51,861 bases of DNA from Candidatus Hydrothermus pacificus (GCA_002011615.1 MTOH01000012.1:35304-87164), one strand, 5' to 3'; shown: positions 1 to 51,861, counted from the stretch's first letter. The notes: generated by a model not told the origin, from the sequence alone. A program made the numbers and translations.

Positions 1-1
1 C

Positions 2-1630
2 GGTTCAAAGTATTTCGGATACTCAGAGGTAAATTTAAGAAACAGGAACTTAAAAGAAGGAGTTTATGGTTTTGATTTAAATCTTCCCTTAAAGTATCTG
101 AATTTAGGATTTGAATCTGCATTTGATAAGTATAATTCCAGAAAAATAGGAGCATACGGAGGCAGAGGTAATTTTGATTATAAAGATTTAAAAATAATGG
201 GATATTATAAAGAATTTAATGATTTTTATAAACCCATTGAATCTCTTTATTTTAAAAAAGGAGGAAAAGAAGATTCTATTTCCGGAAAATATAAATGGTT
301 TTACTTTAAAAGATACGATTTTGAAGATATTTCAAGAAAGGAAAAAAATTATGTATTGGGTATAAGGTTTGATAAAGCTGGATATGAATTTTCAGAAAGT
401 TATTTAGAAGAAAATGAAAAATACACTTTTTCATTAAATTCTTTTTATCTTGCTCACAGCATAAGCAAACTTAAATTCAGATTTGACTATATTTTTGGGA
501 AAGAAAAAAATCCCGCGCTTTTCTCAGGGAGAAGAAATACTTATCTGATTAAAAGTAATATAGGCTACAGAAGGAGTGTTTTAAATATCAATTTAAAATC
601 AAACTACAAGATTGCAGAAAGTTATAAAGAATATGGTCAAAAAGGAGATGTTAATCTTTCATTTAAAAGGGCAAGTTTTTATTTGAGATCAGAATATTTT
701 AAAAATTCATTAAATCCGCAGGTGTTTATATTAAGTTCGGGATACGGGTTTTATCCTTATAATTCTTTAAAAATAAGAGGGTTTGTAAGAAGGGAATATA
801 AATTTTTATCGGATTCCTTGGGCAAAGGAGAGATTTTAAGCCTTTCAAATTCATTGGATTTTTATTTTAAAAGAAATTCCTTTTCCCCTTTTGTCAATTT
901 TAAAGAAATAAAAAGCAAGAGATATTACTTTAATTATATTTCAAAGGGATTTAACTTAAATCTTTTACCCTATAAAGACCTGAGAGCCCTTTATCTTTTT
1001 TCCGATGGAAAATCAAAAGGCTCAAAAGAGAAAAAAAATAATCTATCCATCTCAAAAAATATGGGTAAATTTTTATTGGTTTATGAATATGCTTATTTTT
1101 TAAATAAAGGCAAAAGTTATTTTGATACACTTTCTTCAAATGCCCAGAGGGTTAAATCAAATAAATTTATGCTGAATTTTATAAATACGGGTAAAGGGGT
1201 AGAAAGTTATGCGAGGATTTCCGATTCACTCTGGATAAGAGAAGAGCAGAGGGTGGATTATAATACCATTACTTTGAACAGTAAATTTTCAAAAGATATA
1301 AAACCCTCTTTAAGTCTTTATACAGGAATTTCCTTTAATAAAAAGAAAGGAATTGATACCCATCTCTCCGAAGGTTCTCTTGATTTTTATACCATTTCTC
1401 CCTTTACAGGGATAATAGGAAGAATAAAGAATATTATTATAGTTGAGGGAAGTTTTGAAATTGAAAATTCCTTGAAAAGAAATATTGATTATGGAAGACA
1501 ATCTGCGGGTCTTATTTTATCTTTCAATTATAAAAAAATAAACATTTCAACAAACTTAGAATACAAAAAGTTTCTTTCTCCTTCTTATGAAGATTTAAGG
1601 TTTACATTTAATGGAGAATTCAGATTTTAA
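2..1630 (+). CDS. Outer-membrane beta-barrel-like protein, 5' end outside window
   Basis: The reading frame is open from base 2, upstream of the first ATG at 197, with no stop, so the gene begins left of the window. The translation is a long run of short alternating hydrophobic and aromatic strands rich in Tyr, Phe, Lys and Ser, typical of an outer-membrane barrel, and it ends in Phe-Arg-Phe. No enzyme motif is visible. The next gene begins 11 bases downstream and looks LolA-like, so the two probably form an envelope operon. The function is not recognised; a barrel is inferred from composition and the terminal aromatic residue. Confidence 0.7.
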   Translation, partial: GSKYFGYSEVNLRNRNLKEGVYGFDLNLPLKYLNLGFESAFDKYNSRKIGAYGGRGNFDYKDLKIMGYYKEFNDFYKPIESLYFKKGGKEDSISGKYKWFYFKRYDFEDISRKEKNYVLGIRFDKAGYEFSESYLEENEKYTFSLNSFYLAHSISKLKFRFDYIFGKEKNPALFSGRRNTYLIKSNIGYRRSVLNINLKSNYKIAESYKEYGQKGDVNLSFKRASFYLRSEYFKNSLNPQVFILSSGYGFYPYNSLKIRGFVRREYKFLSDSLGKGEILSLSNSLDFYFKRNSFSPFVNFKEIKSKRYYFNYISKGFNLNLLPYKDLRALYLFSDGKSKGSKEKKNNLSISKNMGKFLLVYEYAYFLNKGKSYFDTLSSNAQRVKSNKFMLNFINTGKGVESYARISDSLWIREEQRVDYNTITLNSKFSKDIKPSLSLYTGISFNKKKGIDTHLSEGSLDFYTISPFTGIIGRIKNIIIVEGSFEIENSLKRNIDYGRQSAGLILSFNYKKINISTNLEYKKFLSPSYEDLRFTFNGEFRF

Positions 1631-1641
1631 AGGAGGTGAAG

Positions 1642-2235
1642 ATGAAGATAATCTTATACTTGCTTTTATTTTTAACCCTTCAGGAAATTCAGCAAAATAT
1701 AAAAAATAACTTCTCATGGATTAACGATGTTCAGGGAAATATGGAAATAAGAATTTCTCTTTCAGATACGACATTTTCGCAGAGTATGAAATTCTATATG
1801 GAAAACTCTCAGGAGGGTAAAAGGATAAAGATTGAATCAAATGGTGAAAAAGTGATGCTCAAGAATAATAAAATGTTTTTTAAGGAGAAATCTCTTTCTT
1901 TTCCCCAGATTCCTGATACAGGAAATATATTTCCTGAAGGTGAAGTTAATATAAACTCAAGGGGAGATGTAATAGAAATTGAATGCACACCACAGGATAC
2001 AACTTCAGGGATTTTAAATTACAAATTCTATGTGGATAAAAATACATATAATATAAAAATCTCTGAAATAACCACAAAATTCGGCGTTATCTATACAAAT
2101 TTTGAATATCAGAAATATTCAGAAGGCTATTTTTATAAAAAGGTAAAGACCCTTTCACAAAAAGGGATTGTTACAGTAATTGAGTATAAAGATGTTGAGA
2201 TTAATAAGGGGATACCGGAAAGTTTTTGGAAATAG
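1642..2235 (+). CDS. LolA-like outer-membrane lipoprotein-carrier-type protein
   Basis: A protein of about 197 residues with a short hydrophobic N-terminus that looks like a signal peptide. The rest is a beta-rich chain of the kind seen in LolA/LolB-like proteins, which bind lipoprotein acyl chains or lipids in the periplasm. A GTG lies in frame at 1636, but AGGAGG at 1631-1636 is spaced five bases before ATG 1642, so 1642 is the better start. The upstream barrel gene ends 11 bases before it, suggesting co-transcription. The LolA assignment rests on size, signal and overall pattern (DxxGxxxL-type features are weak); an unrelated periplasmic protein remains possible. Confidence 0.5.
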   Translation: MKIILYLLLFLTLQEIQQNIKNNFSWINDVQGNMEIRISLSDTTFSQSMKFYMENSQEGKRIKIESNGEKVMLKNNKMFFKEKSLSFPQIPDTGNIFPEGEVNINSRGDVIEIECTPQDTTSGILNYKFYVDKNTYNIKISEITTKFGVIYTNFEYQKYSEGYFYKKVKTLSQKGIVTVIEYKDVEINKGIPESFWK

Positions 2236-2287
2236 AGATGGCTTGTTTTTTTGGGTTACAATATAATAACTTAAAGGGGACTTTAAA

Positions 2288-3250
2288 ATGATGGGATTTG
2301 TTCTGGTTATGGTGAGTTTATACAAATATGCTGTTTTGCCTTATGAGTCAAGAAATGTTGATACCACTACATTCTCAATTATGTTTGACTATTTGAGAGA
2401 AGAACTCTCAAAATATGGTAATGTTCTTAATAAACAAAAAAGTTTTGAATTGTTAAACAGGATAAAAGAATGTGATACTGATACCTGTTTCAAAAGGATT
2501 TCAAATCGGTATCAAGTTGAAAACATTGTTTTTCTGAATGCTGATAGACTTGGCGAAAAGTATATAATCAGAATAAAGGTTTTTAATTCTAAGAAGGGAA
2601 AATTCATTTTTAATGGAAGGGACATCGGGACAGAGGAGGACCTTGATATTCTTATTCGAAGATTTTCAAGAGCAATTTACGAAGGAAAACCTGTTGAGAA
2701 AGTTGTTACACTGGAGACGATAACAGAAGTGGAAAGTAAAGAGGAACCGAGGAGAAGGCTTACGCTGAAATCTTTTGGCTGTAGAATTGGTTCCATTTTT
2801 CCTATAACCGGTTTTTATGATTCTGACAATTATAAACCTTCTAATTTAACAAGGGTTATACTGGAATTTTTTTATGAGTTAAAGAATGCAGGAATTGGGG
2901 TTGGAATTGGAGGTGCTTTCTTCGCAAGAGGGTCTGGTGTGGAATTTCCTCTCAGATATTTCCCTTCTCAGGGGAATATAACATCCTTTTTAGAAATTGC
3001 CCCTTCTTATTATTTTATGCCTGATGTTTATGAAGATGAAATAGATGGTAAAAAAATTTCCGGAGGCAACGGTCCTGGTATTGCAATAGGTGGTGGTTTT
3101 GCCTTCTTCAGAACTTACGAAACCAATTTTATTTTGAATGCAAAGTATCTTTTTATATTAAATAATGGTCCTGATTCAGGACTGGAACTAACTTTTGGTG
3201 TTCTTACTTCTGATAGGGAGATTTTAAAGATATTATTCGGATACCGATAA
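2288..3250 (+). CDS. Two-part envelope protein: CsgG/TolB-like N-terminal half, beta-barrel-like C-terminal half
   Basis: This 320-residue protein has a short hydrophobic N-terminus. Residues about 10-140 resemble the CsgG/TolB-N type of fold: an early 'YAVLPYES' strand, then an alpha/beta section with a Cys-containing 'CDTDTCFKRI' segment, which is also common in such proteins. The second half (about 155-320) is Gly- and aromatic-rich with barrel-like strands. AAGGGGA at 2274-2280 lies seven bases before ATG 2288, and a TATAAT lies at 2262-2267, so it may have its own promoter. A role sensing or assembling at the outer membrane is inferred; the specific function is unknown. Confidence 0.55.
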   Translation: MMGFVLVMVSLYKYAVLPYESRNVDTTTFSIMFDYLREELSKYGNVLNKQKSFELLNRIKECDTDTCFKRISNRYQVENIVFLNADRLGEKYIIRIKVFNSKKGKFIFNGRDIGTEEDLDILIRRFSRAIYEGKPVEKVVTLETITEVESKEEPRRRLTLKSFGCRIGSIFPITGFYDSDNYKPSNLTRVILEFFYELKNAGIGVGIGGAFFARGSGVEFPLRYFPSQGNITSFLEIAPSYYFMPDVYEDEIDGKKISGGNGPGIAIGGGFAFFRTYETNFILNAKYLFILNNGPDSGLELTFGVLTSDREILKILFGYR

Positions 3251-3252
3251 AG

Positions 3253-3393
3253 TTATGCATTTATATAACTCGAGTTTGCTAAAAGATAGATTTGTTGCTT
3301 TAACTTTTTAATTTTTGACATGTAATTTGGCACATCTTCCTCTGAACCTTCAAAGATTTCCTTTTCAAATCCGCCGGTGTTGCTCTTTTCAAA
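3253..3393 (-). pseudogene. Possible C-terminal remnant of a minus-strand gene
   Basis: On the minus strand about 46 codons are open, from just inside a TAA (3394-3396) to a TAA at 3253-3255. The translation is charged and balanced (it includes GGFEKEIFEGSEEDVP and ends LLANSSYINA), unlike random AT-rich sequence. There is no start codon or SD. It lies in the 317-base gap between two plus-strand genes. It looks like the tail of a decayed gene, but it is short enough to be chance. Confidence 0.25.
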
Positions 3394-3530
3394 TTAATTT
3401 GATGATGTCTAATGTTTTATGAATTAATCAGGAATTTGTTACACTCTCAGGAGGTGATAATCTATCTTAACCTAAATATTTTATTTAAATTCCCTTGATA
3501 ACAACCTCTTGGCTCAAAAATAATATAATC

Positions 3531-3559
3531 TTGAAATTTTTTAAATTTTCTTTTAATAT
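3531..3559 (+). promoter_or_regulatory. Sigma-70-type promoter for leaderless ORF at 3568
   Basis: TTGAAA (3531-3536), a 17-base spacer and TAATAT (3554-3559) lie eight bases before the ATG at 3568. The predicted start site is essentially the start codon, and no SD is present. Confidence 0.45.
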
Positions 3560-3567
3560 TTATATCT

Positions 3568-3864
3568 ATGAAAGACCTCATAGAGACTTTATCTAAGGCT
3601 TTAAATGCTTCTCTACCAGGTAAAAAATACGAAAAATTTTCTGATGAAGTTGCTGAAATTATTTCTGGTATCTTTGGCATACCCTTTAAAGAAGCCAAAC
3701 AATTAGGACACACTCTCATGATTATCTTCGGTGCATCGTTACTCGGTGGAATTTATGCAAGAAACAAGTTGCTGATTACCTTGGGAAGTGGAGGATGGGT
3801 TGGTTTAATATTGACCAGGATTTTAAAAGGGCTCGTATATAATAGAGAATTCATCTATTATTAA
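3568..3864 (+). CDS. Small hypothetical membrane protein
   Basis: A 98-residue ORF of unknown function. Its first 45 residues are amphipathic and charged ('EKFSDEVAEIISGIFG'). Residues about 47-90 hold two hydrophobic stretches rich in Gly, Ile and Leu that could form a membrane hairpin. There is no SD, but a good promoter places transcription start at the ATG, and a perfect inverted repeat follows the stop. The antisense ORF across it is less protein-like. The gene stands alone between two gaps. Confidence 0.45.
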   Translation: MKDLIETLSKALNASLPGKKYEKFSDEVAEIISGIFGIPFKEAKQLGHTLMIIFGASLLGGIYARNKLLITLGSGGWVGLILTRILKGLVYNREFIYY

Positions 3865-3881
3865 AAGTCTGATTAGACTTT
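3864..3881 (+). terminator. Short hairpin after the 3568 ORF
   Basis: AAAGTCT-GATT-AGACTTT is a perfect 7-bp inverted repeat at the stop codon. The stem is AT-rich and no T-run follows on the plus strand, so termination is only possible, not clear. Confidence 0.3.
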
Positions 3882-3900
3882 AACCGGAACAGTCCAACAT

Positions 3901-3929
3901 TTGAATAGTGTTAAAATTTGTCTTATAAT
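3901..3929 (+). promoter_or_regulatory. Sigma-70-type promoter upstream of the beta-helix gene
   Basis: TTGAAT (3901-3906), 17-base spacer, TATAAT (3924-3929). The predicted start near 3936 gives a leader of almost 190 bases before ATG 4124. Confidence 0.45.
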
Positions 3930-4123
3930 GTAGGTATAAAAGAATTCCAGCCACTTATTTTTAACACCTCGGGGGTGTGAAGAAAAGGGTATAATTGGGT
4001 TTTTTGTGTTAATTGCGTTTGTTGGGTTTGTCTGTATTGTTTTTTGGTGTTGAAATTTCAGTTTTCTATTGAAAAAACCATTGTTTGAATTTTAAACTTT
4101 AGATGTTTATAAAGGAGGAAATC
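3930..4123 (+). other. Long U/G-rich leader of the beta-helix gene
   Basis: The segment between the promoter and the gene holds a small hairpin (ACACC-TCGGG-GGTGT, 3964-3978). From about 3985 to 4060 it is strikingly rich in T and G on the plus strand. It ends in AAAGGAGG (4111-4118), the SD for ATG 4124. I see no ORF and no riboswitch consensus that I recognise. Confidence 0.4.
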
Positions 4124-5647
4124 ATGATGTTTAAAAATAGAAGTTTTTTGATATTTCCGGGATTAATGATTGCGTTTTCAATTTCAACCCCGCAGGCGAC
4201 AACCTATTATGTTTCTGTAAACGGAAATGATAACTGGCCAGGCACAAGTCCTGATTCTGCGTGGAGACATATTAATCATGCTTGTTCACTTGTTACCGCA
4301 GGGGATACAGTTCTGGTTCTTGAAGGTATGTATGAGGAAAGGGTGGTTTTGCAAAATTCGGGCACACCGGGTAATATGATAGTGTTTAAATCCGAGCCCA
4401 GGAGAACTGCAACCACATGGGGGTTTGATACGAATTCACCGGATAAGGGAAGTTATGTAAGAATTGAGGGTTTTAATATTGCATGGGATACAACTCTTAC
4501 GGGATGGCGTGATTTCGGAATTTTTATCAACAGCAATAATGTGGAGATTGTTGATAATTATATTTCTTACTGGCGTAAAACCGGGATTGTGGGATACTGG
4601 GGAGGTGAACCCAGGAATATTTATATTGCCGACAATAAAATCTTCCATTCTCAATCAGGAATATGGGTAAACGGAAAAAACTGGCTGATTGAGAATAATG
4701 AGATTGAGCGTCTTTATGATTACGGTAACGGTGATTGTGATTATACGAGATTCTTCGGCGACAGTATAACTTTTTATGGTAATTACTTTCATGGAACAGA
4801 CCCCGATTCTATTGGTTCGGCTCATGTTGATTGTTTCCAGACTTTTGATAATAACGGAGAACATGCTGCCTATGTTGTAATTGAAGCAAACAGGGGTTTT
4901 GACTTTCATCAGGGATTTATGGGAGAGGCTCACTATTATCACAATTCCCATGATATTGTTTTTAAAAACAATATTTTTGCACGTGGCTGGTCATGGGGTT
5001 TATGTGTTCAGGATATTTCAGATGTAAGAGTATTGAATAATACATTTGCGGATATTCAATGGCACGGAGTAGGATTTCAGGGACAATATGCTCAGGGTGG
5101 AGTGGTTATAAACAATATCTTCTACAACACAAATACAAGTTACTGGTGGTCCGATTCCGCACAGGCAACAGGCGATTATAATTTGATTTTCGGAGCAAGC
5201 CCTCCAACACAGACAGGTCCTCATGATATACTGAATCAGGACCCTCAGTTTGTTGACCCGGGTAATTATGACTATCGCCTGCAACCTGCTTCACCTGCGA
5301 TTGATAGCGGTGATTCACTTCTTGAAGTTCCCTATGATATAGTGGGAATTCCCAGACCCCAGGGGATGAGATGGGATATAGGAGCCTATGAATATGTTTC
5401 TCCGGGAATTAAGGAAAGCCACAAAAAAGTGGTAAAGCCTTCCGGAAAATTCAAGCTTGGTATAAATCCCTTCATAAATTCAGCAAGAATAAAGGGAATA
5501 AAGAATAAAAAAATTATTATTTATGACCTTTCTGGACGCAAGATAAAAACTTGCAAGAGCAATTTTATCGGCAAGGGTTTGAAATCCGGAATTTATTTTA
5601 TAAAGGTAGAAAATGCAGGATTTTTTGAGATTATAAAGATTGAGTAA
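4124..5647 (+). CDS. Secreted right-handed beta-helix protein with C-terminal sorting-like domain
   Basis: About 507 residues from ATG 4124, chosen over the in-frame ATG 4103 because AAAGGAGG (4111-4118) sits six bases before it. A signal peptide (MMFKNRSFLIFPGLMIAF...) is followed by a DUF1565-like opening ('YYVSVNGNDNWPGTS') and many Asn-rich turns ('NNVEIVDNYIS', 'NNIFARG', 'NNTFADI') spaced like parallel beta-helix rungs, as in polysaccharide lyases and similar surface proteins. The last 70 residues contain 'IYDLSGRKIKT' and 'GIYFIKVENAG', a T9SS-type or related C-terminal domain. It is likely exported and carbohydrate-associated; no catalytic residues can be assigned by eye. Confidence 0.75.
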   Translation: MMFKNRSFLIFPGLMIAFSISTPQATTYYVSVNGNDNWPGTSPDSAWRHINHACSLVTAGDTVLVLEGMYEERVVLQNSGTPGNMIVFKSEPRRTATTWGFDTNSPDKGSYVRIEGFNIAWDTTLTGWRDFGIFINSNNVEIVDNYISYWRKTGIVGYWGGEPRNIYIADNKIFHSQSGIWVNGKNWLIENNEIERLYDYGNGDCDYTRFFGDSITFYGNYFHGTDPDSIGSAHVDCFQTFDNNGEHAAYVVIEANRGFDFHQGFMGEAHYYHNSHDIVFKNNIFARGWSWGLCVQDISDVRVLNNTFADIQWHGVGFQGQYAQGGVVINNIFYNTNTSYWWSDSAQATGDYNLIFGASPPTQTGPHDILNQDPQFVDPGNYDYRLQPASPAIDSGDSLLEVPYDIVGIPRPQGMRWDIGAYEYVSPGIKESHKKVVKPSGKFKLGINPFINSARIKGIKNKKIIIYDLSGRKIKTCKSNFIGKGLKSGIYFIKVENAGFFEIIKIE

Positions 5648-5658
5648 AACTCCATAGA

Positions 5659-6860
5659 TTATTTAGAAAGGTTGGAAATTAAAATCCCGTACCTTAAATC
5701 TTTCCGAATTTTTATCTTTCTTTTTCTTTCAAGGTTTTTAATTATTCTCTCAAACTCTTCTAAAGGTAACCTTAGCAATTGAGCAGGATACCACATGGAA
5801 ATGTCTTTTTTTGTGAATTCAACTATCACTTCTTCAAGAGCAGGTGGCTTTAAAGATTCAAGTTTTTTTGAATTTTTAAGATACTCTCTGAATTCGTTTT
5901 CAAAGAATGCCTTTTCAATTTTTAACATGTAATTCAATATATCCCTTCCGAGTTTTTTAAAGATTTCTGAAGCAAAGTCTGCCTGTGTTATTCTTTTTCG
6001 GGTCATTTCAGGAATTATTTTGAATTTATAGTTAAATCTTTTAGAGAGTTTTCTCTCAATTTTATCAAATTTTTCCATCAATACCTCATCAATACCTTTT
6101 TCCTTTCCACACCAAAGGATTTTTGCCTGAAGTCCTTGCTTTGCTACTCTCAATCTGTTTATCAGATACTCTTTAAATCTTTTCTCATTTATCTTTTCAT
6201 CATTCAGCAAGAAGGCTCCGAGACAGAAGAAAATATAGTCGGTTATTAAGTCCTTATATAAAACCGCATCCCCTATCCTTATCTCTATTGTGGGTCTCAT
6301 GATAACTTTGTTGCATATATCAGTTCCCCAGAGAAAAAATCTTAAGTTATTATTTTCGTATCTATTGGGGATGGATGTGAGCCATGCATGGAATAGAATT
6401 CTGTAACTTTTCCAGTTTTCTTTTATATACTTTGTATAAATCGGGCTGTTTACGAGTACCGCACCGAATAAAGGTGCATAATTTATCAGGTTTCTGTCGT
6501 ATTTAAAGGATTCTCTGAAGGAGAAAAAACTTCCTATATGAACATGAAAACCTGTTGTATCGCCCGAGAGAGGATAAGTTGCCGAGGGTAAAAATATGAA
6601 ATTTGTATTTTTCTTATATTCTTTTAGTTTTTCAAAGAATTTTTCAACAACATTTTCACATTCCTTTAGTCCCTCAATATCCCGCTTCTGAACTCAAGCA
6701 CATGAGCATTAAAATATCTTATAAAATCAAAGCCCGTATGGGACCCTTTAATTGAGTTTCTTAAGTCAAAAATTAAATCGTCTATCTCCTCCTGCTTTGG
6801 GGGGATGAATTTTGTGTTTAAAATTGGGATTTCCCATTCAAATCCAAAGGTAAGTTTCAT
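5659..6860 (-). pseudogene. GCS2-type carboxylate-amine ligase, interrupted by one frameshift
   Basis: Read continuously this is about a 400-residue protein, the usual length of the GCS2 (YbdK/glutamate-cysteine ligase 2) family, which uses ATP to join an amino group to a glutamate-type carboxylate. The N-terminal piece (6666-6860) has the metal-binding 'FGFEWEIPIL' motif and ends '...EFRSG' followed by a premature stop. From about 6684 the minus strand continues in another frame through 'GDTTGFHVHIGSF' (the family HVHVG motif) into 'RPTIEIRIGDA' (6300 onwards). The frames join exactly if one G is restored to the GGG run at 6681-6683. It overlaps the upstream gene by ATGA. It could be a true pseudogene, programmed shift or sequencing error. 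Confidence 0.75.
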
Positions 6861-7753
6861 AGTTTTATCTCCATTTTAAATTCAGTCCTCCTGCCCTTTT
6901 TAATTTTTATCTTTTTATAATAAAATCTGTTTAAAAGGTAGTTCAGCCCATAATAGAAACTGAAATTTAAAATTTTTCTGTTTACGGATTTTAAAATTAA
7001 TCTTCTGTTTTCCTTTAAATATCTTATCTCATCAACTTTGCCGAAATCTTCGTTATACCACCATACCCAGAAAGGATAACCTAAATGCGGTAATTCTATT
7101 ATTTTTTTATCCTTTTTAATTCTTAAAAAATATTTATAAATTTCACCACCTGTAAAAATGTTTATTTCAAAAAAGGGATAAAATTCCTTTTCTTTTTTTG
7201 ATTCTAAAACAAATGAAAAAGATAATTTGTTTTTATTCAATTCAATTATTTTCTCAAAAATAAAATCCTTTTCTTTCTTTTTACCATAAAATCTTTTCTT
7301 TGTAATTTTAAATTCAACTTTTTTCTCATAAAGATTTTTCTCAAAAATTCCCTGAGATATGCCACAGTTTGTGCTTTTCCCGTGAATATAAACAAAGTTA
7401 CTCAAAAACCATTCAAAATTTTTTCTTTTATCCAAAAGGGAATCAATCCTCCCACCCTTTTCAGGGTCAATCAAAATTTTCATGTATTCATTCTCCAAAA
7501 CTGCGTAATACTTCCCTTTTTCAGGAATAAAAATAGTGTTTTTCTTTTTTCTAATTTTTTTATAAAGAAATTTATGAGATATCTTCTCATCAAGTGCGAT
7601 TAATTCGCCTTCTTGATAGCCCTTTATATTTTCGATTAAGATTTTTTTATTTTTTATTTTCTTAAAATAGCCGGTATTTTCCGGAAAGACGTCAAGAGGG
7701 ATAAACTCCGCCTTTTTTTCCTTTATTTTATTTATTTTCCCTATAATTCGCAT
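6857..7753 (-). CDS. Uncharacterised beta-rich protein, mutarotase/glycosidase-like fold suspected
   Basis: A very basic 298-residue cytosolic protein with no signal peptide. The segment 'YAVLENEYMKILIDPEKGGRIDSLLDKR' (about residues 83-110; quoted here only as a position guide) resembles the start of the galactose-mutarotase-like domain of some glycoside hydrolases. Long amphipathic strands and 'PHLGYPFWVWW' follow. I do not see catalytic residues. Its stop overlaps the start of the GCS2-like ligase by ATGA, so the two are translationally coupled. A canonical promoter lies nine bases before ATG 7753, implying a near-leaderless mRNA. Function unknown. Confidence 0.6.
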   Translation of the reverse strand: MRIIGKINKIKEKKAEFIPLDVFPENTGYFKKIKNKKILIENIKGYQEGELIALDEKISHKFLYKKIRKKKNTIFIPEKGKYYAVLENEYMKILIDPEKGGRIDSLLDKRKNFEWFLSNFVYIHGKSTNCGISQGIFEKNLYEKKVEFKITKKRFYGKKKEKDFIFEKIIELNKNKLSFSFVLESKKEKEFYPFFEINIFTGGEIYKYFLRIKKDKKIIELPHLGYPFWVWWYNEDFGKVDEIRYLKENRRLILKSVNRKILNFSFYYGLNYLLNRFYYKKIKIKKGRRTEFKMEIKL

Positions 7754-7762
7754 GAGTTTTTA

Positions 7763-7792
7763 ATTATAAAATTATTTATGGGTGTCTTACAA
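7763..7792 (-). promoter_or_regulatory. Sigma-70-type promoter, minus strand, for the 7753 gene
   Basis: On the minus strand TTGTAA (7792-7787), an 18-base spacer and TATAAT (7768-7763) lie nine bases before ATG 7753. The predicted leader is 0-3 bases. Confidence 0.45.
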
Positions 7793-7872
7793 TGTTTTTA
7801 ATTTTCTCTAAATTTCCTTTGTAATAGGCACGTTAAAACCTTCTGTGAAATTTTTAAAGAGGAGGTAAATTT

Positions 7873-9147
7873 ATGAAAAGATGGATTATACGGGTTTTCT
7901 TTTTAACTGGTATAATACTTGTTTCGAATGGCTGTAAGATGAACGATACCGAAAGTCCCACAGTAACAATAACCTATCCTGATGATGGTGCTTCTGTGAG
8001 TGGAATTGTCACCATTACAGTTAATGCAGACGATAATGAAAGTGTAACACGAGTTGAATTTTATATTGATGACAGTCTTGAATACACGGACACAGATGCA
8101 CCTTATTCTTATTCATGGAATACTACAGGTTTACCAACTGGAAGCACTCATTCAATTAAAGCAAGGGCCTATGATGAAGAAGAAAATATGGGTGAGTCAC
8201 AGACAATTTATGTTACAATTTCTCAGATTTCCCTTGAACTCGTGGGTTACCTTGCTATACCCAATTTTTATGCCCGAGCTATTTCGGTTTCCGGTTCTTA
8301 TGCATATCTCACAGGTGATGCAGGTGGAGGAGATTATTTCAGGGTAATTGACATGAGTAATCCTGCCTCTCCTGTGGAGGTATGGTCAGGTATGACAAAT
8401 CTGAGCTCGGCTCCGATGATTATTAAGGATAATTACCTCTATGTCCTGTATTATAACAAAGGAAGAATTTTTGATATCAGTAATCCGGCTTCTCCTGAAT
8501 CAGTCGGTGTTTTCAATAATGGAGATACTCTGTTATTGACTGGTCAGGGCGATATTCATGGAAATTATCTTTTTACCGGCACCTATACTGTATGGAGCAA
8601 GAATTACTTTGTGGTGTGGGATATAACAAACCCTGTTTCTCCCTATCCAGTAGGTTCTTATTCAACAGGGTCAGGTAATGAATTTATAGATGACGTAAAA
8701 ATATCAGCTGATGGGAATTACGCCTATCTTGCTGTAGATGGATATGGTCTGAGGATTATAGATGTCTCAAATCCTTCTTATCCCTATGAAATTGGTTCCC
8801 TTAATACAGGTGATGGCTCTGAAATTGAGATTTATGGTTCTTATGTTTTTATGGCTGACAATGTGAATGATATAATACATGTCATAGACGTAAGCAGTCC
8901 TGCTTCTCCTTTTGAAGTCAATACTTTTGCAGGTGGTGAGAATTCTTCAACTGCTCTATCCTATCCATATTTTTACCAGGGTCATGCCTATCATCTGTAT
9001 GTTTATGATATAAGCAATTTCTCATCATCCATTCCGCAGCTCATAGATTATACGGGTGGAATGCATGTAAGTGATATTTTGATTTCAGGGACCTATATTT
9101 ATGTGGCATGGGGTGAAGACGGACTTGTTATACTGAGATTGCAGTAG
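7873..9147 (+). CDS. Lipoprotein with Ig-like domain and LVIVD repeats
   Basis: A 424-residue exported lipoprotein. The signal peptide ends in a lipobox-like SNGC (Cys21). Residues about 28-115 form a bacterial Ig-like domain ('SPTVTITYPDDGASVSG' ... 'SIKARAYDEEENMG'). From about 120 to the end there are five or six LVIVD-type repeats ('AYLAVDGYGLRIIDVSNPS', 'VIDVSSPASPFEV'), which build a beta-propeller-like surface domain. GAGGAGG at 7861-7867 precedes ATG 7873. It stands divergent from the 7753 gene. A surface adhesion or binding role is inferred from the architecture. Confidence 0.8.
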   Translation: MKRWIIRVFFLTGIILVSNGCKMNDTESPTVTITYPDDGASVSGIVTITVNADDNESVTRVEFYIDDSLEYTDTDAPYSYSWNTTGLPTGSTHSIKARAYDEEENMGESQTIYVTISQISLELVGYLAIPNFYARAISVSGSYAYLTGDAGGGDYFRVIDMSNPASPVEVWSGMTNLSSAPMIIKDNYLYVLYYNKGRIFDISNPASPESVGVFNNGDTLLLTGQGDIHGNYLFTGTYTVWSKNYFVVWDITNPVSPYPVGSYSTGSGNEFIDDVKISADGNYAYLAVDGYGLRIIDVSNPSYPYEIGSLNTGDGSEIEIYGSYVFMADNVNDIIHVIDVSSPASPFEVNTFAGGENSSTALSYPYFYQGHAYHLYVYDISNFSSSIPQLIDYTGGMHVSDILISGTYIYVAWGEDGLVILRLQ

Positions 9148-9213
9148 GACTTAACGCCCTTAAAAAATTTCCTAAATAATTTATTTATCACTATCAGAGG
9201 TGGCTGGTCATAT

Positions 9214-9242
9214 TTGACAATTAATTTTTAAAGGCATATAAT
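9214..9242 (+). promoter_or_regulatory. Strong sigma-70 promoter for the 9254 operon
   Basis: TTGACA (9214-9219), 17-base spacer, TATAAT (9237-9242). Both hexamers match consensus. The predicted start leaves only about four or five bases before ATG 9254 and there is no SD. Confidence 0.65.
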
Positions 9243-9253
9243 TTATACTTAAA

Positions 9254-9670
9254 ATGCATAAAAGTCTTATACTTTTAAGTGTATTTTTAATTGCATGTGC
9301 TTCAACATGGAAGGATAAAGTTTATAAAAAAGATAAAGAGTTTATACTAAAGGGAAGATATTCCTATCAGGCATTCAGTCTGGGCAGAAAAGGAGGCGAA
9401 TATGAAGATGTTATAGAGAATTTAAGAGATGAGATAGAAAAAGACCCTGAAATTTTTGACATAATAGTTGAAACATACTTTGAGATATATCATCCTCCCT
9501 TTAGATACCATATAACAATGATTGATAGAGAAAGAAATAAACTAATAATAAGGTATTTTGCAAGGTTTTTGAGAAGAAAAATCTATGCAGGGATTGGAGT
9601 TCAATTTGTTTACAGTCTAAAAGATAAAAAGATGGAAAAGGTTTATGTTGATTTAATACCCTTAGAATGA
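9254..9670 (+). CDS. Small lipoprotein of unknown function
   Basis: A 138-residue protein with a signal peptide ending in the lipobox LIAC (Cys15). The mature part is charged, with 'YSYQAFSLGRKGGEYEDVIENLRDE' style helices (about residues 36-60) followed by beta strands such as 'FVYSLKDKKMEKVYVDLI'. No family is recognised. It is the first gene after a consensus promoter, and its stop overlaps the next start by ATGA, so it leads an operon that continues into a nucleotidyltransferase pair. Confidence 0.6.
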   Translation: MHKSLILLSVFLIACASTWKDKVYKKDKEFILKGRYSYQAFSLGRKGGEYEDVIENLRDEIEKDPEIFDIIVETYFEIYHPPFRYHITMIDRERNKLIIRYFARFLRRKIYAGIGVQFVYSLKDKKMEKVYVDLIPLE

Positions 9671-9858
9671 ATAATACAGAAAAAATTTACTTAAAAAAGA
9701 TGCGTGAAATAGAGGGTGAGAAAAAAGTGGAAATAGCCTTTGAGTTATGTAAATTTGTATGGAAACTGGCAGAGGAGAATATAAAAAGTAAAAATCTGCA
9801 CATTTCTGAAAAAGAATTAAAAAAAGAATTGATTAAAAGAATTTATGATAGATATTAA
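9667..9858 (+). CDS. Small helical protein, likely partner or antitoxin of the downstream nucleotidyltransferase
   Basis: This 63-residue, highly charged helical protein has the pattern 'KVEIAFELCKFVWKLAEENIK' then 'ISEKELKKELIKRIYDRY'. It resembles the small proteins (Rv0078B-type antitoxin-like) that commonly precede DUF6036-type nucleotidyltransferases. It overlaps the upstream lipoprotein gene by 4 bases and the downstream nucleotidyltransferase by 14, which supports coupled translation. The toxin-antitoxin interpretation is inferred from gene order and family resemblance. Confidence 0.55.
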   Translation: MNNTEKIYLKKMREIEGEKKVEIAFELCKFVWKLAEENIKSKNLHISEKELKKELIKRIYDRY

Positions 9859-10408
9859 AAATATATTTCTGGAAGTTGTGGAAATTTTGAATAATTTAAA
9901 CATTTCTTATTTTATCACAGGTGCTATCAGTGTTTCCTATTATGGAGAACCGAGGAGCACAAATGATATTGATGTTGTATTAGGGATGGAGCCTAAGGAT
10001 GTCGAGAAATTTGTTTCTGCATTTAGTAAAAATTTTTTTGTGAATGAAAAAAGTATAAGCTCGGCAATTCAGAATAAATCCTTTTTCCAGGTAATTCATA
10101 AGGAAAGCCTTTTTAAGATAGATTGCTGGATTTTAAAAGATGATGATTTTAACCATGAGATGTTTGAAAGAAGAAGAAGAGTAAAAATTTTTGATAAAGA
10201 TGTATATTTGCCTTCCCTGGAAGATATAATAATAACCAAGCTGGAATGGTTTAAAAAATCTGATATTGATAAACATTATTTAGATGCTTTTGGTATTTTG
10301 AAAATTCAGGATAAGAATATAGATAAAGAATACATTGAAAAATGGTGTGTTAAAAAGACTGTAATAAATATATGGGAAAAAATGAGAAAAGAGAAAAAAA
10401 ATTTTTAA
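9845..10408 (+). CDS. Nucleotidyltransferase-fold protein (DUF6036/AbiEii-like), toxin candidate
   Basis: A 187-residue protein with the nucleotidyltransferase core 'YFITGAISVSYYG' and 'STNDIDVVL' (residues about 20-47): Gly-Ala-x-Ser, then Asp-Ile-Asp as the metal-binding pair. Later come 'FKIDCWIL' with a third Asp and a 'LPSLEDIIITKLEWF' helix, typical of DUF6036/AbiEii-like transferases. These proteins transfer nucleotides to RNA or protein, and some are toxins. It overlaps the small helical gene upstream. It is followed eight bases after the stop by an unrelated protease gene region, so it is a compact cassette. Confidence 0.7.
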   Translation: MIDIKNIFLEVVEILNNLNISYFITGAISVSYYGEPRSTNDIDVVLGMEPKDVEKFVSAFSKNFFVNEKSISSAIQNKSFFQVIHKESLFKIDCWILKDDDFNHEMFERRRRVKIFDKDVYLPSLEDIIITKLEWFKKSDIDKHYLDAFGILKIQDKNIDKEYIEKWCVKKTVINIWEKMRKEKKNF

Positions 10409-10424
10409 AAAGGAGGTGATTTTT

Positions 10425-11849
10425 ATGGTAGGTTTAATTTTGAGCATAATGCTCATAAACAGCGCAGGAAGCGTGATGCTTACAAGGGTATACTATCAGA
10501 ATGACCAGGAAAGACTTCGAATTCTTTCAAAACATCCTGATATTCTTGCGGGTCGTGCCGATGGGAAATGGTTTGACATTCTGATGGGCGAGGAAGAATA
10601 CAGGGAATTCAAGAACATGGGTATTAGAATGGAAATCAAGGTATATGATATGGATAAATTCTTTGAAGAAAAAGGTGGTGCCCATATTCTGATTAACTTT
10701 GGTGAGTACTATACATTTTCTGAAATGCAGACAGAGATAAATCAGATTGCCCAGCAGTACCCGAATATAACAAAACTTGATACAATTGGATGGTCATGGT
10801 ACAACAGACCTGTTCTTGCAATGAAAATTTCTGATAATCCGCAGATTGATGAAAATGAACCCACAGGTCTTTTCACAGGAGTCCATCATGCAAGAGAACC
10901 CATAGGATGTTCAATATGTATGGACTTTATAAGATGGTTATGTGAAAACTACGGTCAACCCGGCGGTGCAGGAGACACTGCCACCTTTTTAGTTAATGAA
11001 AGGGAAATCTGGATTGTTCCTGTTGTAAATCCTGATGGTTATACTTATAATGAACAGAACGCTCAGGGAATGTGGAGAAAAAATCAGAGGGATAATGATA
11101 ATAACGGTTATTTCAATTCCGACTATGATGGAGTTGACTTAAACAGAAACTACGGATATCAGTGGGGATATGATGACTGGGGTTCTTCTCCAAATCCTCC
11201 TGATGATGATTACAGAGGACCCTCTGCATTTTCAGAACCCGAAGTTCAGGCAATAAGACAGTTATGCGATGTTGCTCAACCTCAGGTTGCCATAAATTAC
11301 CACAGTTATTCAGATGTTATACTAACTCCATGGGGATACATAGATGATTATCCTCCTGAGCCTGACAGAACAATTTATCTGGCAATGGCTGATACAATGA
11401 GCACAAACTGGAACGGATGGCCTTATGGAAATCCAAGTTCCACGATTGGTTACGCGGCAAATGGTGTCTCTGATGACTGGATGTATGGTGAGCAGGATGA
11501 AAAACCAAAATGTTATGCCTACACCTTTGAAGTTGGTAGCAGTTTCTGGCAGGCAGTAAATGATACAAATATAATTTTACAGCAGATTGCAGAAACAAGA
11601 CCCTGTATGATTTATCTCCTTTACAGAGCCCAGAACTTTGTTGACATAAAGGAAAAAAAGTATGTTTACAAACCACTTCTTAGAAAAGATTTTATTACAA
11701 GAAATCCTTTAAAGTCAATACCTGAAAAACTCCTTTTAAGCTCAAAAATTTATAACCCTCTTGGAAGAAAGATTAAAAACTTTGAAAAAGGAGGAGTTTA
11801 TATCCTTAAAAAAGATAAGGAAGTTTACAGGGTTTTATACTTGAAATAA
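10425..11849 (+). CDS. Secreted M14 zinc carboxypeptidase with C-terminal sorting-like tail
   Basis: From ATG 10425 (AGGAGG at 10411-10416; the GTG at 10416 is inside the SD) this is about 474 residues. A hydrophobic N-terminus suggests export, followed by a propeptide-like region. The M14 catalytic set is complete: zinc ligands His155 and Glu158 in 'HHAREP', His293 in 'NYHSYSD', substrate-binding Asn-Arg in 'DLNRNYG' (about 240-241) and general base Glu369 in 'YTFEVGS'. It should remove C-terminal residues from peptides outside the cytoplasm. The last 50 residues ('IYNPLGRKIKNFEKGGVYIL') form the short C-terminal module seen in other exported proteins here. Confidence 0.88.
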   Translation: MVGLILSIMLINSAGSVMLTRVYYQNDQERLRILSKHPDILAGRADGKWFDILMGEEEYREFKNMGIRMEIKVYDMDKFFEEKGGAHILINFGEYYTFSEMQTEINQIAQQYPNITKLDTIGWSWYNRPVLAMKISDNPQIDENEPTGLFTGVHHAREPIGCSICMDFIRWLCENYGQPGGAGDTATFLVNEREIWIVPVVNPDGYTYNEQNAQGMWRKNQRDNDNNGYFNSDYDGVDLNRNYGYQWGYDDWGSSPNPPDDDYRGPSAFSEPEVQAIRQLCDVAQPQVAINYHSYSDVILTPWGYIDDYPPEPDRTIYLAMADTMSTNWNGWPYGNPSSTIGYAANGVSDDWMYGEQDEKPKCYAYTFEVGSSFWQAVNDTNIILQQIAETRPCMIYLLYRAQNFVDIKEKKYVYKPLLRKDFITRNPLKSIPEKLLLSSKIYNPLGRKIKNFEKGGVYILKKDKEVYRVLYLK

Positions 11850-11885
11850 TTTAAAGAAAAAATAAACTTTACTTAAGGTGGTGAA

Positions 11886-13784
11886 ATAAAGGATTTAAAT
11901 TATTTAAAAGCATTTTTCGTTTTCACAGGAGTTGTTTTTTTCAGAAATTTTCTTGAAAGTATATTGGAAATTTCAAAAGAGATAGGTTTTGACCCAAGCC
12001 CTTTTTTCTCGCTTCAAGTAAATTTTTCCCATTTTTTTATCTATTATCTTTTCCTTTTTACAGGAATCTTGATTCTTTTTGCCCTTTTCTTAAATCAGAG
12101 CCCTGAAGATTCTCTTTTCTGGGTTTTACTGGGTTCATTTCTAATAATATTTGTTCCTGTCATAGATTTTATAGTATCAAAGGGCAGAGGATTCAGACTA
12201 AGTTATATTATTGACAGCCCTGCTAAAAATTTTTTAACAGGTTTTAATCCCTTTGTAAAGTCTCCCAACATATCACCGGGTCAGAAATTCATTTTTCTGT
12301 GCGGTGCAATCGGCGGTGCAGGAATTATATTTTACAGAACAAAAAATATTTTAAAAACAGCTCTTTTTCCCTTAATACTTTATCTCTGGACATTTTTTAC
12401 AGGGCTTGTTCCCCTTTTAATTGCATATTTTTTTAAATCCGATTTTACAGGAATTTTTAAATCAGGAGGACTTTTTGTATCCGATACTCAGAAGTTTTCT
12501 TTGATTTTCTTTTTATTCTTACAGGCAAATTTGTTTGTTTTATATTTCATAAAAAATAGAAGTTTAAAATTTTTAAAAGAATACGACTTTTTAAGAGATT
12601 TCCTTGTATTCTTGACTCCCCTTTTAGCCGGTATTCTGGTATTTAATTACCTTTTAAAAGACCTTTATCTTTCAATATTCACCAGCGGGTTTGACTATTT
12701 TATCTTTCCCGGCCTTTTTATTTTTTCCTTTTATCTTTCCCTTTTAAAAAGATTTATTTTTGATAAAAAATTTTCTTCTTTTTTTATTTTGTCAACCCTT
12801 GTTATTTTCTTTTCAATGTCATTCGGCTATGTCTTATTTTACCTCACCCTTCTTTCTTTATTTCTCATCTATATTTCAGCAGAAGTAAGATTTAAACTTT
12901 ACCTATGGATTTTGCCCCTGCTTTTAATTTTCTCATCATCCTCAATAATTTCCCATACAAAGTCCTTTGTAATTTTTTCTTCAAAATTTTACCTTTTTCT
13001 TTTGATTTTTTCTATTTTTATTTCTCTTTTAGATTTTGAAAACAAAAAAATATGGTTTCCTGCCTCCTTTATTTTTCACCTTTTACCTTTAATTTTTTAT
13101 CCTTCCCTTTACACTTTGATTTTTTTTATCCTTTTCTTTTTAATCTCTCTTATTCTTTTTAAATTCTCCTTCAAATACAGAAACCACCCCTCGCCCCTTT
13201 ACTTTCCTCTGATAATCTTAATTATTCTTCCTCACTCATTTAAAAAAGAAGATTATGTAAAAAATATTTCTCTTGCAAACTTTTATTTTTCTCAGGGAGA
13301 TTTTAAAAGGGTTATAAAATACACCCCTTCAGAACCATCTTTTTATTATTTAAAGGGTATATCCTATTTCAAAAAGGGAAAATATGATTCCGCACAAATT
13401 TATCTTTCAAAACATCTTGATATAAAACCCCTTGATGAGGAAATATATTTTTATTATACATTTTCCCTTATAAATTCTGGGGAAATAACATCTGCCTATA
13501 GAATTAATAAAAGGGCATTCAAACTTTTCTCATGCAGACCTCAAATTCTTCTTCAAAAGGGTATTATATTCTTGAACATGGGTTTTCTGGATAATGCAGA
13601 AAAGTATTTAAAAAAAGCACTTCATACAGGCTTTGAAAGAGGAATAACCTATTTTTATCTCGGAATGGTTTATTTAAAGAAAAGAGAGTTTAAAAAAGCC
13701 GATTTTTATCTTCAAAAGGCTCTTGAACTTGAGCCTAATAATGAGTTTGTGAAGAAATTATTAAAATCAATCTCTGAGTATTAA
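11886..13784 (+). CDS. Polytopic membrane protein with C-terminal TPR repeats, apparent AUA start
   Basis: The frame is open from 11877 to 13784. The first standard start codon is TTG 11964, inside a hydrophobic helix and without an SD. An SD-like AAGGTGGT (11875-11882) lies just before ATA 11886, giving an N-terminus MKDLNYLKAFFVFTG..., a plausible membrane-protein beginning. Residues up to about 440 contain a dozen or so hydrophobic helices; the N-terminal half recalls YIP1-like proteins. Residues about 450-630 hold TPR-like units ('YLKGISYFKKGKYDSAQIYL', 'FLDNAEKYLKKAL', 'EFKKADFYLQKALELEP'). It follows the protease by 36 bases. Likely inner-membrane and scaffold-like; function unknown. 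Confidence 0.7.
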   Translation: MKDLNYLKAFFVFTGVVFFRNFLESILEISKEIGFDPSPFFSLQVNFSHFFIYYLFLFTGILILFALFLNQSPEDSLFWVLLGSFLIIFVPVIDFIVSKGRGFRLSYIIDSPAKNFLTGFNPFVKSPNISPGQKFIFLCGAIGGAGIIFYRTKNILKTALFPLILYLWTFFTGLVPLLIAYFFKSDFTGIFKSGGLFVSDTQKFSLIFFLFLQANLFVLYFIKNRSLKFLKEYDFLRDFLVFLTPLLAGILVFNYLLKDLYLSIFTSGFDYFIFPGLFIFSFYLSLLKRFIFDKKFSSFFILSTLVIFFSMSFGYVLFYLTLLSLFLIYISAEVRFKLYLWILPLLLIFSSSSIISHTKSFVIFSSKFYLFLLIFSIFISLLDFENKKIWFPASFIFHLLPLIFYPSLYTLIFFILFFLISLILFKFSFKYRNHPSPLYFPLIILIILPHSFKKEDYVKNISLANFYFSQGDFKRVIKYTPSEPSFYYLKGISYFKKGKYDSAQIYLSKHLDIKPLDEEIYFYYTFSLINSGEITSAYRINKRAFKLFSCRPQILLQKGIIFLNMGFLDNAEKYLKKALHTGFERGITYFYLGMVYLKKREFKKADFYLQKALELEPNNEFVKKLLKSISEY

Positions 13785-13946
13785 AAAGTCTACCTAAAAC
13801 TCACATCCGCATATGCTGATTTGTGTTCAAATTTTAAAGTAAATTCAGGAAAATTTCACAGCCATACTATAGATTTCTGGAAATTGGGTCACACACAAAC
13901 TATGAGAATGATTGAAAAAATACCTTTAGAATCTTTAAAATATTAA
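13785..13946 (+). pseudogene. Possible coding remnant after the TPR gene
   Basis: Immediately after the TPR gene's TAA the same frame stays open for 53 codons to a TAA at 13944-13946. The translation ('...HSHTIDFWKLGHTQTMRM') looks protein-like but has no start or SD and matches nothing I recognise. It may be the tail of an eroded gene or chance. Confidence 0.2.
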
Positions 13947-13947
13947 C

Positions 13948-13970
13948 GCAAAGTTTTTTAAAATCTTTGC
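13948..13970 (+). repeat. Inverted repeat before the DUF4143 ATPase gene
   Basis: GCAAAG (13948-13953) and CTTTGC (13965-13970) form a 6-bp stem with an 11-base AT-rich loop. A partial third copy (CAAAG) follows at about 13981. It lies 21 bases upstream of the ATG and could be an operator or weak terminator. Confidence 0.35.
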
Positions 13971-13991
13971 ATTAAAAACACAAAGTTTAAA

Positions 13992-15272
13992 ATGAATACA
14001 GATGTAATAAAAATGTCAATTGTTGAGAATGAGAAGGTACTGGAAAGGAAATTCAAAAGAGAGAACATCATTGAAAGGGAAAATGCCAAGAAGATAGAAG
14101 GAATGATTTCCTTTGATATTGGTTTGATAATAACAGGTGTGAGAAGATGTGGAAAGTCAATTCTGGCTTATATGTTTTCAAAGGATAAAAAGGCAGGGTA
14201 TATAAATTTTGAAGATGAGAGATTAATTTTAAAATCCGGAGAGCTTAACAAAGTCCTTGAAGCAGTGTATTCTTTGAAGGGGGGAGTTGAATATTTAATT
14301 CTGGATGAGATTCAGAATATTGATGGATGGGAAAGATTTGTGAGCAGGATAATAAGAGATAAAAAAGTAATAATAACGGGAAGTAATGCCAGACTTTTGA
14401 GTAAAGAACTTGCTACCTTTTTGACCGGTAGACATATAGATTTTGTTTTATTTCCCTTCAGCTTCAGAGAATTTTTAAAATATAAAAAGTTCACCCCGAA
14501 CATTTATCTTACCGAACATATTGCCAAGGTCAAGAGCTATCTGGCAGAGTATCTCAAAATAGGGGGTTTCCCCTTGGTTTATAAGGTTGGAACTTCTTTT
14601 TTAATTCAGAATTATAAAGATATTGTGGAAAGAGATGTAGTAGAAAGGTATAAAATAAGATATGTCAGGATATTAAAAGAGCTCGCAAAATACCTGATTT
14701 CAAATTCAACAGGTGAGATTTCCTTTAATAAACTGAGGAAAATTCTAAATGTAAAAAGTGTCCATACATTGAAAAATTATGTTTCCTATCTTGAAAATGC
14801 CTATTTAATATTTTTGATGGAAAGATTCTCAGTGAAGTTGAAAGAACAGATGCTTGCCCCCAAGAAAGTTTATTGCATTGATAACGGTTTAATAAATTCT
14901 ATCAGTTTTAAATTGTCGCAAAATACAGGAAAATTAATGGAAAATCTGGTTGCAGTAGAACTTAAAAGAAGAAAGCATTATTTTTTCCCTGACCGGGAAA
15001 TATATTACTGGAAAGACCATCAACAGCGGGAGGTTGATTTTGTGATAAAAGAAAAAGGAAAAATAGAAGAGCTGATTCAGGTATGTTATTCCGTGGATGA
15101 TGTGGAGACCCGAACAAGAGAAACAAAAGCACTTTTGAAAGCTGCTGATGAGTTCGGTTCAAAAAATCTTTTTATCATCACATGGGATGAAGAGGGCTTA
15201 ATAAAGGAAAAAAATAAAAAAATAAAATTAATACCTCTCTGGAAGTGGCTTCTGGAAATTCACCAATCATAA
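13992..15272 (+). CDS. ATP-binding protein of the AAA_14/DUF4143 family
   Basis: A 426-residue cytosolic protein. Residues about 20-160 are an AAA-type ATPase with Walker A 'GVRRCGKS', Walker B 'YLILDEIQ' and a sensor 'IITGSNARLL'. The C-terminal DUF4143 part ends with a nuclease-like core ('MENLVAVELKRR', 'REVDFVIKEKGKIEELIQV', with Glu, Asp and a Glu-x-x-Gln-Val strand). These proteins are common and patchily distributed; their cellular role is poorly defined, and a defence or mobile-element role is only suspected. There is no SD, and ATG 14022 is an alternative start. An 8-bp inverted repeat overlaps its stop. Confidence 0.85.
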   Translation: MNTDVIKMSIVENEKVLERKFKRENIIERENAKKIEGMISFDIGLIITGVRRCGKSILAYMFSKDKKAGYINFEDERLILKSGELNKVLEAVYSLKGGVEYLILDEIQNIDGWERFVSRIIRDKKVIITGSNARLLSKELATFLTGRHIDFVLFPFSFREFLKYKKFTPNIYLTEHIAKVKSYLAEYLKIGGFPLVYKVGTSFLIQNYKDIVERDVVERYKIRYVRILKELAKYLISNSTGEISFNKLRKILNVKSVHTLKNYVSYLENAYLIFLMERFSVKLKEQMLAPKKVYCIDNGLINSISFKLSQNTGKLMENLVAVELKRRKHYFFPDREIYYWKDHQQREVDFVIKEKGKIEELIQVCYSVDDVETRTRETKALLKAADEFGSKNLFIITWDEEGLIKEKNKKIKLIPLWKWLLEIHQS

Positions 15273-15297
15273 ATAATTTCTTGAAAGCCTGATTGGT
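15262..15297 (+). terminator. Hairpin at the end of the DUF4143 gene
   Basis: ACCAATCA (15262-15269) and TGATTGGT (15290-15297) form a perfect 8-bp stem with a 20-base loop spanning the stop codon. An AT-rich but not T-only stretch follows, so termination is uncertain. Confidence 0.35.
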
Positions 15298-15316
15298 AAT
15301 TTAATAAAATAGGGGA

Positions 15317-15345
15317 TTGAAAAATTATGATAGAATATTTATAAT
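15317..15345 (+). promoter_or_regulatory. Sigma-70-type promoter for the 15378 gene
   Basis: TTGAAA (15317-15322), 17-base spacer, TATAAT (15340-15345). The predicted start near 15352 gives a leader of about 26 bases that contains the SD AAAGGAGG. Confidence 0.55.
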
Positions 15346-15377
15346 TTAAACATTCACAGGAACAAAAAGGAGGTCTC

Positions 15378-17132
15378 ATGTTGAATAAAAAAATTTTTGT
15401 TCTTTTCTTTATGTCAGGTGTTTTCTTTTCCCTTTTCTCGCAAACCAGTGAGCAAAGAGTGATGGCTAAAATTGACTCTGTGATGCAAAACCTTGTGAAA
15501 AATCTTCCCCAGCCTTTTGATTCCATCTTAGTAATGGGGAAAGTGTCAATTGCCCGGAAAAAGGAATCTGAACAAAAAAGAGAAATAGAACTTATTTTCA
15601 ATGCAGGAAAAAGGAACTTTTCGGTAAAAACAGATAAAGAAGGTTTTTTTCTGTTCTCACTATCAAACGAAGATGTGTTAAAATGGAAAGCAGTCAAATG
15701 CGATACAGTGATATATCCCTTTTCTTTTTCTCCAGCAGATTTTCCCAATGCTTTTTTAAAAATAGGCATTTTAACAGGAAGGATAGAGACACAGGATTTT
15801 ATTCTGGGTTTTTCCGAAAATTTCGAAGAAATACTAAAATATTTTATAAAAAATTATCCTGAAAATAAGTGTATCAAATCCGCCCGGGAGTATTTGAGTT
15901 ATATGCCCCTGGTTCATAAGGTCGAAAGTCTTATTCTGGCAAATAAATTTGAAGAAGCGAGAGAGACGTGTATGGTACAGATGGTTTCAAATCCGGAGTC
16001 AGAATTCTTGCCCTTTATAATGACTTCCCTTGCGGTTAAACATATAAATTTTTTGAATACTTCAAACAAGGAGAAAATAGGAGAAGAGATTGCAAAATAT
16101 GTGGAGATAGCAAATACCGCAGGAAGAGCAGGAAGTATGTTTCTGGCATTGTTAATAGCAGGACTTCCCGACGGGTTTTATTTTTTCACAACTTCTTTTC
16201 CCGTAGAACTTGTTAATTTCAATATAGATGATAATATGAAAACCGTGGTGATATCAGAAATTCTCAAACCCTATCTCACAGAGGAAGAATTTCTCAAATT
16301 TAAATTTTATTCTTATTATGAAACAGGTGATTATGATAACGCCTCGAGGATTTTAAAAACCCTTTTAAAGAAAGGTCTGAAAATAGAAGATGAAAAAATT
16401 TTTGTATTAATTGACCATCTTTATAGTGAAAAAGATTATGAAAAAGTTGTTTCAATCTTTGATGACCTCAATTATTCTGTATTTCTGGAAAAAGATGTTC
16501 CCCGTTATATTGAATATTATGTGAACTCTCTTATTAAACTTGGAAAAGAAGAAAGGGCAAGAAATTATGCGGAGAAGTTAATTTCAGAGGTGCTAAAAAA
16601 TAAAAATATTTCAAAAAAAACTGCTTCTATTCTTTTCACGTTTGCCATCAGGTTTGATTATAAAAATTATGCGGATGAAATCTATCGTGATATTTTATCC
16701 AGATTTCCAGATGATTATGTAGCAATGCTCACACAAACGAGAGTCATAACTTATAAAGAAGCAGGTAGAGAAGAGGAAGGACTGCTTTTTGTTAAAAAAT
16801 TTTTAAAAGAGGATAGTACAAGATGGTATTTATGGAAAGTTATGGGTGATATATATTATGAGAGAGGAAAACACGATTCATCTCAAATTTTTTATGAAAA
16901 AGCCCTGAGGTTTCTTGATTTAAATAAAGAGCGTATATCTTCTTACGAGTTTTATCTGTTCAAAATAACCAGTTCTCTGTGTGACATATATATGAAAGAG
17001 GGAAATGTTAAGAAGGCAGTTTACATTTTAAAATACTTTTTAAAAAAATGTCCCGATTACCAAAGAATCTTAAAAAACCATCTGGAACAGAAAGGATATA
17101 AATCTCTTATAAATGAGATTTTTGAAGATTAA
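15378..17132 (+). CDS. Exported TPR-like repeat protein
   Basis: A 584-residue protein with a clear signal peptide (hydrophobic residues 6-20, then 'FSQTSEQ'). The N-terminal 170 residues include 'FDSILVMGKVSIARKK', possibly a small beta domain. From about 180 onward it is all helical with TPR-like units ('YETGDYDNASRILKTLLKKG', 'YERGKHDSSQIFYEKALRFL', 'EGNVKKAVYILKYFLKKCP'). AAAGGAGG lies seven bases before the ATG. It stands alone between two gaps. It is probably a periplasmic interaction scaffold; the partner is unknown. Confidence 0.65.
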   Translation: MLNKKIFVLFFMSGVFFSLFSQTSEQRVMAKIDSVMQNLVKNLPQPFDSILVMGKVSIARKKESEQKREIELIFNAGKRNFSVKTDKEGFFLFSLSNEDVLKWKAVKCDTVIYPFSFSPADFPNAFLKIGILTGRIETQDFILGFSENFEEILKYFIKNYPENKCIKSAREYLSYMPLVHKVESLILANKFEEARETCMVQMVSNPESEFLPFIMTSLAVKHINFLNTSNKEKIGEEIAKYVEIANTAGRAGSMFLALLIAGLPDGFYFFTTSFPVELVNFNIDDNMKTVVISEILKPYLTEEEFLKFKFYSYYETGDYDNASRILKTLLKKGLKIEDEKIFVLIDHLYSEKDYEKVVSIFDDLNYSVFLEKDVPRYIEYYVNSLIKLGKEERARNYAEKLISEVLKNKNISKKTASILFTFAIRFDYKNYADEIYRDILSRFPDDYVAMLTQTRVITYKEAGREEEGLLFVKKFLKEDSTRWYLWKVMGDIYYERGKHDSSQIFYEKALRFLDLNKERISSYEFYLFKITSSLCDIYMKEGNVKKAVYILKYFLKKCPDYQRILKNHLEQKGYKSLINEIFED

Positions 17133-17306
17133 TTGATTTTTAAAAATCTGGACGAACCACGATCACTCTTTCAAAGAAAATCATAAAATTAATTTTAAAG
17201 AAGATTTAATAAATCTTTCAAAGTCTTATATAACCTCCCCCTTGAATAAAAATTTTTTTAACTTTTTCCTTATGTCCCTATTTCGGGGTTTGACTTTTGG
17301 TGGGTT

Positions 17307-18293
17307 TTAATAAAGTATAATTCTTTTGATTTTTTTGTAGTTATTTATCTTCGCAGAGATAAAATATATTCCAGGAGGGCACTTTTTTATATCCTCCCAT
17401 AGCATTGTATGTTTTCCTCTTTCAAAATGTCCGTTTTCAACGAGAGTTTTTACAATCCCGCCGTTTGAATTTAAAATTTTCAAAGTTATACAGGCAGGTA
17501 TATCAAGATAAAAGGAAATATGGAGAGAATTTTCACCTCTGTAAACATTATTTTTACAAAGTACTCTAAAACCATTTTTCAATTCTTCCTGAATATTCAC
17601 AAGAGGGGGAAATTCAACATTTTTGATAACAACTTCAACTTCCTCCCCGTTTGAGGGTGGATTTCCCTGATAGAGCCAAAGATTGATGTGAATCCTCAAA
17701 TTTTCCTCTTTTGAAGGTATATCATTGCCCGTATATGTCCATTGATGAATTAAAAACCCTGGATTCGGTGGCTCTGGATAATGCCCGTGAATACTTTTAA
17801 AGATTATATAATTTTGCTCCCAACCTATATAATGAGTAGTGTAGGTTCCGTTCAAACTCATAAAAAATCTTTCCACATTCCCCGGATGATACCATGGCTG
17901 GACAACATACTGAGAATTAAACCATGAATTTTCGTTTCCCCATTTTGAAAATTCTATATCAACTTCGGTTGTATCATTTGAATATAAAAATGGTGCGAAA
18001 ACTATATTTTTATCAAGACTATCAAGTCTTGAGATTATGTAAAATCTATGTATACCGTATTGGGTAAACCCTTCTGTATACACTTCTGAACAGTACCAGA
18101 TTCCGTTTTCATATCTTATTTTCAAATGAAGCCATCCGTTTGAATCCACCCACACATTTTGCTCACTATCGGACCAGTAATTTGGACCCGGCCCACCATA
18201 ACCTGTTTTAACATACCATGTTATTCCGGCAAAATTTATAGTGCGTGAGAAAGAAGTAGAATAAAGCAAAAGCAATACCCATAAAGTTCTCAT
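17307..18293 (-). CDS. Secreted GH16-like family protein with FlgD/sorting-like C-terminus
   Basis: A 328-residue protein with a signal peptide (about residues 1-16). Residues about 18-230 resemble the GH16-like jelly roll: Trp/Tyr-rich strands and the motif Glu110-Val-Asp112-Ile-Glu114, matching the GH16 ExDxE catalytic signature (nucleophile, assisting Asp, acid/base). The predicted activity is endo-hydrolysis or transfer on a beta-glucan or galactan; the substrate cannot be read. The last 85 residues ('ITLKILNSNGGIVKTLVENG' ... 'PPGIYFISAKI') match the FlgD-type Ig/C-terminal sorting module. It lies just after a terminator that follows the Asp-box gene, so read-through may co-express them. 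Confidence 0.7.
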   Translation of the reverse strand: MRTLWVLLLLYSTSFSRTINFAGITWYVKTGYGGPGPNYWSDSEQNVWVDSNGWLHLKIRYENGIWYCSEVYTEGFTQYGIHRFYIISRLDSLDKNIVFAPFLYSNDTTEVDIEFSKWGNENSWFNSQYVVQPWYHPGNVERFFMSLNGTYTTHYIGWEQNYIIFKSIHGHYPEPPNPGFLIHQWTYTGNDIPSKEENLRIHINLWLYQGNPPSNGEEVEVVIKNVEFPPLVNIQEELKNGFRVLCKNNVYRGENSLHISFYLDIPACITLKILNSNGGIVKTLVENGHFERGKHTMLWEDIKKCPPGIYFISAKINNYKKIKRIILY

Positions 18294-18301
18294 AGAATAT
18301 G

Positions 18302-18345
18302 AAAAAAAAGCCTCCCCGGAATTGAACCGTAAGGAAGGCTTTTTT
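18302..18345 (-). terminator. Rho-independent terminator of the Asp-box gene
   Basis: On the minus strand AAGCCTTCC pairs with GGGGAGGCTT (nine pairs including one G-U) around a loop of about 14 bases, followed by eight Ts. It begins five bases after the stop codon. Confidence 0.85.
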
Positions 18346-18350
18346 GATAG

Positions 18351-19829
18351 TTATTTTATAAAAATAACTTTCTGTTTCCGAGTTTTTTCTTTATCTTTTA
18401 AGTTAAGGAAATATATTCCTGTTTTTGGGCTTAATCCCTTGATTTTTCTTCCATTAAGGCTGTAAACGGATAAATTTCCCCTATCTTTTAAGAAGCTAAG
18501 CCACTTTGATGTAATTGAAGGTAGTGTGAAGTCTTTAGGATGTTTGAATGAGAGTTTTTCTTTGATATCCACCATGTTGCCGTCCTCACAATCTCCATAA
18601 ATATCTGTTGAACTCCGTGAATCTTTCCATGCTACAATTGCGTAATTTGCATGAGTTGGGTCCTCTACCACAGCTGGTCTATCCGAAACTCCATAACCAC
18701 CGTCACTTACTTGAACAAAATCAGAAGCGGAAAAGTTTGAAATATCAAAAGACCAAGCATAGTAGACATCTCCGTCATTATCTGAATACACTATCATCCA
18801 CATTCCACCTGGGGTGACATCTATAGCAGGATATTCCACCACATCAGGAGGATTTATGGTGTATCTATTCCATGAAGAACCATAATTAAAGGAGTAAATT
18901 ATTTCCAAGTCCGAACCGTTTACAGCCACTATTCCAACTTCACCCGAATGTATCGCAATATCAGGATAGGATAAATTATTCCATGTGTATGTACTGCTCC
19001 AATGCGCTCCAGAACCTGAAGAAAGTCTACATTGAATTGCCTCGTATGTATTTTTGATCCAGACCGCACCAACTCTAAGGTAATTTGTTGGATCTGATGC
19101 AATCCTTGGCATCCAGTAATAATTCGCATCAGGCCAGCCCCCAACTAATGTGGTTCTATTCCAGTTCTGTCCCCCATTTTTTGTCTTATAAAATCTTATA
19201 TCACAATCGGTTGAAGTATACCTATATTGAGCAACTGCATAAAAATCATCTCCAGTTGACGATCTACAAGCAACATCAGGAGTAACCACAGGAGACTGGG
19301 CATCTAACAAGTAATAAGTTCCATTACTTAAACCTGGTATATCATGTATGAAACTGTAAGAAGAATAATAATTTGAACCAGACCTTGTATCACACACTAA
19401 CATCAATTTAGAAGAAGTGGCTGCAATTGCAGGAAAATAGATAGTATAAGTGGTGTGGTACCATCCTACACCTGAACTATATGCAAGCCTTAGTTCACTT
19501 CCGCTCCGAGAAAGTTTCCACTCTCTAACATAAACTTCCATATTAGATAAACCGGTTTCTGTGCATACATATAAATAGTTACCTGCATCTCTCACTGCTA
19601 AACCAGGATGTCCACATCCACTTTTTTCCGTTAAATTAACATCATTACCAAATTTTATAGATATAGTGTCAGATTTTATTTCAAAAAATCCAATTTGTGG
19701 GAGATCTTCAGGTAGTATAAGTACTGTATCACCATTTTCATTTATATAGTAGTTGGAAGGTTCAAATTTCAACACTTCTTGGGCATATATGAGACTTGCC
19801 CCACATACCATTAAAAACATTTTCCTCAT
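18351..19829 (-). CDS. Secreted Asp-box/sialidase-like repeat protein with C-terminal sorting-like domain
   Basis: A 492-residue protein starting with a signal peptide (MRKMFLMVCGASLIYAQ). The body contains repeated propeller-like segments with Asp-box-type motifs ('KNGGQNWNRTTL', 'YGSSWNRYTI', 'ASDPTNYLRVGAVW', 'VVEDPTHANYAIVAW'), as in BNR/sialidase-fold proteins; no sialidase arginine triad is obvious. The last 50 residues ('LSVYSLNGRKIKG', 'TGIYFLNLKD') form the C-terminal export-type module. It has a strong SD (GGAGG) and, upstream, a structured leader, a perfect sigma-54 promoter and activator-like palindromes. It is therefore probably the main target of the two-component pair encoded upstream at 20269-23614. 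Confidence 0.75.
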   Translation of the reverse strand: MRKMFLMVCGASLIYAQEVLKFEPSNYYINENGDTVLILPEDLPQIGFFEIKSDTISIKFGNDVNLTEKSGCGHPGLAVRDAGNYLYVCTETGLSNMEVYVREWKLSRSGSELRLAYSSGVGWYHTTYTIYFPAIAATSSKLMLVCDTRSGSNYYSSYSFIHDIPGLSNGTYYLLDAQSPVVTPDVACRSSTGDDFYAVAQYRYTSTDCDIRFYKTKNGGQNWNRTTLVGGWPDANYYWMPRIASDPTNYLRVGAVWIKNTYEAIQCRLSSGSGAHWSSTYTWNNLSYPDIAIHSGEVGIVAVNGSDLEIIYSFNYGSSWNRYTINPPDVVEYPAIDVTPGGMWMIVYSDNDGDVYYAWSFDISNFSASDFVQVSDGGYGVSDRPAVVEDPTHANYAIVAWKDSRSSTDIYGDCEDGNMVDIKEKLSFKHPKDFTLPSITSKWLSFLKDRGNLSVYSLNGRKIKGLSPKTGIYFLNLKDKEKTRKQKVIFIK

Positions 19830-19841
19830 TTTTCACCTCCT

Positions 19842-19898
19842 CCCACCCCTGCGCACCAAGAGGGCGGGTTTTTCTCGTTTTTCGGGTCGGTGCCACCC
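19842..19898 (-). promoter_or_regulatory. Structured, GC-rich leader with two hairpins and complementary loops
   Basis: On the minus strand hairpin 1 is GGGU-loop-ACCC wait-free stem (bases 19898-19884) with GCACC in its loop. Hairpin 2 is a 7-bp stem CCCGCCC/GGGUGGG (19868-19862 with 19848-19842) whose 13-base loop holds GGUGC (19857-19853). The loops are perfectly complementary over five bases, so a kissing interaction or pseudoknot can form. Hairpin 2 ends one base before the AGGAGG SD, so the fold could control SD access. It is a GC-rich island in AT-rich DNA. I do not recognise a known riboswitch. Confidence 0.5.
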
Positions 19899-19925
19899 AT
19901 TCATTTTCTTCATATTTATTTTATA

Positions 19926-19941
19926 TGCAAAATTTGTGCCA
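19926..19941 (-). promoter_or_regulatory. Sigma-54 (-24/-12) promoter
   Basis: The minus strand reads TGGCACAAATTTTGCA, a perfect match to the RpoN consensus TGGCAC-N5-TTGCA with GG and GC exactly placed. The predicted start is near 19915, giving a leader of about 85 bases to ATG 19829 that includes the two-hairpin element. Confidence 0.8.
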
Positions 19942-19954
19942 GAATTTTAAAATT

Positions 19955-20051
19955 ATTGAAAATCAATGAAATTTGAAAGAGAATATTTTTCAAAGTGTAA
20001 CAAAAATGTTATAATATTTTTTAAAAGTTAAATAAGTTGTTGAAAATCAAT
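19955..20051. repeat. Pair of 12-bp direct repeats, each an inverted repeat
   Basis: TTGAAAATCAAT occurs at 19956-19967 and 20040-20051, 84 bases apart. The first copy extends to ATTGA-AAA-TCAAT, a perfect palindrome; the second is GTTGA-AAA-TCAAT. They flank one of the other palindromes upstream of the sigma-54 promoter and may bind a second regulator or DNA-bending protein. Confidence 0.5.
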
Positions 20052-20100
20052 AATTTTCTTGGTGTGGCAAAAATGTTATATGTGTAATAAAAATGTTACA
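19996..20100. promoter_or_regulatory. Three copies of an 18-bp palindrome: probable upstream activator sites
   Basis: TGTAACAAAAATGTTATA (19996-20013), TGTGGCAAAAATGTTATA (20063-20080) and TGTAATAAAAATGTTACA (20083-20100) share the form TGTAACA-N4-TGTTACA. The last two start exactly 20 bases apart, close to two helical turns. Their centres are about 90, 157 and 177 bases upstream of the predicted sigma-54 start, the range used by NtrC-family activators. The adjacent regulator (20269-21612) is the obvious candidate ligand. Confidence 0.65.
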
Positions 20101-20110
20101 TATAATTTTT

Positions 20111-20230
20111 TCAATCCCTCTGTATCTTTTTCAAATTTCCTGAGTGGAGAACTTCACCAAGAAACAATCCACCTTTGTACCCTTTTAAACCCTTAGATGG
20201 GGGCTTCTCCAAGGAGAAATTGCAGAGCAT
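20111..20230 (-). other. 39-codon ORF in the gap after the regulator gene
   Basis: On the minus strand ATG (20230) to TGA (20111) encodes 39 residues with a plausible composition ('KGYKGGLFLGEVLHSGN'). There is no SD. A TTCTCC-TT-GGAGAA hairpin lies at its beginning. It may be a small gene, a remnant or chance. Otherwise the 439-base gap 19830-20268 holds the regulatory sites listed separately. Confidence 0.2.
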
Positions 20231-20268
20231 TCTTAAAGATTTTTAAAATATTCCTCTCAAAATTGTAT

Positions 20269-21612
20269 TTACTTTTTCTTTATCTCCTTTAAAAGTCTTT
20301 GCAGTTGAACCCTGTGGATTCCGAGTTTTTTTGCAGTAAGGGTTATATTTCCTCCGTTTTCTTCAAGACATTTTAATATATAATCTTTTTTGAATTCTTC
20401 AAGAGCAATTTTAAGGGGTTTTGTAACTGAAACATCATATATTTTGGTTACATTTAAATTTTCAATTGCCAGTTTTATATCGTTTACTGTTATTATATTT
20501 CCTCTTTCCTTTGTTATCACAATTTTTTCTATGATGTTTTTAAGTTCCCTTACATTTCCAGGAAAAGGATAATCTATAAGATATTTTAATGCAGATTCTG
20601 AAAATTCATAATAGGGTTTGTTATTCTCTTCGCAAAATTTTCTGAGATAATAAATTGCTATAGGTTCTATATCTTCTTTTCTTTCCCTGAGCGGGGGGAT
20701 ATTAAGTTTCAAAACATTCAACCTGTAATAGAGGTCCTCTCTGAAATTTCCTTTACTTATTTCCTTTTCTATGTTTTTATTGGTTGCTGAAATTATCCGA
20801 ATATCCACCTTTATATCTTTTTCCGCTCCTAAGGGAAATATTTCTTTATTTTCAATTGCGTCAAGGATTTTTGCCTGAAGTTCTTTCGACATTTCACATA
20901 TTTCATTTAAAAGCAATGAACCTTTATCCGCAAGTTCAAACTTTCCCTTTTTATCCCTGTGTGCACCCGTGAATGCCCCTTTTTTGAATCCGAAAAGCTC
21001 GCTTTCAAGTAAATCTTTTGGTATTGAAGCACAATTTATGTATTCAAAAGGGAAACTTCTCCTATCACTCATATAATGCAAAAGTCTTGCAACCACATCC
21101 TTACCAACTCCTGTTTCACCTGTTATCAAAACAGGTGAAGAGGATTTTGAAAAGGTTTCTATCTTTTTAATAATTTCCTTATAAATATTTGACTTTCCTA
21201 CAAAAGGGATTTCCCTTTTTATTTCCTGAGTTAATCTTTCAATTATTTTTTCTTTTTCAACTCTGTTAAGTATGTTATCGGTTACAATTCTAATTTTTTC
21301 TTTGTTTAAAGGTTTTTCCAAAAAGTCATAGGCACCGATTTTTATTGCTTTAACCGCAAGTTCCGTAGTTCCATATCCTGTGATGATGCAAACAGGTATT
21401 TTCTTTTCTTTCATTATTTCCTGCAGAAATTCCATTCCATCGCCATCGGGAAGTTTGAGGTCAAGAAAGATAAGATCAAAATTTTCTTTTTCTATTTTAT
21501 TCCTTGCACTTTTTATTGTTTCCAAAAAATCCAGGGAAAAATTTTTTTCAAGGGTTTCAAGAAAAAGATACCTTATTTTCGGTTCATCATCCACAACAAG
21601 TATTTTTTTCAT
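20269..21612 (-). CDS. NtrC-family sigma-54-dependent response regulator
   Basis: A 447-residue regulator. The receiver domain (1-115) has the acidic pair DD (8-9), phosphoacceptor Asp51 ('FLDLKLPDG') and Lys98 ('FLEKPL'). The central AAA+ domain has Walker A 'GETGVGKD' (165-172), the sigma-54-contacting 'GAFTGA' (212-217), sensor 'IISATNK' and arginine fingers in 'FREDLYYRLN'. The Walker B segment reads 'SLLLNEI', with Asn236 where Asp is usual. The C-terminus is a Fis-type helix-turn-helix ('NITLTAKKLGIHRVQLQRLL'). It begins one base after the kinase stop codon, so the pair is one operon. It probably drives the sigma-54 promoter at 19926-19941. Confidence 0.9.
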   Translation of the reverse strand: MKKILVVDDEPKIRYLFLETLEKNFSLDFLETIKSARNKIEKENFDLIFLDLKLPDGDGMEFLQEIMKEKKIPVCIITGYGTTELAVKAIKIGAYDFLEKPLNKEKIRIVTDNILNRVEKEKIIERLTQEIKREIPFVGKSNIYKEIIKKIETFSKSSSPVLITGETGVGKDVVARLLHYMSDRRSFPFEYINCASIPKDLLESELFGFKKGAFTGAHRDKKGKFELADKGSLLLNEICEMSKELQAKILDAIENKEIFPLGAEKDIKVDIRIISATNKNIEKEISKGNFREDLYYRLNVLKLNIPPLRERKEDIEPIAIYYLRKFCEENNKPYYEFSESALKYLIDYPFPGNVRELKNIIEKIVITKERGNIITVNDIKLAIENLNVTKIYDVSVTKPLKIALEEFKKDYILKCLEENGGNITLTAKKLGIHRVQLQRLLKEIKKK

Positions 21613-21613
21613 A

Positions 21614-23614
21614 TCATTTATAGAGCAATTTTATAAATACCGCTGTTCCTATTCCCTTTTTTGATTTTATCTTTATTTCACCGTTCATTTTTCCAATTAT
21701 ATACTTTGAAAAATAAAGTCCGAGTCCCATATGTTCCTCTCTTGTGGTAAAGAAAGGTTCAAAAGTTTTGTTCAAAAACTTTTCTTCAATACCCTTACCC
21801 GTGTCCTTTATTTCTATCTCAATAAATTTTTTATGGGGTTCTCTTAAAATTCTTGTGCCTACATAAATTTTTCCATTATCCGTGAATTGGACAGCATTTT
21901 CAATTATGTTTTTTATACACATTTCAAACTCGGTTCTGTTTGCCTTTATTTCAGGTAATTCTTTTTCCATTTTTATATCCCATTCTATATCTTCTTTTAT
22001 TTTCTTAAACCTTTCAACAATCTCGCTGATAATTTTGTTTATGTTTATTTTTTCTGGTTTGCTCTTATGAAGTTTTAAAAAATCGGTCAGAGAAGCGAGG
22101 GTTTCATAAATTCTTGTAATTTCTTTTGAAATTTCCTCACCAAATTTCTTTTTCTCTATTTGTAATCTCATAAAGGAAATTGAGTTTTTTACCTCGTGAA
22201 TGAACTCGTAGATTAAGTTTATTAACATTTGTTCTTTTAAGGAGGTCTTATAAGGAGGTTTTGATGTTTTCCTTGCAATTAAAAACCCTGAATAAAAGGA
22301 AAGAAATAGGAAAATAATTCCTAAAAAGGTGTATATGGGAAAAGGATTTATTCTTTTTTGCTTTTCAAAATCAAGAATTAAAAACCTTTCCTTTGTCCAT
22401 AAAGGAATTAAGTATTTCCCTTCATTTTTACAGAGTCTATAAAGAGGAAAATTATAGAAGGTAAAACTTTCGATATCTCTTTCTCCAATTTTTTCAAAAT
22501 TTAAATTCAGTATATACAATTTTCCTTCCCTCTCGGTTATTATTTCATAATTTCCGTCACCATCAAGATCTATTATCCTGCAGAGTTTGCCTGAATATTC
22601 GTTCTCTATTACTTTTATTTTTTCAAGATTCTGATTAAATACAATTATTTTATTTTTTGAAGTTGAAACTATAATTTCCTTCTTTGTGTCCCTATTTATA
22701 TCAAAAAAGGAAAATCCTGTAAAAATAAGGGGCAATTCTATTTCCTTTATAATTTTTCCTTTTTTTCCGTCCACACACACTATTTTCTTTTTTTCTCCTG
22801 ACTCTCTTGAGCCCTGTATTTCAACTGCAAATATCTTTTTATCTTTACTTATCTCTGCTCTTATATGAGAGCCGAATCCCCCGATTTCCCTTTTCCATAT
22901 TAAATTTCCGTTTAAATCAACAAGATAGAGATAAGAGGTGCAATCATTTTCATCCCTTATTAAAGCTCCATTACAGGGGGCAGATGTTGAAATCAGTATT
23001 TCATCTTTTCCATCACCATTCATATCGGTTACTTCCCAGTCATTTACTGGAGGTCCAATCCACAGTTTCCATTTAATCTTTTTTTCTTTAACATTAAAAC
23101 AGAAGATCCCTCTGGGATACATGTCAAAACCTGTGGTTATGAAGAAGATTATGTCTTTTAACTCTCTGTTTTTATAAAGAGGATAAAGTCCGTAGGGAAG
23201 AATCCCCCCATCCCACCCTTTGGGCAATACTGTATCTTTAACCTCAAAAAGTGGATATAACCAGCCCCTTGAATCCATAAGATTGTAGATGAATAAATAC
23301 AATTTATCTTTTCTTAAAGCCCAGAAGATTGCCTCATCATTTCCTGTTCCATCAATGTTTGCCATTCCAACAAAACCAGCCCTATCTCCCATTGGATTAA
23401 CCTGTGCAACGACATTACCGTTCTGTTCATAAATTATAAAACAGTCTTTATCGTGATACTTTGCTTTTCTTATAACCTCATCCTTTCCATCCCTGTTATA
23501 ATCTAAGAAAAGGGGATATGAAAGGGAAGGGAGTTCAAGAAGAGGTTTTAATTCAAATTCAGTTTTTAAAAGGAAGGAAAACAGAATAAAAATTCCTGTA
23601 AAAACACTATTCAT
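21614..23614 (-). CDS. Sensor histidine kinase with periplasmic FG-GAP/VCBS-type propeller
   Basis: A 666-residue protein. A hydrophobic N-terminus (6-16) is followed by a periplasmic sensor with FG-GAP calcium-loop repeats: 'DYNRDGKDEVI' (38-48), 'DMNGDGKDEIL' (197-207) and 'DLDGDGNYEII' (349-359), each with the D-x-D/N-x-D/N-G pattern. One membrane helix (about 426-447) leads to a HisKA-like helix with 'HEVKN' (His473), then a HATPase with N-box 'NIIENAVQF', G1 'DTGKGI' and 'HMGLGLYFSKYI'. It should phosphorylate the regulator encoded next. An extracytoplasmic propeller on a kinase suggests sensing a surface polymer or envelope state, which is inference. Confidence 0.88.
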   Translation of the reverse strand: MNSVFTGIFILFSFLLKTEFELKPLLELPSLSYPLFLDYNRDGKDEVIRKAKYHDKDCFIIYEQNGNVVAQVNPMGDRAGFVGMANIDGTGNDEAIFWALRKDKLYLFIYNLMDSRGWLYPLFEVKDTVLPKGWDGGILPYGLYPLYKNRELKDIIFFITTGFDMYPRGIFCFNVKEKKIKWKLWIGPPVNDWEVTDMNGDGKDEILISTSAPCNGALIRDENDCTSYLYLVDLNGNLIWKREIGGFGSHIRAEISKDKKIFAVEIQGSRESGEKKKIVCVDGKKGKIIKEIELPLIFTGFSFFDINRDTKKEIIVSTSKNKIIVFNQNLEKIKVIENEYSGKLCRIIDLDGDGNYEIITEREGKLYILNLNFEKIGERDIESFTFYNFPLYRLCKNEGKYLIPLWTKERFLILDFEKQKRINPFPIYTFLGIIFLFLSFYSGFLIARKTSKPPYKTSLKEQMLINLIYEFIHEVKNSISFMRLQIEKKKFGEEISKEITRIYETLASLTDFLKLHKSKPEKININKIISEIVERFKKIKEDIEWDIKMEKELPEIKANRTEFEMCIKNIIENAVQFTDNGKIYVGTRILREPHKKFIEIEIKDTGKGIEEKFLNKTFEPFFTTREEHMGLGLYFSKYIIGKMNGEIKIKSKKGIGTAVFIKLLYK

Positions 23615-23694
23615 CAGATGCTTTTACAAAATTAATTATAGTCCAAAATCCTTTTAAAAATCAAATTAAATTTGAAGAAGATTGTTTAAGAAAT

Positions 23695-23726
23695 TAAATA
23701 AAAAGGGGGCTTTAAAGCCCCCTCTT
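23695..23726 (-). terminator. Rho-independent terminator of the 23753 lipoprotein gene
   Basis: GGGGGC-TTTAAA-GCCCCC (23705-23722) is a perfect palindrome, followed on the minus strand by a T-rich run (TTTTTATTT). Confidence 0.85.
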
Positions 23727-23752
23727 TAAAAACTCCCTCAGGCAGTAATTCT

Positions 23753-24589
23753 TTACTCCACTCTGTAGGTCATGAACCAGAGGTTGGCATCTTCATAAGG
23801 GTATGCAGAATCCATTATGCATTCCCATCTCAGTGCATCAAATGCTGCATGGTAAACACCGGGTTCAAAGGGAATTCTGTAAACACCCACATAAAGACCG
23901 GGTGTTCCTGTGGGCTCCATTAGTCTTCTGTGCCATGGTCTGGGATGTAAAACAGGGATGCATGAAGGGTTATCAACTTCCATATAGACGGTTACTGTTT
24001 CACCGGGTGAAAATTTGAATACATTTTCTTTATCCTGTAAGACAAGGGGGTCTGTGATTGTTGTGTCGTATCCGCCACCCACAACCCTTATGCTCAAAAT
24101 GTTTATTGTGTTTGTATCCTGAGAGGTTGCTTCACCGTTTGAAATTTTCTTTAAGACCCAGCCTCTGTGAGGCTCATCCATACGACCTTCTCTTACAAAC
24201 AGGGCATACTTATATCCTGTATGATGAAGTGGTTTCTGGATATGTATTGCAGTATCAGGATAAAAACTCTGGATATGCAGAATTCCTTTTACATCATGAG
24301 TTACAGTAACATTTGCAGTGTCGTTATGAATGACAATATTTATATCAATCGTATGGGTATCAATTTCCCTTCCCCAGTTTACTATTCCGCCGAGTGTGTC
24401 CGGAGTACTCATGACCTGCGCTCCGCCCCAGTCTTCCATTCCATCAAATATTCCAAAGAATCCCTTATACTGACCGTTTACGAGCCCGGAGATTGCGGAC
24501 TGGTCATCAACCTCAGGGCCCTCCACCTCTTTTTTCTGACACCCTATTAATGCTATTATTACAATGGCTGTTGTGATTAATTTTTTCAT
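23753..24589 (-). CDS. Lipoprotein of unknown function
   Basis: A 278-residue protein with signal peptide and lipobox LIGC (Cys17), then a Lys/Glu-rich linker. The mature part is beta-rich with many His, Trp and Tyr ('DINIVIHNDTANVTVTHDVKG', about 80-100; 'VHHAAF'-like strands near the C-terminus) and a segment 'FSPGETVTVYMEVDNPS' typical of an Ig-like domain. No family is recognised. AAAGGAGG precedes the ATG, and a strong terminator follows, so it is a single-gene unit divergent from the 24683 gene. Confidence 0.65.
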   Translation of the reverse strand: MKKLITTAIVIIALIGCQKKEVEGPEVDDQSAISGLVNGQYKGFFGIFDGMEDWGGAQVMSTPDTLGGIVNWGREIDTHTIDINIVIHNDTANVTVTHDVKGILHIQSFYPDTAIHIQKPLHHTGYKYALFVREGRMDEPHRGWVLKKISNGEATSQDTNTINILSIRVVGGGYDTTITDPLVLQDKENVFKFSPGETVTVYMEVDNPSCIPVLHPRPWHRRLMEPTGTPGLYVGVYRIPFEPGVYHAAFDALRWECIMDSAYPYEDANLWFMTYRVE

Positions 24590-24647
24590 TTGAACCTCCT
24601 TTTTAAGATTTATACTTTTAGACTCAAAATTTTTGGGTTCGGTTCCC

Positions 24648-24676
24648 TTGACCTTTTAAAGATTTTGTTTTATAAT
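24648..24676 (+). promoter_or_regulatory. Consensus sigma-70 promoter, leaderless
   Basis: TTGACC (24648-24653), exactly 17 bases, TATAAT (24671-24676). The expected start is at about 24683, which is the first base of the GTG start codon. Confidence 0.65.
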
Positions 24677-24682
24677 TAAAAT

Positions 24683-25420
24683 GTGAAAAATATAATTTTT
24701 GTATTACTGGGTGTGTGTATTTTAAATGCTCAGTGGCAGATTGTATGGGATGAGAATTTTGAACAGGGTCTTCCCCAGAACTGGCAGGTAATTGATGGAA
24801 ATAATGATGGATACACCTGGCAGGTGGGAAACCCGGGATTTTATTACCCGCCACCTAATTATGGAACAAAGTATGCCTATTACAATGATGATGAAGCAGG
24901 ACCGTCTGCGCCTCCTGCTGATGAGACACTGATTTCACCTGCGATTTTTACAGGAGATTACGCAGATTCAATGAAATTTACCTACGGCTATGGATTTAAT
25001 ACCCTTTATTTTGACGATGTGCTTGAGGTGAAAATAAGGACATTTTCAAATGGTTCCTGGAGTAATTATGAGGTAATTGATGCAATTTATAACATGGGTA
25101 ATGGGACGGGGGTAATTGATATTTCTTCTTATATTCCATGTGATTCTGTTCAGTTTATGTTTTACTATTCTGATGATGGTGGACATAATTACGGACCCGG
25201 AGTTGACAACCTAAGGCTTGAAGGTAAAGGAGTTGGTATAAAGGAATTTGTTTACGGCGGAGAGAAAAGAAGCAGGGATATGCAACTATTTGATATAACA
25301 GGAAGAAAGATTAAAAGGTTTTTTGTAAGGGGGAAAATTTCTCCCTTTAAGGGTATTAAAAAAGGAGTTTATATTTTAAAAATTGGGGGAGAGAATTATA
25401 AAATTATTGTTTTAAGGTAG
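24683..25420 (+). CDS. Secreted jelly-roll-like protein with C-terminal sorting-like domain
   Basis: The start is GTG 24683; the ATG two bases earlier reads straight into TGA. The 245-residue product has a signal peptide (MKNIIFVLLGVCILNAQ). Its opening 'WDENFEQGLPQNWQVIDGNNDG' (about 22-43, family resemblance only) is typical of MAM/concanavalin-like domains at the start of exported proteins such as cleaved-adhesin-domain proteins. 'GPGVDNLRLEG' closes that domain near residue 180. The tail 'MQLFDITGRKIKRF' and 'GVYILKIGGENYKI' is the export-type C-terminal module. It probably binds a surface ligand or carbohydrate. The mRNA appears leaderless. Its 3' end overlaps the convergent radical SAM gene by 17 bases. 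Confidence 0.7.
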   Translation: MKNIIFVLLGVCILNAQWQIVWDENFEQGLPQNWQVIDGNNDGYTWQVGNPGFYYPPPNYGTKYAYYNDDEAGPSAPPADETLISPAIFTGDYADSMKFTYGYGFNTLYFDDVLEVKIRTFSNGSWSNYEVIDAIYNMGNGTGVIDISSYIPCDSVQFMFYYSDDGGHNYGPGVDNLRLEGKGVGIKEFVYGGEKRSRDMQLFDITGRKIKRFFVRGKISPFKGIKKGVYILKIGGENYKIIVLR

Positions 25421-26822
25421 TTTGTTTTAAAAACTCTTTAATTTCCTTATAAACATTTATTTTCCTGCCTTTTTCTCTATTCAAAACTTTCGCAAAATCC
25501 TTTATTTTTTCGTATTTTTTAAAACTTATATCATCCGGTTTATCGGGATATATTGATTTGTTTGTAAATAGGGGGTCCTTTAAATTTTTTGCTTCGAGCC
25601 ATTTTTTGTAATAGAGTGTCCCGGGAACAGGTGAAAAAAGGGCAGGGTATATTTTTACACCGTTCTGATATAAAAAGGCATAGCTCTCCACTATTTCTTC
25701 AATGCTCTGATTTTTAAGACCTATTATTACATAGGCTCCTATGTCATCAAAGCCCACCTCCCGCAAATTTTTTACTGCCCTTAAAAACACTTCCCTTGAA
25801 GATTTAAAACTCCATTCGTTTTTAAGCCTTTCATCAAAAACGCTTTCAAAACCTATTCTTATTGTTTTAAAATTTGCTTTTTTTAACTTTATTGCAATTT
25901 CTTTGCCTATTTCCCTTGCGTGAATACCGTTGGGTGTGTGAAACCTTATGTCAATTTTTTGTTTTATTATTCTTTCAAGAAGTTCTTTAAACCCTTCTTT
26001 ATGCCTGAACAAAAGGGCATCATCGTAAAAGGCGATATCCTTAATGCCCATTTTTTGATATTCTTTTATTTCCTTGAAAGCTTTTTCAACGGGGCTTCTT
26101 ACAAATCTTCCCCATAAAAGGGCTGATGCACAATATATGCAGTTAAAGGGACATCCTGTTGATGTTATAATTGCACAGGAATTTATTTTGCTGTAAAGGG
26201 TGTAATCGGGTTTTTCTTCAAGAAGTATTTTCTGGAAATCTGTCCTTTCCATTCTTACACCCGTTAAATCCTCTATTATTTCAAAAAGTTTTTCAAACTC
26301 ATAGTTTTTTATGACAAAGTCAGCACCTGAATTTTTTAGGGCATGCTCATGGCATAAACTGGCATATATTCCTCCAAGAATAATCGGGGTTTTGTTGAAG
26401 AACTCTCTTAAAACCTTTATTGTTTCAAATACCCCTGGATACCAGTAAGTCATTCCTGATGTCAGGAGAATTAAATCGGGGTTTTCTATCTCCTTTAAAT
26501 ATTTTTTAAAGAGATTTAAGGGCATTCCATATCTTCTGTAATTTCTTGGTATATGTTTAAAAATTTCTGGTTTTTGTATTATTTCTGAATAAAACTTACC
26601 TGTCCCGAATTTTCTGTCCTTTATTTTGTTTTTTCCCGAAAGGGATAAATTCTGGAGCAAAAGGGGATTTTTTCTATCGAGTAAATCAATAAAGTAAATT
26701 TTAAATCTGTATTTTTTTAAAATTCCTGCGATGTACAAAAGTCCCAGGGGTTTTATCCAGAAATCATAGGCAGAAAAATCATTAATGTATGGATTTACCA
26801 GAAGAATTTTTTTCTCATGCAT
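25404..26822 (-). CDS. B12-binding-domain radical SAM protein
   Basis: A 472-residue cytosolic enzyme. The N-terminus ('KKILLVNPYIND', 'KPLGLLYIAGILKK') is a cobalamin-binding-like Rossmann domain. The radical SAM core has the cluster motif Cys-x3-Cys-x2-Cys in 'STGCPFNCIYCAS', followed by 'DIAFYDDALLF' and 'TIRIGFESVFDERL', typical of the B12-binding radical SAM group. The substrate is unknown; members methylate or rearrange unactivated carbons. It overlaps the PlsY-like gene by eight bases, so it is the last gene of a membrane-lipid-flavoured operon (MFS, flippase-like, PlsY-like, radical SAM). A lipid modification role is a reasonable guess. Confidence 0.85.
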   Translation of the reverse strand: MHEKKILLVNPYINDFSAYDFWIKPLGLLYIAGILKKYRFKIYFIDLLDRKNPLLLQNLSLSGKNKIKDRKFGTGKFYSEIIQKPEIFKHIPRNYRRYGMPLNLFKKYLKEIENPDLILLTSGMTYWYPGVFETIKVLREFFNKTPIILGGIYASLCHEHALKNSGADFVIKNYEFEKLFEIIEDLTGVRMERTDFQKILLEEKPDYTLYSKINSCAIITSTGCPFNCIYCASALLWGRFVRSPVEKAFKEIKEYQKMGIKDIAFYDDALLFRHKEGFKELLERIIKQKIDIRFHTPNGIHAREIGKEIAIKLKKANFKTIRIGFESVFDERLKNEWSFKSSREVFLRAVKNLREVGFDDIGAYVIIGLKNQSIEEIVESYAFLYQNGVKIYPALFSPVPGTLYYKKWLEAKNLKDPLFTNKSIYPDKPDDISFKKYEKIKDFAKVLNREKGRKINVYKEIKEFLKQTTLKQ

Positions 26823-27372
26823 TAATCTCTTTTGCTTTTCTTATCTTCAATGTCATTATAAAGAAAAGCACCAGGGGGAGTAAAAACATGATAAAGTCTT
26901 GCTTGGTAAAAATTGATGCAAATGAAACACCTGCAGCCACAAAAAAGGTTGTGTAATAAATGTTTTTTACAATCAGGTAAAAGATTGCTCCAAGAATTAT
27001 AGATACGATGAGTTCAACAGGATAAAAGTAAAATAGAACTCCATACATTGTCATTGCACCCAGTCCGCCTTTAAGCCCCATGAAAAGGCTCCAGTCGTGC
27101 CCTATCATTGAGCCGATTCCTGCAAATGTGAGACATCCTTTGCTTAAACCAATTCCAGAAAGTAAAACAAGAGTTAAAAAACCTTTCATAAAATCAAGAA
27201 CTCCAACAGTTATGCCCAGTGTTTTGCCCATCCTTTTTATTGAAAAGGACATGCCTATTCTTCCATCTCCCACTTTCCGCATGTCAATTTTTTTAAAAAT
27301 TTTGCCGAGCATATAGGCAGAGGGAAAAGAACCTGTTATGTATCCAGCTATAAATGAAAATATCTTATCCAT
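26815..27372 (-). CDS. Divergent PlsY-like glycerol-3-phosphate acyltransferase family protein
   Basis: A 185-residue membrane protein with five or so helices. It keeps the PlsY frame: 'GSFPSAYMLGK' at the N-terminus and 'GHDWSLFMGLKGGLGAMT' in the middle, where PlsY has GHxFxxFxxFKGGKGVAT. The motif GSGNxGATN, which lines the active site, is replaced by 'GDGRIGMSF', and KGGKG is KGGLG. PlsY normally acylates glycerol-3-phosphate from acyl-phosphate. With these changes the protein may use another substrate or be inactive. It sits one base after the flippase-like gene and overlaps the radical SAM gene. Confidence 0.7.
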   Translation of the reverse strand: MDKIFSFIAGYITGSFPSAYMLGKIFKKIDMRKVGDGRIGMSFSIKRMGKTLGITVGVLDFMKGFLTLVLLSGIGLSKGCLTFAGIGSMIGHDWSLFMGLKGGLGAMTMYGVLFYFYPVELIVSIILGAIFYLIVKNIYYTTFFVAAGVSFASIFTKQDFIMFLLPLVLFFIMTLKIRKAKEINA

Positions 27373-27373
27373 C

Positions 27374-28318
27374 TTATTTCAGAGAGTTTGATTCTTTTAA
27401 GTAAAGCAATCCTCCTGCAATTGAGCCAAGATAATAGGTAAAAAATCTCCATATAATCACAAATATTCCGAGTATGTATTTTGGCGCTATTGTTGCGAAT
27501 AAAAGGGCTCCTCCTGCCTCTGTAATTCCAGAGCCTCCTGGGGTTGGCATTCCCACAAATATTATAAGGGATATTGCGTGCAGAAACATTGCCTGAAGAG
27601 GGTCAACATTAACTCCAAGCCCATAAAATATTGAGGGAACCATAAATATGTGAAAGGCAAAGGAAAGTATTGATAGCAGAAATATTGCGAGTATAAGCCT
27701 TCCCATCTTTATAAAAGATTTCCATGTTGATTTGAAAAGTTTGAAGTTTTCAATAAACCTTTCAAAAATTTTAAATTTTTTTTCTATTTTTCTGAAAAGA
27801 ACAAAATCATCGGGCAGTGTAAAGACAAGTATAAAGAATGCAAATATTAGAAAGAGAATTATTACTATTGGAAGTATGAATATATTTTTTCTAAAAACAA
27901 AAATCGCAAAAGGAACCATTAAAAATGCCAGGAAGAAATTGGAAAGCCCCTTTATCATAAAGGAAACTGTTGCATTTCCCACCTCAACCTTTTTCTTTGT
28001 TAAAAGATGAATCTGAAAGGGAAATCCTCCTGTCTGAAAGGGCGTTATTGCGTTAAAGAAAAGACCTATTAGATGGATTTTCAATGTAAAGTAAAAGGAT
28101 TCTGCATAGTTGGTGAGTTTTTTTAGAAGGATATGCAATTTCCATACATCAAATAAAATGCTCAGCATCCAGAAAAGAATTATTAGGAAGAGAAAGTGTA
28201 TATGGATGGAGGAGAGGGCTTTTAATGTGTCTTTTCTGACAGTTATTAACAGAATTATAAGCCCTGCAATTGCATAAAAAAGGATTGTAAGTCTTATAAG
28301 CCTTTTAACCCTTTCCAT
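27374..28318 (-). CDS. Flippase-like membrane protein (LPG_synthase_TM/UPF0104 family)
   Basis: A 314-residue polytopic protein with about eight membrane helices. It has the family signatures 'NAITPFQTGGFPFQIHLL' and, near the C-terminus, 'PTPGGSGITEAGGALLF'. Relatives include the transmembrane part of lysylphosphatidylglycerol synthase and proteins linked to lipid or glycan transport. There is no catalytic C-terminal domain, so a transport or flippase role is the likelier reading. It overlaps the MFS gene by 14 bases and is one base from the PlsY-like gene, arguing for joint expression. Confidence 0.85.
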   Translation of the reverse strand: MERVKRLIRLTILFYAIAGLIILLITVRKDTLKALSSIHIHFLFLIILFWMLSILFDVWKLHILLKKLTNYAESFYFTLKIHLIGLFFNAITPFQTGGFPFQIHLLTKKKVEVGNATVSFMIKGLSNFFLAFLMVPFAIFVFRKNIFILPIVIILFLIFAFFILVFTLPDDFVLFRKIEKKFKIFERFIENFKLFKSTWKSFIKMGRLILAIFLLSILSFAFHIFMVPSIFYGLGVNVDPLQAMFLHAISLIIFVGMPTPGGSGITEAGGALLFATIAPKYILGIFVIIWRFFTYYLGSIAGGLLYLKESNSLK

Positions 28319-29471
28319 CCATTCCTTTCACTTTTAAGTAAAACAAAATCCCAAAAATTGCGAAAGAGGATGTTGCAAGCCATAAGAATAAGGGATTTTT
28401 TATGAAAATATCAATAAAAATGCCACCTATAAAGGGTGCTATTGCCCATCCCAGTCCCTGACAGAAACCGAGTATCCCCATATATGTGCCCTTTTTCTCC
28501 TCGGGTGCAAGTATAGTTGTTACTGTTGTCACAAGGGGCATTGTTATTATTTCACCGATTGTAAATATGATAACCCCGAGAACAAAGACAGGAAAAGATT
28601 TTGCCCATGCAAAGGAAAGATAGCCTATGAAGTATAATAGACTTCCTGCAATCAGTCCCTTTTTATTTGAAAATCTTGTAAAAAGATTGGTTATTAAATA
28701 TTGGAAAAGGACGACCATCAATCCGTTTACACTGAAAAGATAGCCAACATGCAGGTTATCAAGCCCTTTGTGTCTTGCAAATACAGGAACAGAGGATATT
28801 AATTGACCCACGACAAGAAATAGCATAAAAGAGCCTGAGAGAAATATTAAAAAGTTTTTGTCTTTTAATACATCTTTTAAAGGGAAATTGTTTTTCTTTT
28901 GAGTTTCTTTTACCTTTTTATCTTTTATAAAAATTAAATTTGTTAGAAAAGCTATTATTGCGAGAAATGTGGATATCAAAAACAGGAGAAAATAGGACAT
29001 GTTTGCTAAAAATCCTCCAAAGGCAGGTCCTGCAGCCCATCCTATGTTTGCACCTATTCTTATTATTCCGTATGCCTTTGGTCTTTCCTTTTGAGGAAGA
29101 AATTCGCCCACATAGGTGTCAGAAGCGGTCCCATAGAAGGAAAAACCTATGGAATTTAAAGCAAAGGCAAAAAAGAAAAGATAAACAGGTGATTCAAAGG
29201 ATACCAGTATTGAAAACCCTGTGAAGGCTAATATTCTTGATATAAGACCTATGTTCATTACAAAGATTGAAGAAAACTTATCTGCAAGTTTTCCTGAATA
29301 TATTCTTAAAATTGCGCCTATTAAAGCAGCAAGGGTAATGTAAAAACCCACTATTTTCATGGGTATTCCCCTTTCGTTGTATAAAAATATGTTTAAGAAG
29401 GGAACTGATATTACATACCCCGCTGCTGTAAGCATCCGAACAAAAGAGAGAATAAAAACATCTCTTTTCAT
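28305..29471 (-). CDS. Major facilitator superfamily transporter
   Basis: A 388-residue protein with 12 predicted helices. The loop between helices 2 and 3 reads 'RIYSGKLADKFSS', the MFS motif A. 'GIIRIGANIGWAAGPAFGGFL' (split over helices 4-5, positions about 137-157) is typical of drug or sugar efflux members; the substrate is not readable. The start ATG overlaps a doubtful upstream ORF by four bases. It is the first well-supported gene of a four-gene minus-strand operon ending at 25404. Confidence 0.88.
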   Translation of the reverse strand: MKRDVFILSFVRMLTAAGYVISVPFLNIFLYNERGIPMKIVGFYITLAALIGAILRIYSGKLADKFSSIFVMNIGLISRILAFTGFSILVSFESPVYLFFFAFALNSIGFSFYGTASDTYVGEFLPQKERPKAYGIIRIGANIGWAAGPAFGGFLANMSYFLLFLISTFLAIIAFLTNLIFIKDKKVKETQKKNNFPLKDVLKDKNFLIFLSGSFMLFLVVGQLISSVPVFARHKGLDNLHVGYLFSVNGLMVVLFQYLITNLFTRFSNKKGLIAGSLLYFIGYLSFAWAKSFPVFVLGVIIFTIGEIITMPLVTTVTTILAPEEKKGTYMGILGFCQGLGWAIAPFIGGIFIDIFIKNPLFLWLATSSFAIFGILFYLKVKGMDGKG

Positions 29472-29803
29472 TTTGAGAGTTTAAGGATAAGGCAAATTTC
29501 CGAAATCAGGCAAATTAACGAGTTGTACCATAAAAAATTTAAAAGAAATAAATTCAAATGAAAATTAACAAGCTTGTAAGCACTGCTTTTGAAAATATGG
29601 GCTATGAAGGATAAAACAAGGAGCAAGTTAAAAAGAGAAAAAGATAGTCTTGATGTTAAAAGGCTTGTTGAAAAATTTTTGGAATTAAAAAGGTTTTTGA
29701 GAGAAAATTTTTGATCTAAAAAATAGAACATTGTCTTTGAAATCGTATATTTGAAATTTATATCCTTGATTGATATATCTTTTGTGTCAGGTTTATTACA
29801 CAT
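29468..29803 (-). CDS. Doubtful 111-residue ORF upstream of the MFS gene
   Basis: An ORF rich in Leu, Ser, Phe, Asn and Lys with ATGA overlap to the MFS start, which favours it. Its composition, however, is what antisense AT-rich sequence gives, and no domain is visible. The opposite strand reads a charged 36-residue ORF (29604-29714, starting MKDKTRSKLKREKD) and an 18-residue one just before it, which look like an eroded plus-strand gene. I cannot choose between them; otherwise the 379-base gap 29472-29850 holds nothing clear. Confidence 0.2.
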   Translation of the reverse strand: MCNKPDTKDISIKDINFKYTISKTMFYFLDQKFSLKNLFNSKNFSTSLLTSRLSFSLFNLLLVLSFIAHIFKSSAYKLVNFHLNLFLLNFLWYNSLICLISEICLILKLSK

Positions 29804-29850
29804 TTTATTTTGTTTTACTATATAATTAAATTGTACTGGTTGGTGAAATT

Positions 29851-30252
29851 ATGAAGAGGGATAAAATAAAAAATCTTATAAAACAGGTTCTGGAATTTGA
29901 AAAAAACATTGAATTTGCTTATATTTTTGGTTCATTTATAGACCAGGAAAGATTTAATGATATTGACATAGGGGTATATATGAAGGAGGGAGAGGCAAAC
30001 TTTCTGGAAATTTCTTTTAATTTGAAGGAAAAAATCCTAAAAGCTTTAGAAAAGCAGAAAATCTTAATTTCTGCAGATAAGATTGATATTACTATAATAA
30101 ATTCTGCAGACCTGATTTTAATAAGAGATATTTTTGAAAAGGGAGTTTTGATAGTTGATAAAAATCCTGAATTTAGAAAGGATTTTATAGAAAAAATTTC
30201 TTTAAAGTTAAGAGAGTGTGAGGGACTTTTTCTTGAATATGTTATAAGATGA
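29851..30252 (+). CDS. mntA: MntA-type nucleotidyltransferase antitoxin
   Basis: A 133-residue minimal nucleotidyltransferase. 'FAYIFGSFIDQERFNDIDIGVYM' (about 21-43, positions only) contains the family Gly-Ser-Phe and Asp-x-Asp metal site, and 'KIDITIIN' supplies the third Asp. In the MntA/HepT system this enzyme adds AMP to a Tyr of the HEPN toxin and so neutralises it. A TATAAT lies at 29821-29826, and GGTTGGTGA is a weak SD. It overlaps the hepT start by ATGA. The partner gene is frameshifted, so MntA may here be an orphan. Confidence 0.8.
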   Translation: MKRDKIKNLIKQVLEFEKNIEFAYIFGSFIDQERFNDIDIGVYMKEGEANFLEISFNLKEKILKALEKQKILISADKIDITIINSADLILIRDIFEKGVLIVDKNPEFRKDFIEKISLKLRECEGLFLEYVIR

Positions 30253-30682
30253 AAGTTGATATAGAAAGGATAACAAGATATCTTTTAGAAATTAAAAACA
30301 GGGTAAAAGAAATTGAAGAGCTTTTATCTTCTCATAGTGATGAAGATTTATTAAAAAATAAATGGCTTATAAAGGGCTAAAATATTCCCTTGTTGAAATT
30401 GCCGAAGCAATTGCAAACACTCTTACTCACATTCTGGCAAAAGATAGAGGAGTAATGGTGTCTGGATATATTGATACAGTGATAAAACCAAAAGAAAATC
30501 GTATTATCTCAGAGAACTTATACAATAAAATAAAACCTTTTATGGATTTTAGAAACTCCCTTATCCATCGTTACTGGGTAATATCTGATGATAAATTACT
30601 GGAATTGACAAGAAAAAACTATAAAGACTTTGAGAACTTCATACGGGAAATTGAAAATTATATAAAATCTATTAAAAATTAA
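30249..30682 (+). pseudogene. hepT: HepT-type HEPN toxin, disrupted by a one-base frameshift
   Basis: The gene starts at ATG 30249 (ATGA overlap with mntA) and reads 43 codons ('...DLLKNKWLIKG') to TAA at 30378-30380. From 30362 a second frame continues 'YKGLKYSLVEIAEAIAN' to 30682. Adding one A to the AAAGGG run at 30371-30376 joins them into 'KNKWLIKGLKYSLVEIAE', a normal HepT of about 144 residues. The C-terminal part keeps the catalytic R-x4-H-x-Y motif ('RNSLIHRY'), the RNase site and AMPylated Tyr. The break could be selected inactivation of a toxin, or a homopolymer sequencing error. Its end overlaps the convergent barrel gene by four bases. Confidence 0.85.
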
Positions 30683-31905
30683 AAACTGTATTTCATCTCA
30701 ACAAAGAACAAATCTCCAACGTGTTTTCCCATCTCAGAAAAAGGTGAGTATCCTTTTCCTCCTGAAAGTAAAAGACCCGTCCCGAAATTTATGCCCTTTC
30801 CGAAGTCATAGGAAATTCTCGAAAGGGAAAAGTAATCCTGGTTTGTTATATCATAGATTAAAGGTATGTGAAATTTAAGCCTTTCATTTAAAAGTTTTAT
30901 CTGCATGTCAGCGGTTATGTAATAGAAGATTTTGTCGGTCTGGAAGGAAATTTTTTGCATGTTTTCCTCAATCATTTTATCCATCCCGAATTCCTCAGGA
31001 GGTTTATAATTTATTATTCTTTTTGCTCCTGTCTGAATTTCAAAGTAAATTTTTTTATCAAAAAAACTTCTTCCTGCACCTATTATACCGTATATATAGG
31101 GATTTTTTATCTGGCTGTTTATTCCATCATCGTCTTCTGTTAAAACATAGGATAACTCTCCGTGAAATTCATATACATCTTTTGTCTTTGAAAAATCAAA
31201 ACCCAAAAGAGAAATTTTGTTGTATTTTAACCACAGGATAAGGGAATCAGGAGTTCCTCTAATTCCCAGGTCAGGGTCTCTGTCATAGAGATTAAAGTAT
31301 GAAAATGTAATGTCAAAGCCTGAGAGCAGAAGAGTTAATCTTGCTCCTCCTTCAAAATTTTTGAGTTTTCTTTCGGGTTTTTCCTTTATATTTGTGTTAA
31401 AAACAAAATTCAGAGTTTCAGGCCCCATTGGAACAGGGAATGCAAGATAGGGTATGGGATAATTGTTTTCTCTAAAATTTGTAAAATAAAAAAGTGAAAG
31501 AGCAAGAGGGCCTTTCCATAAGGAAATTTTTGCTGATTCAATTCCTTCCCTGAATTCCTCAAGAGTTGAATAAAGTTTTGAATAATCCCATGGAGTGATT
31601 ATATCTGTTGGGTTTAACCAGTTTGCTTTTCCAAAAGAATAGATTTTCTTGCCGAGTGTTATTTCATAAAAACTTCCTGAATAACTGAAATATCCCTCTA
31701 TGGGTCTTAAATAAAATTTTTCCTCTTCAAGGGCATCAAATATTGCGTCAAAGCTTCCATAGATGTAGAAATTTTCATCCTCGTAATCCGCCTTAAACTG
31801 GAATGTCACAGCCTGTTTTTTCCATTCCGCTTCATCTTCAAGTGTCCCGAAAAGTTCATACCTTAAAAATCCGCCGAACGCAAATATTATTATAAGAACA
31901 TTCAT
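30679..31905 (-). CDS. Outer-membrane beta-barrel protein of RND operon (DUF1302-like)
   Basis: A 408-residue exported protein with signal peptide and regular amphipathic strands to a terminal Phe ('FFVEMKYSF'), typical of an outer-membrane barrel. The segments 'GKKIYSFGKANWLNPTDIITP' (about 83-103) and 'EEFREGIESAKISLWKGP' match the DUF1302/porin-like proteins often found next to MMPL/RND exporters and LolA-like proteins. It lies three bases after the LolA-like gene, last in a TetR-headed operon. It probably provides the outer-membrane step for export of a lipid or hydrophobic compound (inference). Confidence 0.75.
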   Translation of the reverse strand: MNVLIIIFAFGGFLRYELFGTLEDEAEWKKQAVTFQFKADYEDENFYIYGSFDAIFDALEEEKFYLRPIEGYFSYSGSFYEITLGKKIYSFGKANWLNPTDIITPWDYSKLYSTLEEFREGIESAKISLWKGPLALSLFYFTNFRENNYPIPYLAFPVPMGPETLNFVFNTNIKEKPERKLKNFEGGARLTLLLSGFDITFSYFNLYDRDPDLGIRGTPDSLILWLKYNKISLLGFDFSKTKDVYEFHGELSYVLTEDDDGINSQIKNPYIYGIIGAGRSFFDKKIYFEIQTGAKRIINYKPPEEFGMDKMIEENMQKISFQTDKIFYYITADMQIKLLNERLKFHIPLIYDITNQDYFSLSRISYDFGKGINFGTGLLLSGGKGYSPFSEMGKHVGDLFFVEMKYSF

Positions 31906-31908
31906 AAC

Positions 31909-32664
31909 TCACCTCTCAAGGTATGAGGATTTAAAGTATTTTTCGGGTATTTTAACATTTGTCTTTATGTCACTGAACACAAATTTACTCTTATGCCCTG
32001 TTTCAAGATTTTCTGCTGTCATTTCTGTTTCAAACCATATATCATCTATCTTTTCAACTCTGTCTATCTTTATTCTCTTTTTTAACTTTCCTGATTTGTC
32101 ATAATGTTCTGAAAGGATTACAACGTAATTATCCTTTCTTACCCATTTTGTAACTTTTGAATAACCGGTCTTTTTTATTATTTTTTTTGATTTTGCCATG
32201 CATTCAATCACCCATACAGGGTTTCCATCAAGGGTGTCCTCCCTTAAAAGTTTATAATTCCAGTCCTCGTATTCTCCTCCTCCTATATCGTAGTTGGAAA
32301 AATCAGAGCCCATAAAGGCACCTGATTTTCCTCCTGCTGAAATTCTCTTTGCCTTTCTCAGGGCAGGAAGATATATCCACATATCATCATCTGCATTTTC
32401 ATGTTCAATGAGCAGAAATTTTGTTCCTTTAATGTCAGATGGGTATATAAATTTTATGAGCATTCTTGTTTCATCCTTTTCATTCTTTTTGGAATAACTT
32501 TCCATTTTATATATCCTTTCCCTTCCCTTCTTCGGCACAAGAATTAATTCCAGTTTACTTTTCATACTCTTCCATGTAGGGCGATTGTGAACTTTATACA
32601 TTATATCCTGAGCACTCTGGGCAAAAAGCACACCCCCTATAAAAAGTGGTATCAATTTTTTCAT
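31909..32664 (-). CDS. Outer-membrane lipoprotein-sorting (LolA-like) protein of RND operon
   Basis: A 251-residue periplasmic protein with signal peptide (MKKLIPLFIGGVLFAQS). It carries the sequence marks of the LolA-like pfam17131 group: 'MYKVHNRPTWKSMKSKLELI' (about 23-42), 'DDMWIYLPALRKAKRISAGGKSG', 'FMGSDFSNYDIGG' and 'TKWVRKDNYVVILSEHYDKSG'. These proteins accompany HpnN/MMPL-type RND transporters and probably carry the exported lipid across the periplasm. It overlaps the RND gene by four bases and lies three bases before the barrel gene. Confidence 0.85.
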   Translation of the reverse strand: MKKLIPLFIGGVLFAQSAQDIMYKVHNRPTWKSMKSKLELILVPKKGRERIYKMESYSKKNEKDETRMLIKFIYPSDIKGTKFLLIEHENADDDMWIYLPALRKAKRISAGGKSGAFMGSDFSNYDIGGGEYEDWNYKLLREDTLDGNPVWVIECMAKSKKIIKKTGYSKVTKWVRKDNYVVILSEHYDKSGKLKKRIKIDRVEKIDDIWFETEMTAENLETGHKSKFVFSDIKTNVKIPEKYFKSSYLER

Positions 32665-34937
32665 GGTTTTACCTCCTTCTTAAACTTTTTTATAAAAACA
32701 ACAAAAGATGGTAAGATGTATATTGCTCCGAAACCCGACAAGATCATTGTTATTGCCACTAAAATTGAAAGTTCCCTTATCCCCCTGAATGCCGAGAATA
32801 ACAGAACCAGAAATCCAAGGGTAACTGAGACAAGATTAAATATTATTGCCCTTCCCACTGTAAATGTGGTTTTCTTTATTATTTCCGCGTTTTCTTTTAT
32901 TTCCCTTTCATATATTCTCATCCTGTTTATATAATGAACTGCATAGTCAATTCCTATTCCTATTGCAAGGGATGCAACAATTGAGGTTGAATGGGTAAGG
33001 GCAAATCCGAAAAATCCCATTATTCCGAAATTCCCGAGAACTGTTACAAGCATGGGGACAAGGGATAAAAGTCCTGCTTTTACTGAACGTAGTATCAGGG
33101 ATGTTATTAAAAAGACCAGTAAAAAAGCGGCAATTATTGAAAGAATCTGTCCCCTTACAATTAAACTGTCCATTATAACAAAGAGCCTCGCTCTTCCTGT
33201 TATTGAGAGTTTTACATTCTCTCCCTTTAAAATTTTTTTTGAGTAATTTTCTATTTTGTTGACTATATTCTTTAAAACTCCTGTATCAGCGGTTTTTATA
33301 AAGATTGTTACATTTGCCTTTTTAAAATCAGATGTTACCATGCTTTCAAAATCCGATGGGTCACCCGACATGCTGTAAAGAAAAATGAGTTGAGACACAA
33401 GATTTTTATCTTCGGGGATTTTATAGAATTCAGGATTATCACCGTTTAAAGCCTTATAAAGTTTTTTTACAAAGGAAGAGAGTGCCATAGCCTTACCCAC
33501 ATAGGGTAATTTCTCTGAAAAACTGACTATTGAATCTATTTTTGAAAGTAAAACAGGGTCTTTAAATCCCTCTTCTTTATCGGTTTCAAAAAGAAGTGTT
33601 AAGGGAGTTGTTCCTGAATAGTTTTTGTTTATATATTCTGTTGAAATCCTTATTTCACTTTTTTTATCAAAGTTCCTTATTTCATTGCTGACAGTCTTTA
33701 TTCTGGGTATCCCAAGAATTCCGAAAATTACAATTCCCAGTGCGATTAAAAGAAAAATGTGAGGGTATTTCCATGTCAGATTCCCCGATTTTTTTAAAAA
33801 AACATTAAACCCTTTTATTTTCCTTTTCTTTGTCTTTGGAACTTTTAAAATTCTTAAAAAAGAGGGTATTAGAATAATTGAAAGAAAAAGGGTTACAAGA
33901 ACCCCTGAACCATTAAGTATTCCAAAGGTTTTTATTGTTTTTATATTCTGAGTTATCAGTGAGTAAAATCCTGCAATTGTTGTAAAACCTGCAATTAAAA
34001 CTGCATTTCCCCTCCTTATAATAAGATTGTAAACAGCGGTTTTTTTATTTGTGGTTTTCTCGATTTCTTCTGTAAACTGGTGAATTAGATGGATTCCGTA
34101 GGCTGTGCCTATTGCCACCAGAAGCATGGGTAAAAGAGAACTTTCCATGCCTATTGGAATTTTAAGGATTCCCTGAATTCCCATCATCCAGGTAACCGAT
34201 AAGAATACGGTCAATACAGGTAATAACATACCCCTTAATGAACCGAAAAATATTAAAAGCAAAATCATTGATACAATTATTGAAAGAGGAAAAAGTTTTC
34301 TTATATCACCTGAAACATGCTCAGCAATCAAAGCCTCAACAACAGGTTTTCCTGAGATAAGAATTTTCTCGGGATTCTCATACCTCTTGACCATACCTTT
34401 AATTTTCTCGTATATTTCTATTATCTCATCTTCCTTTAAATTTTTTTCAAGGATCACGAGAATTCCTGTGCTTTTTTTATCCTTCCCTATGAGCATCTCT
34501 TCAAAAATTTCATCTCCTGCAACCAGATTTTTAATCCTTTCCACATCTTCTTTGCTTCTGGGTTTTTCCTCCATAAGGGGTAACACATAGAGACCTTCTT
34601 CCTCTCCCTTTATCTTTGAAGCAGAAGCAATGGAAAGGACATCCTCAACACCATCAATGAACAAAAGTTCATCGGTTAAATCGTAAATTTTTTGCATGTA
34701 GGAAACAGAGAAGATTGAGTCGCTCTTTACAGCAATGAATATGACCTCATTTGAGGGAAAAATTTCCTTTACCTTGTTGTATGCTATAACTTCTGGAAGA
34801 TTATCGGGAGGTCCTGTGACCAGTTCTGCCTGAACTTTTATATATTTTGTGAAATATCCAAAAACAAAGGTGAGTATAAAGGAAACTATAATCAAAAGCC
34901 ATGCATATCTTGATACTGTTTTTGCGATTATTTTCAT
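32661..34937 (-). CDS. RND/MMPL-family transporter
   Basis: A 758-residue inner-membrane exporter with the two-fold RND plan: one helix (about 13-30), a periplasmic domain (30-210), five helices with 'SLLPMLLVAIGTAYGIHLIHQF', then a second such half with 'TSIVASLAIGIGIDYAVHYI' (each quoted as a position marker). The paired Gly/Asp-rich helix motif is the proton-relay region. It belongs to the MMPL/HpnN-like group that exports lipids. The substrate is unknown. It overlaps tetR-type and LolA-like genes by four bases each. Confidence 0.9.
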   Translation of the reverse strand: MKIIAKTVSRYAWLLIIVSFILTFVFGYFTKYIKVQAELVTGPPDNLPEVIAYNKVKEIFPSNEVIFIAVKSDSIFSVSYMQKIYDLTDELLFIDGVEDVLSIASASKIKGEEEGLYVLPLMEEKPRSKEDVERIKNLVAGDEIFEEMLIGKDKKSTGILVILEKNLKEDEIIEIYEKIKGMVKRYENPEKILISGKPVVEALIAEHVSGDIRKLFPLSIIVSMILLLIFFGSLRGMLLPVLTVFLSVTWMMGIQGILKIPIGMESSLLPMLLVAIGTAYGIHLIHQFTEEIEKTTNKKTAVYNLIIRRGNAVLIAGFTTIAGFYSLITQNIKTIKTFGILNGSGVLVTLFLSIILIPSFLRILKVPKTKKRKIKGFNVFLKKSGNLTWKYPHIFLLIALGIVIFGILGIPRIKTVSNEIRNFDKKSEIRISTEYINKNYSGTTPLTLLFETDKEEGFKDPVLLSKIDSIVSFSEKLPYVGKAMALSSFVKKLYKALNGDNPEFYKIPEDKNLVSQLIFLYSMSGDPSDFESMVTSDFKKANVTIFIKTADTGVLKNIVNKIENYSKKILKGENVKLSITGRARLFVIMDSLIVRGQILSIIAAFLLVFLITSLILRSVKAGLLSLVPMLVTVLGNFGIMGFFGFALTHSTSIVASLAIGIGIDYAVHYINRMRIYEREIKENAEIIKKTTFTVGRAIIFNLVSVTLGFLVLLFSAFRGIRELSILVAITMILSGFGAIYILPSFVVFIKKFKKEVKP

Positions 34938-35548
34938 TTTTTCAAAATCCCCTTCAAAAATAATTCAAGTATTTCCTCATGACTTTTAATTCCCCTGGAT
35001 TTCATAAATACAAAGTGGAATATTGCAGAAACTATGAAAGAGGCAAGTTCAGGGTCATAATCTTTAAAAATCCCTTTTTCAATTCCCTCTTTAATTATAT
35101 TTTTTAAAACTTCTTTTTCCCTTAAATGAACTTCTCTGAAGGTTTTAACCTTTCCTTTTTTTAAAAAATATCCTTCTTCCTGATAAAGTTCAAATATTAA
35201 GTTTGCAAACTTTTTGTTCCTTTTATAAAAGTTCCATTCAAATTTTATAAACTCCTCAAGTTTTTGGGCAGGAGATATGCTCTTTGCCTTTATCTTCTCA
35301 ATCCTTTCCATAAATCCCCTGTATATTTCCTTTACTATTTCCTCAAGTATCTCTTCTTTTGATGTAAAATAAAAGTATAAAAGACCCTTTGAAAGTGAGG
35401 CTTTTTTTGCTATTTCCTCCATTTTTGTTTTGAAAAATCCCTTTTTTGAGAAAAGGTAAAGAGCGGATTTCAAAATTGTTTTCCTTCTCTTTAACTTTTC
35501 TTTTTCCTTTCTTGAAATTGTTGACTTTATAGTCAATTTTTGACTCAT
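34934..35548 (-). CDS. TetR/AcrR-family repressor of the RND operon
   Basis: A 204-residue regulator. The N-terminal helix-turn-helix ('KTILKSALYLFSKKGFFKTKMEEIAKKASLSKGLLYFYFTSKEEI', residues about 24-68; quoted in pieces: 'SALYLFSKKGF', 'MEEIAKKASLSKG', 'LYFYFTSKEEIL') is classic TetR. The C-terminal ligand-binding half is helical. ATG 35548 lies inside a perfect operator-like palindrome, and a promoter ends nine bases upstream, so the mRNA is nearly leaderless and self-repressed. It heads the operon with the RND, LolA-like and barrel genes. The inducer is unknown, presumably the exported compound. Confidence 0.9.
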   Translation of the reverse strand: MSQKLTIKSTISRKEKEKLKRRKTILKSALYLFSKKGFFKTKMEEIAKKASLSKGLLYFYFTSKEEILEEIVKEIYRGFMERIEKIKAKSISPAQKLEEFIKFEWNFYKRNKKFANLIFELYQEEGYFLKKGKVKTFREVHLREKEVLKNIIKEGIEKGIFKDYDPELASFIVSAIFHFVFMKSRGIKSHEEILELFLKGILKK

Positions 35549-35587
35549 AAGTCAATAAATATAGAGGAAAATTTTGTAATAAGTCAA
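35521..35587 (-). promoter_or_regulatory. TetR-operon promoter with two perfect operator palindromes
   Basis: Two 16-bp palindromes share TTGACT-N4-AGTCAA: TTGACTTTATAGTCAA (35521-35536) and TTGACTCATAAGTCAA (35540-35555), with starts 19 bases apart. The minus-strand promoter is TTGACT (35587-35582), 18-base spacer, TATATT (35563-35558). One operator covers the predicted start site and ATG, the second lies in the first codons, and the -35 itself is another half-site. This is a textbook layout for autorepression. Confidence 0.75.
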
Positions 35588-35609
35588 ACAAAGAAGGGAA
35601 AATCTGAAT

Positions 35610-36209
35610 TTATTTTTTAAGTTCTTTTACAAATTCAACGATTTTTTTCTTCCATCCATCTCTTCCCAAAAATTTATTTCCAGGGCATGATGTGGGATTC
35701 GGTCTTACCTCTCTGTGCCCGTAAATTTTTAATTTTTTTCCTGTTATTTTTTCATAGTTTGCAATTATTTCTGCAACTGCCTTCAATGCCTTTAAAGGAG
35801 GAATAGAGTTTCTGTAATTTCCCACTATTGCTATTGCAATGGTTTTTCCGTTCCATTCCCATGTTCCTGCATGCCATCCGACATTGTCCACATACCATTC
35901 ATTCCCTATTTTTATTATATCCTTTAAAACCTTTATCTTTTTTCCATCAGGATAAACAAGCCAGTGGTATGCACAAAAGGTTTCTTTTCCTTTATAAAAG
36001 TGGTTTGAATAAATGGTATCCCCCACAATACCTTTCATTGCTTCAAATATGGGACTGTAAATTCTTTGTTTGTGAATCTTTGATAAAAATTCAACTGTTG
36101 TATTTTCAGAAGTGCCTGTATGGTGAATTACAATTGCCTCAAAGGTGTCTCTGAACTCTTTATCAAAATCAAAGGGTATCACAAGCAAAAAGTAGAAAAT
36201 TAACTTCAT
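35610..36209 (-). CDS. Exported N-acetylmuramoyl-L-alanine amidase (Amidase_2/PGRP family)
   Basis: A 199-residue protein with a short signal-like N-terminus. The Amidase_2 fold is clear: 'EAIVIHHTGTSENT' with a zinc His (29 or 30), 'CAYHWLVYPDG', 'VGWHAGTWEWNGKTIAIAIVGNY' (about 113-135), and 'IYGHREVRPNPTSCPGNKF' with the second zinc His and the Cys. It cleaves the MurNAc-L-Ala bond of peptidoglycan. It overlaps kptA by four bases. The active set looks intact. A wall-recycling or lytic role is likely. Confidence 0.88.
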   Translation of the reverse strand: MKLIFYFLLVIPFDFDKEFRDTFEAIVIHHTGTSENTTVEFLSKIHKQRIYSPIFEAMKGIVGDTIYSNHFYKGKETFCAYHWLVYPDGKKIKVLKDIIKIGNEWYVDNVGWHAGTWEWNGKTIAIAIVGNYRNSIPPLKALKAVAEIIANYEKITGKKLKIYGHREVRPNPTSCPGNKFLGRDGWKKKIVEFVKELKK

Positions 36210-36718
36210 TTTTCAATAAACTCAGGCGGTATGTAGTCTGAAAGGTATAAATCACCCGCCTTATAAAATTTTATCCCTTTTAAAAAAGCCTTTTTTGCGT
36301 TTATCTTAAATATTACGGGATTTTTATCATGTCTTTTTCCCACTATGAGTGCGTCTTCCACGGTTATGGAAAGGTGAACATAATGTCTTTTCATGGGTTT
36401 AAGTCCTTGTTTTAAAATTTTCTCCACATTTTTTCTTGCTGTTCCGTGATACAGAATTTCAGGAGGTTCTGTTTCTTCATAATTTATTTTGATTGCAGTA
36501 TGACCGTAAAGGGCTCTTATTTTATCTTCTTTTATCTCAAATCTTTTCTTTTTCTGGCTTTTAATGAGATTGTATATTTCCTCTTCTTTTATATTTGCCT
36601 TCTCGCAGAGTTCTTTTATTGATACAAAACCGTTTTCATCAGGTCTTAAACCAAATTTGAAAGGGTCGTGTCTTAAAATATAAGATAGTTTTTTGCTGAG
36701 AAATGTTAAGCCTTTCAT
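36206..36718 (-). CDS. kptA: RNA 2'-phosphotransferase (Tpt1/KptA family)
   Basis: A 170-residue protein, about the usual KptA length. It has 'LSKKLSYILRHDP' (first catalytic Arg-His), a winged-helix part 'GFVSIKELCEKANI', 'LYHGTARKN', and 'RHYVHLSITVEDALIVGKRHD', which hold the NAD-binding and catalytic residues. The enzyme removes an internal RNA 2'-phosphate using NAD. Its bacterial role is unclear because bacteria lack the tRNA splicing that makes such phosphates. A TATAAT at 36735-36730 (minus) lies 11 bases before the ATG. It is first of a two-gene unit with the amidase. Confidence 0.93.
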   Translation of the reverse strand: MKGLTFLSKKLSYILRHDPFKFGLRPDENGFVSIKELCEKANIKEEEIYNLIKSQKKKRFEIKEDKIRALYGHTAIKINYEETEPPEILYHGTARKNVEKILKQGLKPMKRHYVHLSITVEDALIVGKRHDKNPVIFKINAKKAFLKGIKFYKAGDLYLSDYIPPEFIEK

Positions 36719-36752
36719 TTTAATTTTTAATTATAAAGGATTTCAGGGCGAT

Positions 36753-36782
36753 TTGAACACCCTCTGAATAAGGCATTATAAT
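36753..36782 (+). promoter_or_regulatory. Sigma-70-type promoter for the polysaccharide operon, leaderless
   Basis: TTGAAC (36753-36758), 18-base spacer, TATAAT (36777-36782), then seven bases to ATG 36790. The transcript should begin at the start codon. The minus-strand kptA promoter lies in the same 71-base gap. Confidence 0.6.
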
Positions 36783-36789
36783 TTAAGAA

Positions 36790-37986
36790 ATGAAAGAAAA
36801 AGTGTTTAAATACGGATTTTACCTTTTGTTTTTTATTTATTCCATCTCTATTTCTCTTTCCTACAATATTTCAAACGGTGTTTTAGCCCTGCTTCTGGTC
36901 TTATTTTTGATTTATCTTGTATTTGAGAGGAAATTCTTTAAAAGCAAAATTTACATACCGATTTTACTTTTACTCATCTCCTTTTTGATTTCCTCTTTCA
37001 CAGGTTATGATGTAAAAACCGCTTTAAGGGAAATAACCCTTTTTAAGGGCTTTTTAATAATGATAATAGCAATGAATGTTTTTCCAAAAGAAAAAAAATT
37101 TTTTGAGGTTTGTTTATTTCTCTTTTTCTCTGGAGTTTTAATAAATGCTGGCTATTCAATATTTGAGAAGTTAAAGTATGAAAATCCTGTTTACCGCGTT
37201 GAGGCACTCTGGGGACATTATCAGTTTTTTTCTAATTTTTTAATAATAGCCTTTTTTACAGAACTTTTTTATTTTACCTTTACCGATAAAAGATGGATAA
37301 AATTGCTTATTTTTTTACTTTCCATCTTAACCTTTTTTTCCCTTATTTTAACGGGCTCAAGGGCTCAGATAATTTTTACAATTATGGGTTTTTTTGCATT
37401 TTTAATATTTTACAGAAACAGATTTGCAATTGTTTCTTCCCTTTTTGTTCTTTTAATTGTTGTGGTTTCATTTCTTAAAGTCCCTGTTTTTTATAAAAGA
37501 ATCAAACCCATGTTTTTTAAAAATGAAAAATTTGGCTTTTACATATCTGATATAAGTGAATGGGAAAAAAGGGTTGATACATGGAAGATGGGATTTGAAG
37601 TTTTAAAAACAAAGCATAAATTCTTTGGTGTTGGGCTCGGTAATGTTAAAAAGTTCGTGAATAAAGAATTAAAAATAAATATGAGACTTCCAAATCTGCA
37701 CAATTCGTTCCTCGAAATTCTTGCGAGTTTTGGTATCTTTGGATTTATTGTTTTTCTTTATTTTCTTTTTATTTATTTCTATGAGATTAAAAAAAGTATT
37801 TTCTATTTCAGAGAAGATAAACTTTATTTTTACGGAATAAGTGTCTTTATTTCTTCCTTTATAATATTTTTACTTGTAGGATTTTTAAACGATACCTTCT
37901 GGAACAAGAGAGTTATGATGCAACTTTTATATTTTACAGGAATACTTTTTGCCTTTAAAAGAGATGAAGATACTCTTTCTATCTGA
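36790..37986 (+). CDS. O-antigen ligase/polymerase-like membrane protein
   Basis: A 398-residue protein with about ten membrane helices and the Wzy_C/WaaL-type features: 'LTGSRAQIIFTIMGF', then a large outside loop with 'WEKRVDTWKMGFEVLKTKH' (about 257-275) and 'NLHNSFLEILASFGIFGF'. Members join or polymerise O-antigen or other surface glycans at the outer face of the inner membrane. It is the first gene of an operon with three glycosyltransferases, so it probably acts on the glycan they make. Whether it is a ligase or polymerase cannot be decided by eye. Confidence 0.82.
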   Translation: MKEKVFKYGFYLLFFIYSISISLSYNISNGVLALLLVLFLIYLVFERKFFKSKIYIPILLLLISFLISSFTGYDVKTALREITLFKGFLIMIIAMNVFPKEKKFFEVCLFLFFSGVLINAGYSIFEKLKYENPVYRVEALWGHYQFFSNFLIIAFFTELFYFTFTDKRWIKLLIFLLSILTFFSLILTGSRAQIIFTIMGFFAFLIFYRNRFAIVSSLFVLLIVVVSFLKVPVFYKRIKPMFFKNEKFGFYISDISEWEKRVDTWKMGFEVLKTKHKFFGVGLGNVKKFVNKELKINMRLPNLHNSFLEILASFGIFGFIVFLYFLFIYFYEIKKSIFYFREDKLYFYGISVFISSFIIFLLVGFLNDTFWNKRVMMQLLYFTGILFAFKRDEDTLSI

Positions 37987-38935
37987 TTTGAGGAAAAAAA
38001 GAAACACGGGTTTTGAGATTTTAAAGACTTTAAAAAAAATGGGATATGAGGTTTATCCCGTAAATATAAAGGGTTTTTTACCTGATGTAAAGATAAAAAA
38101 TATTCTTAAATTTAAAAAACCTGAGGTTCTTTTTACCTTTAAAGGGGTTGGCAAGGTGGATTATAAAAAAATAGATTACAAATTTAAAAAGAAAGTGGTG
38201 TGGTATCCGGATCCTGACATTTTTGTTGGAGATAGATTTAATGAGAATTTGAGAGACATATTTGAATTTCACGATTGTGTTTTTGTTATTGTTAAGTCAA
38301 AAACTCGTGAATTGAAAAAAATTTTAGGGAAAGAAAATATTCATTTTCTGGTTCAGGGAACAAGATTTTTTGAATACGAAATAAGAGAAATTCCAGAAGA
38401 ATTTAGATGTGATATCGGTTTTATAGGGTCTTTAAAGGGAAAAATTTACTCAAAAAGAAGGGAAATACTTTCAGGTATATGTATTAGATTTGGAAAAGAA
38501 TACAGGATAAAGATGTGGGGTTCAAAGCCTGATAAAAGAGAAAATTTTTATGGAGTTTTGAATGAATTTCATACAGGCAAAAGGGTCTTCTTTGAGGATT
38601 TTAAAAGGGCAGTTCTGGGTTCAAAAATTATTGTGGATATTGCAAGGGAGGATGCACTGAAAGAAGAGGGGGCTTTGAGTCAGAAGGTATTTATGATAAC
38701 AGGATGCGGGGGTTTTTTGCTTATGCACTATTTAAAGGGTATTGAGGAATTTTTTGAAATAGGAAAGGAAATTGAAGTTTACAGGAGTCTTGATGAGGCT
38801 TACAAGAAAATAGAATATTACCTGAAAAATGAAGATAAAAGAAGAGAAATTGCTGAGAATGCAAGGAAAAGGGTTTTAAAAGAACATCTTTATGAAAACA
38901 GGTTAAAAAAAATGTTTGAAGTATGCAAAATTTGA
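37964..38935 (+). CDS. CgeB-like glycosyltransferase
   Basis: About 323 residues from ATG 37964, taken over the in-frame TTG 37949 because ATG gives the usual beta-strand start 'MKILFLSDL'. The C-terminal half matches the glycosyltransferase group CgeB/Glyco_trans_1_2: 'EGALSQKVFMITGCGGFLL' (about 236-254), followed by 'EEFFEIGKEIEVYRSLDEA' and 'ENARKRVLKEHLYENRL'. The N-terminal half has 'VVWYPDPDIFV', a DUF3880-like feature. Donor and acceptor are unknown. It overlaps the ligase gene by 23 bases and the next transferase by 13. Confidence 0.8.
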   Translation: MKILFLSDLRKKRNTGFEILKTLKKMGYEVYPVNIKGFLPDVKIKNILKFKKPEVLFTFKGVGKVDYKKIDYKFKKKVVWYPDPDIFVGDRFNENLRDIFEFHDCVFVIVKSKTRELKKILGKENIHFLVQGTRFFEYEIREIPEEFRCDIGFIGSLKGKIYSKRREILSGICIRFGKEYRIKMWGSKPDKRENFYGVLNEFHTGKRVFFEDFKRAVLGSKIIVDIAREDALKEEGALSQKVFMITGCGGFLLMHYLKGIEEFFEIGKEIEVYRSLDEAYKKIEYYLKNEDKRREIAENARKRVLKEHLYENRLKKMFEVCKI

Positions 38936-40065
38936 AGCACTTTTTTGTTTTCAGAGATTTTCCTCCCCAAAAAGGGGGTATGAGCACATACTATTACAAC
39001 CTGGTTAAGTTTATAAAGGGAAATAAAAAGGTTTTTTTACCGAAGGATGTTTCAGAGCCACCTGATATTGAAAATGCAGAATATGTAATAGCACCTTTTA
39101 AAAAGGGAGAGGAGAAAAACATATTTTTCACCCTTTTATGGGGTTTCCAGATACTGTTTCACATTATTTTTGAAAGACCCGATTTTCTTCATATAGGAAA
39201 AATAAGACCTGTGGTGTATTTCTTTTTGCTTTTTAAAATTTTTAAACCGAGGACAATTCTGTACTTTCACGGGCTTGATTACTATGAGTTAAAAAATAAA
39301 AGTTTTATAAAGAGAAAATTTGTAAATTATGCCATTAAAAAGTGCGATTTACTTGTATGTGCAAATAAATATGTGCTCGAAATTATAAGGAAAAATGTAA
39401 AGTTTAAAAGAAGTTATGTTTTATATCCGGGTGTTGATGTTGATTATTTAAAAAATATGGATAGGAAATTTAAGGTAAAAAAGAAAAAGAATTTTGTTCT
39501 TCTCACTGTATGTAACCTTGTTAAAAGGAAAAATATTGATACTGTTTTAAAGGCATTAAGTCTTTTAAAAGAAAGTTATGATTTTAAATACTACATAATA
39601 GGGAAAGGACCGGAAGAAGAAAATCTTAAAAGAATTTCCGAAGATTTAAGTTTAAAGAAAAAAGTTGAATTTCCGGGAGAACTTGGTGAGGAAAAGTTTA
39701 GATATTATAAGATTTGTGACATATTTGTAATGCCTTCAAAAGTTGTTGAGGAAGAGGGTTCCTTTGAGGGTTTTGGTATAGTTTTTCTTGAAGCGGGCTT
39801 TTTTAAAAAATTTTTGATAGGTTCAAAAACAGGTGGTATACCAGAGGCTGTTCTGGATGGTAAAACGGGTATTTTGATAGAAAATCCTGAAGATTATGGA
39901 AAACTTTCAGAGGTTATAAAAAGTTATTTTGATAATCCCTCTCGATTTAAAAAAATGGGTGAAAATGCCTATAAAAGGGTGGTTTCTGAATTTGATGTAA
40001 AAAAACTCATAAAAAATTATGAAAGAGTTATTGAGGATTTAAAGAATGAAAGTGGTTCAGATTGA
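38923..40065 (+). CDS. GT4-family glycosyltransferase
   Basis: A 380-residue GT-B enzyme. 'FPPQKGGMSTYYYNLVKFI' is the Gly-rich acceptor-side start. 'LLTVCNLVKRKNIDTVLKAL' and 'YIIGKGPEEENLKRI' mark the donor domain, and 'FEGFGIVFLEAGFFKKFLIGS' followed by 'GGIPEAV' holds the E-x7-E-type motif (Glu-Gly-Phe-Gly ... Glu-Ala) of retaining GT4 enzymes. It transfers a sugar from an NDP-sugar to the growing glycan in the cytosol. The sugar is unknown. It overlaps both neighbours, confirming tight operon structure. Confidence 0.88.
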   Translation: MQNLKHFFVFRDFPPQKGGMSTYYYNLVKFIKGNKKVFLPKDVSEPPDIENAEYVIAPFKKGEEKNIFFTLLWGFQILFHIIFERPDFLHIGKIRPVVYFFLLFKIFKPRTILYFHGLDYYELKNKSFIKRKFVNYAIKKCDLLVCANKYVLEIIRKNVKFKRSYVLYPGVDVDYLKNMDRKFKVKKKKNFVLLTVCNLVKRKNIDTVLKALSLLKESYDFKYYIIGKGPEEENLKRISEDLSLKKKVEFPGELGEEKFRYYKICDIFVMPSKVVEEEGSFEGFGIVFLEAGFFKKFLIGSKTGGIPEAVLDGKTGILIENPEDYGKLSEVIKSYFDNPSRFKKMGENAYKRVVSEFDVKKLIKNYERVIEDLKNESGSD

Positions 40066-41071
40066 CGCTGAAAAGTATTTTGGAGGGGGTCAGAATCAGG
40101 TTTGTCTTTTAAACAGGTATCTTTTAAAAAAGGGTGTGAAAAGTGTTGTCTTTTGCCCTGAAGGTTCTCCGCTCTTTTTAAAATTAAAAAAAGAAAACTA
40201 TGAAGTTTATCCCCTTTCCCTTAAAAATCTTTTGAGGTATGTGAAAAGAGAAAAGTGTGATATCCTTCATGTCCATTCAGGTAAATCCCTTACCATTTCC
40301 CACCTTTTAAAAGTTTTAAATCCTGGATTAAAAGTTGTCTTTACAAGAAGAATCACAAAGGGAATAAAATTATGTTTTTTGAGGAGGTTTTTAATAGATG
40401 CTGTAATATGTATTTCAAAGGAGGTTAGAAAAAGTCTGGGAAGATGTTTTCCCGATGACAGAGTTTTTATAGTTTACAGCGGCATCGAGAGAAAAGATAA
40501 AGAAGTGCCTGATCCAGACTGGTATGAAAAAAGTAAATTTATTGTGGGAAACATAGGGTATCTCAAACCCTATAAAGACCATATCACTTTAATAAAGGGA
40601 TTTTATGAATTTTTAAAGGTGCATCCTGATTCACTTCTTGTGATAATAGGAGAGGGGAGTGAGAGAGAAAAGATTGAGAAATTGGTAAAGAAATTAAAAA
40701 TAGAGGATAAGGTTGTTCTTACGGGTTTTTTACCTGACGCAGGTTCTTATATAAGATACTTTTCTGTTTTTGCAATAACCTCAGCCCACACAGAAGGGCT
40801 CTGTTCTTCCATAATAGATGCCTTTATGCAAAGGGTTCCTGTGATAGCTACTGAAACCGGTGGAATAAAAGAACTGGTTAAAAACGATGAAACAGGAATA
40901 TTGATTGGCAAGAGAGATCCGGAAGCCTTAAAAGCAAGCCTAATTAGAATAAAAGAAAACAAAAAGTTTGTTGATAAAATTGTTAAAAATGCTTATGAAT
41001 ACTCATTTAATTTTACTGCTCAGAAAATGGCTAACGCAAATTTAGAAATTTACAACAGACTTTTATCCTGA
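40046..41071 (+). CDS. GT4-family glycosyltransferase
   Basis: A 341-residue GT-B protein. 'YFGGGQNQVCLLNRYLLKKG' begins the acceptor domain, 'CDILHVHSGKSLTISHLL' follows, and the donor side has 'VGNIGYLKPYKDHITLIKGF', 'LVIIGEGSEREKIEKL' and 'SAHTEGLCSSIIDAFMQ' with 'GGIKELV'. Here the usual first Glu of E-x7-E lies in 'TEGLCSSIIDA', with Asp in place of the second Glu, a common GT4 variant. It is the last gene of the operon, and its 3' end overlaps convergent lipA by 22 bases. Confidence 0.88.
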   Translation: MKVVQIDAEKYFGGGQNQVCLLNRYLLKKGVKSVVFCPEGSPLFLKLKKENYEVYPLSLKNLLRYVKREKCDILHVHSGKSLTISHLLKVLNPGLKVVFTRRITKGIKLCFLRRFLIDAVICISKEVRKSLGRCFPDDRVFIVYSGIERKDKEVPDPDWYEKSKFIVGNIGYLKPYKDHITLIKGFYEFLKVHPDSLLVIIGEGSEREKIEKLVKKLKIEDKVVLTGFLPDAGSYIRYFSVFAITSAHTEGLCSSIIDAFMQRVPVIATETGGIKELVKNDETGILIGKRDPEALKASLIRIKENKKFVDKIVKNAYEYSFNFTAQKMANANLEIYNRLLS

Positions 41072-41937
41072 TGAATTTTAACCCTTAAATAACCTTCTTT
41101 TGCCTTATAAGAACTCCTTACCAGGCTTTGTGATGCAACAAATTTAAATCCCATTTCATAACCGATTTTTTCGAATTTCTTAAATTCTTCAGGAGTATAA
41201 TATTTTTCAACAGGCAGATTTTTTCTTGTAGGTCTTAAATACTGTCCTATTGTGATTATCTCACAACCTGCATCTTTTATATCCTTCATGGTATCTATTA
41301 TCTCATTTTCAGTTTCACCGAGACCTATCATTATCCCGCTCTTTGTTATCATTTCAGAGCTCATTTCTTTTATAATTTTTAAAACTGAAAGACTTTTTTC
41401 ATAACCAGCTCTTTTATCTCTTACAAAAGGCGTAAGTCTTTTTACGGTTTCAACGTTGTGTGCAATAACGTCGGATTTTGACTCAACAATCTTTTTTAAA
41501 GAATCAAAATTCAAGTTGAAATCAGGAATTAAAACCTCCACCTTTGTATCAGGATTTATTTCTTTTATTTTCTTAACAGTTTCAGCATAATGTTCTGCTC
41601 CAAAATCGGGTAAATCATCTCTATCAACTGATGTTATAACAGCGTATTCAAGGCCGAGTTCTTTTATTGCAAGTGCCACATTTGAGGGTTCTTCAGGGTC
41701 AAGAGAGAGTGGTTTGCCCTTTTTGACCGAGCAGAATCTGCAATTTCTTGTGCATATATCACCCATTATCATTATGGTTGCTGATTTTTCTCCCCAGCAT
41801 TCACCCAGATTCGGGCATAAAGCGGATTCACATACTGTATGAAGATGAAGTTCTTTTAAAAGAACTCTGACCTCTTTAAAATGTCCGAAACCAGGAAGTT
41901 TAGTCTTAATCCATTCAGGTTTTCTTTCAAATTTCAT
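41050..41937 (-). CDS. lipA: Lipoyl synthase
   Basis: A 295-residue radical SAM enzyme of normal LipA length. It inserts two sulfurs into octanoyl groups on lipoyl domains. Both iron-sulfur sites are visible: the auxiliary cluster in 'CESALCPNLGECWG' and the SAM cluster Cys-x3-Cys-x2-Cys in 'CTRNCRFCSV'. 'AVITSVDRDDLPDFGAEHYAE' (about 95-115) and the C-terminal 'SSYKAKEG' with the cluster Ser are also conserved. It starts within the stop region of the acyl-CoA dehydrogenase gene (four-base overlap). Lipoylated dehydrogenases for 2-oxo acids would feed acyl-CoAs to that pathway. Confidence 0.96.
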   Translation of the reverse strand: MKFERKPEWIKTKLPGFGHFKEVRVLLKELHLHTVCESALCPNLGECWGEKSATIMIMGDICTRNCRFCSVKKGKPLSLDPEEPSNVALAIKELGLEYAVITSVDRDDLPDFGAEHYAETVKKIKEINPDTKVEVLIPDFNLNFDSLKKIVESKSDVIAHNVETVKRLTPFVRDKRAGYEKSLSVLKIIKEMSSEMITKSGIMIGLGETENEIIDTMKDIKDAGCEIITIGQYLRPTRKNLPVEKYYTPEEFKKFEKIGYEMGFKFVASQSLVRSSYKAKEGYLRVKIHQDKSLL

Positions 41938-43094
41938 CCTAAAATTTTTTCATACTCCTTTAATGTGTGTCTCGCTATAACAAGCCTTTGAATCTCAGAG
42001 GTTCCCTCATAAATCTCTGTCACCTTTGCATCTCTAAAAAATCTTTGAATCGGATGTTCTCTTGAATATCCCATTGAACCATGTATCTGAACTGCTTTTG
42101 TTGTTGCCCACATTGCCGTTTCTGATGCAAAAAGTTTTGCCATTGATGCCTCTTTTGTAAATCTTTCTCCTTTTTGTTTTTTCCATGCCGCATAATATGT
42201 CAAAAATCTTGCAGCCTGAATCCTTGTCTGCATATCTGCAATGTAAAAGACAACAGCCTGATGCTGAATTATGGGGACACCGAATGCAACCCTTTCCTTT
42301 GCAAATCTTATTGAATGCTCAAGTGCAGCCTGTGAAATTCCAAGAGCCTGTGCAGCAATACCTATTCTTCCTGCATCAAGAATGCTCATTGCTATTTTAA
42401 AACCGTCCCCTTCCTCACCCAACCTGTTTTCAGCAGGAATTCTGTAATTTTCAAAGGTTATCTCACAGGAATGGGCGCTTCTTATACCCAGTTTTTTTTC
42501 AGGAGGTGATTTTATAAGACCGGGCAGGGAACAATCTGCTATAAAACATGTAACACCTTTATGTTTTTTCTCTTTATCAGTAACAGCAAAAACAAGAATA
42601 TACTCAGCTTCGGTACCATTCGTAACCCACACTTTTTTACCATTTATAACATATTCATCCCTCTCTCTTTTCGCACTTGTTAATAAATTAGATGCATCAG
42701 AACCTGTATGAGGTTCTGTTAGTGAGAATGCCCCGAGTTTTTCGCCTCTTGCAAGGGGAGTTAAAAATTTCTTTTTTTGCTCCTCTGTGCCGAATTTATT
42801 GAGTCCGTAACAAACAAGTGAATTGTTTACAGAAACTATTACTCCATGAGCAGGACATACCCTTGAAAGTTCCTCAACGGCTATAACATAACTTATTGAA
42901 TCTGTCCCTGCACCTCCGTATTCTTCAGGTATTTCCATTCCCAGAAATCCAAGTTCTGCAAGTTTTTTTATGGTTTCTTTTGGAAACCTTTCTTCCTCAT
43001 CATTTTTATCAGCAATCTTTGCAATCTCCTTTTCAGCAAAATCCCTTATTGTATCTTTTATCATCTTGTGTTCTTCTGTAAGTTCAAAATCCAT
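41934..43094 (-). CDS. Acyl-CoA dehydrogenase (short- or branched-chain type)
   Basis: A 386-residue flavoenzyme of typical length. It oxidises acyl-CoA to 2-enoyl-CoA with FAD and passes electrons to ETF. Visible features are 'FLGMEIPEEYGGAGTDSISY' (about 50-69), 'GAFSLTEPHTGSDASNL', 'KKVWVTNGTEAEYILVFAVT', 'QHQAVVFYIADMQTRIQAAR' and, at the end, 'VTEIYEGTSEIQRLVIAR' with the catalytic Glu in YEGTS. The sequence style fits butyryl- or isobutyryl-CoA enzymes, but chain length cannot be proved. It has a strong SD (GGAGGAG) and a TTGACC/TATAAT promoter divergent from the meaB promoter. Confidence 0.93.
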   Translation of the reverse strand: MDFELTEEHKMIKDTIRDFAEKEIAKIADKNDEEERFPKETIKKLAELGFLGMEIPEEYGGAGTDSISYVIAVEELSRVCPAHGVIVSVNNSLVCYGLNKFGTEEQKKKFLTPLARGEKLGAFSLTEPHTGSDASNLLTSAKRERDEYVINGKKVWVTNGTEAEYILVFAVTDKEKKHKGVTCFIADCSLPGLIKSPPEKKLGIRSAHSCEITFENYRIPAENRLGEEGDGFKIAMSILDAGRIGIAAQALGISQAALEHSIRFAKERVAFGVPIIQHQAVVFYIADMQTRIQAARFLTYYAAWKKQKGERFTKEASMAKLFASETAMWATTKAVQIHGSMGYSREHPIQRFFRDAKVTEIYEGTSEIQRLVIARHTLKEYEKILG

Positions 43095-43123
43095 ATCTCC
43101 TCCTTTTTTGTTTTTTGGATTAA

Positions 43124-43153
43124 ATTATAAATAAATTTGAACTTGAAGGTCAA
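43124..43153 (-). promoter_or_regulatory. Sigma-70-type promoter for the acyl-CoA dehydrogenase/lipA operon
   Basis: On the minus strand TTGACC (43153-43148), 18-base spacer, TATAAT (43129-43124). The start near 43117 leaves a leader containing GGAGGAG. Confidence 0.65.
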
Positions 43154-43166
43154 GGTAAATTATAAT
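43137..43166 (+). promoter_or_regulatory. Sigma-70-type promoter for the meaB/mutase operon, leaderless
   Basis: TTGAAC (43137-43142), 18-base spacer, TATAAT (43161-43166). Transcription should begin at about 43173, within three bases of the TTG/GTG start. It overlaps the divergent promoter, so both operons can be co-regulated or compete. Confidence 0.6.
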
Positions 43167-43175
43167 TAATCATTG

Positions 43176-44111
43176 GTGAAAAAGACAGTAGAAAAAATAA
43201 AAAATGGAAATGAAAGGGAAATAGCAAGGTATATTTCCATTGTAGAGATGGATTCTGATGGCGCATCATCAATTATAAAAGAGATATTCCCCTATACAGG
43301 AAATGCTCTGAGAATAGGAATAACCGGTCCTCCTGGTGCAGGAAAATCGACTCTTATAGATAAATTAACATTAAATTTGGTCCAGGGAGAAAAAAGTGTG
43401 GGAATTATTGCCCTTGACCCTGTTTCACCATTTTCAGGAGGGGCGCTTCTCGGAGACAGGGTAAGAATGAGTGATTTAAATCTTGAAAACAAAGTGTTCA
43501 TAAGAAGCATGGCTTTAAGAGAAGGAAAGGGTGGAATTTCAAGGTTTGCCCTTGATGCAGCGGATATACTTGATGCATCCGGCAAAGATTATATTATCGT
43601 AGAAACTGTTGGTATAGGGCAGTCCGAGATAGAAATAGCCTACTTTACAGACTGCACAATCCTTGTTCTTTCCCCTGAATCAGGAGATGGAATTCAGGCA
43701 ATGAAAGCAGGTATTCTGGAAGCGGTTGACCTGATAGTTGTCAATAAATCTGATAGACCGGGAGCAGAGGATTTAAAAAGAGATATTCTCTTTGCCTTTG
43801 GACTGTCTGGAAAGAAGATAGACGTGGTTCTGACAAACAGCCTTACAGGTGAGGGTATTCAAGATGTTATAAATTCAATTGAAGATTTTATAGAGAATGC
43901 CAGAAAAGATGGTAGATTTGAAAGGAGAAGGAAAGAAATAATAAAACATAGAATTAAGAAAATAATTTCTTCAAAAATAGAAGAAGATATAACCCGAAAA
44001 ATAAGCGGGGATAATACTCTTGATAAATTAACGGCAGATGTATATAATTTAAAATATTCAACTTACGAAGCAGCAGATGAAATAATTAAAAAATTTTTAA
44101 TGGAGGGTTAA
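43176..44111 (+). CDS. meaB: MeaB/ArgK-type G3E GTPase, mutase chaperone
   Basis: About 311 residues. No ATG is present; GTG 43176 or the adjacent TTG 43173 is the start. The G1 loop is '[12 protein letters not shown]', followed by '[21 protein letters not shown]' (about 79-99), '[17 protein letters not shown]' (Mg-binding Glu/Asp region) and the base-specificity motif 'VNKSD'. MeaB protects and reloads B12-dependent acyl-CoA mutases with adenosylcobalamin in a GTP-gated way. It leads the operon and is one base from the mutase large-subunit gene, which confirms its client. Confidence 0.93.
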
Positions 44112-44112
44112 A

Positions 44113-45828
44113 ATGGAGGAGAAAACAAAAGAGGTAAAGGATTGTGGTTGCAGAGGAGGAAGTTTTTATACAAGTATATCAGAAAAAGAAACTATAGTTC
44201 AGGAAGACCTTGAACAAAGAATAAAGAGATTATCACAAAAAAATTCACGTTTTCCCTGCAGTATAATTCCAGAGGACAAGGCCTATTATAAAGAAGGTGA
44301 CATAAAGAATTTTCGTCCTGAAGAGAAACTCGGTGAACCCGGGAAATATCCTTTTACAAGGGGCGTTTATGAAACAATGTATCGAGGCAGATTGTGGACA
44401 ATGAGAATGTTCTCGGGTTTTGGAACAGCTGAACAGACAAACCAAAGATTCAAATTTTTACTGGAACACGGACAGACAGGGCTTTCAATTGCCTTTGATA
44501 TGCCAACCCTGATGGGTTATGACTCAGACCATCCCAGGTCCAAAGGAGAAGTTGGAAAAGAAGGAGTTGCAATATGTACCCTTAATAATATGAGGACCCT
44601 TTTTAAAGATATCCCCCTTAATAAAGTTTCAACATCAATGACAATAAATCCAACGGCTTTTATACTTCTTGCGTTCTATATTGCTGTTGCTGAAGAACAG
44701 GGTGTTCCGCTGGAAAAGTTGAGAGGAACAATTCAAAATGATATTTTAAAGGAATACATAGCTCAAAAAGAGTTTATATTTCCACCTGAGCCATCAATAA
44801 AGTTGATAATAGATACTGTTGAATTCTGTGCAAAACACATTCCTAAATGGCATCCGATTTCTATAAGCGGTTATCACATAAGAGAGGCGGGCTCAACTGC
44901 TGTTCAGGAACTTGCATTTACCCTTATGGACGGTTTTACCTATGTGAAATACGCAATTGAAAGAGGTCTTGATGTTGATGAATTTGCACCCCAGCTTTCT
45001 TTCTTTTTCAACTCTCACATGAACTTCTTTGAAGAGATAGCAAAGTTCCGTGCAGCAAGAAGGATATGGGCAAGATGGATGAAGGAGAAATTCGGTGCTA
45101 AAAAGCCTGAATCCTGCCGATTGAAATTTCATACCCAGACAGCAGGATGTTCTTTAACCGCACAACAGCCTGAAAACAATATAGTAAGAACAGCTATAGA
45201 AGCACTTGCAGCGGTTCTTGGAGGAACACAGAGTCTTCACACAAATTCAATGGATGAAGCACTTGCCCTTCCGGCAGAAAAGGCAGCAAAAATTGCTTTA
45301 AGAACTCAGCAGATTATAGCCTATGAAACCGATGTACCGGATGTTATTGATCCGCTTGCAGGTTCCTATTTTATTGAGTATCTTACAAATAAAATGGAAA
45401 AGGAAGCAGAAGAGATATTCAAAAAAATAGAGGAAATGGGTGGAATGGTTGAGGCAATAAAAAAAGGATGGCCGCAGAAGGAGATTTCAAGGTCTGCCTA
45501 TGAATTTCAAAAAGATGTTGAAGATAAAAAATACCTTGTTGTCGGGATTAATGAATTTGCAGAGGATGAAAAAATAGAAATACCAATATTAAAAATACTT
45601 CCTGAGATTGAAGAGAAACAGGTGAGGGAAGTAAAGGAATTCAAAGAGGAAAGGGATGATATAGTTGCAAAAAATAAACTGGAAGAATTAAGAAAAGCAG
45701 CAGAGAAAAATGAAAATCTAATGCCCTATACAATTTCTGCGGTAAAAGCACATTGCACACTCGGAGAAATAGTTGAGGAACTTAAAAAAGTTTATGGAAC
45801 GTGGCAGGAACCGCCCAATTTATATTGA
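44113..45828 (+). CDS. B12-dependent acyl-CoA mutase, large subunit, isobutyryl-CoA-mutase-like
   Basis: A 571-residue catalytic subunit (TIM barrel) without the B12 domain, which is encoded next. '[19 protein letters not shown]', '[15 protein letters not shown]' and '[12 protein letters not shown]' (His255) are clear family motifs. The two residues that bind the methylmalonyl carboxylate in methylmalonyl-CoA mutase, Tyr89 and Arg207, are Phe100 and Gln218 here by alignment of 'RMFSGFG' and '[11 protein letters not shown]'. Phe/Gln is the pair known in isobutyryl-CoA mutase. The enzyme therefore probably interconverts isobutyryl- and butyryl-CoA or a similar acyl-CoA, not methylmalonyl-CoA. 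Confidence 0.88.
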
Positions 45829-45830
45829 AA

Positions 45831-46247
45831 ATGAAAAAAGATAAAATAAGAGTTTTGGTTGCAAAGGTGGGGCTTGATGGACACGACAGGGGGGCAAAGG
45901 TCATAGCATCTGCGTTTAGAGATGCGGGATTTGAGGTGATATACTCAGGGCTTCACCAGACACCCGAAGCTGTTGTAAGGACTGCTATTCAGGAAGATGT
46001 GGATGTGATAGGTATAAGTATACTTTCAGGAGCACATATGACAATATTTCCTGAGATACTGAAACTTCTTAAAGAAAAAGGTGTAGAAGATATTGTTATT
46101 ACAGGTGGAGGTATAATTCCTGAAGATGATGCTGAAAAACTGTGCCAGATGGGAATCGGAAAGCTTTTCGGTCCAGGAACCCCATTGAATGAGATAATTG
46201 AGTATATAAAAGAGGAGGTCAAAAGGAGGAGAAAGAAGGCAGATTAA
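45831..46247 (+). CDS. B12-binding small subunit of the acyl-CoA mutase
   Basis: About 138 residues from ATG 45831, two bases after the large-subunit stop; the longer frame from 45801 starts inside the previous gene and is rejected. '[12 protein letters not shown]' has the cobalamin motif D-x-H-x-x-G, with His18 as lower ligand to cobalt. '[15 protein letters not shown]' and '[14 protein letters not shown]' complete the base-off/His-on binding fold. It pairs with the large subunit to form the mutase. It ends the operon; an unrelated restriction-modification gene begins 24 bases later. Confidence 0.93.
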
Positions 46248-46271
46248 CAAATTACGAAAGTTAAATAAAAA

Positions 46272-47801
46272 ATGAAAAATAGAGAAAAGTTAAAGTGTCC
46301 TTATTGTGATAGGAAAATAGATAAAAACTTAGGAACACATATTAAGAAATTTCATGGGAAAGATAGATTTAAAGAGGCAGTTGTAAATGCAAAGAAAAAA
46401 GGTATACCAGATTCAAAAATTGGTGAAATGTTTAACATTACTTTTAGAGAACTTGAAAAAATAATTACCGAGAAATTTGGAATAAATATATCTATAGTTA
46501 AAGAAAAAAAAATAAAAAATCTTTACCCCAAGGGCTTTAAACCCGAGACTACTACAGTCTGGAGCTTTAAAAGTCGAGGAAACTGGGCAACACATGATGG
46601 GCGATATAGAGGAAATTGGTCTCCTTATATTCCGAGGAATATAATATTAAGATATTCAAGTCCTGGGGATACTGTATTGGATTATTTTGTAGGGGGTGGA
46701 ACTACAGCAATAGAAGCAAAATTACTTGGAAGAAAATGCATAGGAATAGATATAAATCCAATGGCAATAGAGCTCACGAAAAAAAATCTTAATTTTGAAA
46801 TAAATAAGAGATTTCTCAAAGATATGAAAGTCTGTGAACTTGATGTATATACAGGTGATGCAAAAAACCTGAAGGGAATTAAAAATGCGAGTATAGATTT
46901 AATATGTGCTCATCCGCCTTATGCAGGAATCATAAATTACAGTGTTAAAATAGAAGGTGATCTTTCTCAACTCACATTAGAGGAATATTTGAGAGAGATG
47001 GAAAAAGTAGCAAAGGAAAGTTGTAGAGTTTTGAAGCCCGGCAAGATATGTGCGATATTAATAGGAGACACAAGAAAAAATAAAAGAGTAGTTCCCATAG
47101 GATTTGAAGTAATAAAAATATTTCTAAAGACTGGATTTAAATTAAAAGAACTGGTTATTAAAAGACAACACAATTGTAAAACTACAGGATTCTGGTTTAA
47201 GAGGAGCCTAAAATACAATTTCTTGCTTCTTGCTCATGAATACTTACCTATTTTTATAAAACCGTTGAAATCCCGAAAGATTAGGGAAAAGACCACACAG
47301 TATTTCCAAAATCTTCAGGTTGAAATTAGTACACCTAAGATTAATACACCTGAGACAACTACAGTATGGATATTTAACAATGATAATTGGCTTAACAAAA
47401 CTGTCAAGAACCTTTTATTTCGATATAAAATAAAAAATTATTTAATCTGGGATAAAAAATTTAAAAATGTTAAAGAGAAAGGACTTCTGGTAGTTCCTAT
47501 TTTAGACTTAGAAACTTACAAAATATTCTTAAGAACTGTAGAAAAGTTTAAGAAATTTACAAATGGCTTTTCTTATATAGCATTTTTATGTAAAGATGTG
47601 AGACTTATTGACCATACTCTTTCCCCTTTAGCAGTGGACATAGAAAACGAATTAAAAAAATTTGAAAATCTTAAACTGAAAGAAATTGTTATAATCTCGA
47701 TAGAAGACCATGATTTTGACATGTTTGATTTAAAAAAAGAGGAAGATTTATCAATTACACATTATTATCTTTTACTTTATGATCAAGTAAAAAATGGATA
47801 G
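46272..47801 (+). CDS. DNA methyltransferase (N4/N6 type) with N-terminal C2H2 zinc finger
   Basis: A 509-residue protein. Residues 9-28 form a C-x2-C-x10-H-x4-H zinc finger, followed by a small helix-turn-helix-like part. Residues about 91-330 are the methylase: 'PETTTVWSFKSRGNWATHDG', SAM motif I 'LDYFVGGGTTAIEAKLLG' (about 135-152) and catalytic motif IV 'CAHPPYAG' (His-Pro-Pro-Tyr, where Asp-Pro-Pro-Tyr is usual). A C-terminal part repeats 'PETTTVW' at 360-366. It overlaps the DpnII-like nuclease gene by eight bases and is its protective partner. The target is presumably the nuclease's site; base and sequence are unproved. Confidence 0.85.
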   Translation: MKNREKLKCPYCDRKIDKNLGTHIKKFHGKDRFKEAVVNAKKKGIPDSKIGEMFNITFRELEKIITEKFGINISIVKEKKIKNLYPKGFKPETTTVWSFKSRGNWATHDGRYRGNWSPYIPRNIILRYSSPGDTVLDYFVGGGTTAIEAKLLGRKCIGIDINPMAIELTKKNLNFEINKRFLKDMKVCELDVYTGDAKNLKGIKNASIDLICAHPPYAGIINYSVKIEGDLSQLTLEEYLREMEKVAKESCRVLKPGKICAILIGDTRKNKRVVPIGFEVIKIFLKTGFKLKELVIKRQHNCKTTGFWFKRSLKYNFLLLAHEYLPIFIKPLKSRKIREKTTQYFQNLQVEISTPKINTPETTTVWIFNNDNWLNKTVKNLLFRYKIKNYLIWDKKFKNVKEKGLLVVPILDLETYKIFLRTVEKFKKFTNGFSYIAFLCKDVRLIDHTLSPLAVDIENELKKFENLKLKEIVIISIEDHDFDMFDLKKEEDLSITHYYLLLYDQVKNG

Positions 47802-48927
47802 AGAGGATATTTATATAGATTTTGCATCAAAAATTTCTTTTTTGGAATTTATTCAAGAAGAATTCAGATACAGTGATTTGAATTTAAATAAACTTAGAGA
47901 TGAGATAGAGCTTATAAAGAAGACTTCTAAATGGAATATTGATTTACTTGCAGATTCTATAATGAGATACCCTGCGCTTTTTCTTATCTTTCAGGAAATA
48001 TTTCAACTCATAAGGTTTACAAATACCCAACTGATCCACTTCATATTTAATATTTCAATTCTTAATTCCACTAACTTAAATTCTATTTTTGAATATATGC
48101 TATACAATGTGAAATTTGACGAAGAGTTCAGAAAAATTTTTTTAAGTATTTTAGGAGAAAAGGATTATAGACAATTTATTAAAAATCTAAAAAATTACAG
48201 AAAAGAATTCTTGATAGCCAATTTTAAAATGTCAATATCAAGATACATTAAAAAAATATCCAGGGACTTTAAAATTCTTGAAGAGAGGGTAACAAAAGAG
48301 GAATTTAAAGATTTTTCTATAAGATTTGCAAATTATCTTTTAAACAACTTAAAGTTAAGCGAAACTCTTTCTTCAATAAATGTGGAAAATTTTTTAAAAT
48401 ATAAAAAAATACCCCTTGATACAAAAAGTATTCATGGTAACTTTATGAAAATAAGAATTCAAGAAACATTGGATGAAAATGATTTTATCAATATAGATTC
48501 CTTGTTACAAGAAAAAAATATTACAGTCATTTCACATAAGATGAAGGATATTTTAAATAATGTTTCAACGAACAGAGATAGATTATATTGTACAGAAAAG
48601 TTCGTAGAAGGCATATTTATCCCTAAGAAAGGTAAATTAAAGAAATTTGACCTCATAATTTTCAAAAATTATACCCCGAAATTCTTATTCGAGATGAACT
48701 TTTATTCAACCGAAGGAACAAAAATAGGTATAAATATTACAGAATATATAGATCTTAAAAATTTTATAGATAAGAATTTTAAAAATAAGTTTAAATTTTA
48801 CTGGATAACAGATGGGAATTACTGGCTGACAAAAACAGGTAAAAACACTTTTTTAAATCTCCTTAATTACTTTGATATAATATTTAACATTAACATTTTC
48901 AAACAAAACATTAAAAAATTCACTTAG
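47794..48927 (+). CDS. Type II restriction endonuclease, DpnII/MboI-like family
   Basis: A 377-residue, very AT-rich gene. The C-terminal 100 residues match the DpnII family closely: 'KKFDLIIF' (Asp286), 'FLFEMNFYSTEGTKI' (Glu300, Asn302) and 'FYWITDGNYWLTKTG' with 'IIFNINIF', which in DpnII are EVNFYSGSGSK and FMWITDGQGW. These hold the metal-binding PD-(D/E)xK-type site. It is about 90 residues longer than DpnII at the N-terminus, where no motif is seen. DpnII cuts GATC; a GATC specificity here is inference. It is translationally coupled to the methylase. Confidence 0.8.
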   Translation: MDREDIYIDFASKISFLEFIQEEFRYSDLNLNKLRDEIELIKKTSKWNIDLLADSIMRYPALFLIFQEIFQLIRFTNTQLIHFIFNISILNSTNLNSIFEYMLYNVKFDEEFRKIFLSILGEKDYRQFIKNLKNYRKEFLIANFKMSISRYIKKISRDFKILEERVTKEEFKDFSIRFANYLLNNLKLSETLSSINVENFLKYKKIPLDTKSIHGNFMKIRIQETLDENDFINIDSLLQEKNITVISHKMKDILNNVSTNRDRLYCTEKFVEGIFIPKKGKLKKFDLIIFKNYTPKFLFEMNFYSTEGTKIGINITEYIDLKNFIDKNFKNKFKFYWITDGNYWLTKTGKNTFLNLLNYFDIIFNINIFKQNIKKFT

Positions 48928-48930
48928 CCC

Positions 48931-49764
48931 ATGAAAAACTTCAAAAAATTTTTATCAAAAAACTTTGAAATTTATTACATAAAAACAGGAACTTTTAAAC
49001 TTGATGGCGGAGCGATGTTTGGAACGGTTCCAAAGGTTATATGGAATAGAATATATCCTTGCGATAATAATAATAGAATCACCCTTTCCCAGAACTCACT
49101 GATTGTAGTCTCTGAAGATTTTAAACTACTCATAGAACCCGGATGTGGAAATAAATGGAATGAAAGGAGAAAAAAAATATTTGAATTTGAAGGCGGGATA
49201 GCGAACTTAAAAAATTTTGGATTTTCTCCTGATGAAATCACCCATGTAAGTTTTACCCATCTCCATTTTGACCATGCAGGCGGAGCAACAGAACTTATAA
49301 ATGGAGATTTAAAACCCTTTTTCAAGAATGCAGAATATCTTATAAGAAAAGAAGAACTTGAAGATGCGATAAATTCAAATGAGAGAACGAAAGCAAGTTA
49401 TTTAAAAGAGGATTTCATGCCCCTGATTAAGGTGCAAAAGGTAAAAGAAATAGAAAAAGACTGTGAGATACTCCCAGGAATAAAAATTATAAAAACAGGC
49501 GGACATACAAGGGGTCATGTTGTATTTCTAATTGAAGATAAAATTTTGTTTTTCGGTGATTTGGTTCCCACAGCAAAACATATCCATCTTCCCTATATAA
49601 TGGCTTATGATAATTTACCTCTTGAAACTCTTGAAAAAAGAAAAGAAATATACAGGATGTGTATGGAAAAGGAAATTCAGATATTTTTCCCGCATGATAC
49701 GGAACTTAAAACAGGGTATATAATTCAAAAGGAAGGGAAATATACTTTAAAAGAAATTGAGTAA
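48931..49764 (+). CDS. Metallo-beta-lactamase-fold hydrolase
   Basis: A 277-residue cytosolic hydrolase. The di-metal motif H-x-H-x-D-H is 'THLHFDHAGG' (His110, His112, Asp114, His115). 'GGHTRGH' supplies the next His, 'FFGDLVPTAKHI' the bridging Asp, and 'FPHD' the last His. The opening 'NRITLSQNSLIVVSEDFKLLIEPG' (about 48-71) is typical of the lactonase-like group. The substrate is unknown. It begins three bases after the restriction gene stop, without an SD, so it may be read from that transcript. Confidence 0.88.
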   Translation: MKNFKKFLSKNFEIYYIKTGTFKLDGGAMFGTVPKVIWNRIYPCDNNNRITLSQNSLIVVSEDFKLLIEPGCGNKWNERRKKIFEFEGGIANLKNFGFSPDEITHVSFTHLHFDHAGGATELINGDLKPFFKNAEYLIRKEELEDAINSNERTKASYLKEDFMPLIKVQKVKEIEKDCEILPGIKIIKTGGHTRGHVVFLIEDKILFFGDLVPTAKHIHLPYIMAYDNLPLETLEKRKEIYRMCMEKEIQIFFPHDTELKTGYIIQKEGKYTLKEIE

Positions 49765-49857
49765 ACTTTATCAATTTTTTAAAAACCGAGAAAAAACTTT
49801 AAAACATTTCTTTAAATTCTCTTAGTAAAGAACTTCTGGCTCAAATAATCAGTTGAT

Positions 49858-49886
49858 TTGACTTTTTTTTCAAAATCCTTTAAATA
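49858..49886 (+). promoter_or_regulatory. Possible sigma-70-type promoter for the 49926 gene
   Basis: TTGACT (49858-49863), 17-base spacer, TAAATA (49881-49886). The -10 is weak, and a TATAAA three bases further on is an alternative. A short leader with TTAGGAGGG leads to ATG 49926. Confidence 0.35.
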
Positions 49887-49925
49887 TTATAAAATTTAAT
49901 TTAAAAAAACACTTAGGAGGGTAAG

Positions 49926-50804
49926 ATGAAAAAGTTGCTGATAGTATCTCTATCCATGGGGATAATGGCATTTACTCCGGAAGAAATAGTTAAAAAAATA
50001 GATGTGAAAAAAGAAATTGAGGACCATCTTGAAGCCCAGGGATCTCCTCTTTTCTCCCCTTCTTTTTACAAAGCGTATAGATACGTGTATATATACAATA
50101 CGTGTGGATACTTGAGAAGGGCTTTAGAGCCTTATCTTGTAGAATATTTAAAAAACATTAAGATGGAGAATGATTCACAACCTTTGTGGTATTCTCAAAT
50201 TTTCTGGTACTTGACAAACAGCACTCATATTGCTATAGGAGAAATGGTAAAAAAAGAGGAAAATATCTATTATGATTATTGTACTATATACTGCACGAAA
50301 TTATGGATTAGAATAATTGAAGGATATAAAGGTTTATTTAGAGGAGAAAGAATATCTGTATGGCTTACCACATGTGAAGGGAAAATTTCACACCCGGGAA
50401 TAGAACAGTGGTGGTTCATCGGAGATACTCTTCTTCTTTTTCTCCAGAACTTACCCCAGGCTTGTGATGAGTATGCCAGGAAACATGGCGAAGATATCAA
50501 TTATTTGCCACAGGATTTTTTTATCACAGGACTTATATGTGGCACTTTTGGAATTATTTCAATAGACAAAGAAAAAAGGATTATAGGATGTTCAGGACAA
50601 AGGTTAAATCTCCCTTATAAGAATGTGATTGATCTTCTGAATACATTTATTCCTGTCTGTGAAAAATTAGAGCGGAAGATTAAAGAATATAAATTTCCTC
50701 TTACAGAGAAAGAATATGCAGAATTCATGAAAAAAAGAGGCTATAACTATCCTTTGAGTAACGAAGATTTCGAAAGATTACACAAAAAATTTGAAAAAAA
50801 ATAG
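49926..50804 (+). CDS. Exported protein of unknown function
   Basis: A 292-residue protein with a short signal peptide (MKKLLIVSLSMGIMAF) and AGGAGGG as SD. The mature part is Cys- and aromatic-rich ('IYNTCGYLRRALEPYLVEYL', 'DYCTIYCTKLWIRII', 'ISVWLTTCEGK', 'GLICGTFGIISIDKEKRIIGC'), and several Cys could form disulfides. A helical C-terminus follows, with 'LTEKEYAEFMKKRGYNYPLS'. No family is recognised. It lies seven bases before the metalloprotease gene, suggesting an operon of exported proteins; it could be an inhibitor, substrate or partner of the protease, which is speculation. Confidence 0.6.
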   Translation: MKKLLIVSLSMGIMAFTPEEIVKKIDVKKEIEDHLEAQGSPLFSPSFYKAYRYVYIYNTCGYLRRALEPYLVEYLKNIKMENDSQPLWYSQIFWYLTNSTHIAIGEMVKKEENIYYDYCTIYCTKLWIRIIEGYKGLFRGERISVWLTTCEGKISHPGIEQWWFIGDTLLLFLQNLPQACDEYARKHGEDINYLPQDFFITGLICGTFGIISIDKEKRIIGCSGQRLNLPYKNVIDLLNTFIPVCEKLERKIKEYKFPLTEKEYAEFMKKRGYNYPLSNEDFERLHKKFEKK

Positions 50805-50811
50805 GGGGGAA

Positions 50812-51861
50812 ATGAAAAAGTGGTTATTTGTTTTACTTTTCGGATATATCCTTTATTCTTTTGAGACTGATGGTTCGTTCTGGGGTAACTGCGAGGTATG
50901 GATAGCCTCTTTAATGTATGGACAACCTTATGGCTGGGTCTTGGATGCAACATTATATTGGAGTGGTATGAATTATACATTAGGTCCTGCAAATGTTGAA
51001 ATTCTCTTTACCGGAGGAAGTGGTACAGGAATAGTGGAAACAAGGTGGGCTGGAATGCCTCTGAATATATTGGGCAAAACCGAGATGTTTACCTGTAACA
51101 ATAACTGTCGGGAATATTGTGACGGTTATATTTACATAAATTCCAGCTATCAATGGACCCAGGGAAGATTTGCAACAATTATAAGGCATGAAATAGGACA
51201 TGCAGCAGGTCTCGCTGATGAATCGGATAATCCACAAGCTGTAATGCACCCAGAGAATTGGCCACCACCAGAGAATAAGCCAATTATTCAGGATGATATT
51301 GACGGTCTTGGCTGTTTATACGGTGGGAGTTTTAACTGGGGAAGCGAGACTTTTACATTGTCTGAGCCTGAGGCAGAAGGAGTTTATGAATGTAAAATAC
51401 CTGTTCAATTCGGTGGATGCAACGGTGGGGGTATGTATGATGTAACAATTTATGTAAAATACGATGCGGATAATCCAAATTCTCCATGGGAATATGTAAA
51501 CATATTGCAAAATGTAAGAGGTTGTAAGATTTTTTTCAAAGAAAGAAGGAACTCTTCGCAATATACCCGGGTAAAAGTAAAATGGTTCTCAGGTAGTAAT
51601 CTTAAAGATTCTATAGTCTCGGGGATGTTTACCTATATATACACTCCATTATGTCCTGAAGCAAATCCTGATTTTATTTCGTCTTCAGAGTGTGGATGCG
51701 GGACCTTCAACATAATGGGACTTCCCATTCCTTCAAATTTTTATAAAATTGAAGTCTTTGATATCACAGGAAGAAGAATTTTCTTTACCGATAGAGAAAA
51801 TAAGGAATTTTTTATAAATGCATTAAACAACCTTCCAAGAGGAAACTATTTTTTGAGAATA
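50812..51861 (+). CDS. Secreted zinc metalloprotease (HExxHxxGxxD), 3' end outside window
   Basis: ATG 50812 follows AGGGGGGA, and the frame stays open to the window edge (350 codons). A signal peptide (residues 1-17) is followed by a catalytic domain with 'RHEIGHAAGLADESDNPQAVMHP': His126, Glu127, His130 and Asp136 as third zinc ligand, and Met in a Met-turn-like position. An Asp third ligand is as in snapalysin-type metzincins, while matrixins have His. Many Cys ('CNNNCREYC', 'CGCG') suggest disulfides. The C-terminus begins the export-type module ('IEVFDITGRRIFF', 'LPRGNYFLRI') just before the cut. It probably acts outside the cell. Confidence 0.85.
   Translation, partial: MKKWLFVLLFGYILYSFETDGSFWGNCEVWIASLMYGQPYGWVLDATLYWSGMNYTLGPANVEILFTGGSGTGIVETRWAGMPLNILGKTEMFTCNNNCREYCDGYIYINSSYQWTQGRFATIIRHEIGHAAGLADESDNPQAVMHPENWPPPENKPIIQDDIDGLGCLYGGSFNWGSETFTLSEPEAEGVYECKIPVQFGGCNGGGMYDVTIYVKYDADNPNSPWEYVNILQNVRGCKIFFKERRNSSQYTRVKVKWFSGSNLKDSIVSGMFTYIYTPLCPEANPDFISSSECGCGTFNIMGLPIPSNFYKIEVFDITGRRIFFTDRENKEFFINALNNLPRGNYFLRI

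Follow-up and report, generated by a model that had tools for sequence, protein, structure and literature searches.

Our analysis of a locus from the candidate division WOR-3 points to a two-gate expression unit for a single exported protein, a reading that we consider likely, in which sigma-54 transcription would be followed by control through a leader RNA after transcription. In the first gate, a membrane kinase whose FG-GAP propeller lies outside the cytoplasm would sense an extracytoplasmic state and phosphorylate the NtrC-type regulator encoded beside the kinase gene; the phosphorylated regulator would then bind three upstream palindromes and activate the promoter at 19926-19941. In the second gate, the transcript would start with a compact RNA of two hairpins and a loop-loop pseudoknot, the second hairpin ending at the Shine-Dalgarno sequence, and this leader would most likely control ribosome access on binding a small molecule or a protein. 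The promoter, the operators, the kinase and regulator genes, and the structure, placement and associations of the RNA are supported by comparison among genomes, while phosphotransfer, operator binding, the translational effect and any ligand are inferred.

The window is the whole 51,861-nt stretch of DNA that was analyzed, taken from Candidatus Hydrothermus pacificus, a member of the phylum-level candidate division WOR-3 (genome G000, 2.06 Mb). WOR-3 bacteria are known mainly from metagenomes. The features considered are the following:

17307..18293, minus strand: exported protein of 328 aa; contains an ExDxE string and matches Por_Secre_tail weakly (Pfam)
18303..18345, minus strand: terminator-like inverted repeat after the target gene (seen by eye)
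18351..19829, minus strand: target gene, coding for an exported protein of 492 aa that has Asp-box-like repeats and ends in a sorting-tail-like C terminus (sequence)
19836..19841, minus strand: Shine-Dalgarno sequence AGGAGG, directly after hairpin P2 of the leader (sequence)
19842..19898, minus strand: structured leader RNA of about 57 nt, two hairpins and a loop-loop pseudoknot (covariance model, covariation)
19926..19941, minus strand: sigma-54 -24/-12 promoter, TGGCACAAATTTTGCA (exact pattern match)
19996..20013, no strand: candidate operator palindrome 3, TGTAACAAAAATGTTATA (1 mismatch to TGTAACA-N4-TGTTACA)
20063..20080, no strand: candidate, weak operator palindrome 2, TGTGGCAAAAATGTTATA (3 mismatches to the same pattern)
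20083..20100, no strand: candidate operator palindrome 1, TGTAATAAAAATGTTACA (1 mismatch to the same pattern)
20269..21612, minus strand: NtrC-type response regulator (activator), 447 aa, with receiver, AAA+ domain with GAFTGA and Fis-type HTH (Pfam)
21614..23614, minus strand: membrane sensor histidine kinase, 666 aa, with signal peptide, FG-GAP propeller-like sensor and HATPase_c (Pfam)

Genes and proteins of the locus

The kinase has the ATPase domain and phosphoacceptor-histidine region of a sensor histidine kinase. The Pfam scan returned HATPase_c (1e-17) and FG-GAP (9.6e-7) and no match to HisKA; an H-box-like string, FIHEVKNS, is seen by eye, and a single transmembrane segment lies around residue 430-450. 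The activator shows the domain composition of an NtrC-type enhancer-binding protein, namely a receiver (Response_reg, 2.6e-25), an AAA+ domain with GAFTGA (Sigma54_activat, 1.4e-64) and a Fis-type HTH (HTH_8, 4.8e-10). The Pfam domains and the GAFTGA string thus agree with the original prediction, made from the sequence of the window, of an FG-GAP kinase paired with a GAFTGA activator. Calcium-loop repeats were also predicted for the kinase and are present, but the count of three was too low, as at least four DxDxDG-like loops are found.

For the genes downstream of the promoter, the predictions should be read more cautiously. The protein encoded at 18351-19829 had been described as a secreted Asp-box protein. 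Its N terminus is indeed signal-peptide-like and its C terminus sorting-tail-like, but the Asp-box-like strings (SFNYGSSW and TKNGGQNW) are seen by eye only, and neither a Pfam family nor a PDB relative was found in the Pfam scan and the PDB sequence search. When the protein was considered as a type IX secretion cargo, no C-terminal sorting domain above the cut-off and no Pfam match were obtained. The predicted terminator corresponds to the inverted repeat near 18303-18345, which the terminator scan did not list. The gene at 17307-18293 sits past this repeat and is probably a separate unit. Its product had been called GH16-like, for which we found only the ExDxE string EVDIEF; no GH16 profile matched in the Pfam scan, no PDB relative was found, and the Por_Secre_tail match (0.0018) is below the cut-off. 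Since no GH16 profile matches and a terminator-like repeat precedes this gene, the idea of a carbohydrate-active pair is not supported. Control of such a pair by the sensing of a surface polymer is likewise not supported, as profile and PDB sequence searches assigned no enzymatic family to either protein and the targets in relatives are unrelated. Single-sequence structure prediction gave useless models for both downstream proteins (mean pLDDT of 30.6 and 35.0).

Sigma-54 promoter and candidate operators

The promoter reads from 19941 to 19926 on the minus strand, with 0 mismatches as originally predicted, and is intergenic, between the activator gene and the target gene. In the whole genome (2.06 Mb), the pattern TGGCACN5TTGCW is matched exactly twice, and its reversed-pattern control not once. 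The other exact copy was rejected as a promoter, being intragenic within a 583-aa ORF. When one mismatch is allowed, 55 sites are found in the genome; 43 of the 45 that we inspected are within ORFs, leaving the window promoter and C3:43096. The window promoter is essentially unique in the genome. As had been expected, rpoN is present (PF04552, 6.4e-43), on the same contig and 35 kb away, and the genome encodes seven strong sigma-54 activators. A TGGCAC-N5-TTGCW element upstream of the gene and an rpoN gene in the genome are thus both found, and a transcript start would be expected near 19915. The exact promoter was also found in five other genomes (G004, G067, G131, G140 and G143).

The three palindromes start at 19996, 20063 and 20083, the latter two exactly 20 apart, in agreement with the prediction, although the copy at 20063-20080 is weak. 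When up to one mismatch is allowed, the genome contains 5 matches to TGTAAYA-N4-TRTTACA; 2 are in the window and the other 3 within ORFs.

Comparison with relatives shows a control region that is kept upstream of a changing target. G004 is a WOR-3 genome of the same order as the source organism. The activator orthologue is 70% identical in G004 and 67% in G059, and the G004 kinase is 33% identical to that of the window. The starts of the three palindromes are 52, 120 and 140 nt away from the promoter in G004 and 55, 122 and 142 nt away in the window, such that the position of each is conserved. The downstream gene in G004 is different, coding for a protein that is lipoprotein-like and contains a bacterial Ig domain. 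With promoter and operators kept and the downstream gene changed, the control region is conserved while its target differs. Across the relatives, the downstream proteins are unrelated secreted proteins or lipoproteins. The sensor of the kinase belongs to a family (A6) that is common to 13 WOR-3 kinases, with 28 matches in 23 of 147 WOR-3 genomes.

A structured leader RNA in WOR-3

The stretch from the promoter to the start codon is rich in G and C, and its sequence is conserved in G004 and G067. The predicted self-contained regulon stands as far as the kinase and activator, the sigma-54 promoter and the three candidate operators are concerned, but the prediction overlooked this conserved, structured RNA of the 5' UTR. 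A pattern built from the window, G004 and G067 matched 4 of the 147 phylum genomes, the fourth being G131, and the control gave no match. In all four genomes, an exact sigma-54 promoter precedes the leader, which lies next to an exported-protein gene and an FG-GAP kinase/NtrC pair. A covariance model built from these four sequences (R1) found many further copies, and a second model built from 32 sequences (R2) was run over 390 genomes, 147 from WOR-3 and 243 from other phyla. R2 matches the window at 19898-19845 with 41.8 bits, and matches of at least 30 bits were obtained in WOR-3 only among the 390 genomes. About 44 copies are present in 26 WOR-3 genomes, counted as 42 aligned copies in 25 genomes and two weaker copies at kinase loci (in G140 and at the second G143 locus). 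No convincing copy was found in the 243 genomes of other phyla, where the weak R2 matches were, on inspection, without pseudoknot or context; one match on a viral contig is coding sequence. In a GTDB pattern scan, among the matches listed (117 stretches), the rest of the motif was found only in the G004 and G131 stretches. No match to any of the 4227 Rfam covariance models was obtained for the copies of the window and of G131 or for 20 copy-bearing loci. In the open-licence literature, neither a description of this RNA nor a paper on sigma-54, type IX secretion, riboswitches or RNA motifs in WOR-3 was found.

In the window, the elements of the leader RNA are:

19898-19895 with 19887-19884, minus strand: stem P1, 4 bp
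19883-19869, minus strand: linker between P1 and P2
19868-19861 with 19849-19842, minus strand: stem P2
19893-19889 (GCACC) with 19857-19853 (GGTGC), minus strand: pseudoknot, loop-loop pairing

Among the copies, hairpin P1 has a 4-bp stem (NGGY/RCCN) that closes the loop GGCACCG(A), and hairpin P2, whose length varies, closes the loop NGGTGCN. The two loops pair through GCACC in the first and GGTGC in the second, and the centre of the linker is most often GACGA. In the 42-copy alignment (A5), 93.0% of pair cells are standard. There are 117 double-change cells, as compared with 42.0 in shuffled alignments (sd 5.6) and at most 25 in slid controls, and the covariation score is 0.476, a value reached in 0 of 500 shuffles (0.177 when shuffled, sd 0.015). 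The outermost P1 pair, which is absent from the R1 structure, is seen as CG, UA, AU, GC and GU. It should be considered that A5 was fitted to the R2 structure and that the inputs of a second alignment (A4) were trimmed by a P2 search, so that the counts for P2 lean somewhat towards the R2 structure; A4, which was aligned without structure, gave the same covariation result. Pairing in the pseudoknot is preserved in 98.5% of cells. As its sequence hardly varies and gives few informative changes (one AU, two UG), its support is mostly conservation. Single-sequence folding gave P1 and P2 unaided, with ordinary energies (z from -0.4 to -1.7). The RNA has both features of a structured cis-regulatory leader, namely compensatory changes within a conserved structure and a fixed 5' UTR position before unrelated genes. 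Two other assignments were discarded. TGGCACCG, inside P1, was considered as a second sigma-54 element and has no -12 partner, and its pairs covary as RNA; an attenuator would carry a T-run after P2, which is lacking.

A ribosome-binding site and start codon follow 41 of the 42 copies, in the same layout as in the window. The Shine-Dalgarno sequence usually lies 4-18 nt past the end of the model, and in the window it begins at the next base after P2. As it is thus beside P2 and not within it, a sequestration mechanism is not evident. The leader probably acts on translation. By a hydrophobicity rule applied to N-termini, 31 of the 42 downstream proteins look exported, as compared with 137 of 325 control ORFs (42%) on the same loci (p=1.2e-4). 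Exceptions include three cytoplasmic-looking G005 genes and ORFs of 42-44 aa that form one family. The domains found in the downstream proteins are a matrixin-like peptidase, Kelch, a lactonase-like propeller with PEGA, Ig, FlgD_ig and Por_Secre_tail, the last type of sorting domain being above the cut-off in some RNA-linked proteins of relatives; otherwise, the proteins are unrelated. Tandem genes often have their own copy each, and the downstream genes present no common metabolic theme that would point to a ligand.

For 15 of the copies, a kinase/NtrC pair with an FG-GAP sensor is encoded on the same strand within 9 kb. Of these kinase-linked copies, 11 have an upstream promoter scoring 13 or more, as compared with only 2 of the 26 others (p=2.6e-5); one of these two, in G059, adjoins another sigma-54 activator. 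The distance from promoter to RNA in the 11 kinase-linked copies is 43-96 nt, and once 399 nt. Copies that were outside the R2 training set (G143 5267 and 10013, G144 7029, and G140) are likewise beside a kinase, 80-81 nt after a sigma-54 promoter. When counted from the kinases, the RNA is present at 12 of the 28 loci of the family, usually with a sigma-54 promoter 43-96 nt ahead of it, while none was detected at the other 16. As the RNA is also present without kinase or promoter, it is, as judged from its distribution, a leader that WOR-3 uses generally for exported proteins and that FG-GAP kinase sigma-54 systems employ repeatedly.

Discussion

The role of the leader RNA can be explained in several ways. 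It could be a riboswitch proper, in which binding of a small metabolite or a second messenger to the pseudoknot and the conserved GACGA linker switches translation of surface proteins. We hold this as a tentative reading, with somewhat less than even chances. It is suggested by the compact pseudoknot, by the conserved unpaired linker, by the position at the Shine-Dalgarno sequence, and by the many unrelated genes under one element, with several copies per genome in tandem genes; gene content, however, suggests no ligand, and no alternative expression-platform fold was seen. A site for an RNA-binding protein, either a translational repressor or an mRNA-handling factor for exported proteins, would explain why the loop and linker are conserved in sequence beyond what structure demands and why the element is common to many export genes, but there is no candidate protein and the distribution is patchy (26 of 147 genomes), and we consider this explanation rather unlikely. 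An unregulated stability or ribosome-standby element that raises the expression of abundant secreted proteins seems to us about as unlikely: while stable hairpins just 5' of strong Shine-Dalgarno sequences would suit such a role, the conserved loop and linker nucleotides and the kept pseudoknot exceed the needs of a generic stabilizer.

Two further explanations would question the elements themselves. It is very improbable that the promoter and palindromes arose by chance and that the operon uses sigma-70. Sigma-70-like hexamers are plentiful in this AT-rich stretch, but at shuffled frequency, and the exact promoter is nearly unique in the genome, recurs at kinase loci in other genera, and is kept in G004 together with the operator layout. 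Least credible of all is that the conservation of the leader reflects a leader peptide or other coding sequence rather than RNA structure. Some copies do overlap short mechanical ORFs; a leader peptide is nonetheless rejected because single-nucleotide differences in loop and linker length shift the frame, while pairing is kept by compensatory changes.

The two-component sigma-54 part of the two-gate unit is a known kind of system. As in AtoS-AtoC, ZraS-ZraR and NtrB-NtrC, a kinase and an NtrC-type activator are encoded in one operon, with a GAFTGA AAA+ domain, a Fis-type HTH, upstream palindromes and a -24/-12 promoter. In the window, however, the kinase carries an FG-GAP propeller as its sensor, a type found here in WOR-3, and the target is a single exported protein whose message carries a structured leader. 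The sensor family lies outside the NCBIfam equivalogs, and the two-component proteins of the window fall far short of the equivalog cut-offs. In work on promoters and activators, Francke et al. (2011, PMC3162934) describe sigma-54 as a controller of the bacterial exterior; exported or surface proteins as targets are in line with this claim, which is not known to include a leader RNA.

The leader RNA itself is a new class within a known kind of cis-acting leader RNAs. The preQ1 riboswitch is a compact 5' UTR pseudoknot beside the ribosome-binding site (PMC11625349), and the window leader resembles it, as well as the SAM-II and SAM/SAH riboswitches, which like preQ1 are small pseudoknots acting on translation, in this respect. 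It differs from them in sequence and topology, in the loop-loop pairing of two hairpins, in a Shine-Dalgarno sequence outside the pseudoknot and in having no Rfam match. A bolder proposal, which we regard as doubtful, is that of a new riboswitch class confined to WOR-3. The kissing-loop pseudoknot at the Shine-Dalgarno sequence would then act as a signal sensor, and exported and surface proteins would be double-gated by it and by the sigma-54 two-component systems with the new FG-GAP sensor family.

With its strong covariation, its absence from Rfam and its repeated occurrence at sigma-54 two-component loci, the leader RNA gives experimenters a defined element, about 57 nt long, to synthesize and test. 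Its recurrence before mostly exported WOR-3 proteins points to an additional level at which surface proteins are controlled. Should the leader prove to be a riboswitch, the message would combine enhancer-dependent transcription and RNA-level control, which would be an unusual pairing, and the ligand would reveal a signal that WOR-3 bacteria use to control the secretion of their surface proteins.

Sigma-54 systems in related genomes

Among the other WOR-3 genomes, the kinase gene of G040 is immediately preceded by an exact sigma-54 promoter (L097:8007), which points to autoregulation there. An exact promoter is also found in G046, where it is followed by a small stand-alone ORF of the Fis-type HTH class (L098:10206-10447), located upstream of the kinase/regulator pair. 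In G002, a kinase and a regulator of the same family as the window pair are interrupted by stops or frameshifts, and no sigma-54 promoter is present at this locus (L096:9532-12809); these broken, promoterless genes are a case of decay or of assembly error. In the H. pacificus genome itself, one sigma-54 activator domain (G000:C17:1159-1665) belongs to an open frame that, at 1627 aa, far exceeds the usual length of this family.

Other settings of the leader RNA

In five genomes, nearly identical copies of the leader RNA precede a conserved small ORF (family f9).

L349, L353-L356: conserved small ORF after the leader RNA, 42-44 aa, VASVAAYSAQVGKSGCRGRPET

A divergent copy in G011 (L343:7051-7102), with loop GAAACC compensated by GGTGT, adjoins an apparent CRISPR array, and no clear gene was seen downstream of it. 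Three copies in G005 (L348:9606-10464, L358:3744) lie upstream of genes whose products are not exported, and the proteins from two of these genes share the C-terminal end ARKFRRED; here the leader is used outside secretion. At L347:2917-7934 (G059), a copy accompanied by a sigma-54 promoter with one mismatch has as neighbors, in place of the FG-GAP kinase pair, a gene for a protein like the sigma-54 activators and one whose 1079-aa product resembles a Ser/Thr kinase: the same leader RNA stands under a different input.
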